From the NCBI RefSeq assembly GCF_025629245.1, contig NZ_JANZXN010000015.1, positions 354,615-418,614 of the forward strand: a stretch of DNA of 64,000 nt, written 5' to 3'. A program made the translations under genes and the position numbers. This DNA is from Natronobiforma cellulositropha. Its GTDB lineage: Archaea; Halobacteriota; Halobacteria; Halobacteriales; Natrialbaceae. Each line of letters starts with the position of its first letter. The first letter of the stretch is position 1. This document shows, one piece after another, positions 1 through 64,000 of this stretch. The notes under the pieces are model-generated. The model was not told where the DNA came from. It made no database searches and saw nothing but the letters and a program-made list of their open reading frames with translations.

Positions 1-1
1 G

Positions 2-406
2 GAGTACGGCGGTCTCGAGGAGCGAGCACGCTGTCTGCGGGAGGCGAAGGAGGTGTTTCTGGCCGACTACCCCGAGGGGCGGCTCGCGGGCCGCTACGCC
101 TACGCCGCGCTGCCCGAGTTGCCGTTCGCTTCGGAGTCGTTCTCGCTCGTCCTCTCGGCGCACTTTCTCTTCCTCTACGGCGACCGCTTCGACGCCGCGT
201 TCCACCGCGAGAGCCTGCGCGAACTCGTGCGCGTCGCGCGCGACGAGGTTCGGGTCTACCCGCTCGTGGGTCTCGACGGCGAGCGCTACCCCGAACTCGA
301 GGCCCTACTCGAGACGCTCACCGACGACGGCGCTCGAGCGCGCGTGCGTGAGACGCCCTTCGAGTTCTTCCGCGGGGCGAACGAACTGCTCGTGATCGAA
401 CCCTGA
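2..406 (+). CDS. SAM-dependent methyltransferase, C-terminal part (5' truncated by window edge)
   Basis: The frame is open from the first bases of the window to a TGA at 404-406, so only the last ~134 residues are present. The segment LPFASESFSLVLSAHFLFLY near the middle is the typical post-motif II/III region of class I methyltransferases (an 'LPF...SFDLVL' strand followed by a conserved F/Y-rich helix), and it is followed by a strand-helix pattern ending in NELLVIEP. The SAM-binding glycine motif would lie upstream of the window. Substrate is unknown. The next gene starts 36 bp downstream with its own TATA box, so they are probably separate transcripts. Confidence 0.7.
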   Translation, partial: EYGGLEERARCLREAKEVFLADYPEGRLAGRYAYAALPELPFASESFSLVLSAHFLFLYGDRFDAAFHRESLRELVRVARDEVRVYPLVGLDGERYPELEALLETLTDDGARARVRETPFEFFRGANELLVIEP

Positions 407-412
407 GGTGGA

Positions 413-419
413 TTTATAC
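413..419 (+). promoter_or_regulatory. TATA box for the PAC2 gene
   Basis: The heptamer TTTATAC lies 24-30 nt upstream of the ATG at 443, the spacing expected if transcription begins at or next to the start codon (leaderless mRNA, common in haloarchaea). This supports the ATG at 443 as the start. Confidence 0.6.
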
Positions 420-442
420 TCCCGCCGTGGGTCGTGTGACCT

Positions 443-1183
443 ATGGCACAGATCCGCATACAGGGTGAGCCGATCGGCTTCGAGAACCCGACGCTGCTCG
501 AGGGCTTTCCGGGAATCGGGCTCGTCGGCAAGATCGCCACCGACCACCTGATCGACGAACTCGAGATGGACTACTACGCGAGCGTCCACTGCGAGGGACT
601 GCCACGCGTCGGCGTCTACCGGACGGGTGATCCGACGGTCCGCCCACCGGTACGGATCTACGCCGACGAGGAGTCGGAACTGCTTGCGCTCCAGAGCGAC
701 ACGCCGATCGCCGCCCAGGCGGTCGCGAACGTCTCCGCCTGTCTCAGTTCGTGGATGATCGACCACGGCATCAGGCCGGTCTTCCTCAGCGGCTTCCCGA
801 GCGAGCGAGACGGTGAGCCGGACCTCTACGGCGTCGCGACCGGAGCGGGGAGTGGTCTCCTCGACGCCCACGACATCGCCGATCCCCCCGAAGACGGCGT
901 CGTCGCCGGGCCGACGGGTGCGTTGATCAACCGCGCGGCCGAACTCGGTCTCGACAGCGTCGGACTCGTCGTCGACGCCGACCCACAGTTTCCCGACCCC
1001 GAGGCCGCCCGCGTGCTCATCGAGGAGGGAATCGCCCCGCTCACCGGTCTCGAGGTGGACGTGACCGACCTCGTCGAACGGGCGGGCGACATCCGCACCC
1101 AGCGTGAACAGCTCGCAAAGCGGATGCGCGACGCCGGTGAACAGGAGAGTTCACAGGCGAAGCCGCTCCGTATGTACCAGTAG
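443..1183 (+). CDS. PAC2 family protein (proteasome assembly chaperone 2-like)
   Basis: 246 residues, full length for the archaeal PAC2/DUF75 family. The N-terminal signature PTLLEGFPGIGLVGKIATDHL (split by the conserved GFPGIGLVG core, about residues 19-30) is diagnostic. A second conserved region with glycines and a GPTGALINRAAELGL stretch lies around residues 150-170. The C-terminus is a charged helix. Relatives in eukaryotes chaperone proteasome alpha-ring assembly; the archaeal function is not established, so proteasome assembly is only an inference. Monocistronic, with a TATA box placed for leaderless transcription. Confidence 0.88.
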   Translation: MAQIRIQGEPIGFENPTLLEGFPGIGLVGKIATDHLIDELEMDYYASVHCEGLPRVGVYRTGDPTVRPPVRIYADEESELLALQSDTPIAAQAVANVSACLSSWMIDHGIRPVFLSGFPSERDGEPDLYGVATGAGSGLLDAHDIADPPEDGVVAGPTGALINRAAELGLDSVGLVVDADPQFPDPEAARVLIEEGIAPLTGLEVDVTDLVERAGDIRTQREQLAKRMRDAGEQESSQAKPLRMYQ

Positions 1184-1310
1184 CGGTCGCCACCAGCCAG
1201 TCCCCGCCGTTCGACTCGTACACTCCCGCGAGGCGGCGGCCGGCCACCTCCTGGCGTGGCGTACGGTCGCGATTTCGTGGTTGTCACCCGGTCAGAACAT
1301 ATCCAACGCC

Positions 1311-1319
1311 TTTTGTATC
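1311..1319 (+). promoter_or_regulatory. TATA-like element upstream of first geranylgeranyl reductase
   Basis: TTTTGTATC sits 26-34 nt before the ATG at 1345 in otherwise GC-rich DNA. The spacing fits a leaderless or near-leaderless transcript. Confidence 0.45.
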
Positions 1320-1344
1320 CCGCCGGATATCGGACTGGATAGAG

Positions 1345-2715
1345 ATGTCTACGCAATCCCACGACATGGTCGTCGTCGGCGGTGGAACCGCCGGCTGTTT
1401 CGCGGCGGTGACCGCCGCCCGCGAGGGTCTCGACGTCGTCCTCGTCGAGCGCAAGACCGAAGAGGAGGGGGGACACATCGCCTGCGGTGACGGCATCAAA
1501 GGCGCGAGTTCGTTCCCGGACGTGATCGACCACGACCGACTCGAGGAGGCGTTCACCAACCGTGGGATCACCCGTGCGGTGTTCGAGAATCCGGCGACCG
1601 GCGAGGAGATCGACATCCCGTTCAACGAGACCGGCGGCGTCGTCGACCGCTACAAGTACGGCCAGATCCTCTTAGCGGAGGTCGACCGGGCGGGTGTCGA
1701 AGTTCACTACGAGACCGTCGTCCAGGACGTTCGTCAGGACGGCGATGGGGTCGTGACGGGTGTCGAGACCCGGCGCAACGGCGAGTCGGTGACCTACGAG
1801 ACCGACGTCGTCGTCGACGGCGCGGGGTCGCTCTCGTTGCTCCAGGACAAGATCGACTTCTCGGGGTCGCACTTCGATACCAACGTCAACTACTCGCAGT
1901 TCTGCTCGGCCTACCGCGAAGTGGTCGAACTCGAGGAGCCAGTCGACTGGGACGACGCACTGGTCTTCAAACCGACGGAAGAACTGGGCTACCTCTGGTA
2001 CTTCCCGCGCTCGCCCACCGAGATCAACGCCGGGCTGGGCTTCCAGATGAACAAAGAGCCGATGGAACTCGTGAAGGTGCTCAAAGCGGACCTCGAGAGC
2101 CGAGCGGAGTTCGCGGGCGCGACGGTGAAGAACAAACTCGGTGCTGCGCTGCCGACGCGCCGGCCCTACGACTCGGCGGTTCACCCGGGCTACGTCGCCG
2201 TCGGTGACGCAGCGGCCCACGTCAACCCCTGTACGGGTGGCGGGATTCCAGGAGCCGCGAAGGCGGGCCACTGGGCGGCGAGCGTCGCCGCCGACGCCAT
2301 CACCGACGGCGACGTCTCCGAGTCCGCTCTCTGGGAGTACAACCACCGCGTCCAGACCGGCTTCGGCAAGCGCTTCGCCGCGATGGACCTCTACAACATC
2401 TTCGGCGGCGCACACGACATCGACGAACTCGTCTCGGTCATCACCGCCCTCCCCGGCCAGCAACTCGTCGACGCCATCGGCAAGAAGGGGACGGCCTCGA
2501 TGGGTCTCGGCCTGAAGCTGAAGACGCTCGTGAAGACCTTCGGCCACTGGGACGTCCTCTACGAACTCCACCGGGTCCAGAAGACGGCTGCCTCGCTCAA
2601 AGACGTCTACGACACCTACCCGAACACGCCCGACGGCTTTTCGGCCTGGGAGGGCGAACGTGACGCCGTGATGGACCGCCTCTACGAGATCACCGGCGCT
2701 GACGCGAAGTACTGA
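1345..2715 (+). CDS. geranylgeranyl reductase family flavoprotein
   Basis: 456 residues. An N-terminal FAD-binding dinucleotide fold (VVVGGGTAGCFAAVTAAREG, then VVLVER, residues ~8-40) and the second FAD motif GDAAAHVNPCTGGGIPGA (~residues 290-307) are those of the geranylgeranyl reductase / digeranylgeranylglycerophospholipid reductase family. These enzymes saturate the isoprenoid chains of archaeal membrane lipids or of quinones and other prenyl compounds, using reduced flavin. Lipid reduction is the most likely role, but the window holds two tandem members and which one is the lipid enzyme cannot be told from sequence. A TATA-like element lies just upstream. Confidence 0.85.
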   Translation: MSTQSHDMVVVGGGTAGCFAAVTAAREGLDVVLVERKTEEEGGHIACGDGIKGASSFPDVIDHDRLEEAFTNRGITRAVFENPATGEEIDIPFNETGGVVDRYKYGQILLAEVDRAGVEVHYETVVQDVRQDGDGVVTGVETRRNGESVTYETDVVVDGAGSLSLLQDKIDFSGSHFDTNVNYSQFCSAYREVVELEEPVDWDDALVFKPTEELGYLWYFPRSPTEINAGLGFQMNKEPMELVKVLKADLESRAEFAGATVKNKLGAALPTRRPYDSAVHPGYVAVGDAAAHVNPCTGGGIPGAAKAGHWAASVAADAITDGDVSESALWEYNHRVQTGFGKRFAAMDLYNIFGGAHDIDELVSVITALPGQQLVDAIGKKGTASMGLGLKLKTLVKTFGHWDVLYELHRVQKTAASLKDVYDTYPNTPDGFSAWEGERDAVMDRLYEITGADAKY

Positions 2716-2792
2716 CTCCGCCGCTCACCACCCACACGACGCCGTTTTCTCTCCGTATTTCACCAGACGGGGCTGGCGAGGAAGTCAGCAAC

Positions 2793-2801
2793 TTTCATAT
2801 A
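2793..2801 (+). promoter_or_regulatory. TATA box for second geranylgeranyl reductase
   Basis: TTTCATATA ends 21 nt before the ATG at 2823, indicating that the second reductase is transcribed separately from the first rather than as an operon with it. Confidence 0.5.
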
Positions 2802-2822
2802 GGTCACTGCGTAGGAGAGATT

Positions 2823-4052
2823 ATGCGCGACCGCTTTGACGTGGCTATCGCCGGTGCCGGTCCTGCCGGCGCACAGTGTGCACGTGATCTCGCTGCGAGG
2901 GGGTACGACACGGTCGTTCTCGAGACCGAATCGGAAGCGGAGTTTCCACGTCAGAGCAACAAGTCGACCGGGGGCACCTTCCCGTCGATGATGGCCGGGT
3001 TCTCGATTCCCGACGACGTGGTGATGCACTTCACCGACAGCGTCGTCATCGAGTCACCGACGCAGTACTTCGCCCAGGAGCAGGCCGGGGCCGTCCTCGA
3101 GTTCGCCGACTTCAAGAAGTTCCTCGTCGCCGACAGCCAGGAGAAGGGCGCCGAGTACTGGTTCGACGCCCGCGTCTCGAAGCCGATCACCGAGGGCGGG
3201 AGCGTCGTCGGCATGCAGTACAACGGCGACGGGGAGGTCTACGCCGACGTCGTCATCGACGCGACGGGACCGGCGGCCCCGCTCGCGAAGGCACTTGGCG
3301 TCAGCGACCTCAAACACAAGAACCAGGCGATCGGTCTCGAGTACGAACTCGAGGGTGTCGACCTCGACGCGCCCGGCTACGCCGACCTGACCGACGCGAT
3401 GATGCTCAGACTCGACCACGAGTACGCGCCCGGTGGCTACTCCTGGATCTTCCACACCGGCGCGGACACCGCGAAAGTCGGCGTCTGTTACATCCAGAAC
3501 GAGACCTACCAGCAGTACGCGAAGAACCGGACGATCGACGGCTACCTCGAGCACTGGCTCGAGACCGACCCGCGCTTCGAGGGGACCGAACGGATCGAGG
3601 GCAAACACCACCGCGGGTCGGCACACGTCCAGCAACCCGGGAAACTGAGTACGGACGGCTTCATCGCCATCGGCGATACGGTGCCGACGGTCGACCCGCT
3701 CTGGGGTGAGGGCATCCACCAGGGAATGCGCTCTGCGCGCGCGGCCGCCATCGCCGTCGATCACTGTCTCACGCCCGACGACCCCGACACCTCGGCGGAG
3801 AACATCTCGCTGTACGACACCCTCTGGCACCGCGAGGTCGCCCCGAAGATGGACGCCCGGCTGTTGATGACGCAGCTGCTCTACTTCGCGGCCAACGAGC
3901 GCTACGACGAACTGCTCTCCGATCTCAACCGTCTCGACCCGGACACGCTGAGTAAGGCGAACCAGGGGAACAAACTCGCCATCGCCAAACTGCTCCACCT
4001 CACGGACATTCCGCTGCTCACCCGGTTCGCGCGCCACCGCCTCGGCGTCTGA
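2823..4052 (+). CDS. geranylgeranyl reductase family flavoprotein (second copy)
   Basis: 409 residues, same family as the preceding gene but clearly diverged and shorter. FAD-binding motif VAIAGAGPAGAQCARDLAARG at residues ~6-26 (core GAGPAG), followed by VLETE. The second FAD contact IAIGDTVPTVDPLWGEGIHQGM lies at ~residues 281-302, with GEGI where the first copy has GGGI. A PxWxF/GxxxW-like substrate region is visible as GGYSWIFHTG. Likely reduces isoprenoid double bonds of lipids or another polyprenyl substrate. It has its own promoter. The two genes probably have different substrates. Confidence 0.83.
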   Translation: MRDRFDVAIAGAGPAGAQCARDLAARGYDTVVLETESEAEFPRQSNKSTGGTFPSMMAGFSIPDDVVMHFTDSVVIESPTQYFAQEQAGAVLEFADFKKFLVADSQEKGAEYWFDARVSKPITEGGSVVGMQYNGDGEVYADVVIDATGPAAPLAKALGVSDLKHKNQAIGLEYELEGVDLDAPGYADLTDAMMLRLDHEYAPGGYSWIFHTGADTAKVGVCYIQNETYQQYAKNRTIDGYLEHWLETDPRFEGTERIEGKHHRGSAHVQQPGKLSTDGFIAIGDTVPTVDPLWGEGIHQGMRSARAAAIAVDHCLTPDDPDTSAENISLYDTLWHREVAPKMDARLLMTQLLYFAANERYDELLSDLNRLDPDTLSKANQGNKLAIAKLLHLTDIPLLTRFARHRLGV

Positions 4053-4104
4053 GCCGACTGCCTCTTCCCGAACTCCTTTTCGCGTCCCTGCCGTCAACCG
4101 GCAC

Positions 4105-4932
4105 GTGACCGACGAGATACCACCCGAACGCTGCCCGACTGCGGGACCGATGCCGATGCTCGGTCTCGGGACCTGGCAGAACACCGACCCCGAAGAGTGC
4201 GCCGAGACCGTCCGCGCCGCCCTCGAGATGGGCTATCGCCACGTCGACACCGCCCAGGGCTACGACAACGAAGCCGCCGTCGGCGAGGGCATCGCGCGCG
4301 CCGACGTCGACCGGGAGGAGGTCTTTCTCGCGACCAAGGTCTCGACGGAGAACCTCGCCTACGAGGACGTCCTCGAGACGACCGAGGCGAGCCTCGAGCG
4401 CCTCGGCGTCGACCAGGTCGACCTCCTCTACGTCCACTGGCCGACCCACACCTACGACGCGGAGGCGACACTCGGCGCCTTCGCCGAACTCGCAGACGAC
4501 GGCCTGATCGACCACGTGGGTGTGAGCAACTTCGAACCCGAGACGCTCGAGACCGCACTCGAGGTCTGTGACGTGCCGATCCTGGCCAACCAGGTCGAAC
4601 TTCACCCGCTGTTGCCCCAGCGCGACCTGCGCGCGGCGTGTGCGGACCTCGGTGTCGAGGTCGTCGCCTACTCACCGATCGCTCGCGGCGAGGTGTTCGA
4701 CGTCCCCGAGATCAGCGCCGTCGCCGAGAAACACGACACGAGCGAGGTCGCCGTCACCCTCGCCTGGCTGCGCCAACACGGTATCACGGCGATTCCGAAA
4801 GCGACCGGCGACCACGTCCGTGAGAACTGGGCGTCGCTCGCGCTCGAGCTAGCCGACGAGGACCTCGAACGAATCGACGGCATCGAGCGGCGCCACCGCC
4901 TCATCGACCCCGCGTACGGTCCCTGGAACTGA
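4105..4932 (+). CDS. aldo/keto reductase
   Basis: 275 residues from a GTG start, standard length for the AKR superfamily (TIM barrel, NADPH). The catalytic tetrad is visible: Asp and Tyr in GYRHVDTAQGYDNEAAVGEG, Lys in LATKVSTENL and His in LLYVHWPTHTYD. The NADPH phosphate-binding region IPKATGDHVRENWAS is near the C-terminus. It is closest to the bacterial YafB/DkgB-like 2,5-diketo-gluconate reductase type, which reduces aldehydes and ketones. The physiological substrate is not deducible. The GTG start is chosen because it gives the usual family N-terminus (MPMLGLGTWQN motif about 15 residues in). Confidence 0.9.
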   Translation: MTDEIPPERCPTAGPMPMLGLGTWQNTDPEECAETVRAALEMGYRHVDTAQGYDNEAAVGEGIARADVDREEVFLATKVSTENLAYEDVLETTEASLERLGVDQVDLLYVHWPTHTYDAEATLGAFAELADDGLIDHVGVSNFEPETLETALEVCDVPILANQVELHPLLPQRDLRAACADLGVEVVAYSPIARGEVFDVPEISAVAEKHDTSEVAVTLAWLRQHGITAIPKATGDHVRENWASLALELADEDLERIDGIERRHRLIDPAYGPWN

Positions 4933-5069
4933 CGGCGCTGTGGCCCTTCTCCCGGTCGCTGGCTGGGTCTGTGACGTGCTGGTCGGTCTCTGTGACAGTT
5001 CTCTCCACTGATGGGTTCGGGAACGAAAAGCCGGAAAGTTAACGACAACCCAGAAGAGTGGAATTTCGT

Positions 5070-5816
5070 ATGGCTACCCGTACACGCAGCGGCGGTGGCG
5101 GTATCGTCGGCGCGATCCGCGTCGACCTCGCGCAGTTACACGGGGCGTGGATGGAACTCGTCTTCCCCCGACAGCGCGGGCGCGGCCACTCCGTCATGGG
5201 CAAGTGGAAACCGGAGACGCTCCCCCAGAAGATCGGCTACTACGGCTGGAGTCTCCTCGGCGCGCTCGGTCTCCTGATCCTCTACCCGCTCACCGTCGTC
5301 GGACTCGCGACGCGATTCTACGCGGTCAAACTCGACTCGACGACGACGCGAATCGGCATCCTCGGGATCACCGGCGTTGCCCTCCTGGTCTGGGGGGCAC
5401 TCACGGTACTCGCCCACCTCAGGCTGCCCTTCGACGCCTTTCTCGCCGTCGCCGCAGCTAGCGCCGTCGCCACACTCGCGACCGCCCTCGCCGCGGTCTG
5501 CTCGAAGTTCGGCGGCCGCGTCGTCTCCGTCCTGTTCGCCTACCCGTTCGCGATGACCGCCATCTTCCTCCCGCCGGTCGTCGCCGCTCTCGTGACGCCC
5601 TCGCTCGAGCCGTACGTCTTAGAGCCGAGTTACGACCTCGCCGTCTGGCTGCTCGACAACGTCCTCGTCGTCGGCGGTCTCAACGAGTACCTCCGTGCGG
5701 AGTACGATCTGGAGGGGGTCGCCTACGCGCTGATGTGGGTCGGCTTCTCCTTCCCGCTCGGCTGGCTCCTCGGAATTCTCGTCTCGCTCGCGAACCTCGT
5801 CCGCCCCTCCGAGTGA
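5070..5816 (+). CDS. multi-pass membrane protein, unknown function
   Basis: 248 residues from the ATG at 5070; a GTG at 5058 would add four residues. After a ~45-residue basic cytoplasmic segment there are about five to six hydrophobic helices: GALGLLILYPLTVVGL, ILGITGVALLVWGALTVLA, AVAAASAVATLATALAAV, SVLFAYPFAMTAIFLPPVVAALV, and ALMWVGFSFPLGWLLGILVSL near the C-terminus. No enzymatic motif is recognised. It stands between the aldo/keto reductase and the DUF411 lipoprotein with gaps on both sides. Haloarchaeal conserved hypothetical is the most that can be said. Confidence 0.65.
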   Translation: MATRTRSGGGGIVGAIRVDLAQLHGAWMELVFPRQRGRGHSVMGKWKPETLPQKIGYYGWSLLGALGLLILYPLTVVGLATRFYAVKLDSTTTRIGILGITGVALLVWGALTVLAHLRLPFDAFLAVAAASAVATLATALAAVCSKFGGRVVSVLFAYPFAMTAIFLPPVVAALVTPSLEPYVLEPSYDLAVWLLDNVLVVGGLNEYLRAEYDLEGVAYALMWVGFSFPLGWLLGILVSLANLVRPSE

Positions 5817-5892
5817 CCGCGGGAGACCTGTTCGGGCCACCGCCAGGACAGTCACCGCAAGAACGATAGTTCCAGCCGTGTAACTAATCGCT

Positions 5893-6399
5893 ATGGCCGC
5901 CCCCTCTTCGACGCGGCGATCCCTGCTCGCCGCCGGTGTCGGGACGCTCACGGCCGCCCTCGCCGGCTGTCTCGGCGGTAGTGACGCCTCGGACTTCGAG
6001 CCCTGGAACCGCGACGAGCCACTCGACGCCCAGCACGTCACCCAGTACAACGCTCCTGGCTGTGGCTGCTGTGGCGAGTACGCCCGGTACTTCGAGAACC
6101 ACTTCGAGGGTGAGTTCACGGAGACGACGCCCGAGGACATCAACGCGCTCAAACGCGAGTACGGTATCCCCGACGACCTCTACAGCTGTCACACGCTCGA
6201 GGTCGACGGCTACGTCGTCGAGGGCCACGTCCCCGTCGAAGCCATCGACACCCTCCTCACCGACGAACCCGACCTCGTCGGGATCGCCCTCCCCGAGATG
6301 CCCTCGGGTTCACCGGGCATGCCCGGCGACGTCGAGGAGACGTTCGTCATCTACGGCTTCGACGCCGACGGAACCTACGACGTCTACACCGAACTCTGA
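5893..6399 (+). CDS. DUF411 metal-binding lipoprotein
   Basis: 168 residues. The N-terminus has a twin-arginine signal (TRRSLLAAG) followed by a lipobox ending in LAGC at residue ~29, so the protein is probably exported folded by Tat and anchored by a lipid. The mature part carries the DUF411 signature CGCCGEYARYFENHF (~residues 57-71) and the later CHTLEVDGYVVEGHVPVEAI with Cys/His. DUF411 proteins are linked to copper binding or resistance, and the clustered Cys residues would bind Cu(I). That ligand is inferred from the family. No copper ATPase or chaperone lies next to it here. Confidence 0.85.
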   Translation: MAAPSSTRRSLLAAGVGTLTAALAGCLGGSDASDFEPWNRDEPLDAQHVTQYNAPGCGCCGEYARYFENHFEGEFTETTPEDINALKREYGIPDDLYSCHTLEVDGYVVEGHVPVEAIDTLLTDEPDLVGIALPEMPSGSPGMPGDVEETFVIYGFDADGTYDVYTEL

Positions 6400-6427
6400 C
6401 CGGCCAGTAGACCGGAGTCGCCGAGGC

Positions 6428-6434
6428 TTATACC
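6428..6434 (+). promoter_or_regulatory. TATA box for the universal stress protein gene
   Basis: TTATACC lies 24-30 nt upstream of the ATG at 6458. It supports the short start over a much longer open frame that runs back through the DUF411 gene in another frame. Confidence 0.6.
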
Positions 6435-6457
6435 GCCGGGTCGCGAAGACTCCCGAC

Positions 6458-7084
6458 ATGTACAGCGACCTCTTGCTCCCGACCGACGGCAGCGACGGCA
6501 CCCGCCAGGCGATCAGACACGGTCTCGCCATCGCCGACCGGTTCGAGGCGACCGTCCACGCCCTCGCCGTCCGCAGTGAAGGTCCCTACGGCTCGCTCGA
6601 GAGCGACGCCGAACGGGAGGCGGTCGACCGGGAAGTCGAGCGCGCGCTCGAGCGCGTCGGGGCGGACGCGCGACGCCGTGGTCTCGAGACGGTCACCGCC
6701 GTCCGTGACGGCGTGCCACACGAGGAGATCCTCGCCTACGCCGACGAGACCGGTATCGACGTGATCGTGATGGGGACGCACGGGCGGACGGGTGTCGACC
6801 GCGTCCTCGTCGGCAGCGTCACCGAGCGGGTGGTCCGCGAGGCGGCCGTTCCGGTCGTCACGGTTCGCGCTCGCGACGACCCACAGATCAACGACCCCGA
6901 GACGGCCGTATCGATCGCCCGGGAGGCACTCTCCGGGCGCGACTACGAGACGGTCGCGCTCACTGACGATCCCCACCGGACCAGCGGGTCGTGGATCGTT
7001 CCGCTCGAGGCCGACGGCGAGTCGATCCACGTCCACGTCGACGCGACGACACGCGACGCGCGCGTGGCGCATCTGGATAGCTGA
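6458..7084 (+). CDS. universal stress protein (UspA) with extra C-terminal domain
   Basis: 208 residues from ATG 6458. Residues 1-~140 form a complete UspA domain: LLLPTDGSDGTRQAIRHGL at the N-terminus, a central Asp-rich strand IDVIVMGTHG and the ATP-binding signature GTHGRTGVDRVLVGSVTERV followed by VPVVTVR. A further ~65 residues (INDPETAVSIAREAL ... SGSWIVPLEADGESIHVHVD) are not part of UspA. This tail is similar to the complete small protein encoded at 56840-57073, so it is a separable domain. Role in stress adaptation is inferred from the family. Confidence 0.88.
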   Translation: MYSDLLLPTDGSDGTRQAIRHGLAIADRFEATVHALAVRSEGPYGSLESDAEREAVDREVERALERVGADARRRGLETVTAVRDGVPHEEILAYADETGIDVIVMGTHGRTGVDRVLVGSVTERVVREAAVPVVTVRARDDPQINDPETAVSIAREALSGRDYETVALTDDPHRTSGSWIVPLEADGESIHVHVDATTRDARVAHLDS

Positions 7085-7155
7085 GGGCTGGAGAACGCTC
7101 GCCACTCGAAGTCCGATACCGCCTCGAAAAATTCGGTTCTCGGCTGTCGCGTCGG

Positions 7156-9903
7156 CTACGAGGTGAGCATCCGGCGCAGGACGAGGTGGAGGATGCCACC
7201 GTTCTCGACGTACTCGACGGCCGCAGGCGTTCCGACCTGGGCAGTGACGTCGAACTCGACCTCGCTGCCGTCCTCGAACTCGGCGGTGACGGTGAGTTCG
7301 TCCTCGACCTCGAGTCCGTCCTCGAGACCCGTGATCGTGAACACTTCACTGCCGTCGAGACCGAGCGACTCCCAGCTATCGCCCTCCTGGAACTGCAGCG
7401 GGAGGACGCCCATGCCGATGAGGTTGTCTCGGTAGATGCGCTCGTAGCCCTCGGCGATGGTCGCACGGATGCCGAGCAAGGAGGTGCCTTTCGCCGCCCA
7501 GTCACGGCTCGAACCGGTACCGAGTTCGATGCCGGCCACGACGACGAGCGGCGTCTCGTCCTCGCGGTAGCGCTCTGCGGCCTCGAAGACGGTCGTCTCC
7601 TCGTCAGTCGGGTGGTGGACCGTGTAGCCGCCTTCTTTCCCGTCGAGCATCTCGTTCTGGATGCGGACGTTCGCGAAGGTGCCGCGCATCATGACTTCGT
7701 GGTTGCCGCGCCGGGAGCCGTAGGTGTTGAACTCGTAGGGTTCGACGCCGCGCTCACTGAGCCACTGGCCTGCGGGTAAGTCCGAACTGAACGGCCCGGC
7801 GGGGCTGATGTGGTCGGTCGTGACGGTGTCGCCGAGGGTGAGCAGACAGCGCGCGCCATCGATATCGGAGACGCCGGGTTTCTCGAGCGGGAAGTCCTTG
7901 AAGAACGGCGGTTCGCGGATGTAGGTGGACTCGCCGTCCCAGTCGTAGGTGTCGCCGGTGGGTGCCTCGAGGCTCTCCCAGCGCTCGTCGCCTTCGAAGA
8001 CGCTCGCGTACTTCTCCTCGAACATCTCGGGGGAGACGCTCTCGTGGATGGTCTGGCGGATCTCTTCTGCGTCCGGCCAGACGTCGGCGAGGTAGACCGG
8101 TTCGCCCTCGTCGTCGGTGCCCAGCGGCTCCTCTTCTAAGTCGATGTCCATCTTGCCCGCGAGACCGTAGGCCACGACGAGCGGTGGGCTGGCGAGGTAG
8201 TTCGCGCGGATCTTCGGGTGGATGCGCGCCTCGAAGTTGCGGTTGCCCGAGAGGACGCTCGTCGTCCAGAGATCGTGTTCGTCGATGGCCGCCTCGATGG
8301 GGTCTGCGAGCGGACCGGCGTTGCCGATACAGGTCGTACAGCCGTAGCCAACGACGTGGTAGCCGAGTCCCTCGAGGTCGTCGAGCAGTCCCGACGCCTC
8401 GAGATACTCGGTGACGACCTTACTGCCCGGTGCGAGACTCGTCTTGACGTAGTCGGGAACGTCGAGACCCTTCTCGAGGGCGTTACGCGCGAGCAAGCCC
8501 GCGGCGATCATCACCGACGGGTTCGAGGTGTTCGTACAGCTCGTAATCGCGCTGACGAGGACGCTCCCGTGGCCGATTTCGACCTCGGTGCCGTCCTCGA
8601 GCGTGACCGGGACTTTCTCCTCGAGGTCGAGCCCTGGCTGGGCCATCACCGCACCGCCGTCGCCGCCGGAGTCGCCGCCGACGGCCGACCCGTCGGCGTT
8701 CACGACGCCCTGCTCTTCGAGCAGCGCGGGGAAGTGCTCGTCTAACTCGCCCATCGGGATGCGCGCGTGCGGTTTCTTGTGGCCGGCGAGGCTGGGTTCG
8801 ACGTCACCGAGGTCGAACTCGACGACCTCGGTGTACTCGGGTTCTTGCTCGCCGAAGAGTCCCTGTGCCTCGAGGTACTCGCGGACCATGTCGATGTGGT
8901 CGTCGTCGCGGCCGGTGAGTTCGAGGTACTCGAGGGTCTTCTCGTCGACCGGGAAGACGCTGATCGTCGACCCCTGTTCGGGTGCCATGTTCGAAATCGT
9001 CGCGCGGTCGGCCACGGAGAGTTTCGAGACGCCGGGACCGAAGAACTCGACGAACTTGTCGACGACGCCGACCTCGCGTAGCTGTTCGGTGATGTGGAGC
9101 ACGAGGTCGGTCGCCGTCGCCCCCTCGGGGAGTTCGCCCGAGAGGTGGACGCCGACGACGTCGGGGAGGCTCATCGTGATCGGCTGGCCGAGCAGTGCGG
9201 CCTCCGCTTCGATTCCACCGACACCCCAGCCGACGACGCCGATGCCGCCGATCATCGGGGTGTGGCTGTCGGTACCGACGAGGGTGTCGGGCAGCAGCCA
9301 CTGCTCGCCGTCGATTTCGCGCTCGTGAACGACCTGTCCCAGGTGCTCTAGGTTGACCTGGTGGACGATCCCCGTTCCCGGCGGCACGACGTTGAACTCC
9401 TCGAAGGCCTGCTGGGCCCACTTGATCGCGCGGTAGCGTTCCTCGTTGCGCTCGTACTCGAGTTCGACGTTCTTCTCGTAGGCGTCTTCGGAGCCGAAGT
9501 AGTCGACCTGTACGCTGTGGTCGATCACGAGGTCACAGGGCACCTCGGGTTCGACGACCGCCGGGTCGACGCCTTTACGCTCGGCCGCCGAACGCAGTGC
9601 AGCGAGGTCGACGACGGCGGGGACACCGGTGAGGTCCTGAAGGACGACTCGGGAGACGGTGAACGGCACCTCGACGTCCGGGACGTCCGGTTGCCAGGAG
9701 GCTGCGTTCCGTACGTCGTCTTCGGTGATCTGTTCACCGTCGACGTTGCGAAGCACCGATTCGAGGAGGATTCTGATGCTGACCGGGAGCTTCGAGAGAT
9801 CACAGAGTCCTTCGTCCTCGAGAACGGAGAGGTCGGCCATCCGATAGGACGTGCCATCGACCTCCAGTTCTCGGATTGCACCGAGTGGATTCGTTTCGGC
9901 CAT
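7156..9903 (-). CDS. acn: aconitate hydratase (IRP/AcnA type)
   Basis: 915 residues from the ATG at 9903 (a GTG two codons earlier is also possible). It interconverts citrate and isocitrate in the TCA cycle with a [4Fe-4S] cluster. The cluster cysteines are in SAITSCTNTSNPSVM and GYGCTTCIGNAGPL. The swivel domain at the C-terminus shows GLGVLPLQF-type and SSRDWAAKG motifs (GTGSSRDWAAKGTSLLG). Length and domain order match the cytosolic aconitase/AcnA family. A glycine/aspartate-rich insert (GGDSGGDGGAVMAQPG) precedes the second substrate region and is a halophilic linker. Monocistronic, leftward. Confidence 0.96.
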   Translation of the reverse strand: MAETNPLGAIRELEVDGTSYRMADLSVLEDEGLCDLSKLPVSIRILLESVLRNVDGEQITEDDVRNAASWQPDVPDVEVPFTVSRVVLQDLTGVPAVVDLAALRSAAERKGVDPAVVEPEVPCDLVIDHSVQVDYFGSEDAYEKNVELEYERNEERYRAIKWAQQAFEEFNVVPPGTGIVHQVNLEHLGQVVHEREIDGEQWLLPDTLVGTDSHTPMIGGIGVVGWGVGGIEAEAALLGQPITMSLPDVVGVHLSGELPEGATATDLVLHITEQLREVGVVDKFVEFFGPGVSKLSVADRATISNMAPEQGSTISVFPVDEKTLEYLELTGRDDDHIDMVREYLEAQGLFGEQEPEYTEVVEFDLGDVEPSLAGHKKPHARIPMGELDEHFPALLEEQGVVNADGSAVGGDSGGDGGAVMAQPGLDLEEKVPVTLEDGTEVEIGHGSVLVSAITSCTNTSNPSVMIAAGLLARNALEKGLDVPDYVKTSLAPGSKVVTEYLEASGLLDDLEGLGYHVVGYGCTTCIGNAGPLADPIEAAIDEHDLWTTSVLSGNRNFEARIHPKIRANYLASPPLVVAYGLAGKMDIDLEEEPLGTDDEGEPVYLADVWPDAEEIRQTIHESVSPEMFEEKYASVFEGDERWESLEAPTGDTYDWDGESTYIREPPFFKDFPLEKPGVSDIDGARCLLTLGDTVTTDHISPAGPFSSDLPAGQWLSERGVEPYEFNTYGSRRGNHEVMMRGTFANVRIQNEMLDGKEGGYTVHHPTDEETTVFEAAERYREDETPLVVVAGIELGTGSSRDWAAKGTSLLGIRATIAEGYERIYRDNLIGMGVLPLQFQEGDSWESLGLDGSEVFTITGLEDGLEVEDELTVTAEFEDGSEVEFDVTAQVGTPAAVEYVENGGILHLVLRRMLTS

Positions 9904-10319
9904 ACTCACGGTTAGGAGGGGTGGGTTTTCAATTGTAGTGTTTTGGTCGCGTCCATGCTATACGTTCGACACCCGTCCTCACTCGAGGCATACGTTTCAC
10001 CAACCGTGACCGTTCGACTCGAGCAACACGGACGTTTTCGAGACGACACCTGGTGTTCTGTAATACAGTATTCCCATCGTCCTAAAGGCGTGTCTCATTC
10101 GCTATCGAAGAACGTCAGAGTGTCCGGCAAGGACAGTGATATATTCGGGCAGCAGGAACCGTCGAATTCGTTCCGCTCGCAGAATCGTTCATTGGAGTGT
10201 GCGGAGAGTGATATAAACGTCGCGGAGGCGTGCTCGCTCACTCCGGCCGTGGATACGGGCTGTGACGGCTGGATTACGAACCCAGAGCGACCACCAGTAG
10301 CTCACGAGTCGGTCGCCGT
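9904..10319. other. intergenic region upstream of aconitase, no gene seen
   Basis: About 415 bp without a credible gene. An open frame crossing it runs straight through the tRNA-Glu gene and is rejected. The stretch is noticeably less GC-rich than its neighbours. It contains an AT-rich patch near 9928-9940 that could serve the aconitase promoter and two TATA-like rightward sequences, GATATATTC near 10138 and GATATAAAC near 10210, with nothing recognisable downstream of them. It abuts the duplicated tRNA-Glu fragment and looks like accessory or decayed DNA. Confidence 0.4.
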
Positions 10320-10346
10320 AGAAGTGCTCCGTCAGGGATTCGAACC
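10320..10346 (-). repeat. partial duplicate of the tRNA-Glu 3' end (att-like)
   Basis: These 27 nt are identical to 10435-10461, i.e. the 3' acceptor strand, the T-loop half and five flanking nt of the tRNA-Glu gene 115 bp away. The rest of the tRNA is missing, so this copy is not a tRNA. A 3'-end fragment in direct orientation beside an intact tRNA is the usual footprint of tRNA-targeted integration, but only 88 bp separate the copies. Confidence 0.75.
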
Positions 10347-10439
10347 ACGCCAAGACGTGCTCGCGACGCTGCGCGCGACTCGTCTGATTAGTATCTCTGA
10401 GTGTCGCTTTCCGCTCCTCACGTACGTTCGTCGCAGAAG

Positions 10440-10514
10440 TGCTCCGTCAGGGATTCGAACCCTGGTCATTGCCGTGAGAGGGCAATATGATTGGCCGGAC
10501 TACACCAACGGAGC
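10440..10514 (-). tRNA. tRNA-Glu (anticodon CTC)
   Basis: 75 nt on the minus strand. A 7-bp acceptor stem GCTCCGT/ACGGAGC with discriminator A, an anticodon stem TTGCC/GGCAA around the loop CTCTCAC (anticodon CTC), and the T arm with the canonical GGTTCGAATCC. No CCA is encoded, as usual in archaea. No intron. Confidence 0.95.
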
Positions 10515-10615
10515 GTCTTACACTCCTCTCTTTCGTCGTGTGGTGTTTAAGCATTCCGTTTCGGACCCGCAGTGTATCGGTGTGACACGGCGCGAGCATG
10601 CGCTCGACGCACCGC

Positions 10616-11881
10616 TCACTCGTCGAACGGTGACTTCGCGGCTTCCGGTTCGAAGCCTTCGAGGCTGATGATGTTCTCACGGCCGACGCGGAGTTTACTG
10701 ATCGTTCCGTCGTCTTCCATCTCCGAGAGGAGCATACTCACCTTCGACTTCGACCAGCCGGTCTCCTCGACGATGTTCACCTGTTTCATTCGGCCGCCGT
10801 TACGACGGATCAGCGCGACGACGCGGTCGTCGTCGGTCAACAGTTCCTCGTCGGGAACCGACAGCGGACTCGCGGCCGGGTCGTGCTCCGATTCACTCGC
10901 CGGCGGGAGGTTCTCGAGGTCGACCTCGAGACGCGCCGAGTCTCCCACAGGCTCGGGGTCCTCGTCGCGCTCGCCGTCGTCCACCGTCGGTTCCGTCGGT
11001 GAGCGAGCGGAAAGCCGGTACCCAGCGTAGGCGACGCCACCCACCGCGAGGAGTGCGACGAACGCGGCGAGGAGCCAGCCGGCACGGTCAGCCGGTGTGT
11101 CGCTCTCGTCGGTCGTCTCCAGGTTCGTGCCCGGGTCGGCGTTGGCGATCTCGGGCGGGAGGAGGACGACCGACCTGATCTCGACGGAGTCGCCGTCACC
11201 GCTCCAGCTCACGGTCCGACTCTCCTCGAGTGAGTCTCCGCCGTAGTGGCCGCTGGGATCCGTCCGGTCGAAGACGAGGTCGTCTTCGGCCGTGATCGTC
11301 AGCGTCTGCCCCGGCATGACGATGATGCCGGGGTCGAAGACGTCGCCGATAGTGACCCTGCCGTCGTCGTCGACGTGTGCGAACCCGTTCCAGGTAAACT
11401 GCATCTCGACGACGCCCATCGCGCTCGGACGGTGGTCGATGCCTGCGCTGCGTTCGAACGACTCTGCCTCCATCTCTCGGTCTGTGTGCTCGTAGCCCGT
11501 CGAGGTCAGCGCCTGGGCCTGGTGGACGAAGCGCTCGTAGAGCGGCGTCTCCTCGGCTTCGAACTCTTCGGCGAACGTTCTGAACTCCGCCTCCTCGCTC
11601 GCCGTCTCGAGGTAGCGTTCGTAGCGAAACGTCCAGGTCGCGGTGCCGTCTTCGTAGACGACGATTTCGAAGCGCGTCGTGTCGAACTCACCCGCGGTCT
11701 GTACGTTCGCGCTCGTCGTGTCGAATCGGTCACTCGGAAACACCTCGAGCGTCGACGCGTCCCCGTGTTCGGTGTCGGCGGCTCCACTGCCGACGGACAC
11801 GCCGGGTCCACCGACCGCAGCGCCTGCACCGACGGTCACGACCAGGGCGGCGAAAACGACGAGCACTGCCGACCGATGCAT
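10616..11881 (-). CDS. membrane-anchored protein with extracytoplasmic domain and C-terminal winged helix
   Basis: 421 residues starting at ATG 11881 (MHRSAVLVVFAALVVTVGAG), which is a signal peptide or first helix; the open frame continues upstream without a better start. An exported beta-rich domain of ~230 residues follows, then a single transmembrane helix (GWLLAAFVALLAVGGVAYAGY, ~residues 290-310), an acidic linker, and a C-terminal MarR/IclR-like winged helix (RVVALIRRNGGRMKQVNIVE followed by SKSKVSMLLSEMEDDG). The layout matches haloarchaeal proteins annotated with DUF7345 and DUF7343 domains. It suggests a one-component sensor that brings a DNA-binding head to the membrane. Signal and targets are unknown. 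Confidence 0.75.
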   Translation of the reverse strand: MHRSAVLVVFAALVVTVGAGAAVGGPGVSVGSGAADTEHGDASTLEVFPSDRFDTTSANVQTAGEFDTTRFEIVVYEDGTATWTFRYERYLETASEEAEFRTFAEEFEAEETPLYERFVHQAQALTSTGYEHTDREMEAESFERSAGIDHRPSAMGVVEMQFTWNGFAHVDDDGRVTIGDVFDPGIIVMPGQTLTITAEDDLVFDRTDPSGHYGGDSLEESRTVSWSGDGDSVEIRSVVLLPPEIANADPGTNLETTDESDTPADRAGWLLAAFVALLAVGGVAYAGYRLSARSPTEPTVDDGERDEDPEPVGDSARLEVDLENLPPASESEHDPAASPLSVPDEELLTDDDRVVALIRRNGGRMKQVNIVEETGWSKSKVSMLLSEMEDDGTISKLRVGRENIISLEGFEPEAAKSPFDE

Positions 11882-12047
11882 TCGTCTATCACTACGTGGC
11901 CCGGCTAAAAGACCTTGTGAATACTCCGTTGACAGTCCGTTCTGGAGGGTCTCGACACCCTGACTGTCCACTCGAGCGGAACTGGGGACCGACCACGGCG
12001 GTAGGGAGGTCGATACGCACAAACCGGCCGGTCCCCAACCGGACGCT

Positions 12048-12626
12048 ATGATCACCAACGTAGCGGCGGGCGTCCAGGCGTTTACGAGTAACGCGTTTCT
12101 CGTCGATGGCAGCCGTCACGTCCTCGTCGACACCGGCGCGAACTTCGACGTCGTGAGCACCCTCCGCGAGCACGTCACCGACCTCGACGCCGTGGTCGTA
12201 ACGCACACACACCCGGACCACGTCGGTAATCTCGAGGCGGTCACCGACGCCTTCGACGTCGAGGTCTGGGGGTTCGATCCGACGGCCGACGGTATCGGCC
12301 ACCGGCTTCGAGACGGCGAGACGGTAGCGATGGGAGACCACACCTACGAGGTCCTCCACACGCCGGGCCACAAAGACGACCACGTCTGTTGTTACGCTCG
12401 CACACCGGGCGTCCTCTTCGCGGGCGACCTCGTCTTCCAGAACGGGAGTTTCGGCAGGACCGACCTCCCCGAGGGCGACCGCCAGACGTTGATCGAGAGC
12501 ATCGACCGCCTCCTGGCGGCGGTCGACCCGGACCTCGCCGAGATGCACACCGGCCACGGACCGAGCGTGACGACCGATCCGTACCGTCACGTCGAACTCG
12601 CCGCACAGATGGCCCGACGGGTCTGA
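12048..12626 (+). CDS. MBL-fold metallo-hydrolase (glyoxalase II-like)
   Basis: 192 residues. The metal-binding motif HTHPDHVGN is at ~residues 47-55, later histidines occur in LHTPGHKDDH (~105-114), an Asp in FAGDLVF (~125-131) and the final His in EMHTGHGP (~167-174). It is therefore a complete metallo-beta-lactamase-fold hydrolase of the hydroxyacylglutathione-hydrolase-like group. Haloarchaea use gamma-glutamylcysteine rather than glutathione, so the substrate is probably another thioester or ester. It is divergent from the membrane winged-helix gene, with a 166-bp gap. Confidence 0.88.
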   Translation: MITNVAAGVQAFTSNAFLVDGSRHVLVDTGANFDVVSTLREHVTDLDAVVVTHTHPDHVGNLEAVTDAFDVEVWGFDPTADGIGHRLRDGETVAMGDHTYEVLHTPGHKDDHVCCYARTPGVLFAGDLVFQNGSFGRTDLPEGDRQTLIESIDRLLAAVDPDLAEMHTGHGPSVTTDPYRHVELAAQMARRV

Positions 12627-12654
12627 TTCTCGCGTTTTCGGACGTGGGAAGAAG

Positions 12655-12927
12655 TCAGAACTCGTCTTTCAGTCCGTAAAAGCCCGGTTCGTCGTCACGT
12701 CGCGGCTCGGCGACCACGAGGTCGTCGGCGTTGACCACGACCCAGGGAATCGCCCAGTCGAGCAAGATCACTTCCGTCTCCGGCTCGAGTTCGGCGTCGG
12801 GCTCGAGTCCCTGGAGGAGGCGAGCGATCTCGTAGACGGTGTACATCTGGTCGGTCTCGAGTAACTCCGCTGGTGTGTAGAAGTCACACGGCGGGAGTCG
12901 CTCGAACTCCGATTTGGCGACTGGCAT
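12655..12927 (-). CDS. small conserved haloarchaeal protein (DUF5827-like)
   Basis: 90 residues starting at ATG 12927 (MPVAKSEFERLPPCDFYTPA); earlier in-frame starts give an unlikely Arg-rich leader. The sequence is acidic, with no transmembrane helix or catalytic motif, and has a conserved central segment MYTVYEIARLLQGL and the C-terminus EPGFYGLKDEF. It resembles the haloarchaeal family I know as DUF5827; that family name is from memory. It sits tail-to-tail with the MBL-fold hydrolase and upstream of sod on the same strand, with a ~110-bp gap. Function unknown. Confidence 0.65.
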   Translation of the reverse strand: MPVAKSEFERLPPCDFYTPAELLETDQMYTVYEIARLLQGLEPDAELEPETEVILLDWAIPWVVVNADDLVVAEPRRDDEPGFYGLKDEF

Positions 12928-13037
12928 ACCCCGACTACGGCGGTCGTCGTCTAAACGGTGCGGATTTCGCCCTCGGCGGGCGCCGTCGCTCTCCGGTCGA
13001 ATCCGTCGCAAAAATGTCGAAGATCAGGTCTCGTCGA

Positions 13038-13640
13038 CTACTCGAAGTGGTCGAGGCACTTCTGGTACTCTTCGCTCACCTTCTCCCAGTTGACGACGTC
13101 GAAGAAGCCCTCGATGAAGCTGCCACGGTCCGGACCGTAGTCGTGGTAGTACGAGTGCTCCCAGACGTCACACGCCAGGATTGGGTGGGCACCCCACAGC
13201 GCGTGGAGGTCGTGTTTGTCGACGGTGAGGTTGCGCAGTTGCTTGGCGACGGGGTCGTAGACTAACAGCGCCCAGCCGCCGGCGGCACCCGCTGCCGCTT
13301 CGAACTCGCCTTTCCAGGCGTCGTAGGAGCCGAAGTCGGCTTCGATCCGCTCGGCGAGTGCACCCTCTGGCTCGTCGCCGCCCTCTGGTGACATGTTCTC
13401 CCAGAACAGCGTGTGGAGATAGTGGCCACAGCCATTGTGGGTCACACTCTTCATCGCGGCGGGACTCCCGCCGAAGTCGCCGCTCTCGCGGTTCTCCGCG
13501 AGCGTCTCCTCGGCACTGTTGAGTCCGTTCACGTACCCCTGATGGTGGGTGTCGTGGTGCCAGGTGACGACCTGTTCTGAGATGGCCGGTTCGAGCGCGT
13601 CGTAATCGTACGGAAGTGGTGGAAGTTCGTGATCAGTCAT
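13038..13640 (-). CDS. sod: superoxide dismutase (Mn/Fe type)
   Basis: 200 residues from ATG 13640, the family's normal length; upstream in-frame codons are non-coding in character. Metal ligands are visible: His in WHHDTHHQGYVN, His in HNGCGHYLHTLFWENM, and Asp/His in the C-terminal signature CDVWEHSYYHDYG. Haloarchaeal members are usually manganese enzymes; the metal is inferred. It detoxifies superoxide in the cytoplasm. An AT-rich TATA-like box lies near 13681-13689, and a GAGGTG sequence 7-12 nt before the ATG could act as a ribosome-binding site, so this mRNA probably has a short leader. Confidence 0.96.
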   Translation of the reverse strand: MTDHELPPLPYDYDALEPAISEQVVTWHHDTHHQGYVNGLNSAEETLAENRESGDFGGSPAAMKSVTHNGCGHYLHTLFWENMSPEGGDEPEGALAERIEADFGSYDAWKGEFEAAAGAAGGWALLVYDPVAKQLRNLTVDKHDLHALWGAHPILACDVWEHSYYHDYGPDRGSFIEGFFDVVNWEKVSEEYQKCLDHFE

Positions 13641-13859
13641 TGTGAACACCTCTACGGTTTCTGCATCGTCCGCTCGCCTGTTAAATATTGAGGAGTGGAA
13701 TGCTATCACGACGCACGAGCGGCTGGCCGTGACGGCCGCCTCCTCGTCCTGCGAGCAGCAACCACCACCCGTTTCGAGATAAAGCTTACAACCGCGCTCG
13801 CGGGCACCTGACGGTCGGTTTCTGTGACAACACACGACGGTGTTCGTCGGCGGCGTCGG

Positions 13860-14222
13860 CTACTCTCCCTCTTTGTGCTGGGCGTGTTCGAGCCACTCCT
13901 CGAGTGAGGGCTGGCCCCAGTAGCGGACCGTCGCACTCCGAATGTCGTGCTCGAGTACGCCTGCGTCCGCGAGTTTCGGGAGGTGGACGTGCTGCAGTGT
14001 CGTGAGGACTTGCGTCCGATGGTCGTCGGACGGCGGACTGTCCGTCTCGAGTCGGAGGACGTACTCTGTAATCTCGGAAACCGTCGCGACGCCGTCGGGC
14101 ATGTCGTAGAGGTAATACAGCGCGTACCGTCGCCGTTCGTCCGAGAGGACGTCGAAGACGAGGTTGAGCGGGAGCGTCTCGGCTTCAGAGAGGGTTGCAC
14201 TCCCTCGCTCAGTTTCACGCAT
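13860..14222 (-). CDS. winged-helix protein of the haloarchaeal DUF7344 type
   Basis: 120 residues. The core LVFDVLSDERRRYALYYLYD, then a helix-turn-helix with VSEITEYVLRLE and the strand-wing segment HVHLPKLADAGVLEHD, is typical of the large haloarchaeal family of small winged-helix proteins annotated DUF7344. These are thought to be DNA-binding regulators, but few have been characterised. It lies 220 bp upstream of sod on the same strand, with no evidence of cotranscription. A paralogue is found at 48389-48730. Confidence 0.8.
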   Translation of the reverse strand: MRETERGSATLSEAETLPLNLVFDVLSDERRRYALYYLYDMPDGVATVSEITEYVLRLETDSPPSDDHRTQVLTTLQHVHLPKLADAGVLEHDIRSATVRYWGQPSLEEWLEHAQHKEGE

Positions 14223-14587
14223 CCGTAAACCACCTACCGTGAGTTACCATTCGAAACCACCAAGGGACCCTACTCCACCATCTGCATTAGATGTTGCGTC
14301 TATCTAGAACGGTATATGTGTTCTCCCTGCCACCACTTCGAATCGAACACGACTCGAGAAACAGCGCTCGAGAGTGCTCCTAGATCTCACTCTCCGGCCG
14401 GCACACTAGATACAAAATCTGAGAGATCCGTCCACGTCACGGCCCGGGTGGACGGTCACCGTCCGCTTGTCATAAACGGGAACGCGAGTTGACGAGTGTC
14501 GACAGGGGAGTCCGTCCCGACGGGCGCGGTCGCTCACCGGTCTCGAACACGCGAAAAATCGACTCGGCCGCGCTCGGGCGACGCTGG
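14223..14587. other. 365-bp intergenic region, no gene seen
   Basis: It separates the DUF7344 gene from ndk. There is no credible coding frame. It contains an AT-richer part (about 14280-14330) with the short imperfect inverted repeat AGAACGGTATATGTGTTCT, and repeated GAGATC/CTCAGA-like words near 14385-14430. No tRNA or long hairpin was recognised. It may hold the promoter for the winged-helix gene on its left. Confidence 0.35.
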
Positions 14588-15052
14588 TTACTCGTAGAGC
14601 CAGCCAGCGTCGTGCTGGTCGTAGTCGATGAGCTCGTCCTCGTCGAAGTGGATCGCGATCTCGCGTTCGTTCGCGCCCTCGTCCTCGTGGTCGGCGGCGT
14701 GGACGACGTTTCGGCCGAGGTCGAGCGCGTAATCGCCGCGGATCGTTCCCGGCGCTGCCTCGAGCGGATCGGTCGCGCCGATCATCTGGCGAACCTGACG
14801 CGTCGCGTCCTGGCCCTCCCAGACCATCGGGACGGCCGGTCCCGACGTGATGAACTCGATGAGGTCGTCGAAAAAGGGCTTGTCCTCGTGTTCGGCGTAG
14901 TGCTCTTCGGCCCGCTCACGAGGCATGTTGATGACCTTGATTCCGACGAGTTTGAGCCCGCGCTCCTCGAGTCTCGAGACGATTTCGCCGACGAGTCCGC
15001 GTGCGAACGCGTCCGGCTTGACCATCACGAAGGTGCGCTCGTCTGCACTCAT
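14588..15052 (-). CDS. ndk: nucleoside diphosphate kinase
   Basis: 154 residues. It transfers the gamma-phosphate between NTPs and NDPs through a phosphohistidine. The N-terminus [17 protein letters not shown] and [20 protein letters not shown], with the catalytic His, are the family hallmarks, followed by [20 protein letters not shown]. The residue after HA is Ala where the family signature normally has Ser (HGSD), which is unusual. It is the last gene of the rpl7ae-rps28e-rpl24e-ndk operon, and its ATG overlaps the rpl24e stop by 4 nt, so it is translationally coupled. Confidence 0.95.
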
Positions 15053-15408
15053 TGGCCGTCCTCGTCGCCCGCTTCGGTGTCGGTCTCGTCAACCGTTTCC
15101 TCTTCGGCGTCTTCCTCTGCCGCCGCCTCGTCGTCTTCGTCTTCGAGGTCTGCCTCGGTCTCGAGGTCTTCGTCCTCGCTCGCCTCGACCTGCTCGTCGC
15201 TCTCGTCTGCGTCGCTCTGGACGGGCGTCTTGCCACGGCGGCCTTCGGCGGTCCACTCGAGGTCACGCGGTTCGCGCCCGAGCAGGTAGTTTTTCTCCGC
15301 TTTCGAGTCGGCGAAGTGTAAGACAGTGCCGTCGTTGCGGACGTACATGATGCCCGTTCCGGGTTCGATCTCTTTGCCGCTGTAGTCGCAGGTTCGGTGC
15401 TCGACCAT
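15049..15408 (-). CDS. rpl24e: large ribosomal subunit protein eL24 (L24e), zinc ligands largely lost, long acidic tail
   Basis: 119 residues from ATG 15408 (a GTG at 15414 would add two). The first ~60 residues are L24e: [19 protein letters not shown], then [25 protein letters not shown]. In zinc-binding L24e the motifs are CxYCG and HFCSSKC. Here only the first Cys remains ([14 protein letters not shown]), so a zinc site is not expected. After it comes a ~55-residue tail made almost only of Asp, Glu, Ala, Thr and Ser, roughly doubling the usual length. It overlaps ndk by 4 nt and lies 2 nt after the rps28e stop. Confidence 0.93.
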
Positions 15409-15410
15409 CG

Positions 15411-15635
15411 TCACTGTCCTCCAATGGAGTCGGCCTCTCGGGCGGTCTCACGAAGCTGTAAGATGTCGCCTTCGCGGACCGGTCCGAGACAGTTTCGGGT
15501 GATGATTCGGCCTTTGTTCTCGCCCTCCTGAATCCGGCACTTGACCTGCATGGCTTCACCGTGCATGCCGGTCTTGCCGACGATCTCGATGACCTCGGCG
15601 GACGTGGAACTGCTTTCTCCCTCTTCAGCGCTCAT
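15411..15635 (-). CDS. rps28e: small ribosomal subunit protein eS28 (S28e)
   Basis: 74 residues with the S28e core [20 protein letters not shown], then the highly conserved [26 protein letters not shown] at the C-terminus. This is an OB-fold protein of the 30S platform near the mRNA exit. The N-terminal ~12 residues are an acidic Ser-rich extension. It lies 11 nt after rpl7ae in the same leftward operon. Confidence 0.96.
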
Positions 15636-15646
15636 CTTCGATCACC

Positions 15647-16009
15647 TCAGCTGAGGTCCTCGAGTTTTCCAGCGATGTCCTCGACGTCGCTCGAGGCCTC
15701 GCCTGCGCTGACGATTGCGGCAGCCGCAGAGCCGACTTCGAGCCCTGCTGCGTGGCCGACGTCGTCCTGCGTCTCGACGAAGACGACGGGGATTCCCTTC
15801 TCGGCGGCGAGTTCGGGAATGTGCATGACGATCTCCTCGGGGGAGACGTCTTCGGCGACGTAGACGAGGTCCGCGTTACCGCGCTCGATCGCTTTGGTGG
15901 TCTCGTTCGTTCCTTTCTTGACGCTGCCGGTGTCTCGAGCGACCTCGAGCGCCTCGAGGGCGTCGTCGGCGAGGTCGGCTGGGACGTCGATTGTAACGTA
16001 TACTGACAT
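15647..16009 (-). CDS. rpl7ae: ribosomal protein eL8/L7Ae (k-turn binding)
   Basis: 120 residues, full length. The k-turn recognition region shows [25 protein letters not shown] (core [12 protein letters not shown]), followed by [15 protein letters not shown]. In archaea the same protein is part of the large ribosomal subunit, of box C/D and H/ACA RNPs and of RNase P. First gene of the operon with rps28e, rpl24e and ndk. Its likely promoter, minus-strand CTTTTAAGG at 16165-16172, would give a leader of about 130 nt containing hairpins. Confidence 0.97.
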
Positions 16010-16080
16010 TGGTTGTTCACCTCTTCTACGCGTGGGCTCGCGCTCCCCTGCCGTCCGGAGCCGCAGTGACGTGACTCCGT

Positions 16081-16131
16081 GCCGGAACGTTCCGGCGGAG
16101 GTCCTGTGGGGCTAGGAGCATCATCAACCCC
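16081..16131 (-). promoter_or_regulatory. hairpins in the rpl7ae leader
   Basis: Two foldable elements lie upstream of rpl7ae. One is a perfect 16-nt palindrome at 16081-16096 (GCCGGAACGTTCCGGC). The other is a 4-bp GGGG/CCCC stem at 16108-16131 whose minus-strand loop begins TTGATGATG, close to the box C word RTGATGA used by L7Ae-bound RNAs. A TATA-like box at 16165-16172 would place both in the mRNA leader. No tandem G-A partner is clear on the 3' side, so a true k-turn is not demonstrated. Confidence 0.35.
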
Positions 16132-16164
16132 GCGTAGGGTGTACGCCAGAGTAGCCCCGCCCCC

Positions 16165-16172
16165 CTTAAAAG
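16165..16172 (-). promoter_or_regulatory. probable TATA box of the rpl7ae operon
   Basis: Minus-strand CTTTTAAG is the only AT-rich octamer in a GC-rich 300-bp stretch divergent from tmcA. Transcription would begin about 25 nt downstream, near 16143. The rest of the gap up to 16480 holds no recognisable gene; a small AT-rich patch, GTAAACATATC, near 16346 could serve either direction. Confidence 0.4.
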
Positions 16173-16480
16173 CGTGTCCAAACGGTCGACGGTGTGAGAC
16201 TACTCCTCACGGTCACCCGAGTGGTGCACGTGAGTGTCGTCGCCCGCGAGCGGCGCGTGCACGAACGGCCAGTTACGGCCCGAAAGGACGCGGTTTCGTT
16301 CGGCCGGTAGTGGCTGCACCGAACGCTCGTCGTCGTTCTCCTCCCGTAAACATATCTCTCTGCGGTCGTGTCAGCCAGGCGCTCGCAGCCGACGGCTCGC
16401 CTTCGACCGGAGCGCGTAACGCCGACCGACGAGGAGTGACAACCCATACGCTCTTGAGGCACCTCCGACCACTAGACGCC

Positions 16481-18775
16481 ATGACCGTCGATATCGGCGC
16501 GCTCGCCGACTCCCTCCTGGCGGAGGCGACCGCGACGAACGAGCGACGGGCGCTGGTGCTCGCGGGCGGGCGCGAGCGAGGATACGAGGCGCTCGAGTCG
16601 CTGCTCGCCCACCTGCCGATCCCGATTACGGAAACGACGCTCGTCGGTCCCGACGACCGCCTCCGCTGTGCGCACTGTCCGCAGGCGAACGCGACACGGC
16701 TGCTCGGCACGACTCGTACAGTGGTCGCCATCGACGCCCACGCGGAACTCCGGCCGAACGCGCTCGGAAGCGTCGTCGGCGCGGTCGACGGCGGCGGTCT
16801 CTTGGTGGTGCTCACCCCATCACTCGAGCGCTGGCCCGCTCGTCGCGACGGCTTCGACGAGTCGCTCGCCGTCCCCCCGTTCTCCGTCGAGGACGTCACC
16901 GGCCACTTCCGTCGGCGTCTCGTCGAGACGCTCGAGAGCCACCGCGGAATCGCACTCGTCGACCTCGAGCGCTCGCGCGTGCGCGCCGATGGACTGGTTC
17001 ACCCACCGCCGACACGCTCGACGGCGAAGCCGACGGAGACCGACTTCGAGCGGGTCCGACCGGACTCGAGCGTCTTCCCTCGCGCTGCCTACGAGGCCTG
17101 CTACACCACAGACCAGGCTGACGCCCTCCACACGTTCGAGCACCTCGCCGACGGACCGACCGCCGTCGTCCTGGAGGCCGACCGCGGCCGGGGGAAGTCG
17201 AGCGCCGCGGGACTGGCGGCCGGTGCGTTCGCCGCCGCAGGCGAGGACGTCCTCGTCACCGCTAGCTCGGCGGCGAACGCCGCCGAAGTGTTCGCCCGCG
17301 CGGGCGACCTGTGCGAGACGCTCGACTGTACACTCGAGACCGCCGAAACGGCCGCCGCTGGTGACGGCTCACCGCTCGTCCGTACCGACACCGGCGGCCA
17401 CGTCCGGTTCGCGCCGCCGCTCGAGACCGTCGACGCCTGTGCCGACGCCGACGTGGTCCTCGTCGACGAGGCCGCGGCGCTCCCCGTGCGCGTCCTCGAG
17501 TCACTGCTCGCGGCCGACCGCATCGCCTTCGCGACGACCGTCCACGGCTACGAAGGCGCAGGTCGGGGCTTCTCGGTCCGGTTTCGCGACCGACTGGCGG
17601 AGGCTCGCCACGCCGTCGAATCGTACACGCTCGCTGATCCGATCCGGTACGCGGCGGGCGACCCGCTCGAGGTCTGGGCGTTTCGCGCGCTCTTACTCGA
17701 CGCGCGCCCGCCCGTCGACCCGCTCGTCGCCGAGGCGACGCCCGAGACGGTCAGCTACCGGCCGCTCTCGGCCGCCGACGTACTCGCCGACGAGCACCTC
17801 CTCCGGGAGGCGTTCGGCCTGCTCGTCCTCGCACACTACCGGACCGAGCCGAACGACCTCGCCCGACTGCTCGACGCACCGAACCTCGAGATCCGTGCGC
17901 TCTGTCACGAGGGCCACGTCGTGAGCGTCTGCCTGCTCGCGCGCGAGGGCGCACTCCCGGCCGAGGTCCGCGCCGAGATGTACGAGGGCGGGCGCGTCCG
18001 CGGAAACATGCTTCCCGACGTGCTGACGAGCCAGCTACGCGACGAACGGGCGGGAGCGCCGGTCGGCCTGCGGGTGATGCGCATCGCGACCCACCACGCC
18101 GTCCGCTCGCGCGGACTCGGCTCGTACCTCCTCGAGCGCGTCCGCGAGGAGTTCGAATCCGCGGTCGACTGGCTCGGCACCGGCTTCGGGGCCACGCCCG
18201 ACTTACTCGACTTCTGGGCACACAACGGCTACGGGACGGTCCACGTCTCCACCCGCCGCAACGACGCCAGCGGCGAACACTCGGCGATCATGCTCTCGCC
18301 GACGAGTGAGGCGGGACGCGCCCTCGCCGAGCGCCACGCGGCGTGGTTCGCCCGCCGGGTTCCCGCCCTCTGTGCGGACAGCCTCGCGGCTCTCGAGGCG
18401 GACGTCGTTCGTGCCGTCCTCCGAAGTGTGGCCCTCGACGACCCGCCAGCGCTCGAGGTGACGCCCCACGAGTGGCGCGTCGTCGCGGGCGCGGCCTACG
18501 GCCCGGGGCTGTTCGACGTCGATCCCGGCCCGTTCCGCCCGCTCGTCGTGCGCTACTTCCTCGACACAGAAACAGCGGGGGTGCTCACCGCGCGCGAGGA
18601 ACGCCTCCTCGTGGAACGGATCCTCCAGGCGCAGACGTGGGAACGAGTCGCCGCCGACCTCGAGTACCACTCGACGGGAACCTGTATGCGCGCCTTCGGC
18701 GACGCGCTCTGTCCGCTCGTCGACCGCTACGGCACCGAGGTCGCCCTGGACGAACGCGAGCGCTTTCTCGAGTGA
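16481..18775 (+). CDS. tmcA: tRNA(Met) cytidine acetyltransferase TmcA
   Basis: 764 residues from ATG 16481; the open frame runs ~400 bp further upstream but without coding character. It makes N4-acetylcytidine in RNA using ATP and acetyl-CoA. The order of domains fits TmcA/NAT10: an N-terminal TmcA_N domain, an RNA helicase-like ATPase with Walker A EADRGRGKSSAAG (~residues 228-240) and Walker B VVLVDEAAALPV, a GNAT acetyltransferase domain (RVMRIATHHAVRSRGLGSYL, ~residues 530-550), and a C-terminal tRNA-binding domain. In archaea the enzyme also acetylates rRNA and other RNAs. Monocistronic. Confidence 0.95.
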   Translation: MTVDIGALADSLLAEATATNERRALVLAGGRERGYEALESLLAHLPIPITETTLVGPDDRLRCAHCPQANATRLLGTTRTVVAIDAHAELRPNALGSVVGAVDGGGLLVVLTPSLERWPARRDGFDESLAVPPFSVEDVTGHFRRRLVETLESHRGIALVDLERSRVRADGLVHPPPTRSTAKPTETDFERVRPDSSVFPRAAYEACYTTDQADALHTFEHLADGPTAVVLEADRGRGKSSAAGLAAGAFAAAGEDVLVTASSAANAAEVFARAGDLCETLDCTLETAETAAAGDGSPLVRTDTGGHVRFAPPLETVDACADADVVLVDEAAALPVRVLESLLAADRIAFATTVHGYEGAGRGFSVRFRDRLAEARHAVESYTLADPIRYAAGDPLEVWAFRALLLDARPPVDPLVAEATPETVSYRPLSAADVLADEHLLREAFGLLVLAHYRTEPNDLARLLDAPNLEIRALCHEGHVVSVCLLAREGALPAEVRAEMYEGGRVRGNMLPDVLTSQLRDERAGAPVGLRVMRIATHHAVRSRGLGSYLLERVREEFESAVDWLGTGFGATPDLLDFWAHNGYGTVHVSTRRNDASGEHSAIMLSPTSEAGRALAERHAAWFARRVPALCADSLAALEADVVRAVLRSVALDDPPALEVTPHEWRVVAGAAYGPGLFDVDPGPFRPLVVRYFLDTETAGVLTAREERLLVERILQAQTWERVAADLEYHSTGTCMRAFGDALCPLVDRYGTEVALDERERFLE

Positions 18776-18788
18776 CGCGGGGCGCTTC

Positions 18789-19514
18789 TCAGGAGAACAG
18801 CCGGCCGAGCGCGCGCTCGGGCATCGCCTTCAGGAGCCAGGCGACCAGCCGCCAGCGCCGCGTGACGTAGACGTGGCGACGCTTGCGTCGAATCGCCCGT
18901 GTAATCTGTGCGGCGGCCGTCTCCGGCGTCGTCTCCCAGAACAGGTCCTCACCCATCGCCATCGCCGTGTCGACGAAGCCGGGTTCGACTGTCGTGATCG
19001 TCACGTCCGCCTCGCGCGACCGCCCCCGGTAGCGAAGTCCCTCGAGGTAGGTGCTGACGAACGCCTTCGAGGCGTTGTACGCCGGAGACGAACCGTTGCC
19101 GAAGGCGGCGGCGACCGACGAGATGCCGACGAGGTGGCCGCCGCCGCGCGCCTCGAAGTGTTCCATCGCCGCGGTCGCGAGCGCACAGAACCCTCGGACG
19201 TTGACGTCGACTGTCTCCCGCTCGGGTTCCCACTCGAGGTCGCGGTTCAGGTGGCCAACGCCGGCCGAGAGGACGACGAGCGAGACGTCGTCCATCGCGC
19301 CGACGAGTTCGTCGAACCCCTCGCGTGCGTCTGCGGTGTCGGTCACGTCCATCGTCGCGACGTACGCTTTCGTCGGCAGTGACTCGCCGACGGCGACGAG
19401 GCGCTCGGTTCGTCTCGCTGCCAGTCCGACCTCGTAGCCGTCGGCCGCCAGCGCTCGAGCCAGCGCCGCGCCGATTCCAGAGGACGCCCCCACGATGATC
19501 GCACCAGGTGCCAT
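18789..19514 (-). CDS. short-chain dehydrogenase/reductase (SDR)
   Basis: 241 residues, the classical SDR length. The cofactor motif AIIVGASSGIGAALARAL is at the N-terminus, with GLAARRTERL after the second strand (Arg residues suggest NADPH). The NAG-type motif is VLSAGVG, the catalytic Ser is in LVGISSVAA, and Tyr/Lys are in PAYNASKAFV. It has a C-terminal basic segment (IRRKRRHVYVTRRWRLVAWLL), resembling the membrane-associated DltE/YqjQ-like SDRs. It is convergent with tmcA, 13 bp apart. Substrate unknown. Confidence 0.9.
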   Translation of the reverse strand: MAPGAIIVGASSGIGAALARALAADGYEVGLAARRTERLVAVGESLPTKAYVATMDVTDTADAREGFDELVGAMDDVSLVVLSAGVGHLNRDLEWEPERETVDVNVRGFCALATAAMEHFEARGGGHLVGISSVAAAFGNGSSPAYNASKAFVSTYLEGLRYRGRSREADVTITTVEPGFVDTAMAMGEDLFWETTPETAAAQITRAIRRKRRHVYVTRRWRLVAWLLKAMPERALGRLFS

Positions 19515-19580
19515 AGGTCGCGTTCTCGCTCACGACTCCTAACCGTTCTGTGTCGAGACCGGTCGAACGCGCGTCGCCGC

Positions 19581-19676
19581 CTACTCGTCCCACTGTGTCG
19601 AGATGTAGAGCAACGCCAGGAGACAGAGGGTGACGACGATCACCAGCGCGGCGGTCATGAGCTGCGGTTCGGTCAT
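19581..19676 (-). CDS. 31-residue single-pass membrane protein
   Basis: MTEPQLMTAALVIVVTLCLL continuing with ALLYISTQWDE: a short N-terminus, one ~20-residue hydrophobic helix and an acidic C-terminus, ended by TAG at 19581. It is far below ordinary gene-length cut-offs, but the composition (a clean transmembrane helix with flanking polar ends) and placement in the gap between the SDR and the DUF456 gene suggest a real small protein. Function unknown. Confidence 0.5.
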   Translation of the reverse strand: MTEPQLMTAALVIVVTLCLLALLYISTQWDE

Positions 19677-19793
19677 ACTCGACTCTCGGTGGGAAGTCGC
19701 CAAAATGCTGTTGGTCGTCCGACTCGTGACCAGGTGTTCGCTGGTCGACGGCCCAACACCAGGGCTTTCCCACTGCCGCCCCTCTCGAGGCGT

Positions 19794-20279
19794 ATGGTCG
19801 ATGCGTTCACGCTGCTCGCCGTCGTGCTGGTCGCCGCCGGCGTCGTCGGCACGCTCGTCCCGCTCGTCCCCGGCGGCCTGCTCTCGCTGTCGGGCGTCTA
19901 CCTCTACTGGTGGCACAGCGGCTTCACCGACCCCGGTCTGCTCGCACTCGCCGTCTTCACCGTCCTCGGGGTCTGTACGCTCCTCGCGGAACTGTTCGGT
20001 GGGGCCGTCTCCGCGAAAGCCGGCGGGGCCTCCTGGGAGACGACCGCCGTCGCCGCCGTCGTCGCCATCGCCCTCCTCTTCGTGGTTGGCCCACTCGGTC
20101 TCCTCCTCGGTCTCTTCGGCACCGTCTTCCTCCTCGAGTTCGCGAGCAACGGCGACCTCGAGTCGAGCGCGCGCTCGGCCACCTACGCGACGGTCGGGAC
20201 GCTCGCCTCGACGGCCGTTCAGGTGCTGTTGACGGTGACCATCCTCCTCGGCTTCCTCCTCGTGGTGTTCGTCCTCTAG
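19794..20279 (+). CDS. DUF456 family membrane protein
   Basis: 161 residues from ATG 19794 (MVDAFTLLAVVLVAAGVVGT); earlier in-frame ATGs give an Arg-rich, non-conserved leader. About four to five hydrophobic helices. The first hairpin carries PLVPGGLLSLSGVYLYWW, the P-x-P-G-x-x-L pattern of DUF456, and glycine-rich helices GGAVSAKAGGASWETT and VGPLGLLLGLFGTVFLLEF follow, typical of the family's GG repeats. Function is unknown in all organisms. It has a strong hairpin about 65 bp downstream. Confidence 0.78.
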   Translation: MVDAFTLLAVVLVAAGVVGTLVPLVPGGLLSLSGVYLYWWHSGFTDPGLLALAVFTVLGVCTLLAELFGGAVSAKAGGASWETTAVAAVVAIALLFVVGPLGLLLGLFGTVFLLEFASNGDLESSARSATYATVGTLASTAVQVLLTVTILLGFLLVVFVL

Positions 20280-20343
20280 GTGTCTCCGGGGGCGCGATCG
20301 GTGGTATTTCCGAGTCGAACACACCGAACTGAACGTCGAAACT

Positions 20344-20362
20344 GTGGTTCCATCGGAACCAC
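20344..20362 (+). terminator. 8-bp hairpin downstream of the DUF456 gene
   Basis: GTGGTTCC-ATC-GGAACCAC is a perfect 8-bp inverted repeat with a 3-nt loop, 65 bp after the DUF456 stop and 160 bp before cspA. It could stabilise or terminate the upstream mRNA; no T-tract follows directly. A regulatory element of cspA is the alternative. Confidence 0.35.
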
Positions 20363-20490
20363 CTCGCCGTTGTGCTACATCGGACACAATACAACAGATC
20401 GTTGCCCTATGTAGACAAATATCTCTTATCTGGTGGTTGTTTTGGACATGTTGTTACATATTAGCTCGATTTGAGGACGAATACACAAGC

Positions 20491-20497
20491 TTTATCC
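20491..20497 (+). promoter_or_regulatory. TATA box for cspA
   Basis: TTTATCC lies 27-33 nt upstream of the ATG at 20524, predicting a transcript with almost no leader. The surrounding ~130 bp is the most AT-rich part of this region. Confidence 0.55.
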
Positions 20498-20523
20498 GCA
20501 TACCAGCACTCTGAACAATTGCA

Positions 20524-20718
20524 ATGGCAAACGGTAAAGTTGATTTCTTCAACGACACAGGCGGCTACGGTTTCATTTCGACGGACGACGCGGACGATGA
20601 CGTTTTCTTCCACATGGAAGACGTCGGCGGCCCGGACCTCGAAGAAGGCACCGAGATCGAATTCGACATCGAACAGGCCCCCAAGGGTCCCCGCGCGACG
20701 AACGTCGTCCGCAACTAA
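20524..20718 (+). CDS. cspA: cold-shock domain protein
   Basis: 64 residues, a single cold-shock domain. RNP1-like GGYGFIST and RNP2-like DVFFHM motifs supply the aromatic residues for single-stranded nucleic acid binding. GKVDFFNDTGGYGFI at the N-terminus replaces the bacterial GxVKWFN. Strongly acidic (DDADDD), as expected for a haloarchaeal cytoplasmic protein. Probably an RNA chaperone. Its own TATA box is present. Confidence 0.95.
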   Translation: MANGKVDFFNDTGGYGFISTDDADDDVFFHMEDVGGPDLEEGTEIEFDIEQAPKGPRATNVVRN

Positions 20719-20891
20719 GTTCTGACTTCACTGTCGTTTCGGCGACCGTGAATACACAGTTTCTCACGCCCGCTACGCCCGCGTATGCCTCGCTCAGGAC
20801 GCTCCGACACCGAGCGTGCGGTGTCTCGAGTGCGTCCATTTTCACCTAGGGTGGGGCAAGGTTCAACCGCTGGCCGCTCGAGCGAATACCT

Positions 20892-21068
20892 ATGGAGTGT
20901 GCGGAAGCCGACTGCGAGCGCCCGGCCGCCGTCGAGTTGCACATCCCGTGGGCGGCGAACCGCCTGGTCTGCGCTCCGCACGGCCGAGTTCTCGGCCAGC
21001 GCGAGGGCGTCGTCGTCGAGGCGCTCCCGGACAGCGGGAAGTACTTACTCGAGGACGAACGCGACTAG
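20892..21068 (+). CDS. 58-residue Cys/His protein, putative zinc-binding
   Basis: Begins MECAEADCERPAAVELHIPW and ends YLLEDERD before TAG at 21066. It has two N-terminal Cys spaced C-x4-C and, about 18 residues later, C-A-P-H (C-x2-H): four potential zinc ligands in a short acidic protein. No known family is assigned with confidence, but haloarchaea encode many such zinc 'micro-proteins'. Codon third positions are strongly G/C, supporting coding. It lies 170 bp after cspA and directly before a palindrome-rich region. Confidence 0.65.
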   Translation: MECAEADCERPAAVELHIPWAANRLVCAPHGRVLGQREGVVVEALPDSGKYLLEDERD

Positions 21069-21088
21069 TACCCTCCCATACGTCGACT

Positions 21089-21128
21089 GATGAGTGAAAC
21101 CGGACGACCACCATCGGTTTCACTCATC
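21089..21128. repeat. perfect 14-bp inverted repeat
   Basis: GATGAGTGAAACCG at 21089-21102 pairs exactly with CGGTTTCACTCATC at 21115-21128 around a 12-nt loop. It starts 20 bp after the stop of the small zinc protein and may act as its terminator, but its closeness to the next palindrome suggests that both belong to a repeat element. Confidence 0.7.
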
Positions 21129-21150
21129 CGTTCAGGCTTGCCAAAACGCG

Positions 21151-21234
21151 ATAGTAACAACTGAAACGGTTTACACACTGATCGCCGATACGTCTGGCGA
21201 TCAGGTGTGCACTGACTTGCAGTGGCTACTATAG
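21151..21234. mobile_element. MITE-like palindromic element
   Basis: An 84-bp, imperfectly self-complementary sequence. The outer ends ATAGTAACAACTG and CAGTGGCTACTAT match after one is reversed except at three positions, and the centre has a perfect CTGATCGCC/GGCGATCAG stem around a 9-nt loop. It has no coding capacity. The sequence (CACACCTGATCGCC, ACTATAGTAGCCACTG on the minus strand) resembles a short repeat that I recall as scattered between genes in many haloarchaeal genomes; that recollection could not be checked here. Confidence 0.6.
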
Positions 21235-21299
21235 TTCCTGCGGGCGCCTCGAGAGCCTCACAACCGTCAGTACACCACCAGCAAAATCGGTCGGGCCGG

Positions 21300-23018
21300 T
21301 CAGGGGTGGGCGTAGTACGCCACCGTCTCCGCCTCGTCGTGGCGGTCGATTCGCGCGAACCCGACGCGCTCGAACTGCACCACGGAATCCGCTTCGAGCG
21401 TCGCCACCCCCGGTTCGGCCCGTCCCTCGACGTCGCCCTCGGGCGTCCGTAAGCGGAGGGGGACGCTCTCGTCGGCGGGCACCCAGTGGATCACGTCGAC
21501 ACCCTCCTCGCGGACGGCGTCGATGTCGTCGCCGGTGTACTGGAGCGCGTCACGCGTGTAGCGGAAACAGCCGAGTCCCTTGAGCCAGATGCGCTCCTCT
21601 CGAGTCGGGAGGTCCTCCTCCTCGAGCAGGACGGCCTGGCCGACCGGGATCTCGCGGACGCCTCGTTCCTCGTCGTTTGGATGTAACGGCGGGTTCGCCT
21701 CGTCGGGTGGGCTCCCGGCGAGCGGGAGTTCGACGCCGTCGCGGACGAAAAAGCGCCGGTCGGTCTCCTCGTCGATCAGGTCGCGGTTGTTCGCGTAGAC
21801 GGTGCTCATCGCGAGGTCGACGTCGCTCGTCGAGGTGCCGAGACCGACCATCGCCTCGGTGATCGCCTCGCCGCGGATGCCGCGGCGGCGGACGCTCGAG
21901 ATAGTCGGCGCGCGGGGGTCGTCCCAGCCGTCGAGGTCCCCGGCGGCGATCAGTTCGCCGATTCTCGAGGTGCTCATCTTCACGTCGTAGGCGTCGACCT
22001 GGACGTGGCCCCAGTGGAGCACTTCGGGGTACTCCCAGCCGAAGTAGTCGTAGACGAAGCGCTGGCGTTTCGCCGAGTCCTGGAGGTCGATGCCACGGAT
22101 GATGTGGGTGATCTCGAGGAGGTGGTCGTCGACGCCGGACTGGAAGTCGAGCATGGGCCAGCAACGGTAGTCGGCGGCCGTCTCGCGTGGGTGAGGCGTG
22201 TCGATCATGCGGAAGGCGACCCAGTCGCGGAGCGCAGGGTTCTTGTGTTCGATGTCGGTCTTCACCCGGAGGACCATCTCGCCGCTCTCGTACTCGCCGT
22301 CGACCATCGCCTCGAACTCCTCGCGGACGGTCTCGACGGGCTTGTCGCGGTGCGGACACGGCTCACCGGCGTTCTTGAGTTCGCTGAACTCCTCACCCGA
22401 ACACGAGCAGGTGTAGGCTCCGCCGAGGTCGATCAACTCGCGGGCGTAATCGTAGTAGGTCTCGAGGCGGTCACTCGCTCTCAGCGTCTCGTCGGTCTCG
22501 AAACCGAGGTACGAGAGGTCCTCGAGAATCGCGTCGTAGGCGTCGAGGTCGGGCCGTTTCGTCTCGGGGTCGGTGTCGTCGAAGCGGACGCAGAACCAGC
22601 CGTCGTAGCGGTCTTTGTAGGTGCCGATGACCGCGGGCATCCGGGCGTGGCCGAGGTGCCAGGGACCGTTCGGGTTCGGCGCACACCGCATCCGCACCTG
22701 GTCGTACGCCTCGACGTTCGGCAGGTCCGAGAGCACATGGTCGTCGGTCTCCGCGTCGGCTTCCATCTCCGCGAGCGCGTCGGGGGCGAGTTCCTCGAGT
22801 CGCTCGCGGCGTTCCTCGGCGCTGCGGCCGTTCACGTCCGCGACGACACCGCCGACGACGCCGGGGACCTGGTCGGCGTGTTCGCGAAAGGCGGGGTTCT
22901 CGCCCATCAGCGGTCCCATCACCGCGCCGACGTTCGCCTCGCTCTCGTGTTTGACGGCGTTCAACAGCGCGTGCTTCTCGGCCTCGCGCTCGACCCGTGA
23001 CCGTAACTCGTCGTCCAT
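21300..23018 (-). CDS. gltX: glutamyl-tRNA synthetase (archaeal type)
   Basis: 572 residues, normal for the archaeal/eukaryotic-type GluRS. The class I HIGH motif is PNGPWHLGHARMPAV and the KMSKS-type loop is VKMSTSRIGELI. A Cys-rich zinc-like segment TCSCSGEEFSELKNAGEPCPH is present mid-protein. The archaeal enzyme charges tRNA-Glu and, in organisms lacking GlnRS, also tRNA-Gln; this non-discriminating role is inferred. The N-terminal ~100 residues form an archaeal-specific helical extension. It ends the leftward mvk-ipk-rnj-idsA-gltX cluster, with a lipoprotein gene between it and idsA. Confidence 0.95.
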   Translation of the reverse strand: MDDELRSRVEREAEKHALLNAVKHESEANVGAVMGPLMGENPAFREHADQVPGVVGGVVADVNGRSAEERRERLEELAPDALAEMEADAETDDHVLSDLPNVEAYDQVRMRCAPNPNGPWHLGHARMPAVIGTYKDRYDGWFCVRFDDTDPETKRPDLDAYDAILEDLSYLGFETDETLRASDRLETYYDYARELIDLGGAYTCSCSGEEFSELKNAGEPCPHRDKPVETVREEFEAMVDGEYESGEMVLRVKTDIEHKNPALRDWVAFRMIDTPHPRETAADYRCWPMLDFQSGVDDHLLEITHIIRGIDLQDSAKRQRFVYDYFGWEYPEVLHWGHVQVDAYDVKMSTSRIGELIAAGDLDGWDDPRAPTISSVRRRGIRGEAITEAMVGLGTSTSDVDLAMSTVYANNRDLIDEETDRRFFVRDGVELPLAGSPPDEANPPLHPNDEERGVREIPVGQAVLLEEEDLPTREERIWLKGLGCFRYTRDALQYTGDDIDAVREEGVDVIHWVPADESVPLRLRTPEGDVEGRAEPGVATLEADSVVQFERVGFARIDRHDEAETVAYYAHP

Positions 23019-23086
23019 TGGTGGGAGGTTTTCCCTCCCGGGTCAAAACTACCGCGATGTGATCGACGGTCCCCGCTCGACGGCCG

Positions 23087-23656
23087 TCACTCCTCGTCTG
23101 GCTCAGCTATGCCGTCGCCGTCTTCGACCGGTTCGATGGGTGTCGACCCCAGTTGCTCGCCATCGCCGTCGACGCGCGAACCCAGGATGCTCCCGAAGAC
23201 GGCCATCTCGTCGGCTTCGCCCTCGTTGTACGCCTCGAGTAGCCACGGCTCGAGCCCCCAGCCGTGGGCCTGTCCGTCGAACGGGTTGCGAATCTCGGCG
23301 ATGAACAGCTCGAGGTCCGTCCCGTGTGCGACGATGATCGCGTTGAACACCTGGACGACGACACCGATCTCTTCGATCGACTCCTCCTCGGTCTCGGCGT
23401 TCGAGTAGTACTCGAGAATCAGGTGGTCGCCGTCGCGGGTGAGCGCCTCGACCTGGAGGTCGTTTCGCTCGAGCAGTGTGTAGAACTCGCCGGGGGTTCC
23501 TCGCCGCGGTTCGCTCGGCTCCTCGGGTTCGATCGCCTGTGGGGACGACCCGAGGACAGCGTCGAGACAGCCTGCAGTCGCCGTGAGTCCGGCGACGCCT
23601 GCGGCGGCGAGAACCGAGCGCCGCGTGCGCCACACCGGTGGGGGGCTCCGTGTCAT
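23087..23656 (-). CDS. Tat-exported lipoprotein, DUF of unknown function
   Basis: 189 residues from ATG 23656. Twin-arginine signal WRTRRSVLAAAGVAG and a lipobox ending TATAGC at residue ~30. The mature part is acidic, with a compact alpha/beta region: TPGEFYTLLERNDLQVEALT, LILEYYSN, EIGVVVQVFNAIIVAHGTDL. Similar proteins occur next to gltX in other haloarchaea (from memory). No catalytic motif. It stands between idsA and gltX on the same strand and may be cotranscribed with gltX (68-bp gap). Confidence 0.7.
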   Translation of the reverse strand: MTRSPPPVWRTRRSVLAAAGVAGLTATAGCLDAVLGSSPQAIEPEEPSEPRRGTPGEFYTLLERNDLQVEALTRDGDHLILEYYSNAETEEESIEEIGVVVQVFNAIIVAHGTDLELFIAEIRNPFDGQAHGWGLEPWLLEAYNEGEADEMAVFGSILGSRVDGDGEQLGSTPIEPVEDGDGIAEPDEE

Positions 23657-23782
23657 ACCCACTCTCGTGGGTCCGGGGGGAAAAACGCATGCACGATATC
23701 GAGCCGTGAGTCGCGAGTCGATACGCGTGTGTCCGGGAGACCCGCTCGCACGCGTGATCTGCCGAGGGAGATTCGGTGGCCG

Positions 23783-24841
23783 TCAGTAGCCGCGTTCGAT
23801 CAGGTAATCTGCGAGTTCGAGCAGCAGGTCCCGTGCCTCGTTGTCGGGGACGACCTCGAGTCGCGCTTTGCCGCGGGCGACGAGGTCACGTGCCATCTCG
23901 TTGGCGTACTCGATCGAGCCACTCTCCTCGAGCGTGGCGACTGCGTCGTCGATCTCGGCTTCGGTGACGGTGTCGACGTCGGTCGTGTCGATCAGGTCGT
24001 CGACGTCGACGCCCTGCTCGCGTGCGTGGACGGTGATCAGCGTCTGTTTGTTCTCGACGAGGTCACTGCCGCGCTGTTTGCCGAGTTTCTCGCTGGGGAC
24101 GGTCAGGTCGAGGACGTCGTCCTGGATCTGGAACGCCTTTCCAACGTCGAGACCGTAGCCGTAGAGCGCGTCGATCGTCTCCTCGTCCGCGCCGAGTAAG
24201 ACGGCGGGGAGGCTGGCCGCGGCCGCGTACAGGACGGCCGTCTTCTGCTCGACCATCTCGAGGTACTCGTCGGTCGTCACATCGTCGCGTGCTTCGAAAC
24301 TCACGTCGTGTGACTGGCCCTCACAGATCTTCGTACAGGTCGTCGCGAGGATCTCGAGCGCCTCGACGGCCCGTTCAGGTGGTGCACCGGTCTCGAGCAT
24401 GATCTCGAACGCCTTCGAGTAGAGTGTGTCACCGGCGAGGATGGCCGTCTCGAGGTCGTAGGCCTCGTGGACAGCGGGGACGCCGCGACGGAGGTCGTCG
24501 TCGTCCATGATGTCGTCGTGGATGAGCGTGAACGACTGGATGACCTCGACGCTGACGGCACCGGCCATCACGTCGACGGTGGCCGTCGGCTCGCGCCCGA
24601 GGTCGGGAAACGTCCGGTAGTCCGTCGAGAGCGGGGCGACGTCGGCCAGTGCCTCCGCGGTGGTCAGCAAGACGGCCGGCCGGAGGCGCTTGCCGCCGGC
24701 GTCGAGGAGGTACCTGGAGGCCTCGTAGAGCCGTTCCGGGCGCTGGATCGGGAGCGCTTCGGGAATCGCCTCGTTGACTAGCTCGCGCCGCTGTCTGACG
24801 GCCTCGAGCACCGCTTCTTCGCGTGCCTCTGGAGTCGTCAT
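23783..24841 (-). CDS. idsA: polyprenyl (geranylgeranyl/farnesyl) diphosphate synthase
   Basis: 352 residues. It condenses isopentenyl diphosphate with allylic diphosphates to make the C15/C20 (or longer) chains of archaeal lipids and carotenoids. The first aspartate-rich motif is HDDIMDDDDLRRG (~residues 112-124) and the second is FQIQDDVLDLT (~residues 236-246). Residues before the first motif (SVEVIQSFTLIH) are bulky, typical of short-chain enzymes, but product length is not certain. It begins 1 nt before the RNase J stop, so the two are almost certainly in one transcript. Confidence 0.94.
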   Translation of the reverse strand: MTTPEAREEAVLEAVRQRRELVNEAIPEALPIQRPERLYEASRYLLDAGGKRLRPAVLLTTAEALADVAPLSTDYRTFPDLGREPTATVDVMAGAVSVEVIQSFTLIHDDIMDDDDLRRGVPAVHEAYDLETAILAGDTLYSKAFEIMLETGAPPERAVEALEILATTCTKICEGQSHDVSFEARDDVTTDEYLEMVEQKTAVLYAAAASLPAVLLGADEETIDALYGYGLDVGKAFQIQDDVLDLTVPSEKLGKQRGSDLVENKQTLITVHAREQGVDVDDLIDTTDVDTVTEAEIDDAVATLEESGSIEYANEMARDLVARGKARLEVVPDNEARDLLLELADYLIERGY

Positions 24842-24842
24842 G

Positions 24843-26195
24843 TCAGTCGACGAGCTGGATGAGGTTCCCGTTTCGCGTTACGTGGACGTCACGGCCCATC
24901 CGGTAGCCCTCGCTCTCACAGAGACCGACGTAGCCTGACAGTCCCTTGAGGTTCTGGTGGGCGGGGATGACGTGCTGTGGCTGGAGCGCGTCGAGCATCT
25001 CGTAGTGCCCCTCCTGGCAGAGGTGGCCGGAGACGTGAATGTCGGTGTAGATGCGCGCACCCTGCATACCGAGGAGTTTCTCGGCCTGGTAGCGCTGGCC
25101 CTCGTTGGTCGGCTCCGGGATGACGCGTGCGGAGAAGACGACCTTGTCGCCGTTGTCGAGTTCGTAGGGGGTCTCGCCGCGGGCCATGCGGGTGAGCATC
25201 GCCCGTGGCTCGCCCTGGTGGCCGGTGACGATCGGCAGGAAGTTCTCCTTCCCTTCGTTCATGATGCGCTTGAACGTGCGGTCGACCGACTTTCGGTGAC
25301 CGAACATCCCGAGGTCGCTCGGGAAGTCGACGAAGTTGAGTCGCTCTGCAGTGCCGGAGTACTTCTCCATCGAACGCCCGAGCAACACCGGCTGACGGCC
25401 GATATCTTTCGCGAACTCGACGAGGCTGGTCACACGCGAGATGTGTGAGGAGAACGTCGTCGCGACGATGCCGCCGTCGTAGTCCTCCATGCTGTAGAGG
25501 GTGTCTCTGAGGTGTTCGCGCGCGACGTTCTCGGAGGGCGTCCGGCCGGGCTTGTTCGCGTTGGTACAGTCTTCGATGTAACAGAGGACGCCGTTGCCCT
25601 CGCGGCCGATCTCACGGAAGCGCTCCATGTCGATCGGGTCCTCGATGACCGGCGTGTGGTCCATGCGCTTGTCCAGTCCGTAGACGATGGCCCCCTCCGG
25701 CGTGTGGAGGACGGGGTTGATCGCGTCGATGATCGAGTGGGTGACGTTGACGAACTCGAGTTCGACCTTCCCGGAGTCACCGATCGACATCGTCTCGCCC
25801 GCGCTCATCTTCACCAGATCGTTGTCGACGCCGAACTTCTGCTCGCCTTCGATCTGCTGTTTGACGAGTTCGATCGTAAACGGCGTCGCGACGATCGGTG
25901 CGTTGTAGCGGTGTGCGAGTTTGCTGATCGCGCCGATGTGGTCCAGGTGGCCGTGGGTGGGGACGATCGCCTGGACGTCGCCCTCTAAGTCGCTCATGAC
26001 CCGGTCGTCGGGAATCGCGCCCATGTCGATCAGGTCCAGACTGTGCATCCGTTCTGTCTCGACGTTGTCGTGGATCAGCACCTGCGAGAGGTTCAGACCC
26101 ATGTCGAAGATCACGACGTCGTCGCCCGCGCGGACGGCAGTCATCTGCCGGCCGACTTCCTCGTAGCCGCCTACCGTTGCAATTTCAATTTCCAT
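24843..26195 (-). CDS. rnj: ribonuclease J (archaeal aRNase J)
   Basis: 450 residues. A metallo-beta-lactamase/beta-CASP nuclease: metal site [13 protein letters not shown] (~residues 80-92) with a later His in [10 protein letters not shown], the beta-CASP region with FSSHISRV, and a C-terminal block [15 protein letters not shown] containing further metal ligands. Archaeal RNase J degrades RNA 5'-to-3'. The residue count and the absence of N-terminal KH domains separate it from the aCPSF1 family. Its start follows a ~240-bp gap after ipk that contains a self-complementary segment and a TATA box. Confidence 0.94.
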
Positions 26196-26271
26196 GGTTG
26201 TAGCACTGAAAGCCGCGTCGAAACGCTCGCTCTCATCGAAACGTACCGCGGACTCCTACTCGTTCGGCTCC

Positions 26272-26390
26272 TGTCGCTGCCGTCGGATCCCGCTATGCGC
26301 TCGAGGGCGATGCCCCAGGTTCGGTCTCGGGAACCCCGTGACCGACGAGCGCACTTGCCCGCGGGTTTCGCTAGGTCGACCTACACAGCG
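26272..26390 (-). ncRNA. strongly structured RNA segment in front of RNase J (leader or small RNA)
   Basis: Nested complementary segments form one long fold: 26275-26279 with 26386-26390, 26282-26285 with 26377-26380, 26289-26293 with 26361-26365, and the 8-bp TGCGCTCG/CGAGCGCA pair (26296-26303 with 26346-26353). The last encloses two hairpins: 26305-26315 (GGGC-GAT-GCCC) and 26321-26345 (TCGGTC, one mismatch, CGGG, a 3-nt loop, then the complement). A minus-strand TATA box lies at 26396-26403. On the minus strand ACA follows the lowest stem, and the pocket-like loop is 14 nt above it, as in H/ACA guide RNAs, but no k-turn is visible. It may simply be the 5' leader of rnj. Confidence 0.4.
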
Positions 26391-26395
26391 CTATC

Positions 26396-26403
26396 GTATA
26401 AAC
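26396..26403 (-). promoter_or_regulatory. TATA box between ipk and RNase J
   Basis: Minus-strand GTTTATAC. Initiation about 25 nt downstream (near 26375) would give a ~180-nt leader for rnj and would start inside the structured segment, just above its lowest stems. It indicates that rnj-idsA can be transcribed independently of mvk-ipk. Confidence 0.5.
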
Positions 26404-26436
26404 TCCGTGGGTTGGTCGCTCACACACCCCGCCCGC

Positions 26437-27195
26437 TCACTCGATCGTCGTTCCGGGCCGAGCGCCCTCGAGAAACGCTGCGAGGTCGTCGGGACCGAAC
26501 ACCGAGGCGGCCGCCTCGAGTTCGAGCAACGTCCGCACCTTCGCGGCCATCCCGCCGGTGACGTCGGTCGACTCGCTCTCGCCGAGCGCGCTCGCAACCT
26601 CGTCGTAGTGCTCGATGCGGGGGACGACCTCGCCTGCCGTATCCAGGACGCCCGGCACCGTCGAGCAGAGACCGACCCGGTCGGCCGCGAGCGAGCGAGC
26701 CAGCGTGGTGACGAGTTCGTCGCCGCTGAGGACGGTGACGCCCTCCCCGGCCTGGACGACCCCGTCGCCGTGGAGCACCGGCACGAACCCCTCGCCGAGC
26801 ATCGTCTCGAGTTGGGCACTCGGAACGTCGGTCTCTCCGTCGGCGTCACGGGAAGCGGCCGAGAACGGGTGGACCGGCAGCGCCGGAACGTCGCGCTCCC
26901 GGAGCGCCGCGAGCACCGCGGCGTTGAGCCGCTTCATCGCCTCGTGGATCGCGAGTGCGGCCGCGGCGTCGTGCGTGCCTGCCGTCGTACTCACCCCGTG
27001 TGCGCTCGCGTGGTGGTGGCCGAAACTGCCGCCGCCGTGGACGAGGACGAGGTCGATCGCACCCGTCTCGAGGCTCGCAGCGACCGCGTCGGCGACGCGC
27101 TCGAGCGCCGCCTCGTCGACCGTCTCGGGGGTGTCCTTGTCGGTGATGACGCTGCCGCCGAGTTTGAGGACGACACGCTGTCGGTCGGTGCTCAT
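26437..27195 (-). CDS. ipk: isopentenyl phosphate kinase
   Basis: 252 residues, amino-acid-kinase fold. It phosphorylates isopentenyl phosphate to isopentenyl diphosphate, the last step of the archaeal mevalonate route. The N-terminal VVLKLGGSVITDKDTPETVD and the substrate loop LVHGGGSFGHHHASAHGVS, with the conserved His residues, are specific for IPK as opposed to other kinases of the fold. ATP-binding segments VLSGDELVTTLARSL and TDVTGGMAAKV follow. Its ATG overlaps the mvk stop by 4 nt (translational coupling). Confidence 0.94.
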   Translation of the reverse strand: MSTDRQRVVLKLGGSVITDKDTPETVDEAALERVADAVAASLETGAIDLVLVHGGGSFGHHHASAHGVSTTAGTHDAAAALAIHEAMKRLNAAVLAALRERDVPALPVHPFSAASRDADGETDVPSAQLETMLGEGFVPVLHGDGVVQAGEGVTVLSGDELVTTLARSLAADRVGLCSTVPGVLDTAGEVVPRIEHYDEVASALGESESTDVTGGMAAKVRTLLELEAAASVFGPDDLAAFLEGARPGTTIE

Positions 27196-28175
27196 TCGAG
27201 CCGTTTCACCCCCTCGTCGGCGAGCGCCGCGCGGAACGTCTCCTCACAGCCCGGCGTGTACTTGAGGGCGGTCTCGGTCGCCTCGGTCGGATCGAGCGCG
27301 ACGATACAGCCGCCGCCACCCGCGCCCGTCAGTTTCGCGCCGTAGGCCCCCGCGTCGCGGGCCGCCCAGACCATGTCGTCGAGCGAGCGCGCGGAGACGC
27401 CGAGCGCCGAGAGCAACCCGTGGTTGAAGTTCATCAGCCGGCCGAGTTCCTCGAGGTCCCCGTCGGCGAGGGCGGACTCGCCTTCGCGGACCACGTCACC
27501 GATCGCTTCCACGGTGTCGGCGGCGAAGCCGTACTCCTCGCGCAACGCTCGGACGCCCGCGACGAGTTGCCCCGTCTCGCCCGCCCCGCCGTCGAAACCG
27601 ATCACCAGCGGGAGATCCGGGGCCTCGAGCCGTCGACACGCCTCGCCCTCGACGCGCACGGCACCGCCTGCGGTCACACAGAAGGTGTCCGCCCGCGAGG
27701 CCTGTCCCTCCTGGACCTCGTACTCGGTCCGAAACGCCCGGTCGGCGAGTTCGGCCGTCTCGAGCGTGACGCCGAGTTCGCGCGTCGCCGCGTCGATGGC
27801 GGCGACGACGACCGCCGCCGACGAGCCGAGTCCGGCCCCGAGCGGAATGTCGCTCTCGATGGTGACGTCGAAGCCGACGTCGGGTTCGCCGGTCACCGCT
27901 CGTACCTGCTCGATCGCTCCGTCGACGTAGCCCATCGCCGCGGCGACCAACGACTCGGAGACGTTCACGTCGGGCCCGTCGTCGCGGCGGCCGTACTCGA
28001 CGGTGAAGCCGTCCAACGTGAGGTCTTCGGCGTGGACTCGCAGCCGGCCATCGGAGCGCTGGTCGACGCGCACCCGGGCGCGTCGTTCGATGGCACACGG
28101 AACCGCAGGCTCGCCGTACACCACTGCGTGCTCCCCGAACAGATACACCTTCCCGGGAGCGCTCGAGCGTGTCAT
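27192..28175 (-). CDS. mvk: mevalonate kinase
   Basis: 327 residues, GHMP kinase family. It makes mevalonate phosphate for archaeal isoprenoid and lipid synthesis. N-terminal APGKVYLFGEHAVVYGEPA, the ATP-binding motif DIPLGAGLGSSAAVVVAAID (~residues 105-124) and the C-terminal KLTGAGGGGCIVAL are the three GHMP motifs. It heads the mvk-ipk pair. In other haloarchaea this gene directly follows rpsB (enolase-S2-mvk order), but here more than 7 kb of other genes lie between. Confidence 0.95.
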   Translation of the reverse strand: MTRSSAPGKVYLFGEHAVVYGEPAVPCAIERRARVRVDQRSDGRLRVHAEDLTLDGFTVEYGRRDDGPDVNVSESLVAAAMGYVDGAIEQVRAVTGEPDVGFDVTIESDIPLGAGLGSSAAVVVAAIDAATRELGVTLETAELADRAFRTEYEVQEGQASRADTFCVTAGGAVRVEGEACRRLEAPDLPLVIGFDGGAGETGQLVAGVRALREEYGFAADTVEAIGDVVREGESALADGDLEELGRLMNFNHGLLSALGVSARSLDDMVWAARDAGAYGAKLTGAGGGGCIVALDPTEATETALKYTPGCEETFRAALADEGVKRLE

Positions 28176-28326
28176 ACCGGGGCGTTGGACCGACGAGCGT
28201 TAATAGCTGTGTGGTTCGCTTCCACTCCCCCGGCGCAGTAATCGCTGCTCGAGACTCGAGGTGTGTACCCGGTGGTTCGCGAGTTGTATTCGAGGGTGTT
28301 ATCTCTGAGTGGTGGCGAGTGGCGGT

Positions 28327-29268
28327 ATGAAACGACGAACCTTCCTCTGTGGGCTCGCTGGCGCGGCGGCCGGGGGCGTAGCAGGCTGTCTCGCGAGTAC
28401 TGACGACGGCGAGAGCGACGCGACCGTTGGCTCGTGGTCCGGGGGGACGATCGAGTTCGCCCTCCCGCCGTTTCAGGACGCAGAAGACCTCCACGCACAG
28501 TACGCAGGCGTCTTCGAGTGGCTCGAGGACGGCTTCGACGGTGTCGACACCGTCGAGGGCGTCCCGACGACGGACTACAGCGGGGTGATCGAGAGCGTCG
28601 TCCACGGCCACACCGAGCTGGCGAACCTCGCACCGATGATCTACGCCCTCTCGGCCGACGACGGCATCCACCCGCTGGCGATCAACTGGTCACACGGCGC
28701 GGAATCGTACCACACCTACATCGCGACACGAGCCGACACCGGCATCGACTCGCTCGCGGATCTCGAAGGGACGCGGATCGCGATGGTCGACCCCCTGAGC
28801 GCGAGTGGCGGCATGTTTCCACGGTATACCATCTCTCAGGCCGGTCTCGACGCTGGCGACATCGAGACGGAGCCTGCCGACTTCGACATCGAGTGGGCGG
28901 GCGGCCACGACGCCGCCCTGGCCGCACTCGAGGAGGGCCACGTCGACGCGGCGGCCTACGGCGACTTCCAACACCCCGACACCGACGAGATTCAGAAGGT
29001 CGCACGGAGCGATCCGATTCCGTTCGACGCCGTCGTCGCCAAGCCCGACACGCCCGAGCCAGTCCGCGAAGCCCTGATCGAGCGGCTGGTCGAGACGCCG
29101 CCGGAGGCGCTCGAGGAACACCGTATCGACCGCTTCGGCGAGATCGAACCCGGGACCTACGACCCCGTCCGCGACATCGCCAGGGAGATGGGCGTCGAAG
29201 TCGCCGACCTCGAGGAGGACGAGACCGAAGACACGAACGGAAACGGAGATACCGACGGCGACGAGTAG
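28327..29268 (+). CDS. phnD: PhnD-type phosphate/phosphonate ABC transporter substrate-binding lipoprotein (copy 1)
   Basis: 313 residues from ATG 28327 (MKRRTFLCGLAGAAAGG; a GTG 18 nt earlier is possible). Tat-like KRRTFL and a lipobox ending VAGC at residue ~21. The mature part begins a PhnD fold (EFALPPFQDAEDLH), with VPTTDYSGVIESVVHGHTEL, IAMVDPLSASGGMFPRY (the ligand-loop region of the family) and AAAYGDFQHPD. A ~25-residue Asp/Glu/Asn-rich tail ends it. It captures an oxyanion-type or other ligand outside the membrane. Followed 17 bp later by the ATPase and then the permease. Confidence 0.9.
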   Translation: MKRRTFLCGLAGAAAGGVAGCLASTDDGESDATVGSWSGGTIEFALPPFQDAEDLHAQYAGVFEWLEDGFDGVDTVEGVPTTDYSGVIESVVHGHTELANLAPMIYALSADDGIHPLAINWSHGAESYHTYIATRADTGIDSLADLEGTRIAMVDPLSASGGMFPRYTISQAGLDAGDIETEPADFDIEWAGGHDAALAALEEGHVDAAAYGDFQHPDTDEIQKVARSDPIPFDAVVAKPDTPEPVREALIERLVETPPEALEEHRIDRFGEIEPGTYDPVRDIAREMGVEVADLEEDETEDTNGNGDTDGDE

Positions 29269-29285
29269 TCGAAGGGACGACCGAC

Positions 29286-29990
29286 ATGCTCAGCGTCACC
29301 GCCCTCGAGAAGCGCTTCGGGGCCACACCCGTGCTCGAAGACGTCTCGTTCGACCTCTCTCCCGGCGAACTGGCCGTCCTCGTCGGACGCTCGGGTGCCG
29401 GGAAGACGACGCTCCTTCGCTGTCTCGACGGTCTCGAGCGGCCGGACGCCGGGACGATTCGCTTCGACGGCCGGCCACTCGAGACGACGGAGACCGCGTT
29501 AGTCTTCCAGGAGGGGGCGCTGATCGACGGAAAATCCGCACTCGAGAACGTCCTCGACGGGGCACTCGGCCGAGAGCCGGCCTGGCGCGAGGTACTGGGG
29601 TGGCACACGCCCGAGGAGAAGCGTCTGGCGATCGAACAGCTCCACGCCGTCGGGCTGGGTGGCTACGCGGACCGACGCGTCGGTGACCTCTCCGGCGGGC
29701 AGCGCCAGCGCGTCGGGATCGCGCGAGCGCTCCAGCAACAGCCCGCGGTGCTCCTGGCCGACGAACCGGTCGCCTCGCTCGATCCGGCGACCGCGGATTC
29801 GGTCCTGGCCCGACTGTCGGCAGCCGTCGACGACCACGACCTGGTCGGTCTCGTCAGCCTCCACCAGCCCGGCCTGGCGGCGACGGTCGCCGACCGGTAC
29901 CTCGGCGTCGTCGACGGCCGTCTCGTCCTCGACGCACCCGCAGCCGCGGTCGACGCCGACCGGATCGCCGAGGTCTACGACGATGGGTGA
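29286..29990 (+). CDS. phnC: PhnC-type ABC transporter ATP-binding protein
   Basis: 234 residues from ATG 29286. Walker A LVGRSGAGKTTLLRCLDGLE (GRSGAGKTT, ~residues 34-42), Q-loop ALVFQEGALID, signature DLSGGQRQRVGIARAL, Walker B VLLADEPVASLDP and the switch His in SLHQPGLAA. It is a complete ATPase that powers import by the downstream permease. Its last 8 nt overlap the start of that gene, so they are coupled. Similarity to PhnC is by organisation and overall pattern; the substrate is not proven to be phosphonate. Confidence 0.91.
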   Translation: MLSVTALEKRFGATPVLEDVSFDLSPGELAVLVGRSGAGKTTLLRCLDGLERPDAGTIRFDGRPLETTETALVFQEGALIDGKSALENVLDGALGREPAWREVLGWHTPEEKRLAIEQLHAVGLGGYADRRVGDLSGGQRQRVGIARALQQQPAVLLADEPVASLDPATADSVLARLSAAVDDHDLVGLVSLHQPGLAATVADRYLGVVDGRLVLDAPAAAVDADRIAEVYDDG

Positions 29991-30939
29991 GCGTACGCAG
30001 GGACTCGAGACCGACGAGCGGCCGAACTCGAGACCAGACACAGCTGTGGACATCCCATCGGAGCCGGCCGCGAACCGAGAACCGGACGCGAGTGGGGAGA
30101 CAGTCGACGCCGAATTCGACAGCATCCAGCGCCAGTGGGCGGCCCGGCTCGCCGTTCGCACACTGCTGACGGTCGCGCTGCTCGCCGGCGTCCTCGCCAC
30201 CGGCTGGTGGCTCGGCTTCGACCTCGCGTACCTCTACGCCCACCGCGGGAACCTCAGATCGGTCCTGTTCGAGGAGATGCTCGAGCCGACGGCTCTCTGG
30301 GCACAGCTCCAGGGCGACGCCCCGAGACTGTTTCCAGCGGCGCTCGAGACGCTCGCCATCGCGACCGTCGGGACGGCGATCGGGTTACCGCTGGCTTTCT
30401 GTTTCGGGATTCTCGCAGCCAGCAACGTCACCCCGCGACTCGTCCACACGCCGATGCGACTGTTCCTCGGTGGCGTTCGCGCCGTCCCGAGTATGGTGTA
30501 CGCGCTCCTGTTCGTGATTCTGGCAGGATTGGGGCCCGTCGCTGGGACGCTCGCGATCGCGATGGGGACGGTCGGCGACCTCGGCCGACTGTTCGCCGAC
30601 GAGATGGAAGAGGTCGATCCCACGCCGGTCGACGCCGTCCGCTCGAGCGGTGCGGGCATCGTCGCGACGACGGCCGCCGCCCGGCTGCCACAGGTGACGA
30701 CCGCCTACGTCGCCTGGACGCTCTTTTACCTCGAGCTCAACGCCCGCAAGAGTTCGGTGCTCGGAATCGTCGGTGCAGGCGGCATCGGCTACCCGCTGAT
30801 CATGGCCTTTCGCGCCAGAAACTACACGCGTGTGATGGCCGCGATCGTCGTCATCTTGGTCCTCGTCGTCGGCGTCGAGACGGTCGCGAACCGGGTGCGT
30901 GACCGCCTGGATACGGACCGGCGGGCCGCTCGAGTGTGA
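29983..30939 (+). CDS. phnE: PhnE-type ABC transporter permease
   Basis: 318 residues from ATG 29983. A long hydrophilic N-terminus (~60 residues, acidic) is followed by about six transmembrane helices: TLLTVALLAGVLATGWWLG, ALETLAIATVGTAIGLPLAF, MVYALLFVILAGLGPVAGT, and VMAAIVVILVLVVGVETV last. The EAA-like coupling motif is VDAVRSSGAGIVATTAAARLPQ, and the family block LNARKSSVLGIVGAGGIGYPL is characteristic of PhnE. It forms the importer with the preceding ATPase and one or both PhnD-like binding proteins. The unusually long N-terminus is a haloarchaeal addition. Confidence 0.9.
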   Translation: MGERTQGLETDERPNSRPDTAVDIPSEPAANREPDASGETVDAEFDSIQRQWAARLAVRTLLTVALLAGVLATGWWLGFDLAYLYAHRGNLRSVLFEEMLEPTALWAQLQGDAPRLFPAALETLAIATVGTAIGLPLAFCFGILAASNVTPRLVHTPMRLFLGGVRAVPSMVYALLFVILAGLGPVAGTLAIAMGTVGDLGRLFADEMEEVDPTPVDAVRSSGAGIVATTAAARLPQVTTAYVAWTLFYLELNARKSSVLGIVGAGGIGYPLIMAFRARNYTRVMAAIVVILVLVVGVETVANRVRDRLDTDRRAARV

Positions 30940-30991
30940 TCGGCGGGCCCGTCTTCGGAGACACACGTGACTCCCTCGAGTGTAGGTAAAC

Positions 30992-31903
30992 TCACTCCTC
31001 CGCGTCGAGGTCACTGACCGAGAGCCCGAACTCGTCGGCGATCTCCCGAACGATCTCGTAGTCCGCGGGATCGTATTCGCTGAAGCCGGTGACCATGTGC
31101 TCCTCGAGTGATTCCTCGGGCGTCTCGTACAGCCGTTCAGTGAGCGCAGCCCGGACCGATTCGGGTGTGTCGGGAGTCGCGACGGCCGCCGCCAGTGGGA
31201 TCGGCTCGCTCTCGGCGACTGTGACGATCTCGTCGCCGTCGGGGTGTTGGAAGTCGCCGTAGGCCGCCGCGTCGACGTGGCCCTCCTCGAGCGCCGCCAG
31301 TGCGGCGCCGTGGCCGCTCAGCGTCCACTCGATCTCGAGGTCCGTCGGCTCGCCGTCGACCCCGCCAGTGTCGAATCCCGCCTCCTCCAGCATGTACAGC
31401 GGGAAGAGCCCGCCGCTCGTGCTCAGGGGGTCGACCATCGCGATCCGCGTCCCCTCGAGATCCGCGAGCGAGTCGATGCCGGTGTCGGCTCGCGTCGCGA
31501 TGTAGGCGTGATACGAGGACTTACCGTGGAGTTCGTTCACCGCGAGTGGGTGGATGCCCTCGTCGGCGGCCATGACGTAGATCAGCGGCGAGAGGTTCGC
31601 CAGCTCGGTGTGGCCGTTGGCGACACTCTCGATCACACTACTGTAATCCGTCGTCGGCACGCCCGTCACCTCGACGCCCTCGAACCCGTCCTCGAGCCAC
31701 GCGAACAGTCCCGCGTACTCACGCTCGAGTTCCTCTGCGTCCTGAAACGGCGGGAGACCGAACTCGAGGTCGCCCCCCGACCACTCGGCGACGGTGACGT
31801 CTTCAGATCCCACCACTGCGTCGTCGCCAGTATCATCTGCGAGACAGCCCGCCCCTACCATCACTGCGCCGGCGACCGCAGCGACGTACGTCCGTCTGTT
31901 CAT
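30992..31903 (-). CDS. PhnD-type substrate-binding lipoprotein (copy 2)
   Basis: 303 residues, clearly paralogous to the PhnD at 28327. Shared blocks include LPPFQDAEELEREYAG, VPTTDYSSVIES, HTELANLSPLIYVMAADEGI, ADTGIDSLADLEGTRIAMVDPL and EEGHVDAAAYGDFQHPDGDE. Signal with NRRTYVAAVAG and a lipobox ending VGAGC. It is convergent with phnE (52-bp gap) and has no ATPase or permease of its own nearby, so it probably feeds the same PhnCE or is an orphan receptor. Ligand-loop residues differ slightly (SWSH versus NELHGKSS region), so specificity may differ. A TATA-like TACTAATA at 31925-31932 precedes it. Confidence 0.88.
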   Translation of the reverse strand: MNRRTYVAAVAGAVMVGAGCLADDTGDDAVVGSEDVTVAEWSGGDLEFGLPPFQDAEELEREYAGLFAWLEDGFEGVEVTGVPTTDYSSVIESVANGHTELANLSPLIYVMAADEGIHPLAVNELHGKSSYHAYIATRADTGIDSLADLEGTRIAMVDPLSTSGGLFPLYMLEEAGFDTGGVDGEPTDLEIEWTLSGHGAALAALEEGHVDAAAYGDFQHPDGDEIVTVAESEPIPLAAAVATPDTPESVRAALTERLYETPEESLEEHMVTGFSEYDPADYEIVREIADEFGLSVSDLDAEE

Positions 31904-31924
31904 GCGAGCTGTATAATTCGGTTG

Positions 31925-31932
31925 TATTAGTA
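31925..31932 (-). promoter_or_regulatory. TATA-like box for second PhnD gene
   Basis: Minus-strand TACTAATA begins ~29 nt upstream of the ATG at 31903, inside an AT-rich 35-bp patch. This fits leaderless transcription divergent from the ThiR-type gene. Confidence 0.45.
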
Positions 31933-32099
31933 TCTTGTAGAATCGTCGCCGGCTGCTCGGATGAGACGAGAGACACAGACCGGCCGAGTCCGGACCGTGT
32001 GATCACGAGCGGGGCGTCCGCCGACCGGTGCCGAGACCTCGAGCGGAACCGTGACCGAGTACGGCGACGATCAAGGCGTCTCTCCCGGTGTAGCCGGAC

Positions 32100-32106
32100 T
32101 TATACC
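32100..32106 (+). promoter_or_regulatory. TATA box for the HTH-ThiN regulator gene
   Basis: TTATACC is 23-29 nt upstream of the ATG at 32129. It sets the start at MSLVLPSELV rather than the earlier in-frame codon at 32051. Confidence 0.6.
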
Positions 32107-32128
32107 GGTGTCTTTCCAACCTCGGTCC

Positions 32129-33061
32129 ATGTCACTCGTCTTGCCGAGCGAACTCGTCGTCGACGACTTTCTGCCGACGTTTCGGGCGATGCTCGCCACA
32201 CGGCTCTCGGACCGGGGGATGACCCAACAGGAGATCGCCGCCAACCTCGGCGTCACACAGGCGGCGATCAGCAAGTACGTGGGCGGGGGCGCAGGCGGTG
32301 ACGACCGGTTCCGTGACGACCCGGACACCGCCGCCACCGCCGACCGCATCGCCGACGGTCTCGCCGAGGGTGACCTCGAGCCCTACGACGCGCTCGCCGA
32401 GACACTCGCGCTCGTCCACCGACTCACAGACCGCGGGCCGATCTGTGCGCTCCACGAGGAGGCGATGCCCGCACTCGCCGGACTCGGCTGTGACCTCTGC
32501 GTGCGCGGACTCGACCCGGACGCCCAGCGCGAACGCGAGACGCTCGCGACCGTCCGGAAGGCTGCACGGACGCTGGCGACGATTCCCGGTGTTGCCGCGT
32601 ACATTCCGAACGTCGGCACGAACGTCGGCATGGCCCTCCCCGAGGCGAGCGACCCGACCGACGTGGCGGCGATTCCCGGCCGGATCTACGAACTCAACGG
32701 CCGTGTCGAAATCCCCGCGGGTCCCGAGTTCGGGGCCTCGAGACACGTCTCGACGGCGATCCTCGCCGCGAGTGCCGTCGACGGGACCGTCCTCGGCGCG
32801 GTCAACGTCGCGACCGACGACGCGCTGCTCGCGGCCGCTCGAGCGCTGGGTATCGAACCGCTCGAGTTCGACCCCGACTACGCAGACCGGGGTGCACACC
32901 TCCGTGAGCGCTTCGACGCGGTTGGCGGCGTCCCGCGAGTGGTCTACCACCGCGGCGCGTTCGGCATCGAGCCCGCGACCTACGTCTTCGGGGAGAGCGC
33001 GCTCGAGGCGGTCTCACGGGTTGGAGAGCTGGTCGAGTTCGCTTCCAGGGACGACCGCTGA
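32129..33061 (+). CDS. thiR: HTH-ThiN transcriptional regulator (ThiR type)
   Basis: 310 residues. Residues ~1-60 hold an XRE-like helix-turn-helix (LSDRGMTQQEIAANLGVTQA followed by AISKYVGG). After a linker comes a Cys-rich segment, LCVRGLD near CDL, and a C-terminal ThiN-like domain (VRKAARTLATIPGVAAYIPN, NVGMALPEASDPTDVAAIPG, GRVEIPAGPEFGASRHVSTA). ThiN is the thiamine-phosphate synthase fold. Such fusions are archaeal regulators of thiamine genes that use the ThiN domain to sense thiamine phosphates. The effector and targets here are inferred. It is divergent from the second PhnD gene. Confidence 0.85.
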   Translation: MSLVLPSELVVDDFLPTFRAMLATRLSDRGMTQQEIAANLGVTQAAISKYVGGGAGGDDRFRDDPDTAATADRIADGLAEGDLEPYDALAETLALVHRLTDRGPICALHEEAMPALAGLGCDLCVRGLDPDAQRERETLATVRKAARTLATIPGVAAYIPNVGTNVGMALPEASDPTDVAAIPGRIYELNGRVEIPAGPEFGASRHVSTAILAASAVDGTVLGAVNVATDDALLAAARALGIEPLEFDPDYADRGAHLRERFDAVGGVPRVVYHRGAFGIEPATYVFGESALEAVSRVGELVEFASRDDR

Positions 33062-33155
33062 GCGGGGTGCTCTACCCGGCCGCCGGGTCGCGGTAGACAG
33101 TATTGAATATAAATATGTTTCGGTGACTTGCCGACCGGCGCAGTCGGTGGTCCCC

Positions 33156-33162
33156 TATATTG
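33156..33162 (+). promoter_or_regulatory. TATA-like box before the 425-aa lipoprotein gene
   Basis: TATATTG, 25-31 nt upstream of the ATG at 33187. A second AT-rich cluster (AATATAAATATG, about 33105-33116) lies further upstream in the gap after the ThiR-type gene. Confidence 0.4.
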
Positions 33163-33186
33163 TCCAGCCGTGTGATGCTCGAGTCG

Positions 33187-34464
33187 ATGCGATCACGAGA
33201 GACGGAACGACGTGGCGGTCGAGGGCGGCGGGCAGTCCTCCGGTCTGCCGGTAGTGCACTGGCGACAGGGATCGCGGCCTCGGTTTCGGGGTGTCTCGCG
33301 TCGATGCCCACCCTCGGCCAGCAGGTCCGGTACGAACCGGTCGACGTCCCCGAACCCGACGAACCGCGCTACCGCGAGTGGATCCCCGCCCCCTCCGCGA
33401 TCGAGACCGACGGGGCCGACTGGGGCGGACTCTTCCACACCGCTCCCGGTGAAGTCGGAGACGGGACCGTCGGGACGCGACTCTCCCCGCTCGAGGCGTT
33501 CGCGAACGCGCAGGTCGATCACGTCGGTATCGGCTACGACGGATACGAGCACGTCGTCAGCGTCGGGCCGGCCGTCGTCGGTCTCGGCTCGTTCGACGCC
33601 GAACCCGTCCGCGAGGCAGTCCTCGACCGGGGCTTCGAGCGCGTCGACTCCTACGAGGGGTACGACCGTTTCGAGCGGACCGACCCCGCGAGCGCCGTGG
33701 CCGTCCGCGACGGAACGGTCGTCTGCCGTCGCCGCGGCCGACTCGGGGAGCGACCCGAGATGGACACCATCGAAGCGGTGATCGACGCCGGTGACGGTCG
33801 GCTCGAGCGTCGCCACGAGGTCGACGAGGGCTTCGACGCGCTCACTCGAGCGGTCGGTGCGTACCCGACGGTCCAGTTGTTCGACTCGGGTGGCTTTCTC
33901 ACCGACCAGCTCGAGGACGAACTCGGCGTCGAGCGGGCCGTACACGCCTACGCGTTCGACGACGACGGCGTGTACTTCCAGTCGACTTACCTCGTCGACG
34001 ACGGGCTCGGAGTTTCGCCCCACCACGTCGAGGACGCCCTCGCCCACGACAGCCGCGCCATCGACGCCTATGCGGTCGAGGTGTCGATCGACGAGCCGTT
34101 CGTTCGGGTCGACATGCAAGAGTCCCACGAACAGTTTCGCAACCGCGTCGGTGATGCAGAGTCGACGGTCTATCCACGGGTCACGTGGACCGTCGAGCAC
34201 AACGGCGACCGACTCGAGGTGACCCACGGCGGCGGCGACTCCGTCGACGCGGAACGCCTGACGCTCTACTATGATTCCCGCTCCCGGAGTGACCCAGGTA
34301 TCGATCACCAGTTCGGAGACGAGTTCGAGACCGTCTCCGTCGGCGACTCGGTCGTCGTCGACGTCTCCGAGGCACCACCCGACGACTCCGTAGCGCTGCT
34401 CTACAGTCCGCCGGATACGAACAACGCCGCTGTCGTGATTCGAGTACCACTGGAGCGTACATGA
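33187..34464 (+). CDS. large exported lipoprotein of unknown function
   Basis: 425 residues from ATG 33187 (MRSRETERRGGRGRRAVLRS); starts at 33175 and 33160 are also open. The N-terminus has an Arg-rich, RR-containing signal and a lipobox ending SVSGC (residue ~35). The mature domain is acidic and repetitive in character: FANAQVDHVGIGYDGYEHVV, VLDRGFERVDSYEGYDRFER, ATPase-free. It includes paired segments that look like duplicated alpha/beta units (AFANAQ ... AVAVRDG and ALTRAVGAYPTVQLFDSGG ... VYFQSTYLV). The C-terminal 90 residues are beta-rich and could be an Ig-like domain. No function recognised. Confidence 0.65.
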   Translation: MRSRETERRGGRGRRAVLRSAGSALATGIAASVSGCLASMPTLGQQVRYEPVDVPEPDEPRYREWIPAPSAIETDGADWGGLFHTAPGEVGDGTVGTRLSPLEAFANAQVDHVGIGYDGYEHVVSVGPAVVGLGSFDAEPVREAVLDRGFERVDSYEGYDRFERTDPASAVAVRDGTVVCRRRGRLGERPEMDTIEAVIDAGDGRLERRHEVDEGFDALTRAVGAYPTVQLFDSGGFLTDQLEDELGVERAVHAYAFDDDGVYFQSTYLVDDGLGVSPHHVEDALAHDSRAIDAYAVEVSIDEPFVRVDMQESHEQFRNRVGDAESTVYPRVTWTVEHNGDRLEVTHGGGDSVDAERLTLYYDSRSRSDPGIDHQFGDEFETVSVGDSVVVDVSEAPPDDSVALLYSPPDTNNAAVVIRVPLERT

Positions 34465-34502
34465 TCGATCCGACCGTCCGACTGCCACGACCCCCCACCG
34501 AC

Positions 34503-34531
34503 GGTCCCCTCGTTCCAGCGACGAGGGGACC
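34503..34531. repeat. perfect 11-bp hairpin between lipoprotein and winged-helix genes
   Basis: GGTCCCCTCGT (34503-34513) and ACGAGGGGACC (34521-34531) pair exactly around a 7-nt loop, 38 bp after the lipoprotein stop and 52 bp before the next start. It could terminate the first transcript or regulate the second. It is the strongest simple hairpin in this part of the window. Confidence 0.55.
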
Positions 34532-34583
34532 GCGATACCCCCGAAACGCGAGCCGCCGACAGGCCGAAGCCATTACGTGTCAC

Positions 34584-34946
34584 ATGTCCGATCAACCGAA
34601 CGTGAACGAGGAGCCGACGCTCGAGACCGTCCTCTCGGTGCTCGAAGACGAGTACGCGCGTGCGATCCTCGAGGCGACCCGAACCGATCCCCTGTCGGCG
34701 AACGAACTGTCCGACCGGAGCGACGCCTCACTGTCGACCGTCTGCCGCCGCCTCGAGCGACTCGAAGCGGTGAGCCTCGTTCGCGAGCGAACCCGGCCAC
34801 GAGCGGACGGCCACCACGACACCGTCTACGTGGCCACCCTCGAGGAGTTCCGGCTCCGGCTCGAGCCCGACGGGTTCACGTTCGACTTGCGACGCGACGA
34901 GGAAGACGTCGCCGACCGACTCAGGCGGCTGTGGGGTGACCTCTGA
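34584..34946 (+). CDS. winged-helix transcriptional regulator (ArsR-like fold)
   Basis: 120 residues from ATG 34584 (MSDQPNVNEEPTLETVLSVL). The frame is open back to 34461, but that part is Pro/Arg-rich and contains the 11-bp hairpin. HTH region YARAILEATRTDPLSANELS with SDASLSTVCRRLERLEAVSLV is an ArsR-type winged helix; the wing carries RTRPRADGHHDTVYVATL. It abuts the following membrane-protein gene without a single spacer nucleotide. This pairing with a small membrane protein is common in haloarchaea. Its ligand or target is unknown. Confidence 0.8.
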   Translation: MSDQPNVNEEPTLETVLSVLEDEYARAILEATRTDPLSANELSDRSDASLSTVCRRLERLEAVSLVRERTRPRADGHHDTVYVATLEEFRLRLEPDGFTFDLRRDEEDVADRLRRLWGDL

Positions 34947-35264
34947 ATGCTCGAGTGGCTCGAGACCGTTCGCCCGATCGAACTCGCCGTCGGTGCACTC
35001 GCCACGGGGGCGACGCTGATCGGTCTCTACATCGGTTATCAGGCCTTTCGTGCCTGGGGCCGTCACCGCGACCCTTCGATGCGGTATCTCGCCGTCGGAC
35101 TCTTCTTGCTGACGGCCGTCACGTATTCGACGGCCCTCCTCGGAACGGTTCTCGTCCACCTGCGCCTACTCTCGCTGCCACAGCAGGACTGGTTCTGGCT
35201 CGCGGTGCACGCCTCGCAGTTCGCCGGTCTCGTGTTGATCGCCTACGCGCTACACAGACGGTGA
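34947..35264 (+). CDS. small membrane protein paired with winged-helix gene (DUF7521-like)
   Basis: 105 residues with three hydrophobic helices: IELAVGALATGATLIGLYIG, YLAVGLFLLTAVTYSTALLG, and FWLAVHASQFAGLVLIAYAL. A short basic C-terminus (HRR) follows. I recall this type of three-helix protein as DUF7521, typically encoded directly after an ArsR-like regulator. Start at the ATG touching the previous stop, so translation is coupled. It may relay membrane state to the regulator, which is speculation. Confidence 0.7.
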   Translation: MLEWLETVRPIELAVGALATGATLIGLYIGYQAFRAWGRHRDPSMRYLAVGLFLLTAVTYSTALLGTVLVHLRLLSLPQQDWFWLAVHASQFAGLVLIAYALHRR

Positions 35265-35332
35265 CGGTCACACGACACCCGCGGCTCTATTACCGTGCGT
35301 CACAGGCTGGAAATCGCGAAAAATCGTCCGTC

Positions 35333-36139
35333 TCAGAGCATGCTCTCGAAGTCCTCGAGCGAGTAGGACGGCTCTGCGCCGCGGCGGTCGAGGACTTCGT
35401 TGGCGAGCAACCAGTAGACGACCGACAGCGCCTTGCGCCCCTTGTTGTTCGTCGGGACGACGAGGTCGACGTTGCTGGTCTGGTTGTTCGAGTCACACAT
35501 CGCGATGACGGGGATACCGACGGTGATCGCCTCTTTGACCGCCTGGGCGTCACCGATCGGGTCGGTCACCACGACGACGTCGGGCTCGATGTAGCCCTTG
35601 TACTTCGGGTTCGTCAGCGTACCGGGGATGAACCGGCCGGTGCGCGCGCGGGCACCGACGGCCTCGGCGAACTTCTCCGCCGGGAACCGCCCGTACTGGC
35701 GCGAGGAGGTGACGAGGATCTGCTCGGGGGCGTAGTTCGCGAGGAAGTCCGCGGCCGTACGGATGCGGCCGTCGGTCTTCGAGACGTCGAGCACGTAGAG
35801 ACCGTCGGTTCGGACGCGGTGGATGAACCGCTCCATGTCCTTGGTCTTCTGCTGGGTCCCGATGTGAACACCAGCCCCGAGGTAGTCCTCGACGGGGATG
35901 AGGAGGTCTGCCTCCTCGTCGCTCATGACGTCGTCGTCGAGCGTCGGCCCCTCGTCTTCGGGTTCCTCGTCGGTCGTTTCGGCCTCGACGTCGTCCGTCT
36001 CGGCGTCCTGTTCGTCTACTGGCTCGATGGTCTCCTCCTCGGCGGAGCCGGCGGCGGGTCCAGCCCCCTCGGCTGGCTCCTCGTCGATCTCCGCCTCGGC
36101 GGCCTCGAGCCCTTCCTGTGGTGCGTCGTTGTCGGTCAT
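35333..36139 (-). CDS. rpsB: small ribosomal subunit protein uS2 (S2)
   Basis: 268 residues. The body begins near residue 67 ([20 protein letters not shown]), followed by [43 protein letters not shown] and [22 protein letters not shown], the standard archaeal S2 motifs. The first ~65 residues are an acidic, low-complexity extension ([20 protein letters not shown]), a halophilic addition. It is the last gene of the tRNA-Ser-to-S2 operon before the inserted region, and its ATG overlaps the enolase stop by 4 nt. Confidence 0.96.
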
Positions 36140-37341
36140 GTCGCGTCGTCTGCGATTCTGATGAGTTCGTTGAGTTTCGCGGTTCGCTCGCCGCCGACGG
36201 CACCCGTCTTGATGAACGGTGCGTCGGTCGCGACGGCGAGGTGTGCAATCGTCGCGTCCTCGGTCTCGCCCGAACGGTGGGAGATAACCGAGTCGTAGCC
36301 GTGGTCTCGAGCGAGTTCGATCGCGTCGAAGGCGTCGGTGAGCGTCCCGATCTGGTTCGGTTTGATCAGGATACTGTTTGCCGCACCGATCTCGATTCCC
36401 TCGGCGAGTCGCTCGGTGTTGGTGACGAAGAGGTCGTCCCCGCAGACGAGCGTCCGGTCACCGACGCGCTCGGTGAGCGTGGCGAACGCCTCGTAGTCGT
36501 TCTCGTCGAGGGGGTCCTCGACGTAGACGAGGTCGTACTCCTCGACGAGGTCGGCGATGTAGTCGATCTGCTCGTCGGTGTCTCGCGTCGTGTCGCTGTA
36601 CTCGTAGACACCGGCGTCGGCGTCGTACATCTCGGCAGCGGCGACGTCGAGTCCGAAACGGATCTCGAAGCCGACCTCGTCTTCGACCGTCGAGACGGCC
36701 GTCTCGACGAGTTCGAACGCGTCGGCGTCGTCGATCGACGGTGCCCACGCGCCTTCGTCGCCCTTCCCGCAGGCCTCGCCGCGCTCGGCGAGCAGCGAGG
36801 AGACCTCCGCGTGGACGGCGGCGTTGGCGAACACCGCGTCGGCGACGCTCGGCGCGCCAACGGGTGCCGAGAGGAACTCCTGGATGTCGGTCGCGTCGGC
36901 GGCGTGTTCGCCACCGCCGACGACGTTGCCGAACGGGATGGGGAAGTTCTCGCCGCGGAAGGTGCCACCCAGGTGCTGATAGAGCGGTGCACCGAGGACG
37001 TCGGCGCCGGCTTTCGCTGCGGCCATCGAGATGGCGACCGCACTGTTCGCGCCGATGCGCGAGAAGTCGTCGGTGCCGTCGGCGGCGCGAAGTATGGTGT
37101 CGACCTCGCGCTGGTTGCCGGCGTAGGTCTCGCCGACGAGGCGCGGCACGGCGTGTTCGCGAGCCGCTGCGATGGCCTCACCGGCCGGCCGTTCGATCGC
37201 CTCGTATTCGCCGGTGCTGGCACCCGAGGGCGCTGCAGCGCGGCCGAACCCGCCGCTCTCGGTGAGCACGTCGGCTTCGACGGTCGAGTTCCCACGCGAA
37301 TCCAGAATCTCTCTGAGTCGAACGTCTGTGATGAGCGTCAT
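36136..37341 (-). CDS. eno: enolase (phosphopyruvate hydratase)
   Basis: 401 residues from ATG 37341. It converts 2-phosphoglycerate to phosphoenolpyruvate. It has N-terminal [17 protein letters not shown], the GASTGEYEA loop, metal ligands in [14 protein letters not shown] and [14 protein letters not shown], catalytic Lys in [15 protein letters not shown] and the His/Ser region [20 protein letters not shown]. It is located in the ribosomal-RNAP operon between rpoK and rpsB, the conserved haloarchaeal arrangement; the ATG shares one base with the rpoK stop. Confidence 0.96.
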
Positions 37342-37520
37342 TAGTTGTTCCCTCGGTGGACGGTGAACGGGAGCACACCCGCGTCGTACTCTTCGGCGGC
37401 GATCAGAATCGGTTCTGAGAGGTCGGTGTCGGTCAACACCGGCGCGCCGTAGGACACCTGCAGCGCTCGAGCGCCGAGGATGCGAGCCTTCTCGTAGCGG
37501 TTGTATCGTTGTCCTTGCAT
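37341..37520 (-). CDS. rpoK: RNA polymerase subunit K (Rpo6/RpoK)
   Basis: 59 residues. [20 protein letters not shown], then QVSYGAPVL and [19 protein letters not shown]: this is the conserved RpoK/Rpb6/omega segment that folds around the large RNAP subunit to promote assembly. It lies between rpoN and eno with one-base overlaps at both ends, so it is translationally coupled. Confidence 0.95.
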
Positions 37521-37714
37521 TATTGGTACGGTGAGACGACGTCGACGAGGTCGGTGTGACTGACGAGCATCCGCCGACAGCAGTAGCGCTCGACACCGAG
37601 TTCGTCGAGTACCTCCTGTGGGTCCTCTTCACCCTCTTTCGCACGCGTGTCGAACTCCTCCCAGTGCTCGCCGACGACGTTACCGCACGTGAAACACCGG
37701 ACCGGTACCATCAT
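37520..37714 (-). CDS. rpoN: RNA polymerase subunit N (Rpo10/RpoN)
   Basis: 64 residues beginning [21 protein letters not shown]. The zinc-binding pairs CFTCG at the N-terminus and YCCRRMLV near the C-terminus are the RpoN/Rpb10 signature. Adjacent ATGs at 37714 and 37711 are both possible; the MMVPVRC start is the usual one in haloarchaea. It lies 12 nt downstream of rpsI in the operon. Confidence 0.96.
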
Positions 37715-37726
37715 ATCCTGGTCACC

Positions 37727-38125
37727 TCAGCGGTAGGATTTCTGGTAGCGGGCCCGTGCGCCTGGGCCGCCCCACTTCTTGGGTTCGGACTGGCGAACGT
37801 CGTTGACCAGCAGCGAGCGGTCGAACTCCATGAACGCATCACGGAGTTCGGCGTCGTTCTGGTACTGGACGATGCCGCGTGCGATAGCGGTACGGACGGC
37901 GTCTGCCTGCCCGCTGATCCCGCCACCGTCGACGCGGACGTCGACGTCGATCCCGTCGCGAAGCTCGTCGCCCGCGATGCGGAACGGCTCGAGCATCTTC
38001 AGACGCGACATCTCGGGTTCGACCAGCTCGACCGGCTGGGAGTTGATCCGTACCCGACCCTCGCCCTCACGTACGGTTGCGCGGGCGACGGCCGTCTTCT
38101 TCTTGCCACTCGTGTTCGTTACCAT
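37727..38125 (-). CDS. rpsI: small ribosomal subunit protein uS9 (S9)
   Basis: 132 residues, with [40 protein letters not shown] and the basic C-terminal [20 protein letters not shown] whose tail reaches the ribosomal P site. The start overlaps the rplM stop by 7 nt, so translation is coupled. Confidence 0.97.
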
Positions 38126-38562
38126 GTGACGTTTGCTCCGAGTTGTTCTGCGATTTCGTGTAAGTGCACGAATCGGATGTTCGAGAGGCGATCCAGCGAC
38201 GTGTCCGCGAGGACCTCGCCGTCTTCCTCGTACGGGTTGCCGACGTAGACGCGAACGTTCGAGAGCGCCTCTCGTCCGCGCGGCTTCTTGTACGGAATCA
38301 TGCCGCGAACGGCCCGCTTGAAGATCATGTCCGGCCGTTTCGGGTAGTACGGCCCGCTGTCGGAGCCGAGGTGAAGCCGGGTGCGGTAGGTCTCGAAGAC
38401 GTCCTCTTTGTCGCCGGTGATGACGGCGTCTTCGGCGTTAACGATCGCGATGCGCTCGCCCTCGAGCGCGCGCTTTGCGACCTGGCTCGCGACGCGACCG
38501 AGAATGCAGTCGCGCGCGTCGACGATCACGTCGGCGTCGAACTCCGCGGCGCTCGCACTCAT
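38119..38562 (-). CDS. rplM: large ribosomal subunit protein uL13 (L13)
   Basis: 147 residues, with [20 protein letters not shown] and the conserved block [20 protein letters not shown]. The ATG overlaps the rpl18e stop by 4 nt in the chain L18e-L13-S9. Confidence 0.97.
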
Positions 38563-38912
38563 GCGATCACCCGTACGCCGCTGCCGTCTGGGTTCTCTTC
38601 GAGCAACTGCTCGAGCGGTACTGACTGGCCGACCTGATCGATCTTGGTCGCGGCCGACGACGAGAAGTCGACGGCGGCGACGGTGACGTTCTTCTGGAGT
38701 GCGCCGGATCCCAGCACCTTGCCGGGAACGACGACGGTCTCTTCTTCACGTGCGTATCGCTCGATCCGCCCCAGGTTCACCTCCGCGTGGCTCGCTCGGG
38801 GCTTCTCGAGACGGTCGGCGATATCTCGCCAGACGTCGGCGTCGGCCTCGCGAGAGGTCGACTTCAACTCGGCGATGAGATCGGTGAGTCTCGGATTCGT
38901 TTTACTACTCAT
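38559..38912 (-). CDS. rpl18e: large ribosomal subunit protein eL18 (L18e)
   Basis: 117 residues, full length: [40 protein letters not shown] and [20 protein letters not shown] are the family blocks. First protein gene after tRNA-Leu; the gap of 81 nt contains no other gene. Confidence 0.96.
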
Positions 38913-38993
38913 TGATGTCCTCCGTAGTGGTTGCGTGGAACCGACGCGGTCGAGAGCGTCCCGACTCGGCGTCCGGTTCCGGAGAGAAGTGGA

Positions 38994-39078
38994 TGCAGGG
39001 AGCAGGATTTGAACCTGCGGACTCCTACGAGACAGCGCCCTGAACGCTGCGCCGTTGGCCAGACTTGGCTATCCCTGC
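38994..39078 (-). tRNA. tRNA-Leu (anticodon CAG)
   Basis: 85 nt with the long variable arm of class II tRNAs. Acceptor GCAGGGA/TCCCTGC with discriminator A, anticodon stem CAGCG/CGCTG around TTCAGGG (anticodon CAG), T arm with GGTTCAAATCC. It lies inside the ribosomal cluster between rpoD and rpl18e, as is known for halophilic archaea. It may be processed from the polycistronic RNA. The 128-bp gap to rpoD may hold an additional promoter. Confidence 0.96.
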
Positions 39079-39206
39079 GTGCACTTCCGTCTACTTCTCG
39101 CCCCTTCAAACCCCTTTCGATTCGCTCGCTCGAGACGACGCCGCGGCTCTCGTAGCTCACGGGACCGCAGAGCGCCGTCGTAGGGTGGGAGGGGCGTTCG
39201 ATCATG

Positions 39207-39956
39207 TTACAACTGCACCGCGTCTTCGAGTTCGCGTGCGCGCTGCTCGAGCGAGTCGATCGCTCGCGTGACGAGTTCTTCGACCGAGAACGAGCCGTCG
39301 GTCTCGACGTGGAAGACGAAGGCGTTCGGAACGTCCTCGATGCGTACCTCCTTACCGGGGTAGCGCACGGTGAGGTCGTGGTCGAACTCGCTGGTCGGAA
39401 CCAGCTCGCCGTCGTCTTCGATGACGCCGCGAACGATGTGTGGCTCCTCGTCCTCGAACTGGTCTCGGTCGCCGACGACCTCGACACGCTGGAGGTGACG
39501 GTAGCCGACCGCCACGCCGCCCTGGTGTCTCGCGTGAGACTTCCCGCGGTCCATCGCCGCATCGGCCTCGGCCTCGAGTCGCTGGCCGTCTTTGAGGTCG
39601 ATGATCGGCACGTTCAGGTCTGCGGGTTTCACCAGCTCGTCACTCGAGACGAAGTCGCCCGAGTAGGCCGTTCCCGGTCCCTCGACGTCGATCGCGAGCG
39701 TGACGGTGTCGCCCTCGACGAACTCGCCTTCCGGTGGCGTCGTCAGGGGGATCAGCCCCATTCTGAGCGCGATCTGTTCGTCGAACATCACCGAGGAGTT
39801 CTCGATGAACCGGACCTCGTCGATGGCCATGGTGGGAACGTCGGCGACCATCGCCCGGCGGATGCCGTTGGCGAACGCCGGCGTCACTCCACGGACGAGA
39901 AAGCGCGCTTTTCGCTCCTCGCGTTCGACGAACTCGACGTCGTATGCAGGTGCCAT
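39207..39956 (-). CDS. rpoD: RNA polymerase subunit D (Rpo3/RpoD)
   Basis: 249 residues. Alpha-like N-terminal domain with [40 protein letters not shown] and HRMGLIPL-like [18 protein letters not shown]. The insert domain that carries an iron-sulfur cluster in some archaea has no Cys set here, so the cluster is absent. The C-terminal part ends with [20 protein letters not shown]. Forms the RNAP assembly platform with subunits L, N and P. It starts 4 bp before the rpsK stop. Confidence 0.95.
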
Positions 39957-39960
39957 GGGT

Positions 39961-40344
39961 TCAGTATCCGCCTTTTCCTTTCGGTGCTCGCGACCCGTCG
40001 TGTGGGATCGGCGTCACGTCTTCGATGCGGCCGATTTCGATGCCCGCACGCGCGAGCGCTCGGATCGTCGCCTGCGCACCGGGACCGGGCGACTTCTGGA
40101 GGTTGCCGCCGGGACCACGGACTCGGATGTGGAGTCCGGTGATGCCCGCGGCCTTGACCTCCTCTGCGATGCTATCGGCCATCTGCATCGCCGCGTAGGG
40201 CGACGCTTCGTCGCGGTTCTGTTTCACTGCCGTCCCGCCGGAGGACTTCGCGATGGTCTCGGCGCCCGTGAGGTCGGTCACGGTCATGACGGTGTTGTTG
40301 AACGATGCGTGCACGTGGGCGACGCCCCATTTCTCGTCTGCCAT
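39961..40344 (-). CDS. rpsK: small ribosomal subunit protein uS11 (S11)
   Basis: 127 residues from ATG 40344 ([20 protein letters not shown]), with [40 protein letters not shown] and the C-terminus [17 protein letters not shown]. The open frame continues upstream through rpsD but this start is the family's. It begins 1 nt before the rpsD stop. Confidence 0.97.
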
Positions 40345-40345
40345 G

Positions 40346-40867
40346 TTATTGTCCCTCCGCACGTTCCGGGTGCAGTTCGTCCGCGAGCGGACTGTTCTCC
40401 TCGAACGCGACGAGGTCCTCCTCGTCGACGTCGACGACGTACGACGGTACACAGTGGCGCTGGCCGTCGACGACGATGTGGCCGTGGAGAATGAACTGTC
40501 GTGCCTGCTGGGGCGTGTTCGCCAGCCCCTTGCGGTAGGCGACCGTCTGGAGCCTGCGCTCGAGAACGTCTTCGACCTCGAGCGAGAGGATGTCACCGAG
40601 GTCTGCGCCCTCGTCGAGGACGCCGATCCGGCTCAGCCGTCCGAGGAACTCCTCGGTTCGGCGGACGACGACCTCGTCGTCCTGGGCCTGGGCGAGGAGG
40701 TCTCGAGCCTCGCGTCGGTACGAGCGCAGTTCCGACTGCGCGCGCCAGAGTTCCTCTTTGTTCTTCAGGCCGTAGCGGTCGAGCAACGAGTGCTCGGTGG
40801 CGATGCGTTCGCCCTGGTAGGGGTGATTCGGCGTCTCGTACTGTTTGGTGTTCGAGCCGAGCGCCAT
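40346..40867 (-). CDS. rpsD: small ribosomal subunit protein uS4 (S4)
   Basis: 173 residues. The S4 RNA-binding domain is visible as [20 protein letters not shown], continuing [21 protein letters not shown]. The N-terminus [20 protein letters not shown] is archaeal. It shares one base with the rpsM stop. Confidence 0.97.
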
Positions 40868-41370
40868 TATTCGTCACCACCCTCTTCGGCCTCTTCACGG
40901 ATCTGTTCGACGTTGACTCCGATGGTCCCCTCCGTACGGCCGGTAGACTTGGTTCGCTGTCCGCGGACCTTCTGGCCGCGCATGTGGCGAACGCCCTTGT
41001 AGGAGCTGATCATCTTCATCCGGTTGATGTCCTGCTGACGGGTCAGCTGGAGATCGTTGCCGATCTCGTGGCTCGTCTTGCCGGTGTAGAAGTCGTGCTG
41101 GCGGTTCGCAAGCCAGTCTGGGACCTCTTCGGCGTAACTCTCTACGGTTTCGACGACGTCCTCGATCTCCGACTCGTCGAGTCGACCGAACGTCGCGGTT
41201 CGGTCGACACCGGCTTTCTCGGCGATGATGCGGGCGGTCCGTCGACCGATCCCGTTCATCTCCGAGAGCGAGCGCTCGACGGACTTCGTCCCGTCTAGGT
41301 CTGTCCGACCGATCCGGACGAAGTACTGGATGTCGTCGTCCTGTTGTTCTTGAGGTTCTTCCTCGCTCAT
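40867..41370 (-). CDS. rpsM: small ribosomal subunit protein uS13 (S13)
   Basis: 167 residues, with a ~12-residue acidic Gln-rich N-terminal extension before [40 protein letters not shown] and the C-terminal [20 protein letters not shown] are the S13 motifs (subunit-bridge and P-site contacts). First protein gene of the operon; 112 nt separate it from tRNA-Ser. Confidence 0.97.
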
Positions 41371-41416
41371 GTGTTGTGTCTGTTGTCTGGTGTGTGTGCG
41401 ATTCGAGTCCGTGTCT

Positions 41417-41466
41417 GGCGGCGAGCCGCCTGTACGGACTATCGTCTCCGGCGGAAAGACCGCCGG
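41417..41466 (-). promoter_or_regulatory. tandem hairpins between tRNA-Ser and rpsM
   Basis: Two perfect stems: GGCGG-CGAG-CCGCC at 41417-41430 and CCGGCGG-AAAGA-CCGCCGG at 41448-41466. If tRNA-Ser and rpsM share a transcript, these lie in the rpsM leader and could mark tRNA processing or attenuation of the ribosomal operon. Confidence 0.4.
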
Positions 41467-41482
41467 TGGGAGTCGTATCCGA

Positions 41483-41565
41483 CGTCGCGGCGGGGATTCG
41501 AACCCCGGAGGCTTGACGCCACATGGTTAGCAACCATGCGCCTTGGGCCGCTTGGCTACCACGAC
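41483..41565 (-). tRNA. tRNA-Ser (anticodon GCT)
   Basis: 83 nt, class II with a long variable arm. Acceptor GTCGTGG/CCGCGAC (one G-T pair), discriminator G as typical of serine tRNAs, anticodon stem CATGG/CCATG around TTGCTAA (anticodon GCT), T arm CGGGG-TTCGAAT-CCCCG. It heads the ribosomal cluster. Confidence 0.96.
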
Positions 41566-41644
41566 ACCGTCTCTATCGTCGCCCTCGCGGACTCGGGGAC
41601 GGCGTCCCCTACAGCGTAGTGCACTCGAAGGTACCCGCGTGGGG

Positions 41645-41653
41645 TACTTAAGC
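41645..41653 (-). promoter_or_regulatory. promoter of the tRNA-Ser/ribosomal operon
   Basis: Minus-strand GCTTAAGTA, the only AT-rich box in the 210-bp gap upstream of tRNA-Ser. Initiation would fall near 41622, leaving ~55 nt of 5' leader before the mature tRNA. Confidence 0.5.
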
Positions 41654-41740
41654 GCAACGAATCGCCCGAGGCACTCGCCTCCGTCGGTCTCACTGCCGGG
41701 TCTTCGTCACAGTCTCGCCAACGCGTGCCCAACGGTCCCT

Positions 41741-41747
41741 TTTATGT
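41741..41747 (+). promoter_or_regulatory. TATA box for the DUF4129-DUF58 operon
   Basis: TTTATGT lies 29-35 nt before the GTG start at 41776, supporting this GTG as the translation start. Confidence 0.5.
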
Positions 41748-41775
41748 CTGACCGACCGATAGGTCAGGACGACAG

Positions 41776-42720
41776 GTGTCCCGACGTAGCCTCCTCGTCC
41801 GACTCACCGGTGCAGTGATCGGCATCGGTGCGATCGCTCTCGCCGCTGCGACCATCGATAGCCCGCTCGAGCCAGGTGGCGACGGTGGCTCCGGTGGTGG
41901 GGCCGACGGATTCGCACCGGAGTCGCCACCGATGGAACCGGAGCCACTCGCCGAGGGCGTCCCGCCGTTTCTCGAGTACCTCGTGATCGCGCTCGTCCTC
42001 GCCCTCGCGCTCGTCCTCGCCTGGTACCTCCTCGCTCACCGGCGCGACGCGCTCAAACTGCTCGCCATCGTGGCAGTCTTCGCGCTCGGCCTGCTGGCGG
42101 TCATCTACCTCGTCTCTACGATCGACGTGACGGTGGATCCACCGCCCGCGGAGCTTCCGCCACCCGAAAACGAGACCGGAGGCGAACCCGGAGGCGGTGG
42201 CGACGGCACGGCCGATACGCTCCCGGTCGGGACGTTACTCGTACTCATCGGTGCCGTCACTGCGGTCTTCGTCGGCGCGCTCGCGCTGACGCGCTCGTCG
42301 GACGACACGGCGCCCGCCCCGTCGTCGACGGTCTCCGAGGACGACACCCATGCCGCTGCGGTCGGGGCCGCGGCGGGTGAGGCCGCAGCGCGGATCGAGG
42401 AGGCGGCCGGCGACGACCTCGACAACGAGGTGTACCGCGCCTGGCTCGAGATGACCCGGCTGCTCGAGGTCTCACACCCCGAAACGACCACACCCGGCGA
42501 GTTCGCCGACGCGGCCGTCGACGCCGGTCTCGAGGGCCAACACGTGGCGGCGCTCACCCGACTCTTCGAGGAAGTCCGCTACGGCGACGCGGAAACGACC
42601 GCCGAGACGGAACGGCGAGCACTCGAGACGTTGCGAGCGATCGAAGCGGCCTACGCGGGCGACGCTTCGGTTACGGACGACACGCCCGCCCGACCCGGAC
42701 GAGACGGTGGTCGACGATGA
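41776..42720 (+). CDS. DUF4129 domain membrane protein
   Basis: 314 residues from GTG 41776. An N-terminal hydrophobic helix (LTGAVIGIGAIALAAATI) is followed by a Gly/Pro-rich exported stretch, two central transmembrane helices (YLVIALVLALALVLAWYLLA, LLAIVAVFALGLLAVIYLV), another exported Pro-rich loop, a fourth helix (LLVLIGAVTAVFVGALALTR), and a cytoplasmic DUF4129 domain (VYRAWLEMTRLLEVSHPETT, EEVRYGDAETTAETERRALE). DUF4129 is associated with transglutaminase/MoxR/DUF58 loci and is thought to take part in assembly or secretion. It overlaps the DUF58 gene by 4 nt. Confidence 0.85.
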   Translation: MSRRSLLVRLTGAVIGIGAIALAAATIDSPLEPGGDGGSGGGADGFAPESPPMEPEPLAEGVPPFLEYLVIALVLALALVLAWYLLAHRRDALKLLAIVAVFALGLLAVIYLVSTIDVTVDPPPAELPPPENETGGEPGGGGDGTADTLPVGTLLVLIGAVTAVFVGALALTRSSDDTAPAPSSTVSEDDTHAAAVGAAAGEAAARIEEAAGDDLDNEVYRAWLEMTRLLEVSHPETTTPGEFADAAVDAGLEGQHVAALTRLFEEVRYGDAETTAETERRALETLRAIEAAYAGDASVTDDTPARPGRDGGRR

Positions 42721-44678
42721 GCGTCAGAGTCGTGCCGCTCGTCGTGGGCGTGCTCGCCTTCCTCCTCGCCGTGTTCGTCCTCTTCGGTTCGGTCTCGGTC
42801 CCGGCCGGCCAGGGGCTTCTGGGTGTCGTCGCGCTCGTCGTCTTGCTCATCGCCGCGGTCGCGATGAGCAACCGTCGCCAACGCACCCGGAACGCGTTCG
42901 ACGCGCCCGACCCCGAACGCCGCCAGCACGTCCCCGTCCCCGGCGCGTCGCTCACCGGCGCCGCCGGCCTGTTCCACTCGCAGGAGTCGCCGTTCAGCGC
43001 GGGTGATCGCGTCTCGAGCGGTCTCTACGAGGCCGCCACCGCCGCGCTGACCCGCTTCGACGGCTGTTCGCTCGAGGAGGCACGCGAGCGCCTCCGGGAG
43101 GGGACCTGGTCCGACGACCCGTACGCGAACGCCTTCTTCGCCCCCGAGGTCGACCCGCCAACCCGGACGCTCCGCGACCGACTCACGCGCGGCTTCGTCC
43201 GTCACACCTCCTACCGCGAGGGAGTTCGCCACACCGCTCGCGCCGTCGCGACCATCACCTCGCCACACGCCGACGAACCGCCACTCGCGGCGTACGACCC
43301 CGAGGAACTCGACGAACCGGAGACGCGGACGACGGCCGACGCCATCACCGAACCCGTCGTCGAACGCTCCGAACGCTCGACCGGCCACTGGGTCGGCATC
43401 GGCGTCGTCTCCCTGCTCGCGGTCGGTCTCGGGGCACTCCTCGAGTCGCCGGCCATCGTCGTCGCCGGCGCAGTCGCCATCGGCTACGCCGCCGTGGCGA
43501 ACGCGACCGACCCACCCACACCCGACCTCTCGATCGAGCGGCAGTTCGACCGCGAGACGCCGGAACCCGGCGACGAGGTCACCGTCACCGTCACCTTCGA
43601 AAACGAGAGCGGGCGGATACTCCCCGACGTGCGCATCGTCGACGGCGTTCCGACCGGCCTTCCCGTCACCGACGGCGTCGCCCGCATCGCCACCGCCCTG
43701 CGCCCCGGCGAGTCGCTCACCTTCGAGTACACGGTGACGGCGCTGAACGGTCGCCACACCTTCGATCCGACGCTGGTGGTGACGCGAGATTTCGCGCGCT
43801 CGAGCGAACGGGAGTTCCTCGTCGCCGCCACGGACGCCATCGTCTGCGAGCCGGTGTTGCGCCCAGTCACGTCGAACGTCCCGCTACGGACGACCGCCTC
43901 GACGTTCGCGGGCCACCTCACGACGGCCGAAGCCGGGTCGGGCACACAGTTTCACTCCGTGCGCGAGTACCGAAAGAGCGACCCGCTCAACCGCATCGAC
44001 TGGAACCGCCACGCGCGCACCGGCGAACTCGCGACCCTCGAATTCCACGAAGAGCGCGCCGCGCGCGTGGTCGTCCTCGTCGACGCCCGGAAAGCCGCCT
44101 ACCTCGCGCCGACACCCGACACCACCCACGCCGTCGACCGCTCGGTCGGCGCGGCGGGCCGAATCGCCGCGACACTGCTCGAGAACGGCGACGCGGTCGG
44201 ACTGGCGGCGCTCGGACCCTACTACAACCGTACCGACGACCCGTCACCGGAAGCCTGCTGGCTCGCACCGGGGTCGGGGGGACACCACCGTGCGCGCTAC
44301 CAGCGGACGCTCGCGGCCCACCCGCAGTTCTCCTCGCGCCAGCCCGAATCGGAGGGACTGTGGTCGCCACAGGTACGTGCGCTCGATGCGCGTCTCTCCG
44401 CCGAGACACAGGTGGTCTTCCTCACGGCGCTGTGCGATCGAACCTCGAAACACATCGCCGAGTGGCTCGACGCACACGGCCACACGGTCACCGTCGTCAG
44501 CCCGGACCCAACCACGACGCGAACGGTCGGCCACCAGCTCGTCCGCACCGCCCGCCGAATCTACCAGTTCGACCTCCAGCGCGGCGGCATCCCGGTCGTC
44601 GACTGGCCCCACGAGGAGTCCATCGACGACGTGTTCGCCCGCAACGCACTCGCTGCCCGCTCCGGAGGTGGACGGTGA
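42717..44678 (+). CDS. DUF58 domain protein
   Basis: 653 residues. Two N-terminal helices (VVGVLAFLLAVFVLFGSV, GVVALVVLLIAAVAMSNR), a large soluble region, two more helices (IGVVSLLAVGLGALLESPAI), a CARDB/DUF11-like beta domain (VTVTFENESGRILPDVRIVD), then the DUF58 block EYRKSDPLNRIDWNRHARTG followed by a vWA-like fold beginning RVVVLVDARKAAYL. DUF58 proteins work with MoxR AAA+ ATPases in protein maturation. Translationally coupled both to the gene before and after. Confidence 0.88.
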   Translation: MSVRVVPLVVGVLAFLLAVFVLFGSVSVPAGQGLLGVVALVVLLIAAVAMSNRRQRTRNAFDAPDPERRQHVPVPGASLTGAAGLFHSQESPFSAGDRVSSGLYEAATAALTRFDGCSLEEARERLREGTWSDDPYANAFFAPEVDPPTRTLRDRLTRGFVRHTSYREGVRHTARAVATITSPHADEPPLAAYDPEELDEPETRTTADAITEPVVERSERSTGHWVGIGVVSLLAVGLGALLESPAIVVAGAVAIGYAAVANATDPPTPDLSIERQFDRETPEPGDEVTVTVTFENESGRILPDVRIVDGVPTGLPVTDGVARIATALRPGESLTFEYTVTALNGRHTFDPTLVVTRDFARSSEREFLVAATDAIVCEPVLRPVTSNVPLRTTASTFAGHLTTAEAGSGTQFHSVREYRKSDPLNRIDWNRHARTGELATLEFHEERAARVVVLVDARKAAYLAPTPDTTHAVDRSVGAAGRIAATLLENGDAVGLAALGPYYNRTDDPSPEACWLAPGSGGHHRARYQRTLAAHPQFSSRQPESEGLWSPQVRALDARLSAETQVVFLTALCDRTSKHIAEWLDAHGHTVTVVSPDPTTTRTVGHQLVRTARRIYQFDLQRGGIPVVDWPHEESIDDVFARNALAARSGGGR

Positions 44679-45214
44679 GCGACCACCTGACCCGGAGACC
44701 GACGCGACGCTCGAGCGCCGTCGCCCTCGGGAGCGCCCTCCTCGTCACGACGCTCTCGGTGCTCGCGAGTACCGACGCACTCGCGCTCGCCCTCCTCGGG
44801 ACCGTTCTCGTCGCGCTCGCGCTGGCTCGCACCAGCCACGCGCTGCTCGACGTCGCCGGACTCACGCTGTTTCTCGCCGTCGTCCTGATCGGCTACCGCA
44901 ACGGCTCCGTCGAACTCACACTCCTCGCGACCGTCGCGGTCGTCGTCGCCTGGGACCTCGGCCACTCGGCGCTCGACCTCGGCGAGACGTTCGGCTGGGA
45001 GTCGACCACCGCGAGACTCGAGACCGTCCACGCGGTCTCGAGCGCGCTGATCGGACTCGTGACGGTCACGTTCGCGTACACGCTGTACCTCTTCGCAGCC
45101 GGTGGACAACCGGTCGCTGCGGTCGCGCTGTTGCTCGTCGCGGCGACACTCGTGACGATCGGGCTGGGTGCCGGCGGCCGGTCCTCCCGTCGCCGGTCGC
45201 GTCGCCCGCGGTGA
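44675..45214 (+). CDS. membrane protein of the DUF58 operon (DUF7519-like)
   Basis: 179 residues from GTG 44675, which overlaps the DUF58 stop by 4 nt. About five transmembrane helices (AVALGSALLVTTLSVLAST, ALLGTVLVALALARTSHALL, VAGLTLFLAVVLIGYRNG, LIGLVTVTFAYTLYLFAAGG, AVALLLVAATLVTIGLGAG) and a basic C-terminus. In haloarchaea the gene after DUF58 often encodes such a protein (DUF7519, from memory) followed by moxR; here no moxR follows. Confidence 0.7.
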   Translation: MSDHLTRRPTRRSSAVALGSALLVTTLSVLASTDALALALLGTVLVALALARTSHALLDVAGLTLFLAVVLIGYRNGSVELTLLATVAVVVAWDLGHSALDLGETFGWESTTARLETVHAVSSALIGLVTVTFAYTLYLFAAGGQPVAAVALLLVAATLVTIGLGAGGRSSRRRSRRPR

Positions 45215-45231
45215 GTGTGACACCGCTCGGC

Positions 45232-45651
45232 TCAGCCGCCGGAATCCGGCCCCGTCTGCCCCTCCATCTCGACGAACTCGAATAGCTCCGCGTACTCGTC
45301 GGGAAGCCCATCACGCACGGCTCCGATCGCCCCCTCGTCGACAGCGTCGTCGACGACGTCAATGACGACACGGCTCCGGTACACCACGTCCGCGCGCTCG
45401 CCCTCACCGACGCGCTCTCGCTCGGCGACCGTCTCGTAGAACTCCTCGAGATCGAAGCGGTCGGCGTCGTCGCTTCGCTCGAGGTGGCGGCCGATCTCCG
45501 TCGGAAGCTGTGCGGCGAGGTTCTTCGCGTCACCCGGCTGGACGCGCTCTGCGAGCGTCTCGAGTGTCGCCCGACTGGTGCTGAGTGCGGCCTCCTGGGA
45601 GTCGAGTTGGGCACGGTGTTGGACCTGCCCGACGAAGTCTGCGTACTGCAT
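45232..45651 (-). CDS. DUF2267 domain protein
   Basis: 139 residues from ATG 45651 (MQYADFVGQVQHRAQLDSQE); the earlier in-frame start at 45735 adds an unlikely leader. The DUF2267 hallmarks are AALSTSRATLETLAERVQPG, DAKNLAAQLPTEIGRHLE and FDLEEFYETVAERE: an all-helical duplicated fold that appears in bacteria and haloarchaea, of unknown function. It ends 17 bp from the DUF58 operon (convergent) and is divergent from ychF. Confidence 0.85.
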   Translation of the reverse strand: MQYADFVGQVQHRAQLDSQEAALSTSRATLETLAERVQPGDAKNLAAQLPTEIGRHLERSDDADRFDLEEFYETVAERERVGEGERADVVYRSRVVIDVVDDAVDEGAIGAVRDGLPDEYAELFEFVEMEGQTGPDSGG

Positions 45652-45824
45652 GTGAGCGGCTTCGACAGGCGTTCGAAAGAGCGTGTGGCCGTCGAGTGAA
45701 AGCCGCCGGTGTGCGCTGTCCCCCGTCGGCCGCAAGGGCGCTCGAGCCGCGGCCGTTCCGAACGTTTCGGACGGTCACCCGTGGAATCGAAAGACAGTTT
45801 CCCCCACCCGCGCTACTCCGGGGC

Positions 45825-47003
45825 ATGCTCTCGATCGCCCTCGCCGGAAAGCCAAACGCCGGGAAGTCGACGTTTTACACGGCGGCGACGATGGCCGAAG
45901 TGGACATCGCCAACTATCCGTTCACGACCATCGACGCCAACCGTGGCGTCAGCTACGTCCGCACCGAGTGTCCCTGTCTCGAGCGCGACCAGCGCTGTAC
46001 CAGCGACCACTGCCAGGACGGCAAGCGCTACGTCCCCGTCGAACTGCTCGACGTGGCGGGACTCGTCCCCGGCGCACACGAGGGGAAGGGGCTGGGCAAC
46101 CAGTTTCTCGACGAACTGACCAACGCCGACGTGATCGTCAACGTCATCGACGCCTCCGGCGGGACGAACGAGAAGGGCGAACCGGTCGACATCGGCGAGC
46201 ACGACCCCGTCTCGGACATCGACTTCATCGAAGAGGAGATGGACATGTGGCTCGCGGGTATCGTCGAGCGTAACTGGGAGTCAGTCGAGCGCAAGTCCCG
46301 CTCACCCGGCTTCGACTTAGACGACGTCCTCGCCGACATGCTCACCGGCTTCGGGGCCTCAGCCATCGACGTCGCGACCATCCTCCGCGAACTCGAGTAC
46401 CCCGAGGACCCCATCCAGTGGACCGACGACCACCGCGAGGCGCTCGCCAGGGACGTCCGCGCGCGAACCAAACCGATCGTCGTCGCCGCCAACAAGATCG
46501 ACGTCGCCCCGCCGGAGCACGTCGAGGCGCTGCTCGACCTCGAGAAGCCCGTCATCCCGACGACCGCCGAGGGCGAACTCGCCCTCCGACGCGCCGCCGA
46601 CGCCGACCTCGTCGCCTACGATCCCGGCGACACCGACCTCGAGATCACCGGCGACGTGACCGACGGCCAGCGCGAGGCGCTCGAGGACTTAGCCCAGACG
46701 ATGGCCGACTGGGACGGCACCGGCGTCCAGGCCGCGCTCAACTACGCCGTCTACGACCTCCTCGAGCACCTCACCGCCTATCCCGTCCAGGACGCCTCGA
46801 AGTGGACCGACGCGAGCGGAAACGTCCTCCCCGACGCACTCTTGCTCCCCGAGGGATCGACCCCCGTCGACCTCGCCTACGCCGTCCACACCGACATCGG
46901 CGACGGCTACCTCCACGCGGTCAACGCCAAGACCAGCCGTGAAGTGAGTGATAGCTACGAACTCGAGGAGGGTGACGTGGTCAAGATCGTGAGCACGAAC
47001 TGA
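45825..47003 (+). CDS. ychF: YchF/Obg-family GTPase (GTP-binding ATPase YchF type)
   Basis: 392 residues from ATG 45825. G1 LAGKPNAGKSTFYTAATMAE, G3 LLDVAGLVPGAHEGKGLGNQ, G4 VVAANKIDVAPPEHVE. Conserved Cys-rich segment TECPCLERDQRCTSDHCQDG after switch I marks the archaeal/eukaryotic-type member, and a C-terminal TGS domain is visible in STPVDLAYAVHTDIGDGY. YchF/OLA1 proteins bind ribosomes. NKID argues for GTP rather than ATP preference, since the bacterial YchF motif is NxxE, so this protein may be a genuine GTPase. Confidence 0.93.
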   Translation: MLSIALAGKPNAGKSTFYTAATMAEVDIANYPFTTIDANRGVSYVRTECPCLERDQRCTSDHCQDGKRYVPVELLDVAGLVPGAHEGKGLGNQFLDELTNADVIVNVIDASGGTNEKGEPVDIGEHDPVSDIDFIEEEMDMWLAGIVERNWESVERKSRSPGFDLDDVLADMLTGFGASAIDVATILRELEYPEDPIQWTDDHREALARDVRARTKPIVVAANKIDVAPPEHVEALLDLEKPVIPTTAEGELALRRAADADLVAYDPGDTDLEITGDVTDGQREALEDLAQTMADWDGTGVQAALNYAVYDLLEHLTAYPVQDASKWTDASGNVLPDALLLPEGSTPVDLAYAVHTDIGDGYLHAVNAKTSREVSDSYELEEGDVVKIVSTN

Positions 47004-47078
47004 GACCACTCGCAGAAACTGAACAGTGCGTTGTAGGTTGGTGCGGTGGTCAGCAAAGGAGATGCATTATTCGTCTTT

Positions 47079-48079
47079 CGCTCTTCTGTAGGAGATTGTT
47101 GATACTGTTCAGCTGTGGCTCTGAAATCGAAGAGGACAAGGACACCGCGTCAGCGGTGTCCGATACGTATGATTCCGCTAGATGTGTTTGGGTCGGAATC
47201 GGTCGCAGCGGACCTGTTACAGCAGGTTCGCTGGCGTAACGGAGTTTCCTGTCCCCGCTGCCGTTCAGACCGAACGGTCAAGAACGGCAGCTATGGACAC
47301 TTTCAGCGCTACCTCTGTAAGAATTGCGACCGCACGTTCAACGATAAGACTGGCACGATCTTCGCCCATTCGAAGATCGCGCTCAGAAAGTGGCTGTTCT
47401 CGATTTACGCGTTTCTCCGGTTTAACACAAGCCTGCGCCAACTTCAGCTCGAAATTGATGTCCAGTACAAAACAATCTACCAGCGCGTCGAGCGCTTCAC
47501 GAAGGCGCTCGACGCGCCTTCGCTCACCCTCGTCGGACCGGTTGAGATCGACGAGGTCTACGTCTCTGCGGGGATGAAAGGCCGCGAGCGCGACCACCCG
47601 TCGCGCTCGCGTGGCCTCTCTACGCGCGGACGAGGAACATACGAGCAGGACAAACCGCCGGTATTCACGATCGTTGATCGTGGCACCGGCAACCGGTACG
47701 TGATCCCTGCGAAATCCGCCGACGAATCGACGATTCGGCTCCTTCTCGCAAACCGTGAAAAGGAGCCGTTGACTGTTTATACAGACGGATTTCGAGCGTA
47801 CGAACCACTAGAGAAGGACGACGCATTCGAACGCGAATACGTCGTCCACGGTGACGGTCAATACGCCGATGACGACGTTCACGTCAATAGCTGCGAGAGC
47901 CACGGCTCGCTGCTGCGACCGTGGCTCTCGCCTCATCGAAGTATCTCGAAGGATAAACTCACACAGTATCTCCGAGCGTTTCAGCTTCGACGAGAGTTAC
48001 TGCGAAAACCGGGAAGAGAAGCGCTTAAACACGCCATCAAAGCGACGCTGTGAGATCAACAAAGTGCTACACAAGAGCG
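47079..48079 (+). mobile_element. IS1595-family (ISH4-like) insertion sequence
   Basis: ~1.0 kb element with 25-bp imperfect terminal inverted repeats: 47079-47103 and the complement of 48055-48079 agree at 21 of 25 positions (common core CGCTCTT-TGTAG and TTGTTGAT). It holds one complete transposase gene that ends directly at the right repeat. The 8-bp flanks (TCGTCTTT left, TCGAAGGT right) are not an exact duplication, so either the ends are off by a few bases or one flank has been rearranged. The right flank interrupts a gene fragment read leftward. Confidence 0.85.
47115..48053 (+). CDS. IS1595-family transposase
   Basis: 312 residues from GTG 47115; the ATG at 47169 (MIPLDVFGSESVAADLLQ) would give the more usual start. 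An N-terminal zinc ribbon (CPRCRSDRTVKNGSY ... YLCKNCDRTFND) is followed by an HTH-like region and an ISXO2-type catalytic domain with VEIDEVYVSAGMKGRERD, VYTDGFRAYEPL and the final acidic/His region HVNSCESHGSLLRPWLSPHR. All parts are present, so it is probably functional. Lower GC and less acidic than neighbouring proteins, as expected for a mobile gene. Confidence 0.93.
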   Translation: MALKSKRTRTPRQRCPIRMIPLDVFGSESVAADLLQQVRWRNGVSCPRCRSDRTVKNGSYGHFQRYLCKNCDRTFNDKTGTIFAHSKIALRKWLFSIYAFLRFNTSLRQLQLEIDVQYKTIYQRVERFTKALDAPSLTLVGPVEIDEVYVSAGMKGRERDHPSRSRGLSTRGRGTYEQDKPPVFTIVDRGTGNRYVIPAKSADESTIRLLLANREKEPLTVYTDGFRAYEPLEKDDAFEREYVVHGDGQYADDDVHVNSCESHGSLLRPWLSPHRSISKDKLTQYLRAFQLRRELLRKPGREALKHAIKATL

Positions 48080-48244
48080 TCGAAGGTATTCGAGGGGTTC
48101 CGTTTCGTCGACGGTTGCCTGATCCGTGCCGAACTGCTCGAGGATCGTCCTGATTTCGTCGTCGCACGCGAACCAATACCCGTTGAGAACGTAGAATTCC
48201 TCACAGGCTTTATCCCCCTTGGACCCCTTTATCGATACGGGACC
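48080..48244 (-). pseudogene. fragment of a haloarchaeal gene truncated by the insertion sequence
   Basis: The minus strand is open from 48244 to a stop inside the IS right repeat (48056-48058). Between about 48210 and 48080 it has strong G/C third positions and an acidic product: KACEEFYVLNGYWFACDDEI, then TILEQFGTDQATVDETEPLE. No ATG/GTG start exists in frame, and the reading is cut where the IS begins. On the left of the IS the same strand continues AAAGACGAATAA (KDE, stop), which could be the original C-terminus. Family not recognised. Confidence 0.45.
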
Positions 48245-48388
48245 TCAAACATACTGTGCGTTCGTGCCCATTCACGGGCCGCTTGGACCGGATACCCGGT
48301 CGCGCAATCATCTTCGTTCTCTTCGCGTGGCAGTCGCGCGGAACGTATCACAGAGTACACGTGTTCCGCACCAACGAGCCACGCAACC

Positions 48389-48730
48389 ATGAGCCAAACC
48401 ACCACTTCGGCGTCTCTCGACGTCATGTTCGACATGCTGGGAAATTCGTACCGCCGCCGCATTCTGCTCGCAGTCGCAGACCATAACCCCCGCGACGAGG
48501 ACGAATTTGCCCCGGAAACGTTCAATTCAGACAGCGTTGACGAAAACGAAGTTGAGCAGATGAAGACGGAATTGTTCCATTCACACCTGCCAAAGCTAGC
48601 AGATGCGGGATACATTGCATGGGACCCGGACACCGAGACGATTCGACGAGGGCCAAATTTCGAGGAAATCGCACCGCTGCTCGAACTGATGGACGAACAC
48701 GAGGACGAATTACCAGCCAACTGGCCGTGA
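48389..48730 (+). CDS. winged-helix protein of the DUF7344 type (second copy)
   Basis: 113 residues from ATG 48389 (MSQTTTSASLDVMFDMLGNS). Shares LxNSYRRRILLAVAD, the helix bundle and SHLPKLADAGYIAWD with the gene at 13860-14222 (HLPKLADAGVLEHD there). Codon use is less G/C-biased than neighbours and the gene stands in a lower-GC patch with the IS and the broken gene, suggesting acquired DNA. Probably a regulator; target unknown. The 48731-48901 gap that follows holds nothing recognisable. Confidence 0.78.
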   Translation: MSQTTTSASLDVMFDMLGNSYRRRILLAVADHNPRDEDEFAPETFNSDSVDENEVEQMKTELFHSHLPKLADAGYIAWDPDTETIRRGPNFEEIAPLLELMDEHEDELPANWP

Positions 48731-48901
48731 CAGTACAAATAGGTTCGCAGCCATACTTGGCACAGAGCGGACACAACGTCCACCTCCGCGAGACCGTGAG
48801 ACGGTGAGCCACTCGAGCGACAGAGATGGAGAACCGGCGTCTCGGTTTTCGGCCCTGGTTTCGTCCCACCTCGAGACGTGAGAACGAAACGTACCACCAG
48901 G

Positions 48902-48908
48902 ATTATGC
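48902..48908 (+). promoter_or_regulatory. TATA box for the SGNH hydrolase gene
   Basis: ATTATGC lies 23-29 nt upstream of ATG 48931, consistent with a leaderless mRNA. Confidence 0.5.
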
Positions 48909-48930
48909 TCTCGACCGGTGAGCCACGCCT

Positions 48931-49947
48931 ATGTCTCCCGAGGAGTATCCATCGATTTCGCTACACAACGTCGCCGAGACGACGCCCGCCGAGTGGGCGG
49001 CCGACGGCGAGCGGCTGTATCGCGTGCCTGCGGCCGTGATCGAGGGGTTGAACCAGCGTGCCAGCGACCGGGTGCGCCACCCCACTGGCTGTGAGATCAG
49101 GTTCGTCCCCGACTCGCCCGAGGCGGAGATCGAGGTGACGCTCTCCGCGCCGGAGCCAACGCGGGTTCACACCTTCTGGGGACCGTTCCAGCCCTGGCAG
49201 CCGACCGACATCGGGCCGGAGCCGACGACGCTCACCCTCTCGCTTCCCGAGCGTCTTCGCGATCTCGCAAAGAACGAGGCGACGGGACGGTTCGCCCCGC
49301 AGGTGTGTCGGCTCCGCCTCGAGCGCGTCCCCGCGGTCGCGCTCCACGAGGTTCGCGGTGACTGTCGCCCACCCGACGCCGACGAACTGCCCGACCGACG
49401 CTACCTCGCCTACGGGACCTCGATCACCGAGGGGGCCGTCACCTCCGCACCGCACCTGAACTACGTCACCCACGTCGCCCGCACCTGCGGCTACGACGCG
49501 CTGAACCTCGGCTGCTCCGGCTCTGCCTACGCCGAATCGGCGATGGCCGACTACATCGCGAGCCGCGAGGACTGGGACGTGGCGACGCTCGCGCTCTCGG
49601 TGAACATGGCCAACGGCGGCTTCTCACCGGCGGAGTTCCGCGAGCGCGCCGACGTCTTCGTGAACACGGTTGCTGCGGCCCACCCCGACAACCCAGTCGT
49701 CTGCGTGACGCTCTTTCCCTACTTCGCCGACCTGACCGAGACCGGCGACGCCGAACACGCTCGAGCCTACCGCGAGGCGCTGCGCTCGGTCGTCGCCGAC
49801 GCTCCGCACGCGAACCTCTCGCTCGTCGAAGGACCCGAGTTACTCGAGGTATCCGGACTCACCGCCGACCTCCTCCACCCGGGCGACGCCGGGATGGCGG
49901 CCATCGGTGCCGGACTGGCCCGCCACCTCGAGCGAGTGGTCGAGTGA
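48931..49947 (+). CDS. SGNH/GDSL-family hydrolase
   Basis: 338 residues. N-terminal ~130 residues form a beta-rich carbohydrate-esterase accessory domain (EIEVTLSAPEPTRVHTFWGP). The SGNH domain begins YLAYGTSITEGAVTSAPHLN (block I, Ser in GTSI), with block II Gly in NLGCSGSAYAE, block III Asn in SVNMANGG, and block V Asp/His in LTADLLHPGDAGMAAIG. The two-domain layout resembles acyl-CoA-type or CE2/CE3 deacetylases, but no signal peptide is present, so it acts in the cytoplasm. The substrate, probably an acylated sugar or ester, is unknown. Confidence 0.85.
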   Translation: MSPEEYPSISLHNVAETTPAEWAADGERLYRVPAAVIEGLNQRASDRVRHPTGCEIRFVPDSPEAEIEVTLSAPEPTRVHTFWGPFQPWQPTDIGPEPTTLTLSLPERLRDLAKNEATGRFAPQVCRLRLERVPAVALHEVRGDCRPPDADELPDRRYLAYGTSITEGAVTSAPHLNYVTHVARTCGYDALNLGCSGSAYAESAMADYIASREDWDVATLALSVNMANGGFSPAEFRERADVFVNTVAAAHPDNPVVCVTLFPYFADLTETGDAEHARAYREALRSVVADAPHANLSLVEGPELLEVSGLTADLLHPGDAGMAAIGAGLARHLERVVE

Positions 49948-50004
49948 GCGCCTGCTCGCCGATGTTGCGTGCAGGCCGCAGACTCGGAGCGACGGCCCCT
50001 GTGG

Positions 50005-51228
50005 TCACGCCTCTGTTGGCTTTCGGGCGTGTGCATCGCGGGGTCTCTCGAGCGTCTCGTCCAGCCAGTCGAACAGCCGTCGGTGAAACACCGACTGGCC
50101 GGCTCCCTCGCAGTGGCCGCCAGCGCCTTCCGCGTCGGTGAAGCGCTCGAAGGTAGTCGGTGCGGCCGTCGACTCTGCCAGCGTCCGTGACTGCACCGAG
50201 AGGTGGTCCGATTCGTTCTCGGTGATCAGCGTCGGACACGCGATGCGCTCGCTGCGCCCCTCGAGCGTGTACGCCTGTAGCTCGCGGACGTACTCGCCGA
50301 GGGAGTCGACGCCGTGGGCGGCCATCCGCGAGCCGAAGTACTCGAGGGCGTGTGGCTCCTCGAGCTTGGCTTCGAGTGCCGCGTCGGCGTCGGGATCACC
50401 CTCGAGCACGCCGTCTCGAAGCGCGTCGGGGAGCCGGTCGTTCACGAGTGTGCCGAGGTCGTACAGGCCGGGGTCGGCGACGAGGGCGGCGAGACGGTTG
50501 TCGTCAGTGGCGGCCCGCGGTGCGAGGTAGCCACCGAAGCTCCGGCCGACCAGCGCGAGGCGGGAGGCGTCGACGGCCGTCCGGCCGACCGCGTAGTCGA
50601 CGACAGGAGTGACCACCGCTTCGTAATCGGGGCGAAACGGAAGACCCTGCTCGTAGCGGACGCTACCCTGTCCGGGACCCTCGAACAGCAGGCAGGTGTA
50701 TCCGCGTCTGAGCGCAGCCTTCGCGAGCATCGGATAGGACTCCTCGAGTGGTGCGTCGTAGCCCGGAAAGCCGATTACCGTCGCCCGTGCTTGAGTCGAG
50801 TCGTCGGGTGTGAGCAGATACCCCGGCAGCGTCGTTCCCTCGTAGGGAATCTCGACGACCGCTGCGCCGTGGTCGGCCAGCGAGAGCGCCTCCCGGAAAC
50901 AGGCGCGCTGGCGACGCCACGCCTCGAGGAGCGTCGGATCGTCGAGGTCGTGTCGGCGAAAGAAGTACGCCGAGCGGTAGTACTCGGTCGCTCGCAGGAA
51001 CGCCTCGCGAGCGCTCACGTCGTGGCCGCGCTCCAAGGACTCACGCGCGGCCGTCTCGACCGCCCTCGCCGTTTTACTCCACTCCTCGTACCAGCTCACG
51101 TAGTCGCCGTCGTCGATCCGTGCTGCGGTTGCGAAAACCTCTCCGACATCCGCACAGCCAGCGGGGGCCTTTCCAAGCGTTCGCTCGAGTTGTCCAGAAA
51201 ACTCCGCGCCGAAGTGATCGAGGGCCAT
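50005..51228 (-). CDS. alpha/beta hydrolase (FrsA/DUF1100-like, helical N-terminal domain)
   Basis: 407 residues. An N-terminal ~130-residue helical part (YVSWYEEWSKTARAVETAAR, FLRATEYYRSAYFFRRHDLD) precedes the hydrolase fold. Oxyanion region VIGFPGYDAPLEESYP, nucleophile elbow LALVGRSFGGYLAPRA (Ser, ~residue 245), acid in LITENESDHLSVQS and His in DAEGAGGHCEGAGQ. This arrangement is that of the 2,6-dihydroxypseudooxynicotine hydrolase / FrsA-like group, acting on C-C or ester bonds. Substrate not known. It is convergent with the SGNH hydrolase (57-bp gap). Confidence 0.86.
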   Translation of the reverse strand: MALDHFGAEFSGQLERTLGKAPAGCADVGEVFATAARIDDGDYVSWYEEWSKTARAVETAARESLERGHDVSAREAFLRATEYYRSAYFFRRHDLDDPTLLEAWRRQRACFREALSLADHGAAVVEIPYEGTTLPGYLLTPDDSTQARATVIGFPGYDAPLEESYPMLAKAALRRGYTCLLFEGPGQGSVRYEQGLPFRPDYEAVVTPVVDYAVGRTAVDASRLALVGRSFGGYLAPRAATDDNRLAALVADPGLYDLGTLVNDRLPDALRDGVLEGDPDADAALEAKLEEPHALEYFGSRMAAHGVDSLGEYVRELQAYTLEGRSERIACPTLITENESDHLSVQSRTLAESTAAPTTFERFTDAEGAGGHCEGAGQSVFHRRLFDWLDETLERPRDAHARKPTEA

Positions 51229-51318
51229 GGCCCTCGGACCACGGCGACGGGCATAATCCCGTCACACCACGGTTGCGCCGCTCGAGGTGGCTCACGCGTC
51301 GCTCGAGTGACCCCCCTG

Positions 51319-51540
51319 CTACCGACGGCCGATGGCAGCGACGAGACCGACCCCCCAGAGACCGGTGATCGCCGCTGCGCCAGCGAGTGCGCCAGCGAAC
51401 TGTTCGTCGATCCCCAGAGCGACGAGCGTCGTGGTGATGGCGATGAAGGCCGCCGACCCCACGAGTACGCCCCCGAGCATCGCATTTCCCCCCACGAGGT
51501 TGACGGTCGAGGTGACCATTGAGATAATTAAAATCCACAT
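51319..51540 (-). CDS. small hydrophobic membrane protein
   Basis: 73 residues from ATG 51540 (MWILIISMVTSTVNLVGGNA). Two to three hydrophobic segments with many Gly and Ala (MLGGVLVGSAAFIAITTTL, FAGALAGAAAITGLWGVGLV). Immediately upstream is the AT-rich sequence AATATAATATT, unusual for this genome, which may be a TATA box although it is close to the start. No family recognised. Confidence 0.55.
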   Translation of the reverse strand: MWILIISMVTSTVNLVGGNAMLGGVLVGSAAFIAITTTLVALGIDEQFAGALAGAAAITGLWGVGLVAAIGRR

Positions 51541-51697
51541 CAATATAATATTTTCTGCGAGTTGTCCCGTTCATTGACACACAGCACCAGGGTGATGGTC
51601 GGCCGCTCGAGTCGGTACGTCCGCCACCCCAGCCCGGCTGGCTGACACCCAGTCCACCCCACACTCCGGTCCGACCGGCCGACATCAGTCGCTCCCC

Positions 51698-52558
51698 TCA
51701 CCCGAGTCCGACGAACGGGTCGAACCAGACGGCGGCGACGAGGACGGCGAGGAAGACGTAGGAGCCGCGGATGAGCAACATGGTCGCGAGCCGTGGCTCG
51801 GCCCGTCTGGCGACGGCGGCGACGGCGGCGAAGGCGAGGACGGCAAGGACGGCAGTGGGTGGAAAGACCCGGACGGCAGCGAAAGCGACGACGACCAGGA
51901 GCGCCGTGACCATCAGGCCGTAGGCGACGGTGTGCGCCCGGTCGGGACCGACGACGACGGCGACCGTCCGTTTCGCGATCGAGCGGTCGTACTCGTAGTC
52001 CTGGGCGTCGTCGATCACCTTGATCCCCGAGAGCAAGACGAGAAAGACGAGCGCGAAAGCGAGGACGACCGGCGAGAGCGTCGCCGTCTGGACGGCGTAG
52101 CCGCCGAGGATCGCCAGCGCGATGCCGAGCGGGTAGCCGGTCGTCGCCGTAATCGGGTTCATGTCGAGCTGTGGCGCGTGGTGGTAGGCGATCAGCCACG
52201 TCGGCACCGTCAGCGCCACCGCCAGCAGATTCGCCCCCAGCGCGAGAACGAGACAGCAGCCAGCGAACACGGCGGTCGAACCCGCGAGACCGACCCGACA
52301 GCCACGCACCGTCAGCGGGTGGTCGTCGTCCTCGCCGCGGACGTGGAAGTCGACGTAGCCGTCTTTGAGGTGGGCCGTGTACACCGCCGCGAAGATGGCG
52401 AGGACGTGCACCGTCGCGAGCGCCCCGTCGACCGTCCCCGCCAGCAGTGCGCCGAACAGCGACGCCGCCAGCGGCGGCAGCATGAACACCGGGTGGACCT
52501 GTGAGAGGTACGCTCGAGCGCTCGCCGTCGGGCCGGTCGCACCTCTCGCCAGTGACAT
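51698..52558 (-). CDS. UbiA-family prenyltransferase
   Basis: 286 residues from ATG 52558 (MSLARGATGPTASARAYLSQ). Eight to nine hydrophobic helices. The first Asp motif lies in AHLKDGYVDFHVRGEDDDHP and the second in SGIKVIDDAQDYEYDRSIAK; these bind the prenyl diphosphate through Mg2+. The family prenylates quinone precursors, lipids, heme or carotenoids. The first motif departs from the usual NDxxD pattern (KDxxVD). No quinone, lipid or carotenoid gene is adjacent, so the acceptor is unknown. Confidence 0.82.
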   Translation of the reverse strand: MSLARGATGPTASARAYLSQVHPVFMLPPLAASLFGALLAGTVDGALATVHVLAIFAAVYTAHLKDGYVDFHVRGEDDDHPLTVRGCRVGLAGSTAVFAGCCLVLALGANLLAVALTVPTWLIAYHHAPQLDMNPITATTGYPLGIALAILGGYAVQTATLSPVVLAFALVFLVLLSGIKVIDDAQDYEYDRSIAKRTVAVVVGPDRAHTVAYGLMVTALLVVVAFAAVRVFPPTAVLAVLAFAAVAAVARRAEPRLATMLLIRGSYVFLAVLVAAVWFDPFVGLG

Positions 52559-52680
52559 GATCTGTGCCACCACGGACGGGCCAATAAGCCTCGGGGTCAG
52601 GACTCCGAACAGGTCTCGAGAGTCAGCCCCGGCTACGCCTCGAGTGGCTGCGGTTCCGGGGCGACGGCGCGCGGCCGTCG

Positions 52681-53118
52681 TCACTCGAGAACCGTGTGAA
52701 CGTAGTCGCCCATGTCCCGCGAGAGTGCGACCGAGCGCGGGCAGGTGAAGTAACAGGAGAAGACCATGCCGTCGTCCTCGCCCGCGCCGGTGACGACGTG
52801 GTCCCACGCGTCGCGCGGTTCGTCGACGAGGACGTGGAAGAAGTGTCGCCGGTAGATCGCACGCCGGCGGTCGTGGACCCAGCGGTCGCTCGCGAGGTGG
52901 GTCACCTCGGTCGGTTCGTCGATGCCGGTCTCCTCCTCGAGTTCGCGGACGACCGCCTCGGCGGGGGCTTCGCCCTCGTCGACGGTTCCCTTCGGGACCT
53001 GGACGCCGGTTCCGGGCGTCGGCTGTTCGAAGACGAGTAACTCGAGGCCGGTGTAGCCTCCAGCGTCTCGAGTCACGTAGGCGTACGCCTTCTCGACGGT
53101 GGGGTACGCAGGGTTCAT
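52681..53118 (-). CDS. Nudix hydrolase
   Basis: 145 residues. The complete Nudix box is GTVDEGEAPAEAVVRELEEE followed by TGI (GX5EX7REUXEEXGU, ~residues 42-64). N-terminal PTVEKAYAYVTRDAGG and FEQPTPGTGVQVPKG fit the NUDIX strand before it. It cleaves nucleoside-diphosphate-linked compounds; substrate not inferable. Leftward, 36 bp from the following FAD oxidase gene on the same strand. Confidence 0.9.
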   Translation of the reverse strand: MNPAYPTVEKAYAYVTRDAGGYTGLELLVFEQPTPGTGVQVPKGTVDEGEAPAEAVVRELEEETGIDEPTEVTHLASDRWVHDRRRAIYRRHFFHVLVDEPRDAWDHVVTGAGEDDGMVFSCYFTCPRSVALSRDMGDYVHTVLE

Positions 53119-53154
53119 AGACTCCGTACGCAGATGGGGGTCCTAACCCTTCTG

Positions 53155-54549
53155 TCAGCCGTCGTCTGGCAGGACTTTCCCGGGGTTGAGCGTGCCGGTC
53201 GGGTCGAGCGCGCGTTTGATCGCGGCCATCGCCCCGACCGCGCCCGCGCCGTGTTCGGGGACCATGTAGCGGCGCTTGCCCTCGCCGATGCCGTGTTCGC
53301 CGGTCGCCGTCCCGCCGAGGTCGATCGCGCGCCGCACCACGCGGTCGTAGATGTTCTCGGCGCGCTCGAGCGCCGCCGGGTCGTCGTGGTCGACTAAGAC
53401 GGTGTAGTGGAGGTTGCCGTCGCCCGCGTGGCCGTAACACGGAACGTAGACGTCGAACTCGGCGGCGAGGGCTTTCGCGAAGCCGACGATCTCGGGGTAG
53501 GCGCTGATCGGCACCGTCACGTCGCCGTGGTGGACCGGCTCGAGCGCCTCCTCGTAGGTGAGAATGGCGTAGGCGAGTTCCTTGCGGACGGTCCAGAGGT
53601 CGTCCATCGCGGCCCGGTCGGCACCGATCTCGAACGCCCGCACGCCGTGGCTCTCGAAGAGCGCCTCACAGAGGGCGATCTCCTCGTCGATGCCGTGGTT
53701 GGCGTGGAACTCGAGGAAGACCATCGGGGCGTCCGGGAGGTCGGTCTCGAGGTAGGTGTTGCTCATCCGGGCGCTCAGATCACAGAGGAGTTCGATCTTC
53801 GCGACGTCGACGCCCGCGCCGATGGCGTCGGCGATGGCCTCGGTCGCGTCGGAAATGGAGTCGAAGATGGCTCGCCCACCACGGACCTGTTCGGGCCGCC
53901 CTGCCAGCTCGAGTGTCGCCTCGGTGACGACCGCGAGCGTGCCCTCGCTACCGACGAGGAGGTCGGTCAGGTTGTAGCCGCTCGAGGTCTTCGTCGCTCG
54001 CGATCCCGTCCGGATCACCGTCCCGTCGGCGAGGACGGCCTCGAGTCCGAGCACCCAGTCGGCGACCTCGCCGTACTTGACGGTCTGCATGCCGCTGGCG
54101 TCGGTTGCGATCATACCGCCGACGGTCGAAATCTCACCAGAGGAGGGCAGCGGCGGGAAGAAGAGCCCGTCGCGGCCGACGTGCTCGTCGACGGCCGCAC
54201 CGAGAACGCCCGCCTGGACGTCGATCTGGAAGTCCGCGGGGCGGTACTCGAGCACGGCGTCCATCCGCGTCAGGTTCATGCTGATCCCACCCTCGACGGG
54301 GACGGCGTGACCCTCGAGTCCGGTGCCGGCCGCGTAGGGCGTGACGGGAACGCCGTGGTCGGTCGCCGCGGCGAGGATGCGCGAGACGTCGTCGGTCGAC
54401 TCGGGCCAGACGACGGCGTCGGGGCTGACGCCGTCGCTGATCCGCTCGGTCGCCCAGTCGGTCGCGTGCTGGTCGCGGCTCGCCCGCTCGAACGAGACCT
54501 GGTCGTCTCTCAGGCCGAGATCGGTCAGAAACGAGCACTCGTGGTTCAT
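53155..54549 (-). CDS. FAD-linked oxidase (glycolate oxidase GlcD / D-lactate dehydrogenase type)
   Basis: 464 residues. PCMH-type FAD domain with VTPYAAGTGLEGHAVPVEGG, IGGMIATDASGMQTVKYGEV and TSSGYNLTDLLVGSEGTLAV; the C-terminal substrate domain has VPCYGHAGDGNLHYTVLVDH and GTATGEHGIGEGKRRYMVPE. It oxidises 2-hydroxyacids such as D-lactate or glycolate. The Fe-S partner subunits (GlcE/GlcF) are not adjacent, so electrons probably pass to another acceptor. Length and motifs are complete. Confidence 0.93.
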   Translation of the reverse strand: MNHECSFLTDLGLRDDQVSFERASRDQHATDWATERISDGVSPDAVVWPESTDDVSRILAAATDHGVPVTPYAAGTGLEGHAVPVEGGISMNLTRMDAVLEYRPADFQIDVQAGVLGAAVDEHVGRDGLFFPPLPSSGEISTVGGMIATDASGMQTVKYGEVADWVLGLEAVLADGTVIRTGSRATKTSSGYNLTDLLVGSEGTLAVVTEATLELAGRPEQVRGGRAIFDSISDATEAIADAIGAGVDVAKIELLCDLSARMSNTYLETDLPDAPMVFLEFHANHGIDEEIALCEALFESHGVRAFEIGADRAAMDDLWTVRKELAYAILTYEEALEPVHHGDVTVPISAYPEIVGFAKALAAEFDVYVPCYGHAGDGNLHYTVLVDHDDPAALERAENIYDRVVRRAIDLGGTATGEHGIGEGKRRYMVPEHGAGAVGAMAAIKRALDPTGTLNPGKVLPDDG

Positions 54550-54652
54550 GGATGGACCTGTGCGAGCGAGCCTATCAAGCTTTCAGAACCGGAACGCGAC
54601 GGGGGTGGCTCGGGGCCGAAACGCCGACGGCACTCGCGGCCGTACGGTGCGT

Positions 54653-54925
54653 ATGGACCCTGACTCACAGCTCTACGTCAACGAACTCTACGCCAGACTC
54701 GAGGCGACGGCGGCGCTGCCGGTCGACCCGCGGACGAACCGGTGGCTCGGCGAGGCGGAAGCCGTCGCCCGCGACGCCGCGACGAACGACCTCGACGCGG
54801 AGACGACCGAAAAGCGCGTCCGGCAGGTGGCGTCGCTGCTCGAGTCGGCTGACGAGCCGGAGAACGAGGAGGCGGCCGCTCACGTCGAGGCGGCCAGAGA
54901 ACTGTGTGAGACGATTCTCGAGTAG
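54653..54925 (+). CDS. small acidic conserved haloarchaeal protein
   Basis: 90 residues from ATG 54653 (MDPDSQLYVNELYARLEATA); the in-frame upstream extension is rejected because it overlaps the divergent oxidase gene and is not acidic. All-helical, very acidic, with no motif (VDPRTNRWLGEAEAVARDAA, RQVASLLESADEPENEEAAA). It probably folds as a helical bundle. Function unknown. It is divergent from the GlcD-type gene. Confidence 0.65.
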   Translation: MDPDSQLYVNELYARLEATAALPVDPRTNRWLGEAEAVARDAATNDLDAETTEKRVRQVASLLESADEPENEEAAAHVEAARELCETILE

Positions 54926-54933
54926 CGAGCGGC

Positions 54934-56058
54934 CTACCGGCTGAGCGCGCGAGTCGCCTCGCGCATGATCTCGAGGGCCTCCTCGAGTTCGTCCATGCCG
55001 GTGGCGTAGGAGAGGCGGGCGTAGCCCGCGCCGTTCGCGCCGAAGGCCTCGCCGGGGACGACGACCACGCCGCGGTCGATGACCTCGTCACACCAGCCAT
55101 CGGGTACCTTCGGCATGGCGTAGAAGGCTCCCTGTGGGGTGGGGACCTCGAGTCCGGCGTCGGTGAGACCGTCTAAGACGACGTCGCGGCGGTTTTCGAA
55201 CGCGGAGACCATCTCCTCGACACAGTCCTGTGGGCCGGTGAGGGCGGCTTCGGCGGCGTACTGGGCGGGGGCAGAGGCGCAGGCCTGGCCGTACTGGTGG
55301 ACGCGGAGCATGCGCTCGATCCGGCGGTTCGAGGCGACGACCCAGCCGAGTCGCCAGCCGGTCATCGAGTAGGTCTTCGAGCAGGCGCTGACGACCACGA
55401 CGTTGTCGCTCTCGGCGAACTCGAACGGCGAGCGGTGGACGCCGTCGAAGACGATGCGCTCGTAGACCTCGTCGGTCAGACAGAGGACGTCGTGTTCGTC
55501 GGCGATGCGGGCAAACTCGCGCACGTCGGCTTCGCTCTGGACCGCGCCGGTCGGGTTCGCGGGGCTGTTGACGACGAACACCGCGGTGTCGTCGGTGATC
55601 GCCGCCTCGACGGTCGCCGGGTCGAGCGTGAGGTCCTCGCGCAACGGCAGCGGCTTCGGCGTCCCGCCCGCGATGTGCGTCAGCGCGTCGTAGGAGACGA
55701 AGCCGGGGTCCGGGAACAACACCTCGTCACCGGGGTCGACGTGTGCCTGCAGGGCGATGTGGAGCGCCTCGCTGCCACCGGCGGTGACGATGACGTCCTC
55801 GGGGTCGACCGCCTGTCCGTAGTCGGCGTCGTACCGGCCCGCAATCGCCTCGCGGACCGCGAGCGTCCCCTTGTTCGAGGTGTAGGCGTCAGTGCGCCCG
55901 GTCTCGATCGCTTCGATCGCCGCCTCGCGGGCGTGTGCAGGCGTCGGAAAGTCTGGCTGGCCCAGGCCGAGGTTGATCGCGTCCTCGCCTGCGGCCTCGA
56001 ACACCTTCCGGATGCCGCTTATCGACACCTGTTCGACGCGGTGTGCGAACTCCGTCAT
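54934..56058 (-). CDS. pyridoxal-phosphate aminotransferase, class I/II (aspartate/aromatic type)
   Basis: 374 residues, fold type I. It has NLGLGQPDFPTPAHAREAAI at the N-terminus, TAGGSEALHIALQA for phosphate binding, VNSPANPTGAVQSEADVREF with the substrate Asn, CLTDEVYERIVF with the PLP Asp/Tyr, the Schiff-base Lys in VSACSKTYSMTGWRLGW and the carboxylate Arg near YARLSYA. It resembles archaeal aspartate aminotransferases; amino acid specificity is not certain. Tail-to-tail with the small acidic protein gene (8-bp gap). Confidence 0.92.
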   Translation of the reverse strand: MTEFAHRVEQVSISGIRKVFEAAGEDAINLGLGQPDFPTPAHAREAAIEAIETGRTDAYTSNKGTLAVREAIAGRYDADYGQAVDPEDVIVTAGGSEALHIALQAHVDPGDEVLFPDPGFVSYDALTHIAGGTPKPLPLREDLTLDPATVEAAITDDTAVFVVNSPANPTGAVQSEADVREFARIADEHDVLCLTDEVYERIVFDGVHRSPFEFAESDNVVVVSACSKTYSMTGWRLGWVVASNRRIERMLRVHQYGQACASAPAQYAAEAALTGPQDCVEEMVSAFENRRDVVLDGLTDAGLEVPTPQGAFYAMPKVPDGWCDEVIDRGVVVVPGEAFGANGAGYARLSYATGMDELEEALEIMREATRALSR

Positions 56059-56156
56059 AGCTGATCCGGTGGGCCGGAGGCGGTTAATCCTTGCTGGTTG
56101 CCATCCTGTCCCTGCGGCCGGAACGGATTTACGGGCCCGCTGACTCGTAGGCGCAC

Positions 56157-56816
56157 ATGTACTCGAGACGGGCGATTCTCGCCGGTAGTGTCACCGGAAT
56201 CGTCGCTCTGAGCGCGGGCTGTCTCGACCTCGTCAGGGGAAACCCCGTCGAGTTCGAGGCGGCTGCCGTCAGACCGACCGACGACGCACTCGCAGAGACC
56301 GGCTACGAAGAGGGGGAAGCGGACTGGGAGCGGATCGAAGAGACGGTCGAAGCCGCTGGCGTCGAGCGCGAGATCCACGCCTCGATCTGGGCGGCGATCT
56401 ACGGAAAGGAGGTCGCCATCGCCGGCGTCGAACGCGAGGCTGCGGTCTTCGCGGCCGTCTCGCTCCCGTCGATGGAGATTCTCGGGCGGACGATGAACCC
56501 ACTCGAGGACATGAACAACCGCGAGGTACTCGAGGAGGTCCGCGGCGAGATCGAGGGTAACTACGGCGGTCTCCGGAACGTCTCACACCGCGAGACGTTC
56601 GGTCTCGAGATCCTCGACGCCGAACGCACCGTCGAAGCCTACGACGCGACCACCGACGTCGACGGCCAGGAGGTCGAGATCGTCCTCCTGCTCTCGACGT
56701 TCGACCACGACGACGACATCCTCGTCCTGCTCGGGGGCTACCCCCGACTGCTGCCCGACGAGGGCGTCGACCTCGAGACGCTGCTGGAGTCGGTCGAGCA
56801 CCCGCTCGAGGAGTGA
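56157..56816 (+). CDS. haloarchaeal lipoprotein (DUF6517-like)
   Basis: 219 residues. Tat-type YSRRAILAGSVTGI and a lipobox ending ALSAGC at residue ~22. The mature part has the blocks EFEAAAVRPTDDALAETGYE, IWAAIYGKEVAIAGVEREAA and AVSLPSMEILGRTMNPLEDM, reminiscent of the haloarchaeal lipoproteins named DUF6517. Function unknown; extracellular. It is divergent from the aminotransferase gene. Confidence 0.7.
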   Translation: MYSRRAILAGSVTGIVALSAGCLDLVRGNPVEFEAAAVRPTDDALAETGYEEGEADWERIEETVEAAGVEREIHASIWAAIYGKEVAIAGVEREAAVFAAVSLPSMEILGRTMNPLEDMNNREVLEEVRGEIEGNYGGLRNVSHRETFGLEILDAERTVEAYDATTDVDGQEVEIVLLLSTFDHDDDILVLLGGYPRLLPDEGVDLETLLESVEHPLEE

Positions 56817-56839
56817 GAGCGGAGTCGAGAGGTCCTGGC

Positions 56840-57073
56840 TCAGCGTCGGACGCGGACGATCTTCGTCGAGCCACTTCGCTGGTCGATGTGGACGTGCCAC
56901 TCGCCCTCGTCGGTCGTCGCCGGGACGAGCCACGTGCCGCTCGTCTGGTAGGGTGTCGTCGTCACTACCGACTCACAGCCAGCATCCGTCAGCGCCTCGT
57001 AAGCCGTGCTCGCGGCAGCGTCTTCTGAGGGGACACGTTTCGTCTCGCTCGAGGAGGGAAGCCTGTAGTTCAT
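56840..57073 (-). CDS. stand-alone copy of the stress-protein C-terminal domain
   Basis: 77 residues from ATG 57073 (MNYRLPSSSETKRVPSEDAA). Its second half, ASTAYEALTDAGCESVVTTT then YQTSGTWLVPATTDEGEWHV ending HIDQRSGSTKIVRVRR, matches in order and spacing the C-terminal extension of the universal stress protein at 6458-7084 (AREALSG..YETVALTDDPHRTSGSWIVPLEADGESIHVHVD split here by dots). A TATA-like TTTATAATC at 57075-57083 is oddly close to the ATG. No known family name is assigned. Confidence 0.7.
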   Translation of the reverse strand: MNYRLPSSSETKRVPSEDAAASTAYEALTDAGCESVVTTTPYQTSGTWLVPATTDEGEWHVHIDQRSGSTKIVRVRR

Positions 57074-57219
57074 GATTATAAATGATTGTACATCACTCAC
57101 ACACATGAAGGTTGGCCCAGACCCCCCCAGCGGCGGGACCGACGCGATACTCACGGGTGCGGCCGGTGCGTCCGCTCTCGTGAGGGTGCTCGCTCGAAAC
57201 GGTTCGAACCCGGTCGTGC

Positions 57220-58086
57220 TCAGTAGAACTCGCGGACGAGGTCCATCGCGTCGTCGGGTGCGCCGTCGGGAATCTCCGACATATTCTCGGTGACGCCGTG
57301 TTGTTCGTGATACGGCACGGAGTTCTCGTTCTGGTAGATGACGCCCTGGTACTCCTTCTCGGTGTCGAGGATGACCTCGGCAGCGGCGTCGTAGTCGCTC
57401 GAGTCGTGGTCTTGCTCTTTCAGGTCGACCAGGGTGTCGCGGAAGTAGTCGTAGGTGTCGACGTCGTTGAACGTGACACAGGGGCTGAAGACGTTGACGA
57501 AGCCGAAGCCGTCGTGTTCGATCGCCTCCTCGACGATCTCGGTGTGACGAAGCGCGTCGCTCGCGAACGACTGGGCGATGAAGGTCGCACCCGAGGCGAG
57601 TGCGAGGGCGAGCGGGTTGACGGGGGGCTGTTTCGGTCCCTCGGGAGTGGTCGAGGTCTCGAAGTTCGACCGCGAGGTGGGCGAGGCTTGGCCCTTCGTC
57701 AGCCCGTAGATGCGGTTGTCCATGACGACGTAGGTCATGTCGACGTTCCGCCGGACCGCGTGGATGAAGTGGCCCGCACCGATGGAGTAGCCGTCACCGT
57801 CTCCACCGGAGACCAGCACTTCGATGTCCGGTCGGGCCATCTTCACGCCCGCGCCGACGGGCAGTGCGCGGCCGTGGACGCCGTGGAGCGCGTAGCTGTG
57901 CATGTAGGTTCCGATCTTCCCGGAACAGCCGATTCCGGCGACGACGAACGTGTTGTCCGGGTCGTTGCCGGTGTTGGCGAGGGCTTTCATCATGCCGTTC
58001 ATCGTGCCGAAGTCCCCACATCCGGGGCACCACGTCGGCTGTTTGTCGGATTTGAAGTCGGTGAAACGGACCTGTTCTGAGCTCAT
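57220..58086 (-). CDS. korB: 2-oxoacid:ferredoxin oxidoreductase beta subunit (KorB type)
   Basis: 288 residues. It has the CPGCGDFGTMNGMMKAL N-terminal Cys motif and the thiamine-diphosphate site in VSGGDGDGYSIGAGHFIHAV with DNRIYGLTKGQASPTS. It oxidatively decarboxylates a 2-oxoacid (2-oxoglutarate is the usual substrate of this length class; pyruvate is possible) and passes electrons to ferredoxin. Its ATG overlaps the alpha-subunit stop by 4 nt, so the two are coupled. No separate delta (ferredoxin-like) subunit is present, as in known halophilic enzymes. Confidence 0.93.
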   Translation of the reverse strand: MSSEQVRFTDFKSDKQPTWCPGCGDFGTMNGMMKALANTGNDPDNTFVVAGIGCSGKIGTYMHSYALHGVHGRALPVGAGVKMARPDIEVLVSGGDGDGYSIGAGHFIHAVRRNVDMTYVVMDNRIYGLTKGQASPTSRSNFETSTTPEGPKQPPVNPLALALASGATFIAQSFASDALRHTEIVEEAIEHDGFGFVNVFSPCVTFNDVDTYDYFRDTLVDLKEQDHDSSDYDAAAEVILDTEKEYQGVIYQNENSVPYHEQHGVTENMSEIPDGAPDDAMDLVREFY

Positions 58087-59834
58087 GCTGGGACCTCCGT
58101 CGTGAGTTGTTCGCGGATCTCCGCGGCGAGTTCGTCCGCGAGGAAGCGAACACCAGTGTACTTGTTGATGCGTTTGACGCGGGTAAGCGTGTCGTGTTCG
58201 ATGACGTCGGCGAACTGCCCCGTCGCGTTACACTCGACGACGATCACGTCCTCTGCCGCCTTGACCGCCTCGGTCAGATCCGGCCGCGGGAAGATGTACG
58301 GCACCGAGAGGAACCGCACGTCGATGTCGTCTTCCTCGAGCAGCGCCATCGCCTCGACGATCGCCCCCTCGTTCGATCCCCACGAGATGACGAGCGTCTC
58401 CGCGTCGGGGTCGCCGAACTCGCGCCAGGAGAAGTCCTCCTCGCGTTTGGCCGTCTCGACCTTGCGGTAGCGCTTGTCGACCTGCTCGACGCGCTCGTCC
58501 TCGCGCTCGGTTCGCCGGCCGAGTTCGTCGTGCTCGAGACCGGTCGACATGTGTGCGCCGTCGACCGTGCCGGGCAGCGCGCGGGGGCTGATCCCATCGT
58601 CGGTGTTGGCGTGGGCGCGGAAGCGGCCCTCGTCGTCGAGCCACTCGCCGACGGTGTCGTCGTCGACGATCTTGCCGCGGTCGATCTCGACGGCGTCCAT
58701 GTCGAACGCCTCGGGTGGGAAGGTCTGTTCGGTGACCGCGAGCGCCAGGTCGGAGACGAGGTAGACCGGCGTCTGGTACTTCTCGGCTAAGTTGAACGCC
58801 TCGACGGTCTTCCAGAAACACTCCGAGATGGTCGTCGGGGCGACGACGAACCGGGGGATCTCGCCGTGGCCGCCGTAGAGCGTCATGTTCAGGTCGCCCT
58901 GTTCTTGCTTGGTCGGCATCCCCGTCGAGGGACCCGAGCGCATCACGTCACAGATCACGAGCGGCGTCTCGCTGGTCGCGATCAGGCCGAAGGTCTCGGC
59001 CATCAGGTCGATACCCGGGCCAGAAGTCGCCGTCATCGAGCGCGCACCCGCGCGGGCGCCGCCCAGCGCCATGTTGATCGCCGACAGTTCGTCCTCACAC
59101 TGGACGACGTGGCCGCCGTACTCCTCGATGCGTCCCGTCAGGTACTCCATCACGGCCGTCGCGGGCGTGATCGGATAGCCGGCGTAGAAGCGACAGCCAG
59201 CGGCGAGTGCACCCATGCCGATCGCCTCGTCACCGTTGAGCAGGACGTAGTCCGCGTCGGTCGTCTCGAGTTCGTAGCCGAGATCCAGGTCGTAGTGCTC
59301 TTCGACGTAGTCACGGCCCATCCGGGCGGCCGTCTTGTTGTTCTCGACGATCTTCGAGCCCTTCCCGCCGAAGCGCTTCTCGAGCGACTCGTCGAGGTAC
59401 TCGACGTCGAAGCCGGTCAGCGCGCAGGCCGCCCCGAGCGCGACGACGTTGCGCATGATCGCTCCGCCAGCCTCTTCGGCGAGGCTTCGGAGGGGGACGT
59501 CGACGGCGGTCATCTCCTCGGGAATGTTCGCCTCCCAGGAGCGCTCACCGTCGTAGATGATCGCGCTGCCGTCGTGGAGTTCGTCGAGGTTCTCGTCGAT
59601 CGTTCGCTGGGTCAAGGCGACGAGGATGTCGAGGCGGTCGACGACGCTCTGTACTTCGTCGACGGCGGTCCGGATCTTGTAGGCCGTGTAGCCGCCGCGG
59701 ATCCGCGACGCGAAGTCTTTCGACGTGAAGACGTGCCGTCCTGCTCTGGAGAGTGCCTGGGCGAAGATTTTCCCGGTAGAGTCGATGCCGTCACCGGCTT
59801 CGCCTCCGACCGCCCAGTTTAGGTCCTCAGCCAT
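58083..59834 (-). CDS. korA: 2-oxoacid:ferredoxin oxidoreductase alpha subunit, gamma-alpha fusion (KorA type)
   Basis: 583 residues. Residues 1-~190 are the gamma domain (VGGEAGDGIDSTGKIFAQAL, SKDFASRIRGGYTAYKIR), fused to alpha (GCRFYAGYPITPATAVMEYL, GARAGARSMTATSGPGIDLM, SGPSTGMPTKQEQGDLNMTL, EARLVSWGSNEGAIVEAM-type). Together with KorB it makes the two-subunit halophilic enzyme that replaces the dehydrogenase complex in the TCA cycle. A minus-strand TATA-like box, GCCTTTTCAT (59861-59870), lies ~30 nt upstream, so the mRNA is nearly leaderless. Confidence 0.94.
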   Translation of the reverse strand: MAEDLNWAVGGEAGDGIDSTGKIFAQALSRAGRHVFTSKDFASRIRGGYTAYKIRTAVDEVQSVVDRLDILVALTQRTIDENLDELHDGSAIIYDGERSWEANIPEEMTAVDVPLRSLAEEAGGAIMRNVVALGAACALTGFDVEYLDESLEKRFGGKGSKIVENNKTAARMGRDYVEEHYDLDLGYELETTDADYVLLNGDEAIGMGALAAGCRFYAGYPITPATAVMEYLTGRIEEYGGHVVQCEDELSAINMALGGARAGARSMTATSGPGIDLMAETFGLIATSETPLVICDVMRSGPSTGMPTKQEQGDLNMTLYGGHGEIPRFVVAPTTISECFWKTVEAFNLAEKYQTPVYLVSDLALAVTEQTFPPEAFDMDAVEIDRGKIVDDDTVGEWLDDEGRFRAHANTDDGISPRALPGTVDGAHMSTGLEHDELGRRTEREDERVEQVDKRYRKVETAKREEDFSWREFGDPDAETLVISWGSNEGAIVEAMALLEEDDIDVRFLSVPYIFPRPDLTEAVKAAEDVIVVECNATGQFADVIEHDTLTRVKRINKYTGVRFLADELAAEIREQLTTEVPA

Positions 59835-59860
59835 GTTACGGCGAACGTTGCCTTCCCCCT

Positions 59861-59870
59861 ATGAAAAGGC
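59861..59870 (-). promoter_or_regulatory. promoter of korAB
   Basis: Minus-strand GCCTTTTCAT, 27-36 nt upstream of the korA ATG at 59834, is the best TATA match in the 156-bp divergent gap. Confidence 0.45.
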
Positions 59871-59960
59871 TTCTGAAACACCCACCGACTCGCAGGTATT
59901 TTCACCGGATCGTTTGTACTGATTGTAGTGAATGTCACATCCGCTCTAAAAGGGAACGCC

Positions 59961-59967
59961 TTTTTGA
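59961..59967 (+). promoter_or_regulatory. TATA-like box for the flavin reductase gene
   Basis: TTTTTGA lies 24-30 nt before ATG 59991. It is divergent from the korA promoter, with ~90 bp between the two boxes that could hold shared regulator sites. Confidence 0.4.
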
Positions 59968-59990
59968 CCGGCCGGTGAATCTCTGAACCG

Positions 59991-60629
59991 ATGGAAGGAA
60001 CACCCGTCACCGTCGACAGCGTCCGCGAGGTCGGCACCGACACCGTCGCCCTCGAACTCACGACTCCCGAGGACTTCGACGCCCTCCCCGGGCAGTTCGT
60101 CGTCCTCCGCACCGAACTCGAGGGCGAGGAGTTCACCCGCTACTACACGCTCTCCTCACCGACCGTCGACGACACCTTCGAGATCACCGTCGGTATCGAC
60201 CCCGAGGGCGACCTCTCGCCGTGGCTCGCCTCGCTCGAGGGCGGCGAAACCGTCCACCTCGACGGCCCGTTCGGCGAGATTACCTACGAGGGCGACACTG
60301 ACGTCGTCTGCGTCGCTGGCGGTCCCGGCGTCGGTCCCGCCGTCGCCATCGCCGAGGCGGCCCACGCCGCCGGCCACGGCGCCGTCGTGATCTACCAGGA
60401 CGACGCGCCCGCCCACGAGGACCGACTCGAGTTGCTCGCCGAGGCGGACGCGACGGTGACGGTGCTCGAGGGAGACGCGGACGACGACCTCGCGAGCGCC
60501 GTCACGGCCCACCTCGAGGACGGCCAGTACTACGTCTTCGGCTTCAGCGACTTCGTCCACGCCGTCGCCGACGCCATCGACGACGCCGGTGGCGACCGCG
60601 AGGAGGCGCTCATCGAGAACTTCGGGTGA
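59991..60629 (+). CDS. FAD/NAD(P) oxidoreductase of the ferredoxin reductase fold
   Basis: 212 residues. FAD-binding beta-barrel with LPGQFVVLRTELEGEEFTRY, then YYTLSSP (RxYS/T motif contacting FAD), and the nucleotide-binding part with CVAGGPGVGPAVAIAEAAHA (GGPGxGP) and YVFGFSDFVHAVADAIDDAG. No iron-sulfur or heme domain is attached. It is adjacent to korA in divergent orientation, which suggests, but does not prove, a role as ferredoxin:NAD(P) reductase for electrons from the oxidoreductase. Confidence 0.85.
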   Translation: MEGTPVTVDSVREVGTDTVALELTTPEDFDALPGQFVVLRTELEGEEFTRYYTLSSPTVDDTFEITVGIDPEGDLSPWLASLEGGETVHLDGPFGEITYEGDTDVVCVAGGPGVGPAVAIAEAAHAAGHGAVVIYQDDAPAHEDRLELLAEADATVTVLEGDADDDLASAVTAHLEDGQYYVFGFSDFVHAVADAIDDAGGDREEALIENFG

Positions 60630-60747
60630 GCGCTCGTCCGACGGGCCGACCACGGCCGAACACAGACGAACAGGGGACTTCGATCGATTTCTGACGGTCT
60701 CTCAGCCGTGAAAAAGACGTTTGAGCGCGAGCGTGGAGTCCTCGTCT

Positions 60748-61224
60748 ATGCGCCGACGACCGGCCCTCGCACGCATCGCCACCCTCTCCGGGAGCGGCCT
60801 CGCCGTCGTCCTCGCGGGCTGTTCGGGGACCCTCGGTTCCGGAGACGACTCGAGCGCCTCCGACGGTGGAGGCGACCACCTCGAACCGGCTGACACCGCC
60901 GACGGCGACGCACTCGAGCGCTACGAACTCGGCGACCTCGACCCAGACGACCCACCGTTCACGATCACCGTCGAGAACGTCGGCGACGACACTCGAGCGC
61001 TCTCGCTCACCGTCACGGCCGCAGACGGTGGCACCGAACTCGACGAGACGGTCGACCTCGAACCTGGTGGAGAACTCGAGGTACTCGTCGGCGACGAGGC
61101 GGGCTACGACCTGGACGTCGAGACGGCGGGCTCCGTCGCCCAGACGAGCGTCCGGCGTTCGGACGGTGGCGGCGAAACGCTCGTCTCCGTCGACGATGGC
61201 GGCGTCAGCGTACGGACGAGGTAG
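60748..61224 (+). CDS. small lipoprotein with Ig-like/beta domain
   Basis: 158 residues from ATG 60748 (MRRRPALARIATLSGSGLAV). Lipobox LAGC at ~residue 31, with RRR near the start suggesting Tat. The rest is a Ser/Asp-rich linker and a single beta-sandwich-like domain (PDDPPFTITVENVGDDTRAL, LEPGGELEVLVGDEAGYDLD), of the FixG/CARDB-like type. Unknown function; anchored outside the membrane. It is convergent with mce, ending one base before it. Confidence 0.65.
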   Translation: MRRRPALARIATLSGSGLAVVLAGCSGTLGSGDDSSASDGGGDHLEPADTADGDALERYELGDLDPDDPPFTITVENVGDDTRALSLTVTAADGGTELDETVDLEPGGELEVLVGDEAGYDLDVETAGSVAQTSVRRSDGGGETLVSVDDGGVSVRTR

Positions 61225-61611
61225 TCAGTGCTCGACGAACTCGACCAGCACGCCGCCGGTATCTCGCGGGTGGAGGAACGCGACCTCGTGACCCCACGCC
61301 CCCGGCCGTGGCTCCTCGTCGACGGGTTCGATTCCGACCTCGCGTGCGCGCTCGAGCGCCGCCGCGGCGTCGTCCGTCTCGAAGGCGACGTGGTGGATGC
61401 CCGACCCGCGGCGCTCGAGGAAGCGGGCGATGGGACCCTCGTCGTCGACCGGCTCGAGGAGTTCGAAGAGGCTGTTCTCACAGTCGAGAAAGACCACGCG
61501 CAGGCCGTCGAACGTCTCCTCGTGGACGACCTCGACGGCGAGGAGGTCGGCGAACAGTTCGGCGAGCGCCGCGGCGTCGTCGGTCGCGATACCGACGTGA
61601 TCGATGCGCAT
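61225..61611 (-). CDS. mce: methylmalonyl-CoA epimerase
   Basis: 128 residues, VOC (glyoxalase) fold of two betaalphabetabetabeta units. Metal ligands: His in RIDHVGIATDD, His in GIHHVAFETDD and Glu in GGVLVEFVEH; the Gln/Glu of the second unit is near FLHPRDTGG. It interconverts R- and S-methylmalonyl-CoA in propionate/methylaspartate metabolism. The methylmalonyl-CoA mutase genes are not in the window, though in haloarchaea they are often near by. Length matches the family. Confidence 0.92.
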   Translation of the reverse strand: MRIDHVGIATDDAAALAELFADLLAVEVVHEETFDGLRVVFLDCENSLFELLEPVDDEGPIARFLERRGSGIHHVAFETDDAAAALERAREVGIEPVDEEPRPGAWGHEVAFLHPRDTGGVLVEFVEH

Positions 61612-61708
61612 GGCTCGAGGTGGGTCGGGTTCTCACCTGAGTGTTGCGCTCACCGCCGCTGGTGTCGAATCGATAACAGTAAGCCGCTCGAGTGGGTAGC
61701 CGCGCTCG

Positions 61709-62023
61709 ATGGAGATCACGACGACCGAAACGGTTCCGGGCCGAGAAATCGCCGAGGTTCTCGGCGTCGCGCGGGGGAACACGGTACAGGCGAAGAACGT
61801 CGGCCGCGACATCACCCAGGGGCTTCGCAACGTCTTCGGCGGCGAACTCGAAGCCTACTCTGAACTGCTCGCGACCGCCCGCGACGAAGCGGTCGACCGG
61901 ATGGAAGCCGACGCCGAGGCGATGGGTGCCGACGCCGTCGTCACCGTCCGCCTCGAGACCTCCCAGATCACCGACGGCGGCTCCGAAGTGATGGCCTACG
62001 GGACGGCCGTCCGCCTGCGCTGA
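61709..62023 (+). CDS. YbjQ family (UPF0145) heavy-metal-binding-domain protein
   Basis: 104 residues: ITTTETVPGREIAEVLGVAR, GNTVQAKNVGRDITQGLRNVFGGEL (in two parts), DEAVDRMEADAEAMGADAVV and VRLETSQITDGGSEVMAYGT are the YbjQ blocks. The protein forms pentamers in bacteria and has no proven role; 'heavy-metal-binding' is a legacy label with little support in this sequence (no Cys or His cluster). Confidence 0.9.
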   Translation: MEITTTETVPGREIAEVLGVARGNTVQAKNVGRDITQGLRNVFGGELEAYSELLATARDEAVDRMEADAEAMGADAVVTVRLETSQITDGGSEVMAYGTAVRLR

Positions 62024-62041
62024 CGGTCGCCCCCGGGCGCG

Positions 62042-62401
62042 TCACTCCTCGAGTTCACAGGAGAGCGTCAGCCCGCTTCTGGTACACGTGATTCGCGTCG
62101 CCCCGTCGTAGGTGATCGAGAGACAGTCGACGGCGGAGAGATACCGCGTCGGCGAGCCACTCTCATCCGTCTCGGCCGCGCGAACGAGACCCGCCTCGGC
62201 CAGTGCCTCGACCTTTCTGTAGGCCGTACTCTGTGGAATCCCGTGTTCCTCGACGATCGTCTCGACCGACGTTGGCTCGTCGAGCGCCAGAAAGATCGCT
62301 CGAGTGCGGTCGTCGGCGAGCGCCTCGACGATCAGGGCCGGCGAACACCCTCGTCGTTCGTTCATCGCACACTGGATCGGCTGTGTTGGCGAGGTGCCCA
62401 T
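62042..62401 (-). CDS. winged-helix transcriptional regulator
   Basis: 119 residues from ATG 62401; a second ATG at 62365 (MNERRGCSPALIVEALADDR) is equally possible. HTH region TRAIFLALDEPTSVETIVEE then HGIPQSTAYRKVEALAEAGL is an ArsR/MarR-type winged helix. The C-terminal half (YLSAVDCLSITYDGATRITC) is a small strand-rich ligand or dimer region with two Cys. It is convergent with the YbjQ gene (18-bp gap). Target unknown. Confidence 0.8.
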   Translation of the reverse strand: MGTSPTQPIQCAMNERRGCSPALIVEALADDRTRAIFLALDEPTSVETIVEEHGIPQSTAYRKVEALAEAGLVRAAETDESGSPTRYLSAVDCLSITYDGATRITCTRSGLTLSCELEE

Positions 62402-62562
62402 AGTGGATCTATTCTCCGTTCGGGACGTAGGTGCCGGTGATCGCTCCCAGCTTGTGGGAACGGCACCCCCCTCGAGAGACGGCCGTCTGGAGGGGCCTCG
62501 GTCGGCGGGCGAACGGGTTCGGGGTGGGCTACTGGTTTCCTCGAACCCAACCCTCGAGTCGA

Positions 62563-63075
62563 ATGAATCCCTTCGCTCGCGGCGACACCGGCGGCGACTT
62601 CCTCGAGGAGCGCTCGGAGTGGAACGCCGACCTCCTCCCCGAACCCGGCCCGTTTCTCGAGGGCCACGACGTCCTGACCGACGACGCCCACGTGGCGTTT
62701 CACGACCTGACCCACGAACTGTTCGAGCGTCGCGGCGTCTACGACGTGACGTTCGGGTACAACCTGGCGGCGCTGAACCGAGACCGGCGCTTTCCCGACG
62801 CGGGCTTTCGCTACGCCGTCGACGCCGGCGACCCGGCGGTACTCCGGGCGGTGTTCACCCCGACGACGGCCTTCTGTCCGCAGGCGGAGACGCTAGTGAA
62901 GGGGTCGTTTCGCGCCTGGAACGGCCTGGGTGACGACCACGACTACGACCTGGTGCGCGTCCGCGTCAGCCCCGACCACTACCAGGCGGACGCCATCGCG
63001 GCTGAACTCGACACACTCGAGGCGGCGTTCCTCGAGACGGGCACGGTCGACCGGCAGAGACGGTCGCTCTTCTGA
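62563..63075 (+). CDS. conserved haloarchaeal protein with a TPTTxFCP motif
   Basis: 170 residues from ATG 62563 (MNPFARGDTGGDFLEERSEW). No membrane helix or signal. The central block VLRAVFTPTTAFCPQAETLV recalls the TPT-x2-CP loop of MIP18/PaaD (DUF59) iron-sulfur assembly proteins, and the C-terminus VRVSPDHYQADAIAAELDTL is followed by a helix. A FeS-carrier role is only a suggestion, from this single motif. No FeS genes are adjacent. Confidence 0.55.
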   Translation: MNPFARGDTGGDFLEERSEWNADLLPEPGPFLEGHDVLTDDAHVAFHDLTHELFERRGVYDVTFGYNLAALNRDRRFPDAGFRYAVDAGDPAVLRAVFTPTTAFCPQAETLVKGSFRAWNGLGDDHDYDLVRVRVSPDHYQADAIAAELDTLEAAFLETGTVDRQRRSLF

Positions 63076-63105
63076 ACGGCTCGCTCGAGCACACTTCGCT
63101 CCCGG

Positions 63106-64000
63106 CTACGAGGTCTCGAGCGCGTCCTCCGTGCGCTCGCCAGCCCCCGTCTCGTCGCCGCTACCGAGGAAGAGGCCACGGACGCCCCCGGGACTGTGGC
63201 GGTGGATCGTTCCGACGGCGTTGCAGACGAACACCGTCGCACCGAGGGCGAACAGCCCGAGTCCGAGCGCGCTCACGCTCTCGGGCAGCGAGAAGAGGCT
63301 GCCAGCGGCCAGCGCGCCCAGCCCTGCCACGCTCGCGACGTACTCGGCCCGCTCGAGTCGGCTCGAGTAGAGGTCGTCGATCATCGGGACGGGCTCGAGA
63401 CCGAGGCGGTCGCTGTAGCGCTCGTGCCAGACGATGAAGGGGACGATGTGGTAGAGCGTTCCGACGACGACGAAGCCGAAGACGCCGACGAACAGCAGCG
63501 GTCTCGCCCCCTCGTGGCCGGCGAGGGTCCCGTACTCGAGCGGTGACTCGGCCCACGCGACCGCGGTGAGGACGCCCCAGAGCGCCAACGAGCAGGCCAC
63601 GACCCAGTAGCGCCGCGTCATCGGGCTCGAGGCGGCGCTCGCACGGACGAGGTTCCGCACGAGCACGGCCGTCGCGGCGAGGAGTGCGACCAGCACCAGG
63701 CCCGCGCCGAGGCGGGCGAGGGTGGCCGCCTCGAGTCCGCGCCCGAGCGCGAACAGTCCGACGCCGGAGCCGAGGGCGACCGTCTCGAGGCGGAACAGGG
63801 GAGTCTCGAGCGAACTCGGGGGTGGCTGGGTGAACATCTTCGAGAGCTGAGCGAGCGCGCCGACGATGGTGGGGAGGACGGCTCCGAACAGCGCGAGCGT
63901 CACGTGGACGAAGAGGACGTTCGCTCGCGTGACGGGGAGGTGGTCGAAGGGCGCGAGCGAGAAGTCGAGTGCGAGCAGCCAGCCCAGCGGTGCGAGCAGG
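63106..64000 (-). CDS. multi-pass membrane protein, heme-copper oxidase subunit I-like superfamily (5' end beyond window)
   Basis: The frame is open from 63106 to the window edge, so at least 298 residues are encoded and the start lies beyond. Helices include NVLFVHVTLALFGAVLPTIV, VGVFGFVVVGTLYHIVPFIV and ALGLGLFALGATVFVCNAVG. The pattern HVTLALFG...GALAQL and GTLYHIVPFIVWHERYSD recalls proteins distantly related to the cbb3/COX1 type, which carry AHxHxxLFGW-like helices. Here the metal His residues are few (HV, YHI, HRH), so catalytic function is doubtful. Confidence 0.55.
   Translation of the reverse strand, partial: LLAPLGWLLALDFSLAPFDHLPVTRANVLFVHVTLALFGAVLPTIVGALAQLSKMFTQPPPSSLETPLFRLETVALGSGVGLFALGRGLEAATLARLGAGLVLVALLAATAVLVRNLVRASAASSPMTRRYWVVACSLALWGVLTAVAWAESPLEYGTLAGHEGARPLLFVGVFGFVVVGTLYHIVPFIVWHERYSDRLGLEPVPMIDDLYSSRLERAEYVASVAGLGALAAGSLFSLPESVSALGLGLFALGATVFVCNAVGTIHRHSPGGVRGLFLGSGDETGAGERTEDALETS

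Follow-up and report, generated by a model that had tools for sequence, protein, structure and literature searches.

What is the foldable, apparently non-coding segment that the minus-strand genes ipk (27195-26437) and rnj (26195-24843) flank in the window, that is, in the whole 64,000-nt stretch of DNA that was analysed? The first-pass annotation had described it as a folded RNA at 26272-26403, in a region without an open frame and with a TATA box 5′ to it. The foldability, the apparent lack of coding capacity and a TATA-like box were confirmed, the box on the minus strand. The interval itself was wrongly bounded, because the predicted RNA starts at about 26371 and extends to the rnj start codon. 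The segment is the 5′ part of a structured leader of the rnj mRNA that would act in cis, and both the RNA and its architecture are well supported computationally. The host genome was placed in Natrialbaceae by its relatives, and the features listed below refer repeatedly to A2, an alignment of 56 Natrialbaceae leaders.

24843-26195, minus strand: rnj, archaeal RNase J, 450 aa, the linked gene (sequence and comparison)
26396-26402, minus strand: TATA-like box TTTATAC, rnj promoter (sequence)
26196-26371, minus strand: rnj 5′ leader, whole element, about 175 nt (conserved in Natrialbaceae relatives; covariance model R1)
26365-26370, minus strand: 5′ strand of P0b, CGAAAC, predicted RNA 5′ end, pairs with 26237-26242 (94.3% of cells paired in A2)
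26357-26364, minus strand: 5′ strand of P0a, CCGCGGGC, pairs with 26246-26253 (full-leader MFE; P0 covaries in families f12 and f17)
26295-26354, minus strand: P2 arm, with the stem 26354-26346/26303-26295 and inner hairpins 26345-26321 and 26316-26304 (4/9 stem pairs double-changed in A2)
26289-26293, minus strand: GCGGG, invariant, could pair with the 5′ CCCGC (26365-26361) as alternative helix P1 (56/56 in A2)
26265-26282, minus strand: P3-like hairpin CGGC...GCCG (fold and alignment A2)
26246-26253, minus strand: 3′ strand of P0a, GTCCGCGG (fold and alignment A2)
26237-26242, minus strand: 3′ strand of P0b, GTTTCG, overlaps the first UUUCRRUG copy at 26241-26234 (fold and alignment A2)
26207-26235, minus strand: P5 hairpin, 26235-26229/26213-26207 with inner 26226-26223/26218-26215 (3/8 pairs double-changed in A2)
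26204-26211, minus strand: second UUUCRRUG copy, TTTCAGTG, 8 nt ahead of the start codon of rnj (sequence; type 1 leaders from other families have it too)

In 115 leaders, 36–39 nt separate the CCCGCGGG strand from the first T of such a box. From this spacing we infer a start site at about 26371 (26370-26374), at the edge of the first helix. Part of the lowest stems drawn by the first-pass annotation precedes this site, in line with its own suspicion that the TATA box would start transcription above them. Its model comprised nested stems and two internal hairpins: the upper stem (26354-26346/26303-26295) and both hairpins were recovered, and the outer stems gave way to P0, whose 3′ partner in the full-leader fold (26253-26237) falls outside 26272-26403. 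In general, P0 joins the very start of the transcript to a stretch close to rnj and encloses the P2 arm and the P3/P4 arm. P5 follows and carries the two copies of UUUCRRUG just ahead of the start codon. The inner hairpins of P2 vary among relatives, and the conserved UGYAAGAC loop that relatives have in the P3/P4 arm is absent from the P3-like hairpin in this genome and in several others. In the predicted fold the rnj start codon is partly open (mean unpaired probability 0.56), so plain occlusion of the start is not an obvious route of control.

Folding energy was compared with that of shuffled sequences. Over 26272-26403 we obtained z = -1.64 for the plus strand and -1.45 for the minus strand, with 10/200 and 12/200 shuffles as good, respectively. 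Such modest values (about -1.5) make energy alone insufficient for the claim of a structured RNA. The full leader (26377-26193) reached z = -2.39, with 2/200 shuffles as good; the leader of a typical relative gave -2.90 and that of a relative from another family -0.09. The signal beyond chance is conservation and covariation, not folding energy.

The first-pass annotation had proposed to look for covariation in alignments of the gap between ipk and rnj, and the outcome was positive in A2, in family f12 and in the Halorussus-like part of family f17. Long invariant runs mark the alignment of the 56 Natrialbaceae leaders; 96.4% of cells are paired, 8 pairs are double-changed, and the covariation score was 0.106 as against 0.071 for shuffled alignments, with 0/500 as good, bearing in mind that all shuffle and swap controls reported here ignore relatedness. 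For f12 (14 leaders) the score was 0.296 versus 0.173 in shuffles (0/500). The Halorussus-like part of f17 (16 leaders) had 95.1% of cells paired, again with 0/500, and one of its P0 pairs is C-G in 8 leaders and G-C in the other 8. In both of these families the covariation of the helices clearly exceeds that of the shuffled and the slid controls.

P0 deserves separate attention, since P0a shows no covariation in Natrialbaceae, where 6 of its 7 pairs never vary, so that the covariation of P0a rests on other families. When P0 partners were swapped within f12 or f17, 0/1000 swaps were as good by mean duplex, and 0/200 draws were as good when f1 was given partners from other families; swaps inside f5 and f7 gave no signal. 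The pair probability of P0 in the 56 leaders is 0.91. Taken together, covariation supports P0, P2, P3/P4 and P5, and it supports P0 in independent families. The same architecture with a different sequence was seen in f5, f7, f12, f14 and f17, in upstream stretches from selected genomes. Families f4, f6 and f10, as well as one Natrialbaceae genome, carry an unrelated leader (type 2), in which a CCGAG at the 5′ end is able to pair with a CUCGG immediately ahead of the start codon.

The alignment also indicates which strand is the RNA. A2 contains 276 G-U cells and 12 A-C cells, and this excess of G-U in Natrialbaceae identifies the RNA as the rnj-sense strand; a plus-strand RNA was ruled against by the same asymmetry. 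We also considered a conserved upstream reading frame. Closed frames of at least 8 codons with an ATG or GTG start occur in 51/56 leaders, and no conserved one was seen among them: the variable arms are of unequal length, and several leaders lack the ATG before GGCC.

How tightly is the element bound to its gene? RNase J is present in 156/156 sampled genomes of the order Halobacteriales. The covariance model R1, which was built on the Natrialbaceae alignment and fails to detect distant members inside the order as well, found at most one match per genome at E ≤ 0.01, in 59/156 genomes of the order and almost always at rnj. One weak match (G114, E = 0.0026) lies off the rnj of its genome. In the genome studied here, the single match is at the leader (E = 5.6e-27, with the window sequence among those from which the model was built). 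Among 120 genomes drawn from the phylum, E ≤ 0.001 was reached in just three, all Natrialbaceae, and this Natrialbaceae-built model gave no matches outside Halobacteriales in the sampled genomes. A search with the P3 loop pattern GACGNNCTGYAAGACGCCG pointed the same way: it yielded 48 sites in 47/156 genomes, 45 of which adjoin rnj, and the reversed pattern yielded zero sites in the 156 genomes. The three sites away from rnj (L220-L222) were checked by eye as possible further genomic copies and lack the rest of the element. Three close rnj paralogs that we inspected have leaders without it.

The first-pass annotation had also pointed to an H/ACA guide RNA. The element is highly structured and, like archaeal guides of this class, contains a stem that includes an internal hairpin; an ACA close to the stem base, in the P3 region, is peculiar to this genome. 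That ACA is not conserved in the 56 Natrialbaceae leaders. No k-turn was recognised by eye in the fold or the alignment, where the upper arm forms a junction that carries two variable hairpins, and Rfam searches of the window and nine relatives at gathering and permissive thresholds gave nothing above chance at the leader. Additionally, the element is tied to one gene, with no more than one copy per genome, and forms part of an mRNA leader: its structure reaches to about 10 nt from the start codon, and there is no room for a terminator. We therefore abandoned the guide RNA assignment, and consider it hardly credible that a stand-alone small RNA, of this or another kind, lies upstream of rnj by chance.

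The other proposal of the first-pass annotation, a leader of RNase J whose 5′ end is protected, fared better. It agrees with the tight linkage to rnj, the near-fixed TATA spacing and the covarying helix on the first transcribed bases. As in autoregulatory leaders of ribonucleases, the 5′ UTR is, by prediction and covariation, long and structured, and the leader is conserved and gene-specific. Such a leader probably lets the cell, or RNase J itself, control the amount of RNase J. We give even chances to the reading that we prefer, namely an autogenous cis-regulatory leader that controls RNase J by gating the 5′ end of its own mRNA. When RNase J is scarce, the sequestered 5′ end would shield the rnj mRNA; when it is abundant, the enzyme would engage the leader and open or cleave it, and the mRNA would be destroyed. 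This would amount to negative feedback on an enzyme that is essential, in organisms said to have no exosome.

We infer the feedback part from the 5′-to-3′ exonuclease and the reported endonuclease activity of the enzyme, from its essentiality in an archaeon described as exosome-free and from the precedent of bacterial ribonucleases. In Haloferax, which is reported to have no exosome, aRNase J is essential, and its homodimer is an endonuclease (PMC10470531). Bacterial RNase E, PNPase and RNase III autoregulate (PMC3997798). Against a feedback clamp stands the UGYAAGAC loop, which a plain 5′-end clamp does not need and which this genome has lost. With lower probability, the leader may represent a new archaeal RNA class in which the mRNA of the main 5′-to-3′ ribonuclease senses, through its own 5′ end, the activity of that enzyme, the end being paired in P0 and released or attacked according to the amount of free enzyme; the enzyme might then dock at the UGYAAGAC loop or at the UUUCRRUG pair.

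Could the conserved loops instead respond to something other than RNase J? A riboswitch or signal sensor, whose loop in the P0-closed junction would bind a small molecule or another factor and thereby switch rnj, would fit the near-invariant stretches GGGYAAGUG, AUAGCGGGA and the UGYAAGAC loop. The 5′ CCCGC is moreover complementary to both the middle GCGGG and the 3′ strand, which makes two states conceivable. The alternative pairing with GCGGG, P1, was nevertheless rejected as the main lower stem: it never varies in Natrialbaceae, shows no covariation in f17 (alignment A5; 64% paired, zero double changes) and weak covariation in f12 (A3), and is less stable than the P0 fold in 56/56 leaders, by about 5.7 kcal/mol on average. 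Its pair probability is 0.03, compared with 0.91 for P0. A switch between P0 and P1 is thus possible but not supported, and no second supported structure emerged. Since several genera, among them that of the genome studied here, have lost the loop, and the element serves a single gene, which is unusual for a metabolite sensor, we regard such a sensor as quite unlikely.

Another protein might bind the leader, be it a ribosomal protein, an Lsm protein or a factor that recognises the paired UUUCRRUG copies, and set the translation of rnj, with RNase J giving no feedback. Type 1 leaders from several families do share the two UUUCRRUG copies, one of them shortly before the start codon, and leaders of ribosomal protein genes are known in Halobacteria (S15, PMC7247131). 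As rnj is neither a ribosomal protein gene nor part of such an operon, and an unsystematic look recognised no rRNA mimic, we find this unlikely. A stable 5′ helix could also merely stabilise the mRNA, with no feedback involved. The leader would then be passive, its helix only protecting an essential mRNA from 5′-to-3′ decay, in keeping with the paired 5′ terminus of type 1 leaders and with the same theme (CCGAG/CUCGG) in type 2 leaders of f4, f6 and f10. A simple hairpin would suffice for that purpose, and such a role would not account for the conserved loops, for P5 or for the repeated motif, which makes a purely passive role very unlikely in our view.

Among known systems, the leaders of E. 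coli pnp and rnc rely on hairpin cleavage of the RNase III type. Like the proposed rnj leader, they belong to ribonucleases that control their own mRNA via structured leaders (PMC3997798); unlike it, they are not described as having long-range closure of the 5′ end in the passages of that paper used here. The same paper presents the E. coli rne (RNase E) leader, likewise a long structured leader of a central ribonuclease gene, in which a UTR hairpin is required for feedback (PMC3997798). The enzyme family, domain of life, sequence and fold all differ, the terminal bases of the rnj leader join the closing helix, and feedback is presumed for rnj. Within Halobacteria, the S15 leader candidate is also a predicted conserved leader RNA (PMC7247131); it belongs to rpsO and its likely ligand is a ribosomal protein. 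A study of start sites in Haloferax judged structured leaders to be untypical of haloarchaea (PMC4983044), and our search of the open-access literature found no description of an rnj leader.

Control over the amount of RNA-decay machinery in archaea is largely uncharted, and Haloferax reportedly lacks the exosome and depends on its essential RNase J (PMC10470531). A conserved, gene-specific RNase J leader across much of the order offers a testable case of post-transcriptional control, with the exact helices defined. The leader would in addition constitute an RNA family that Rfam release 15 lacks.

Several minor observations were made along the way. The loci with type 2 leaders are L142-L145, L152-L160, L120-L122 and L169, and their leader ends also pair. 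In Halorussus-like genomes (L137, L199, L200, L192), the distal leader contains arrays of similar, GCGTGGCTTTGCCACG-like hairpin units, which lengthen it to about 300 nt. The paralogous rnj copies (L079, L080, L088) have a common, different upstream motif, CAACCGAAAGACGCGCTGTC. Elsewhere in the window, 28309-29268 (plus strand) and 30992-31903 (minus strand) encode two similar predicted proteins that resemble substrate-binding proteins by eye and flank, on opposite strands, an ABC transporter-like region.
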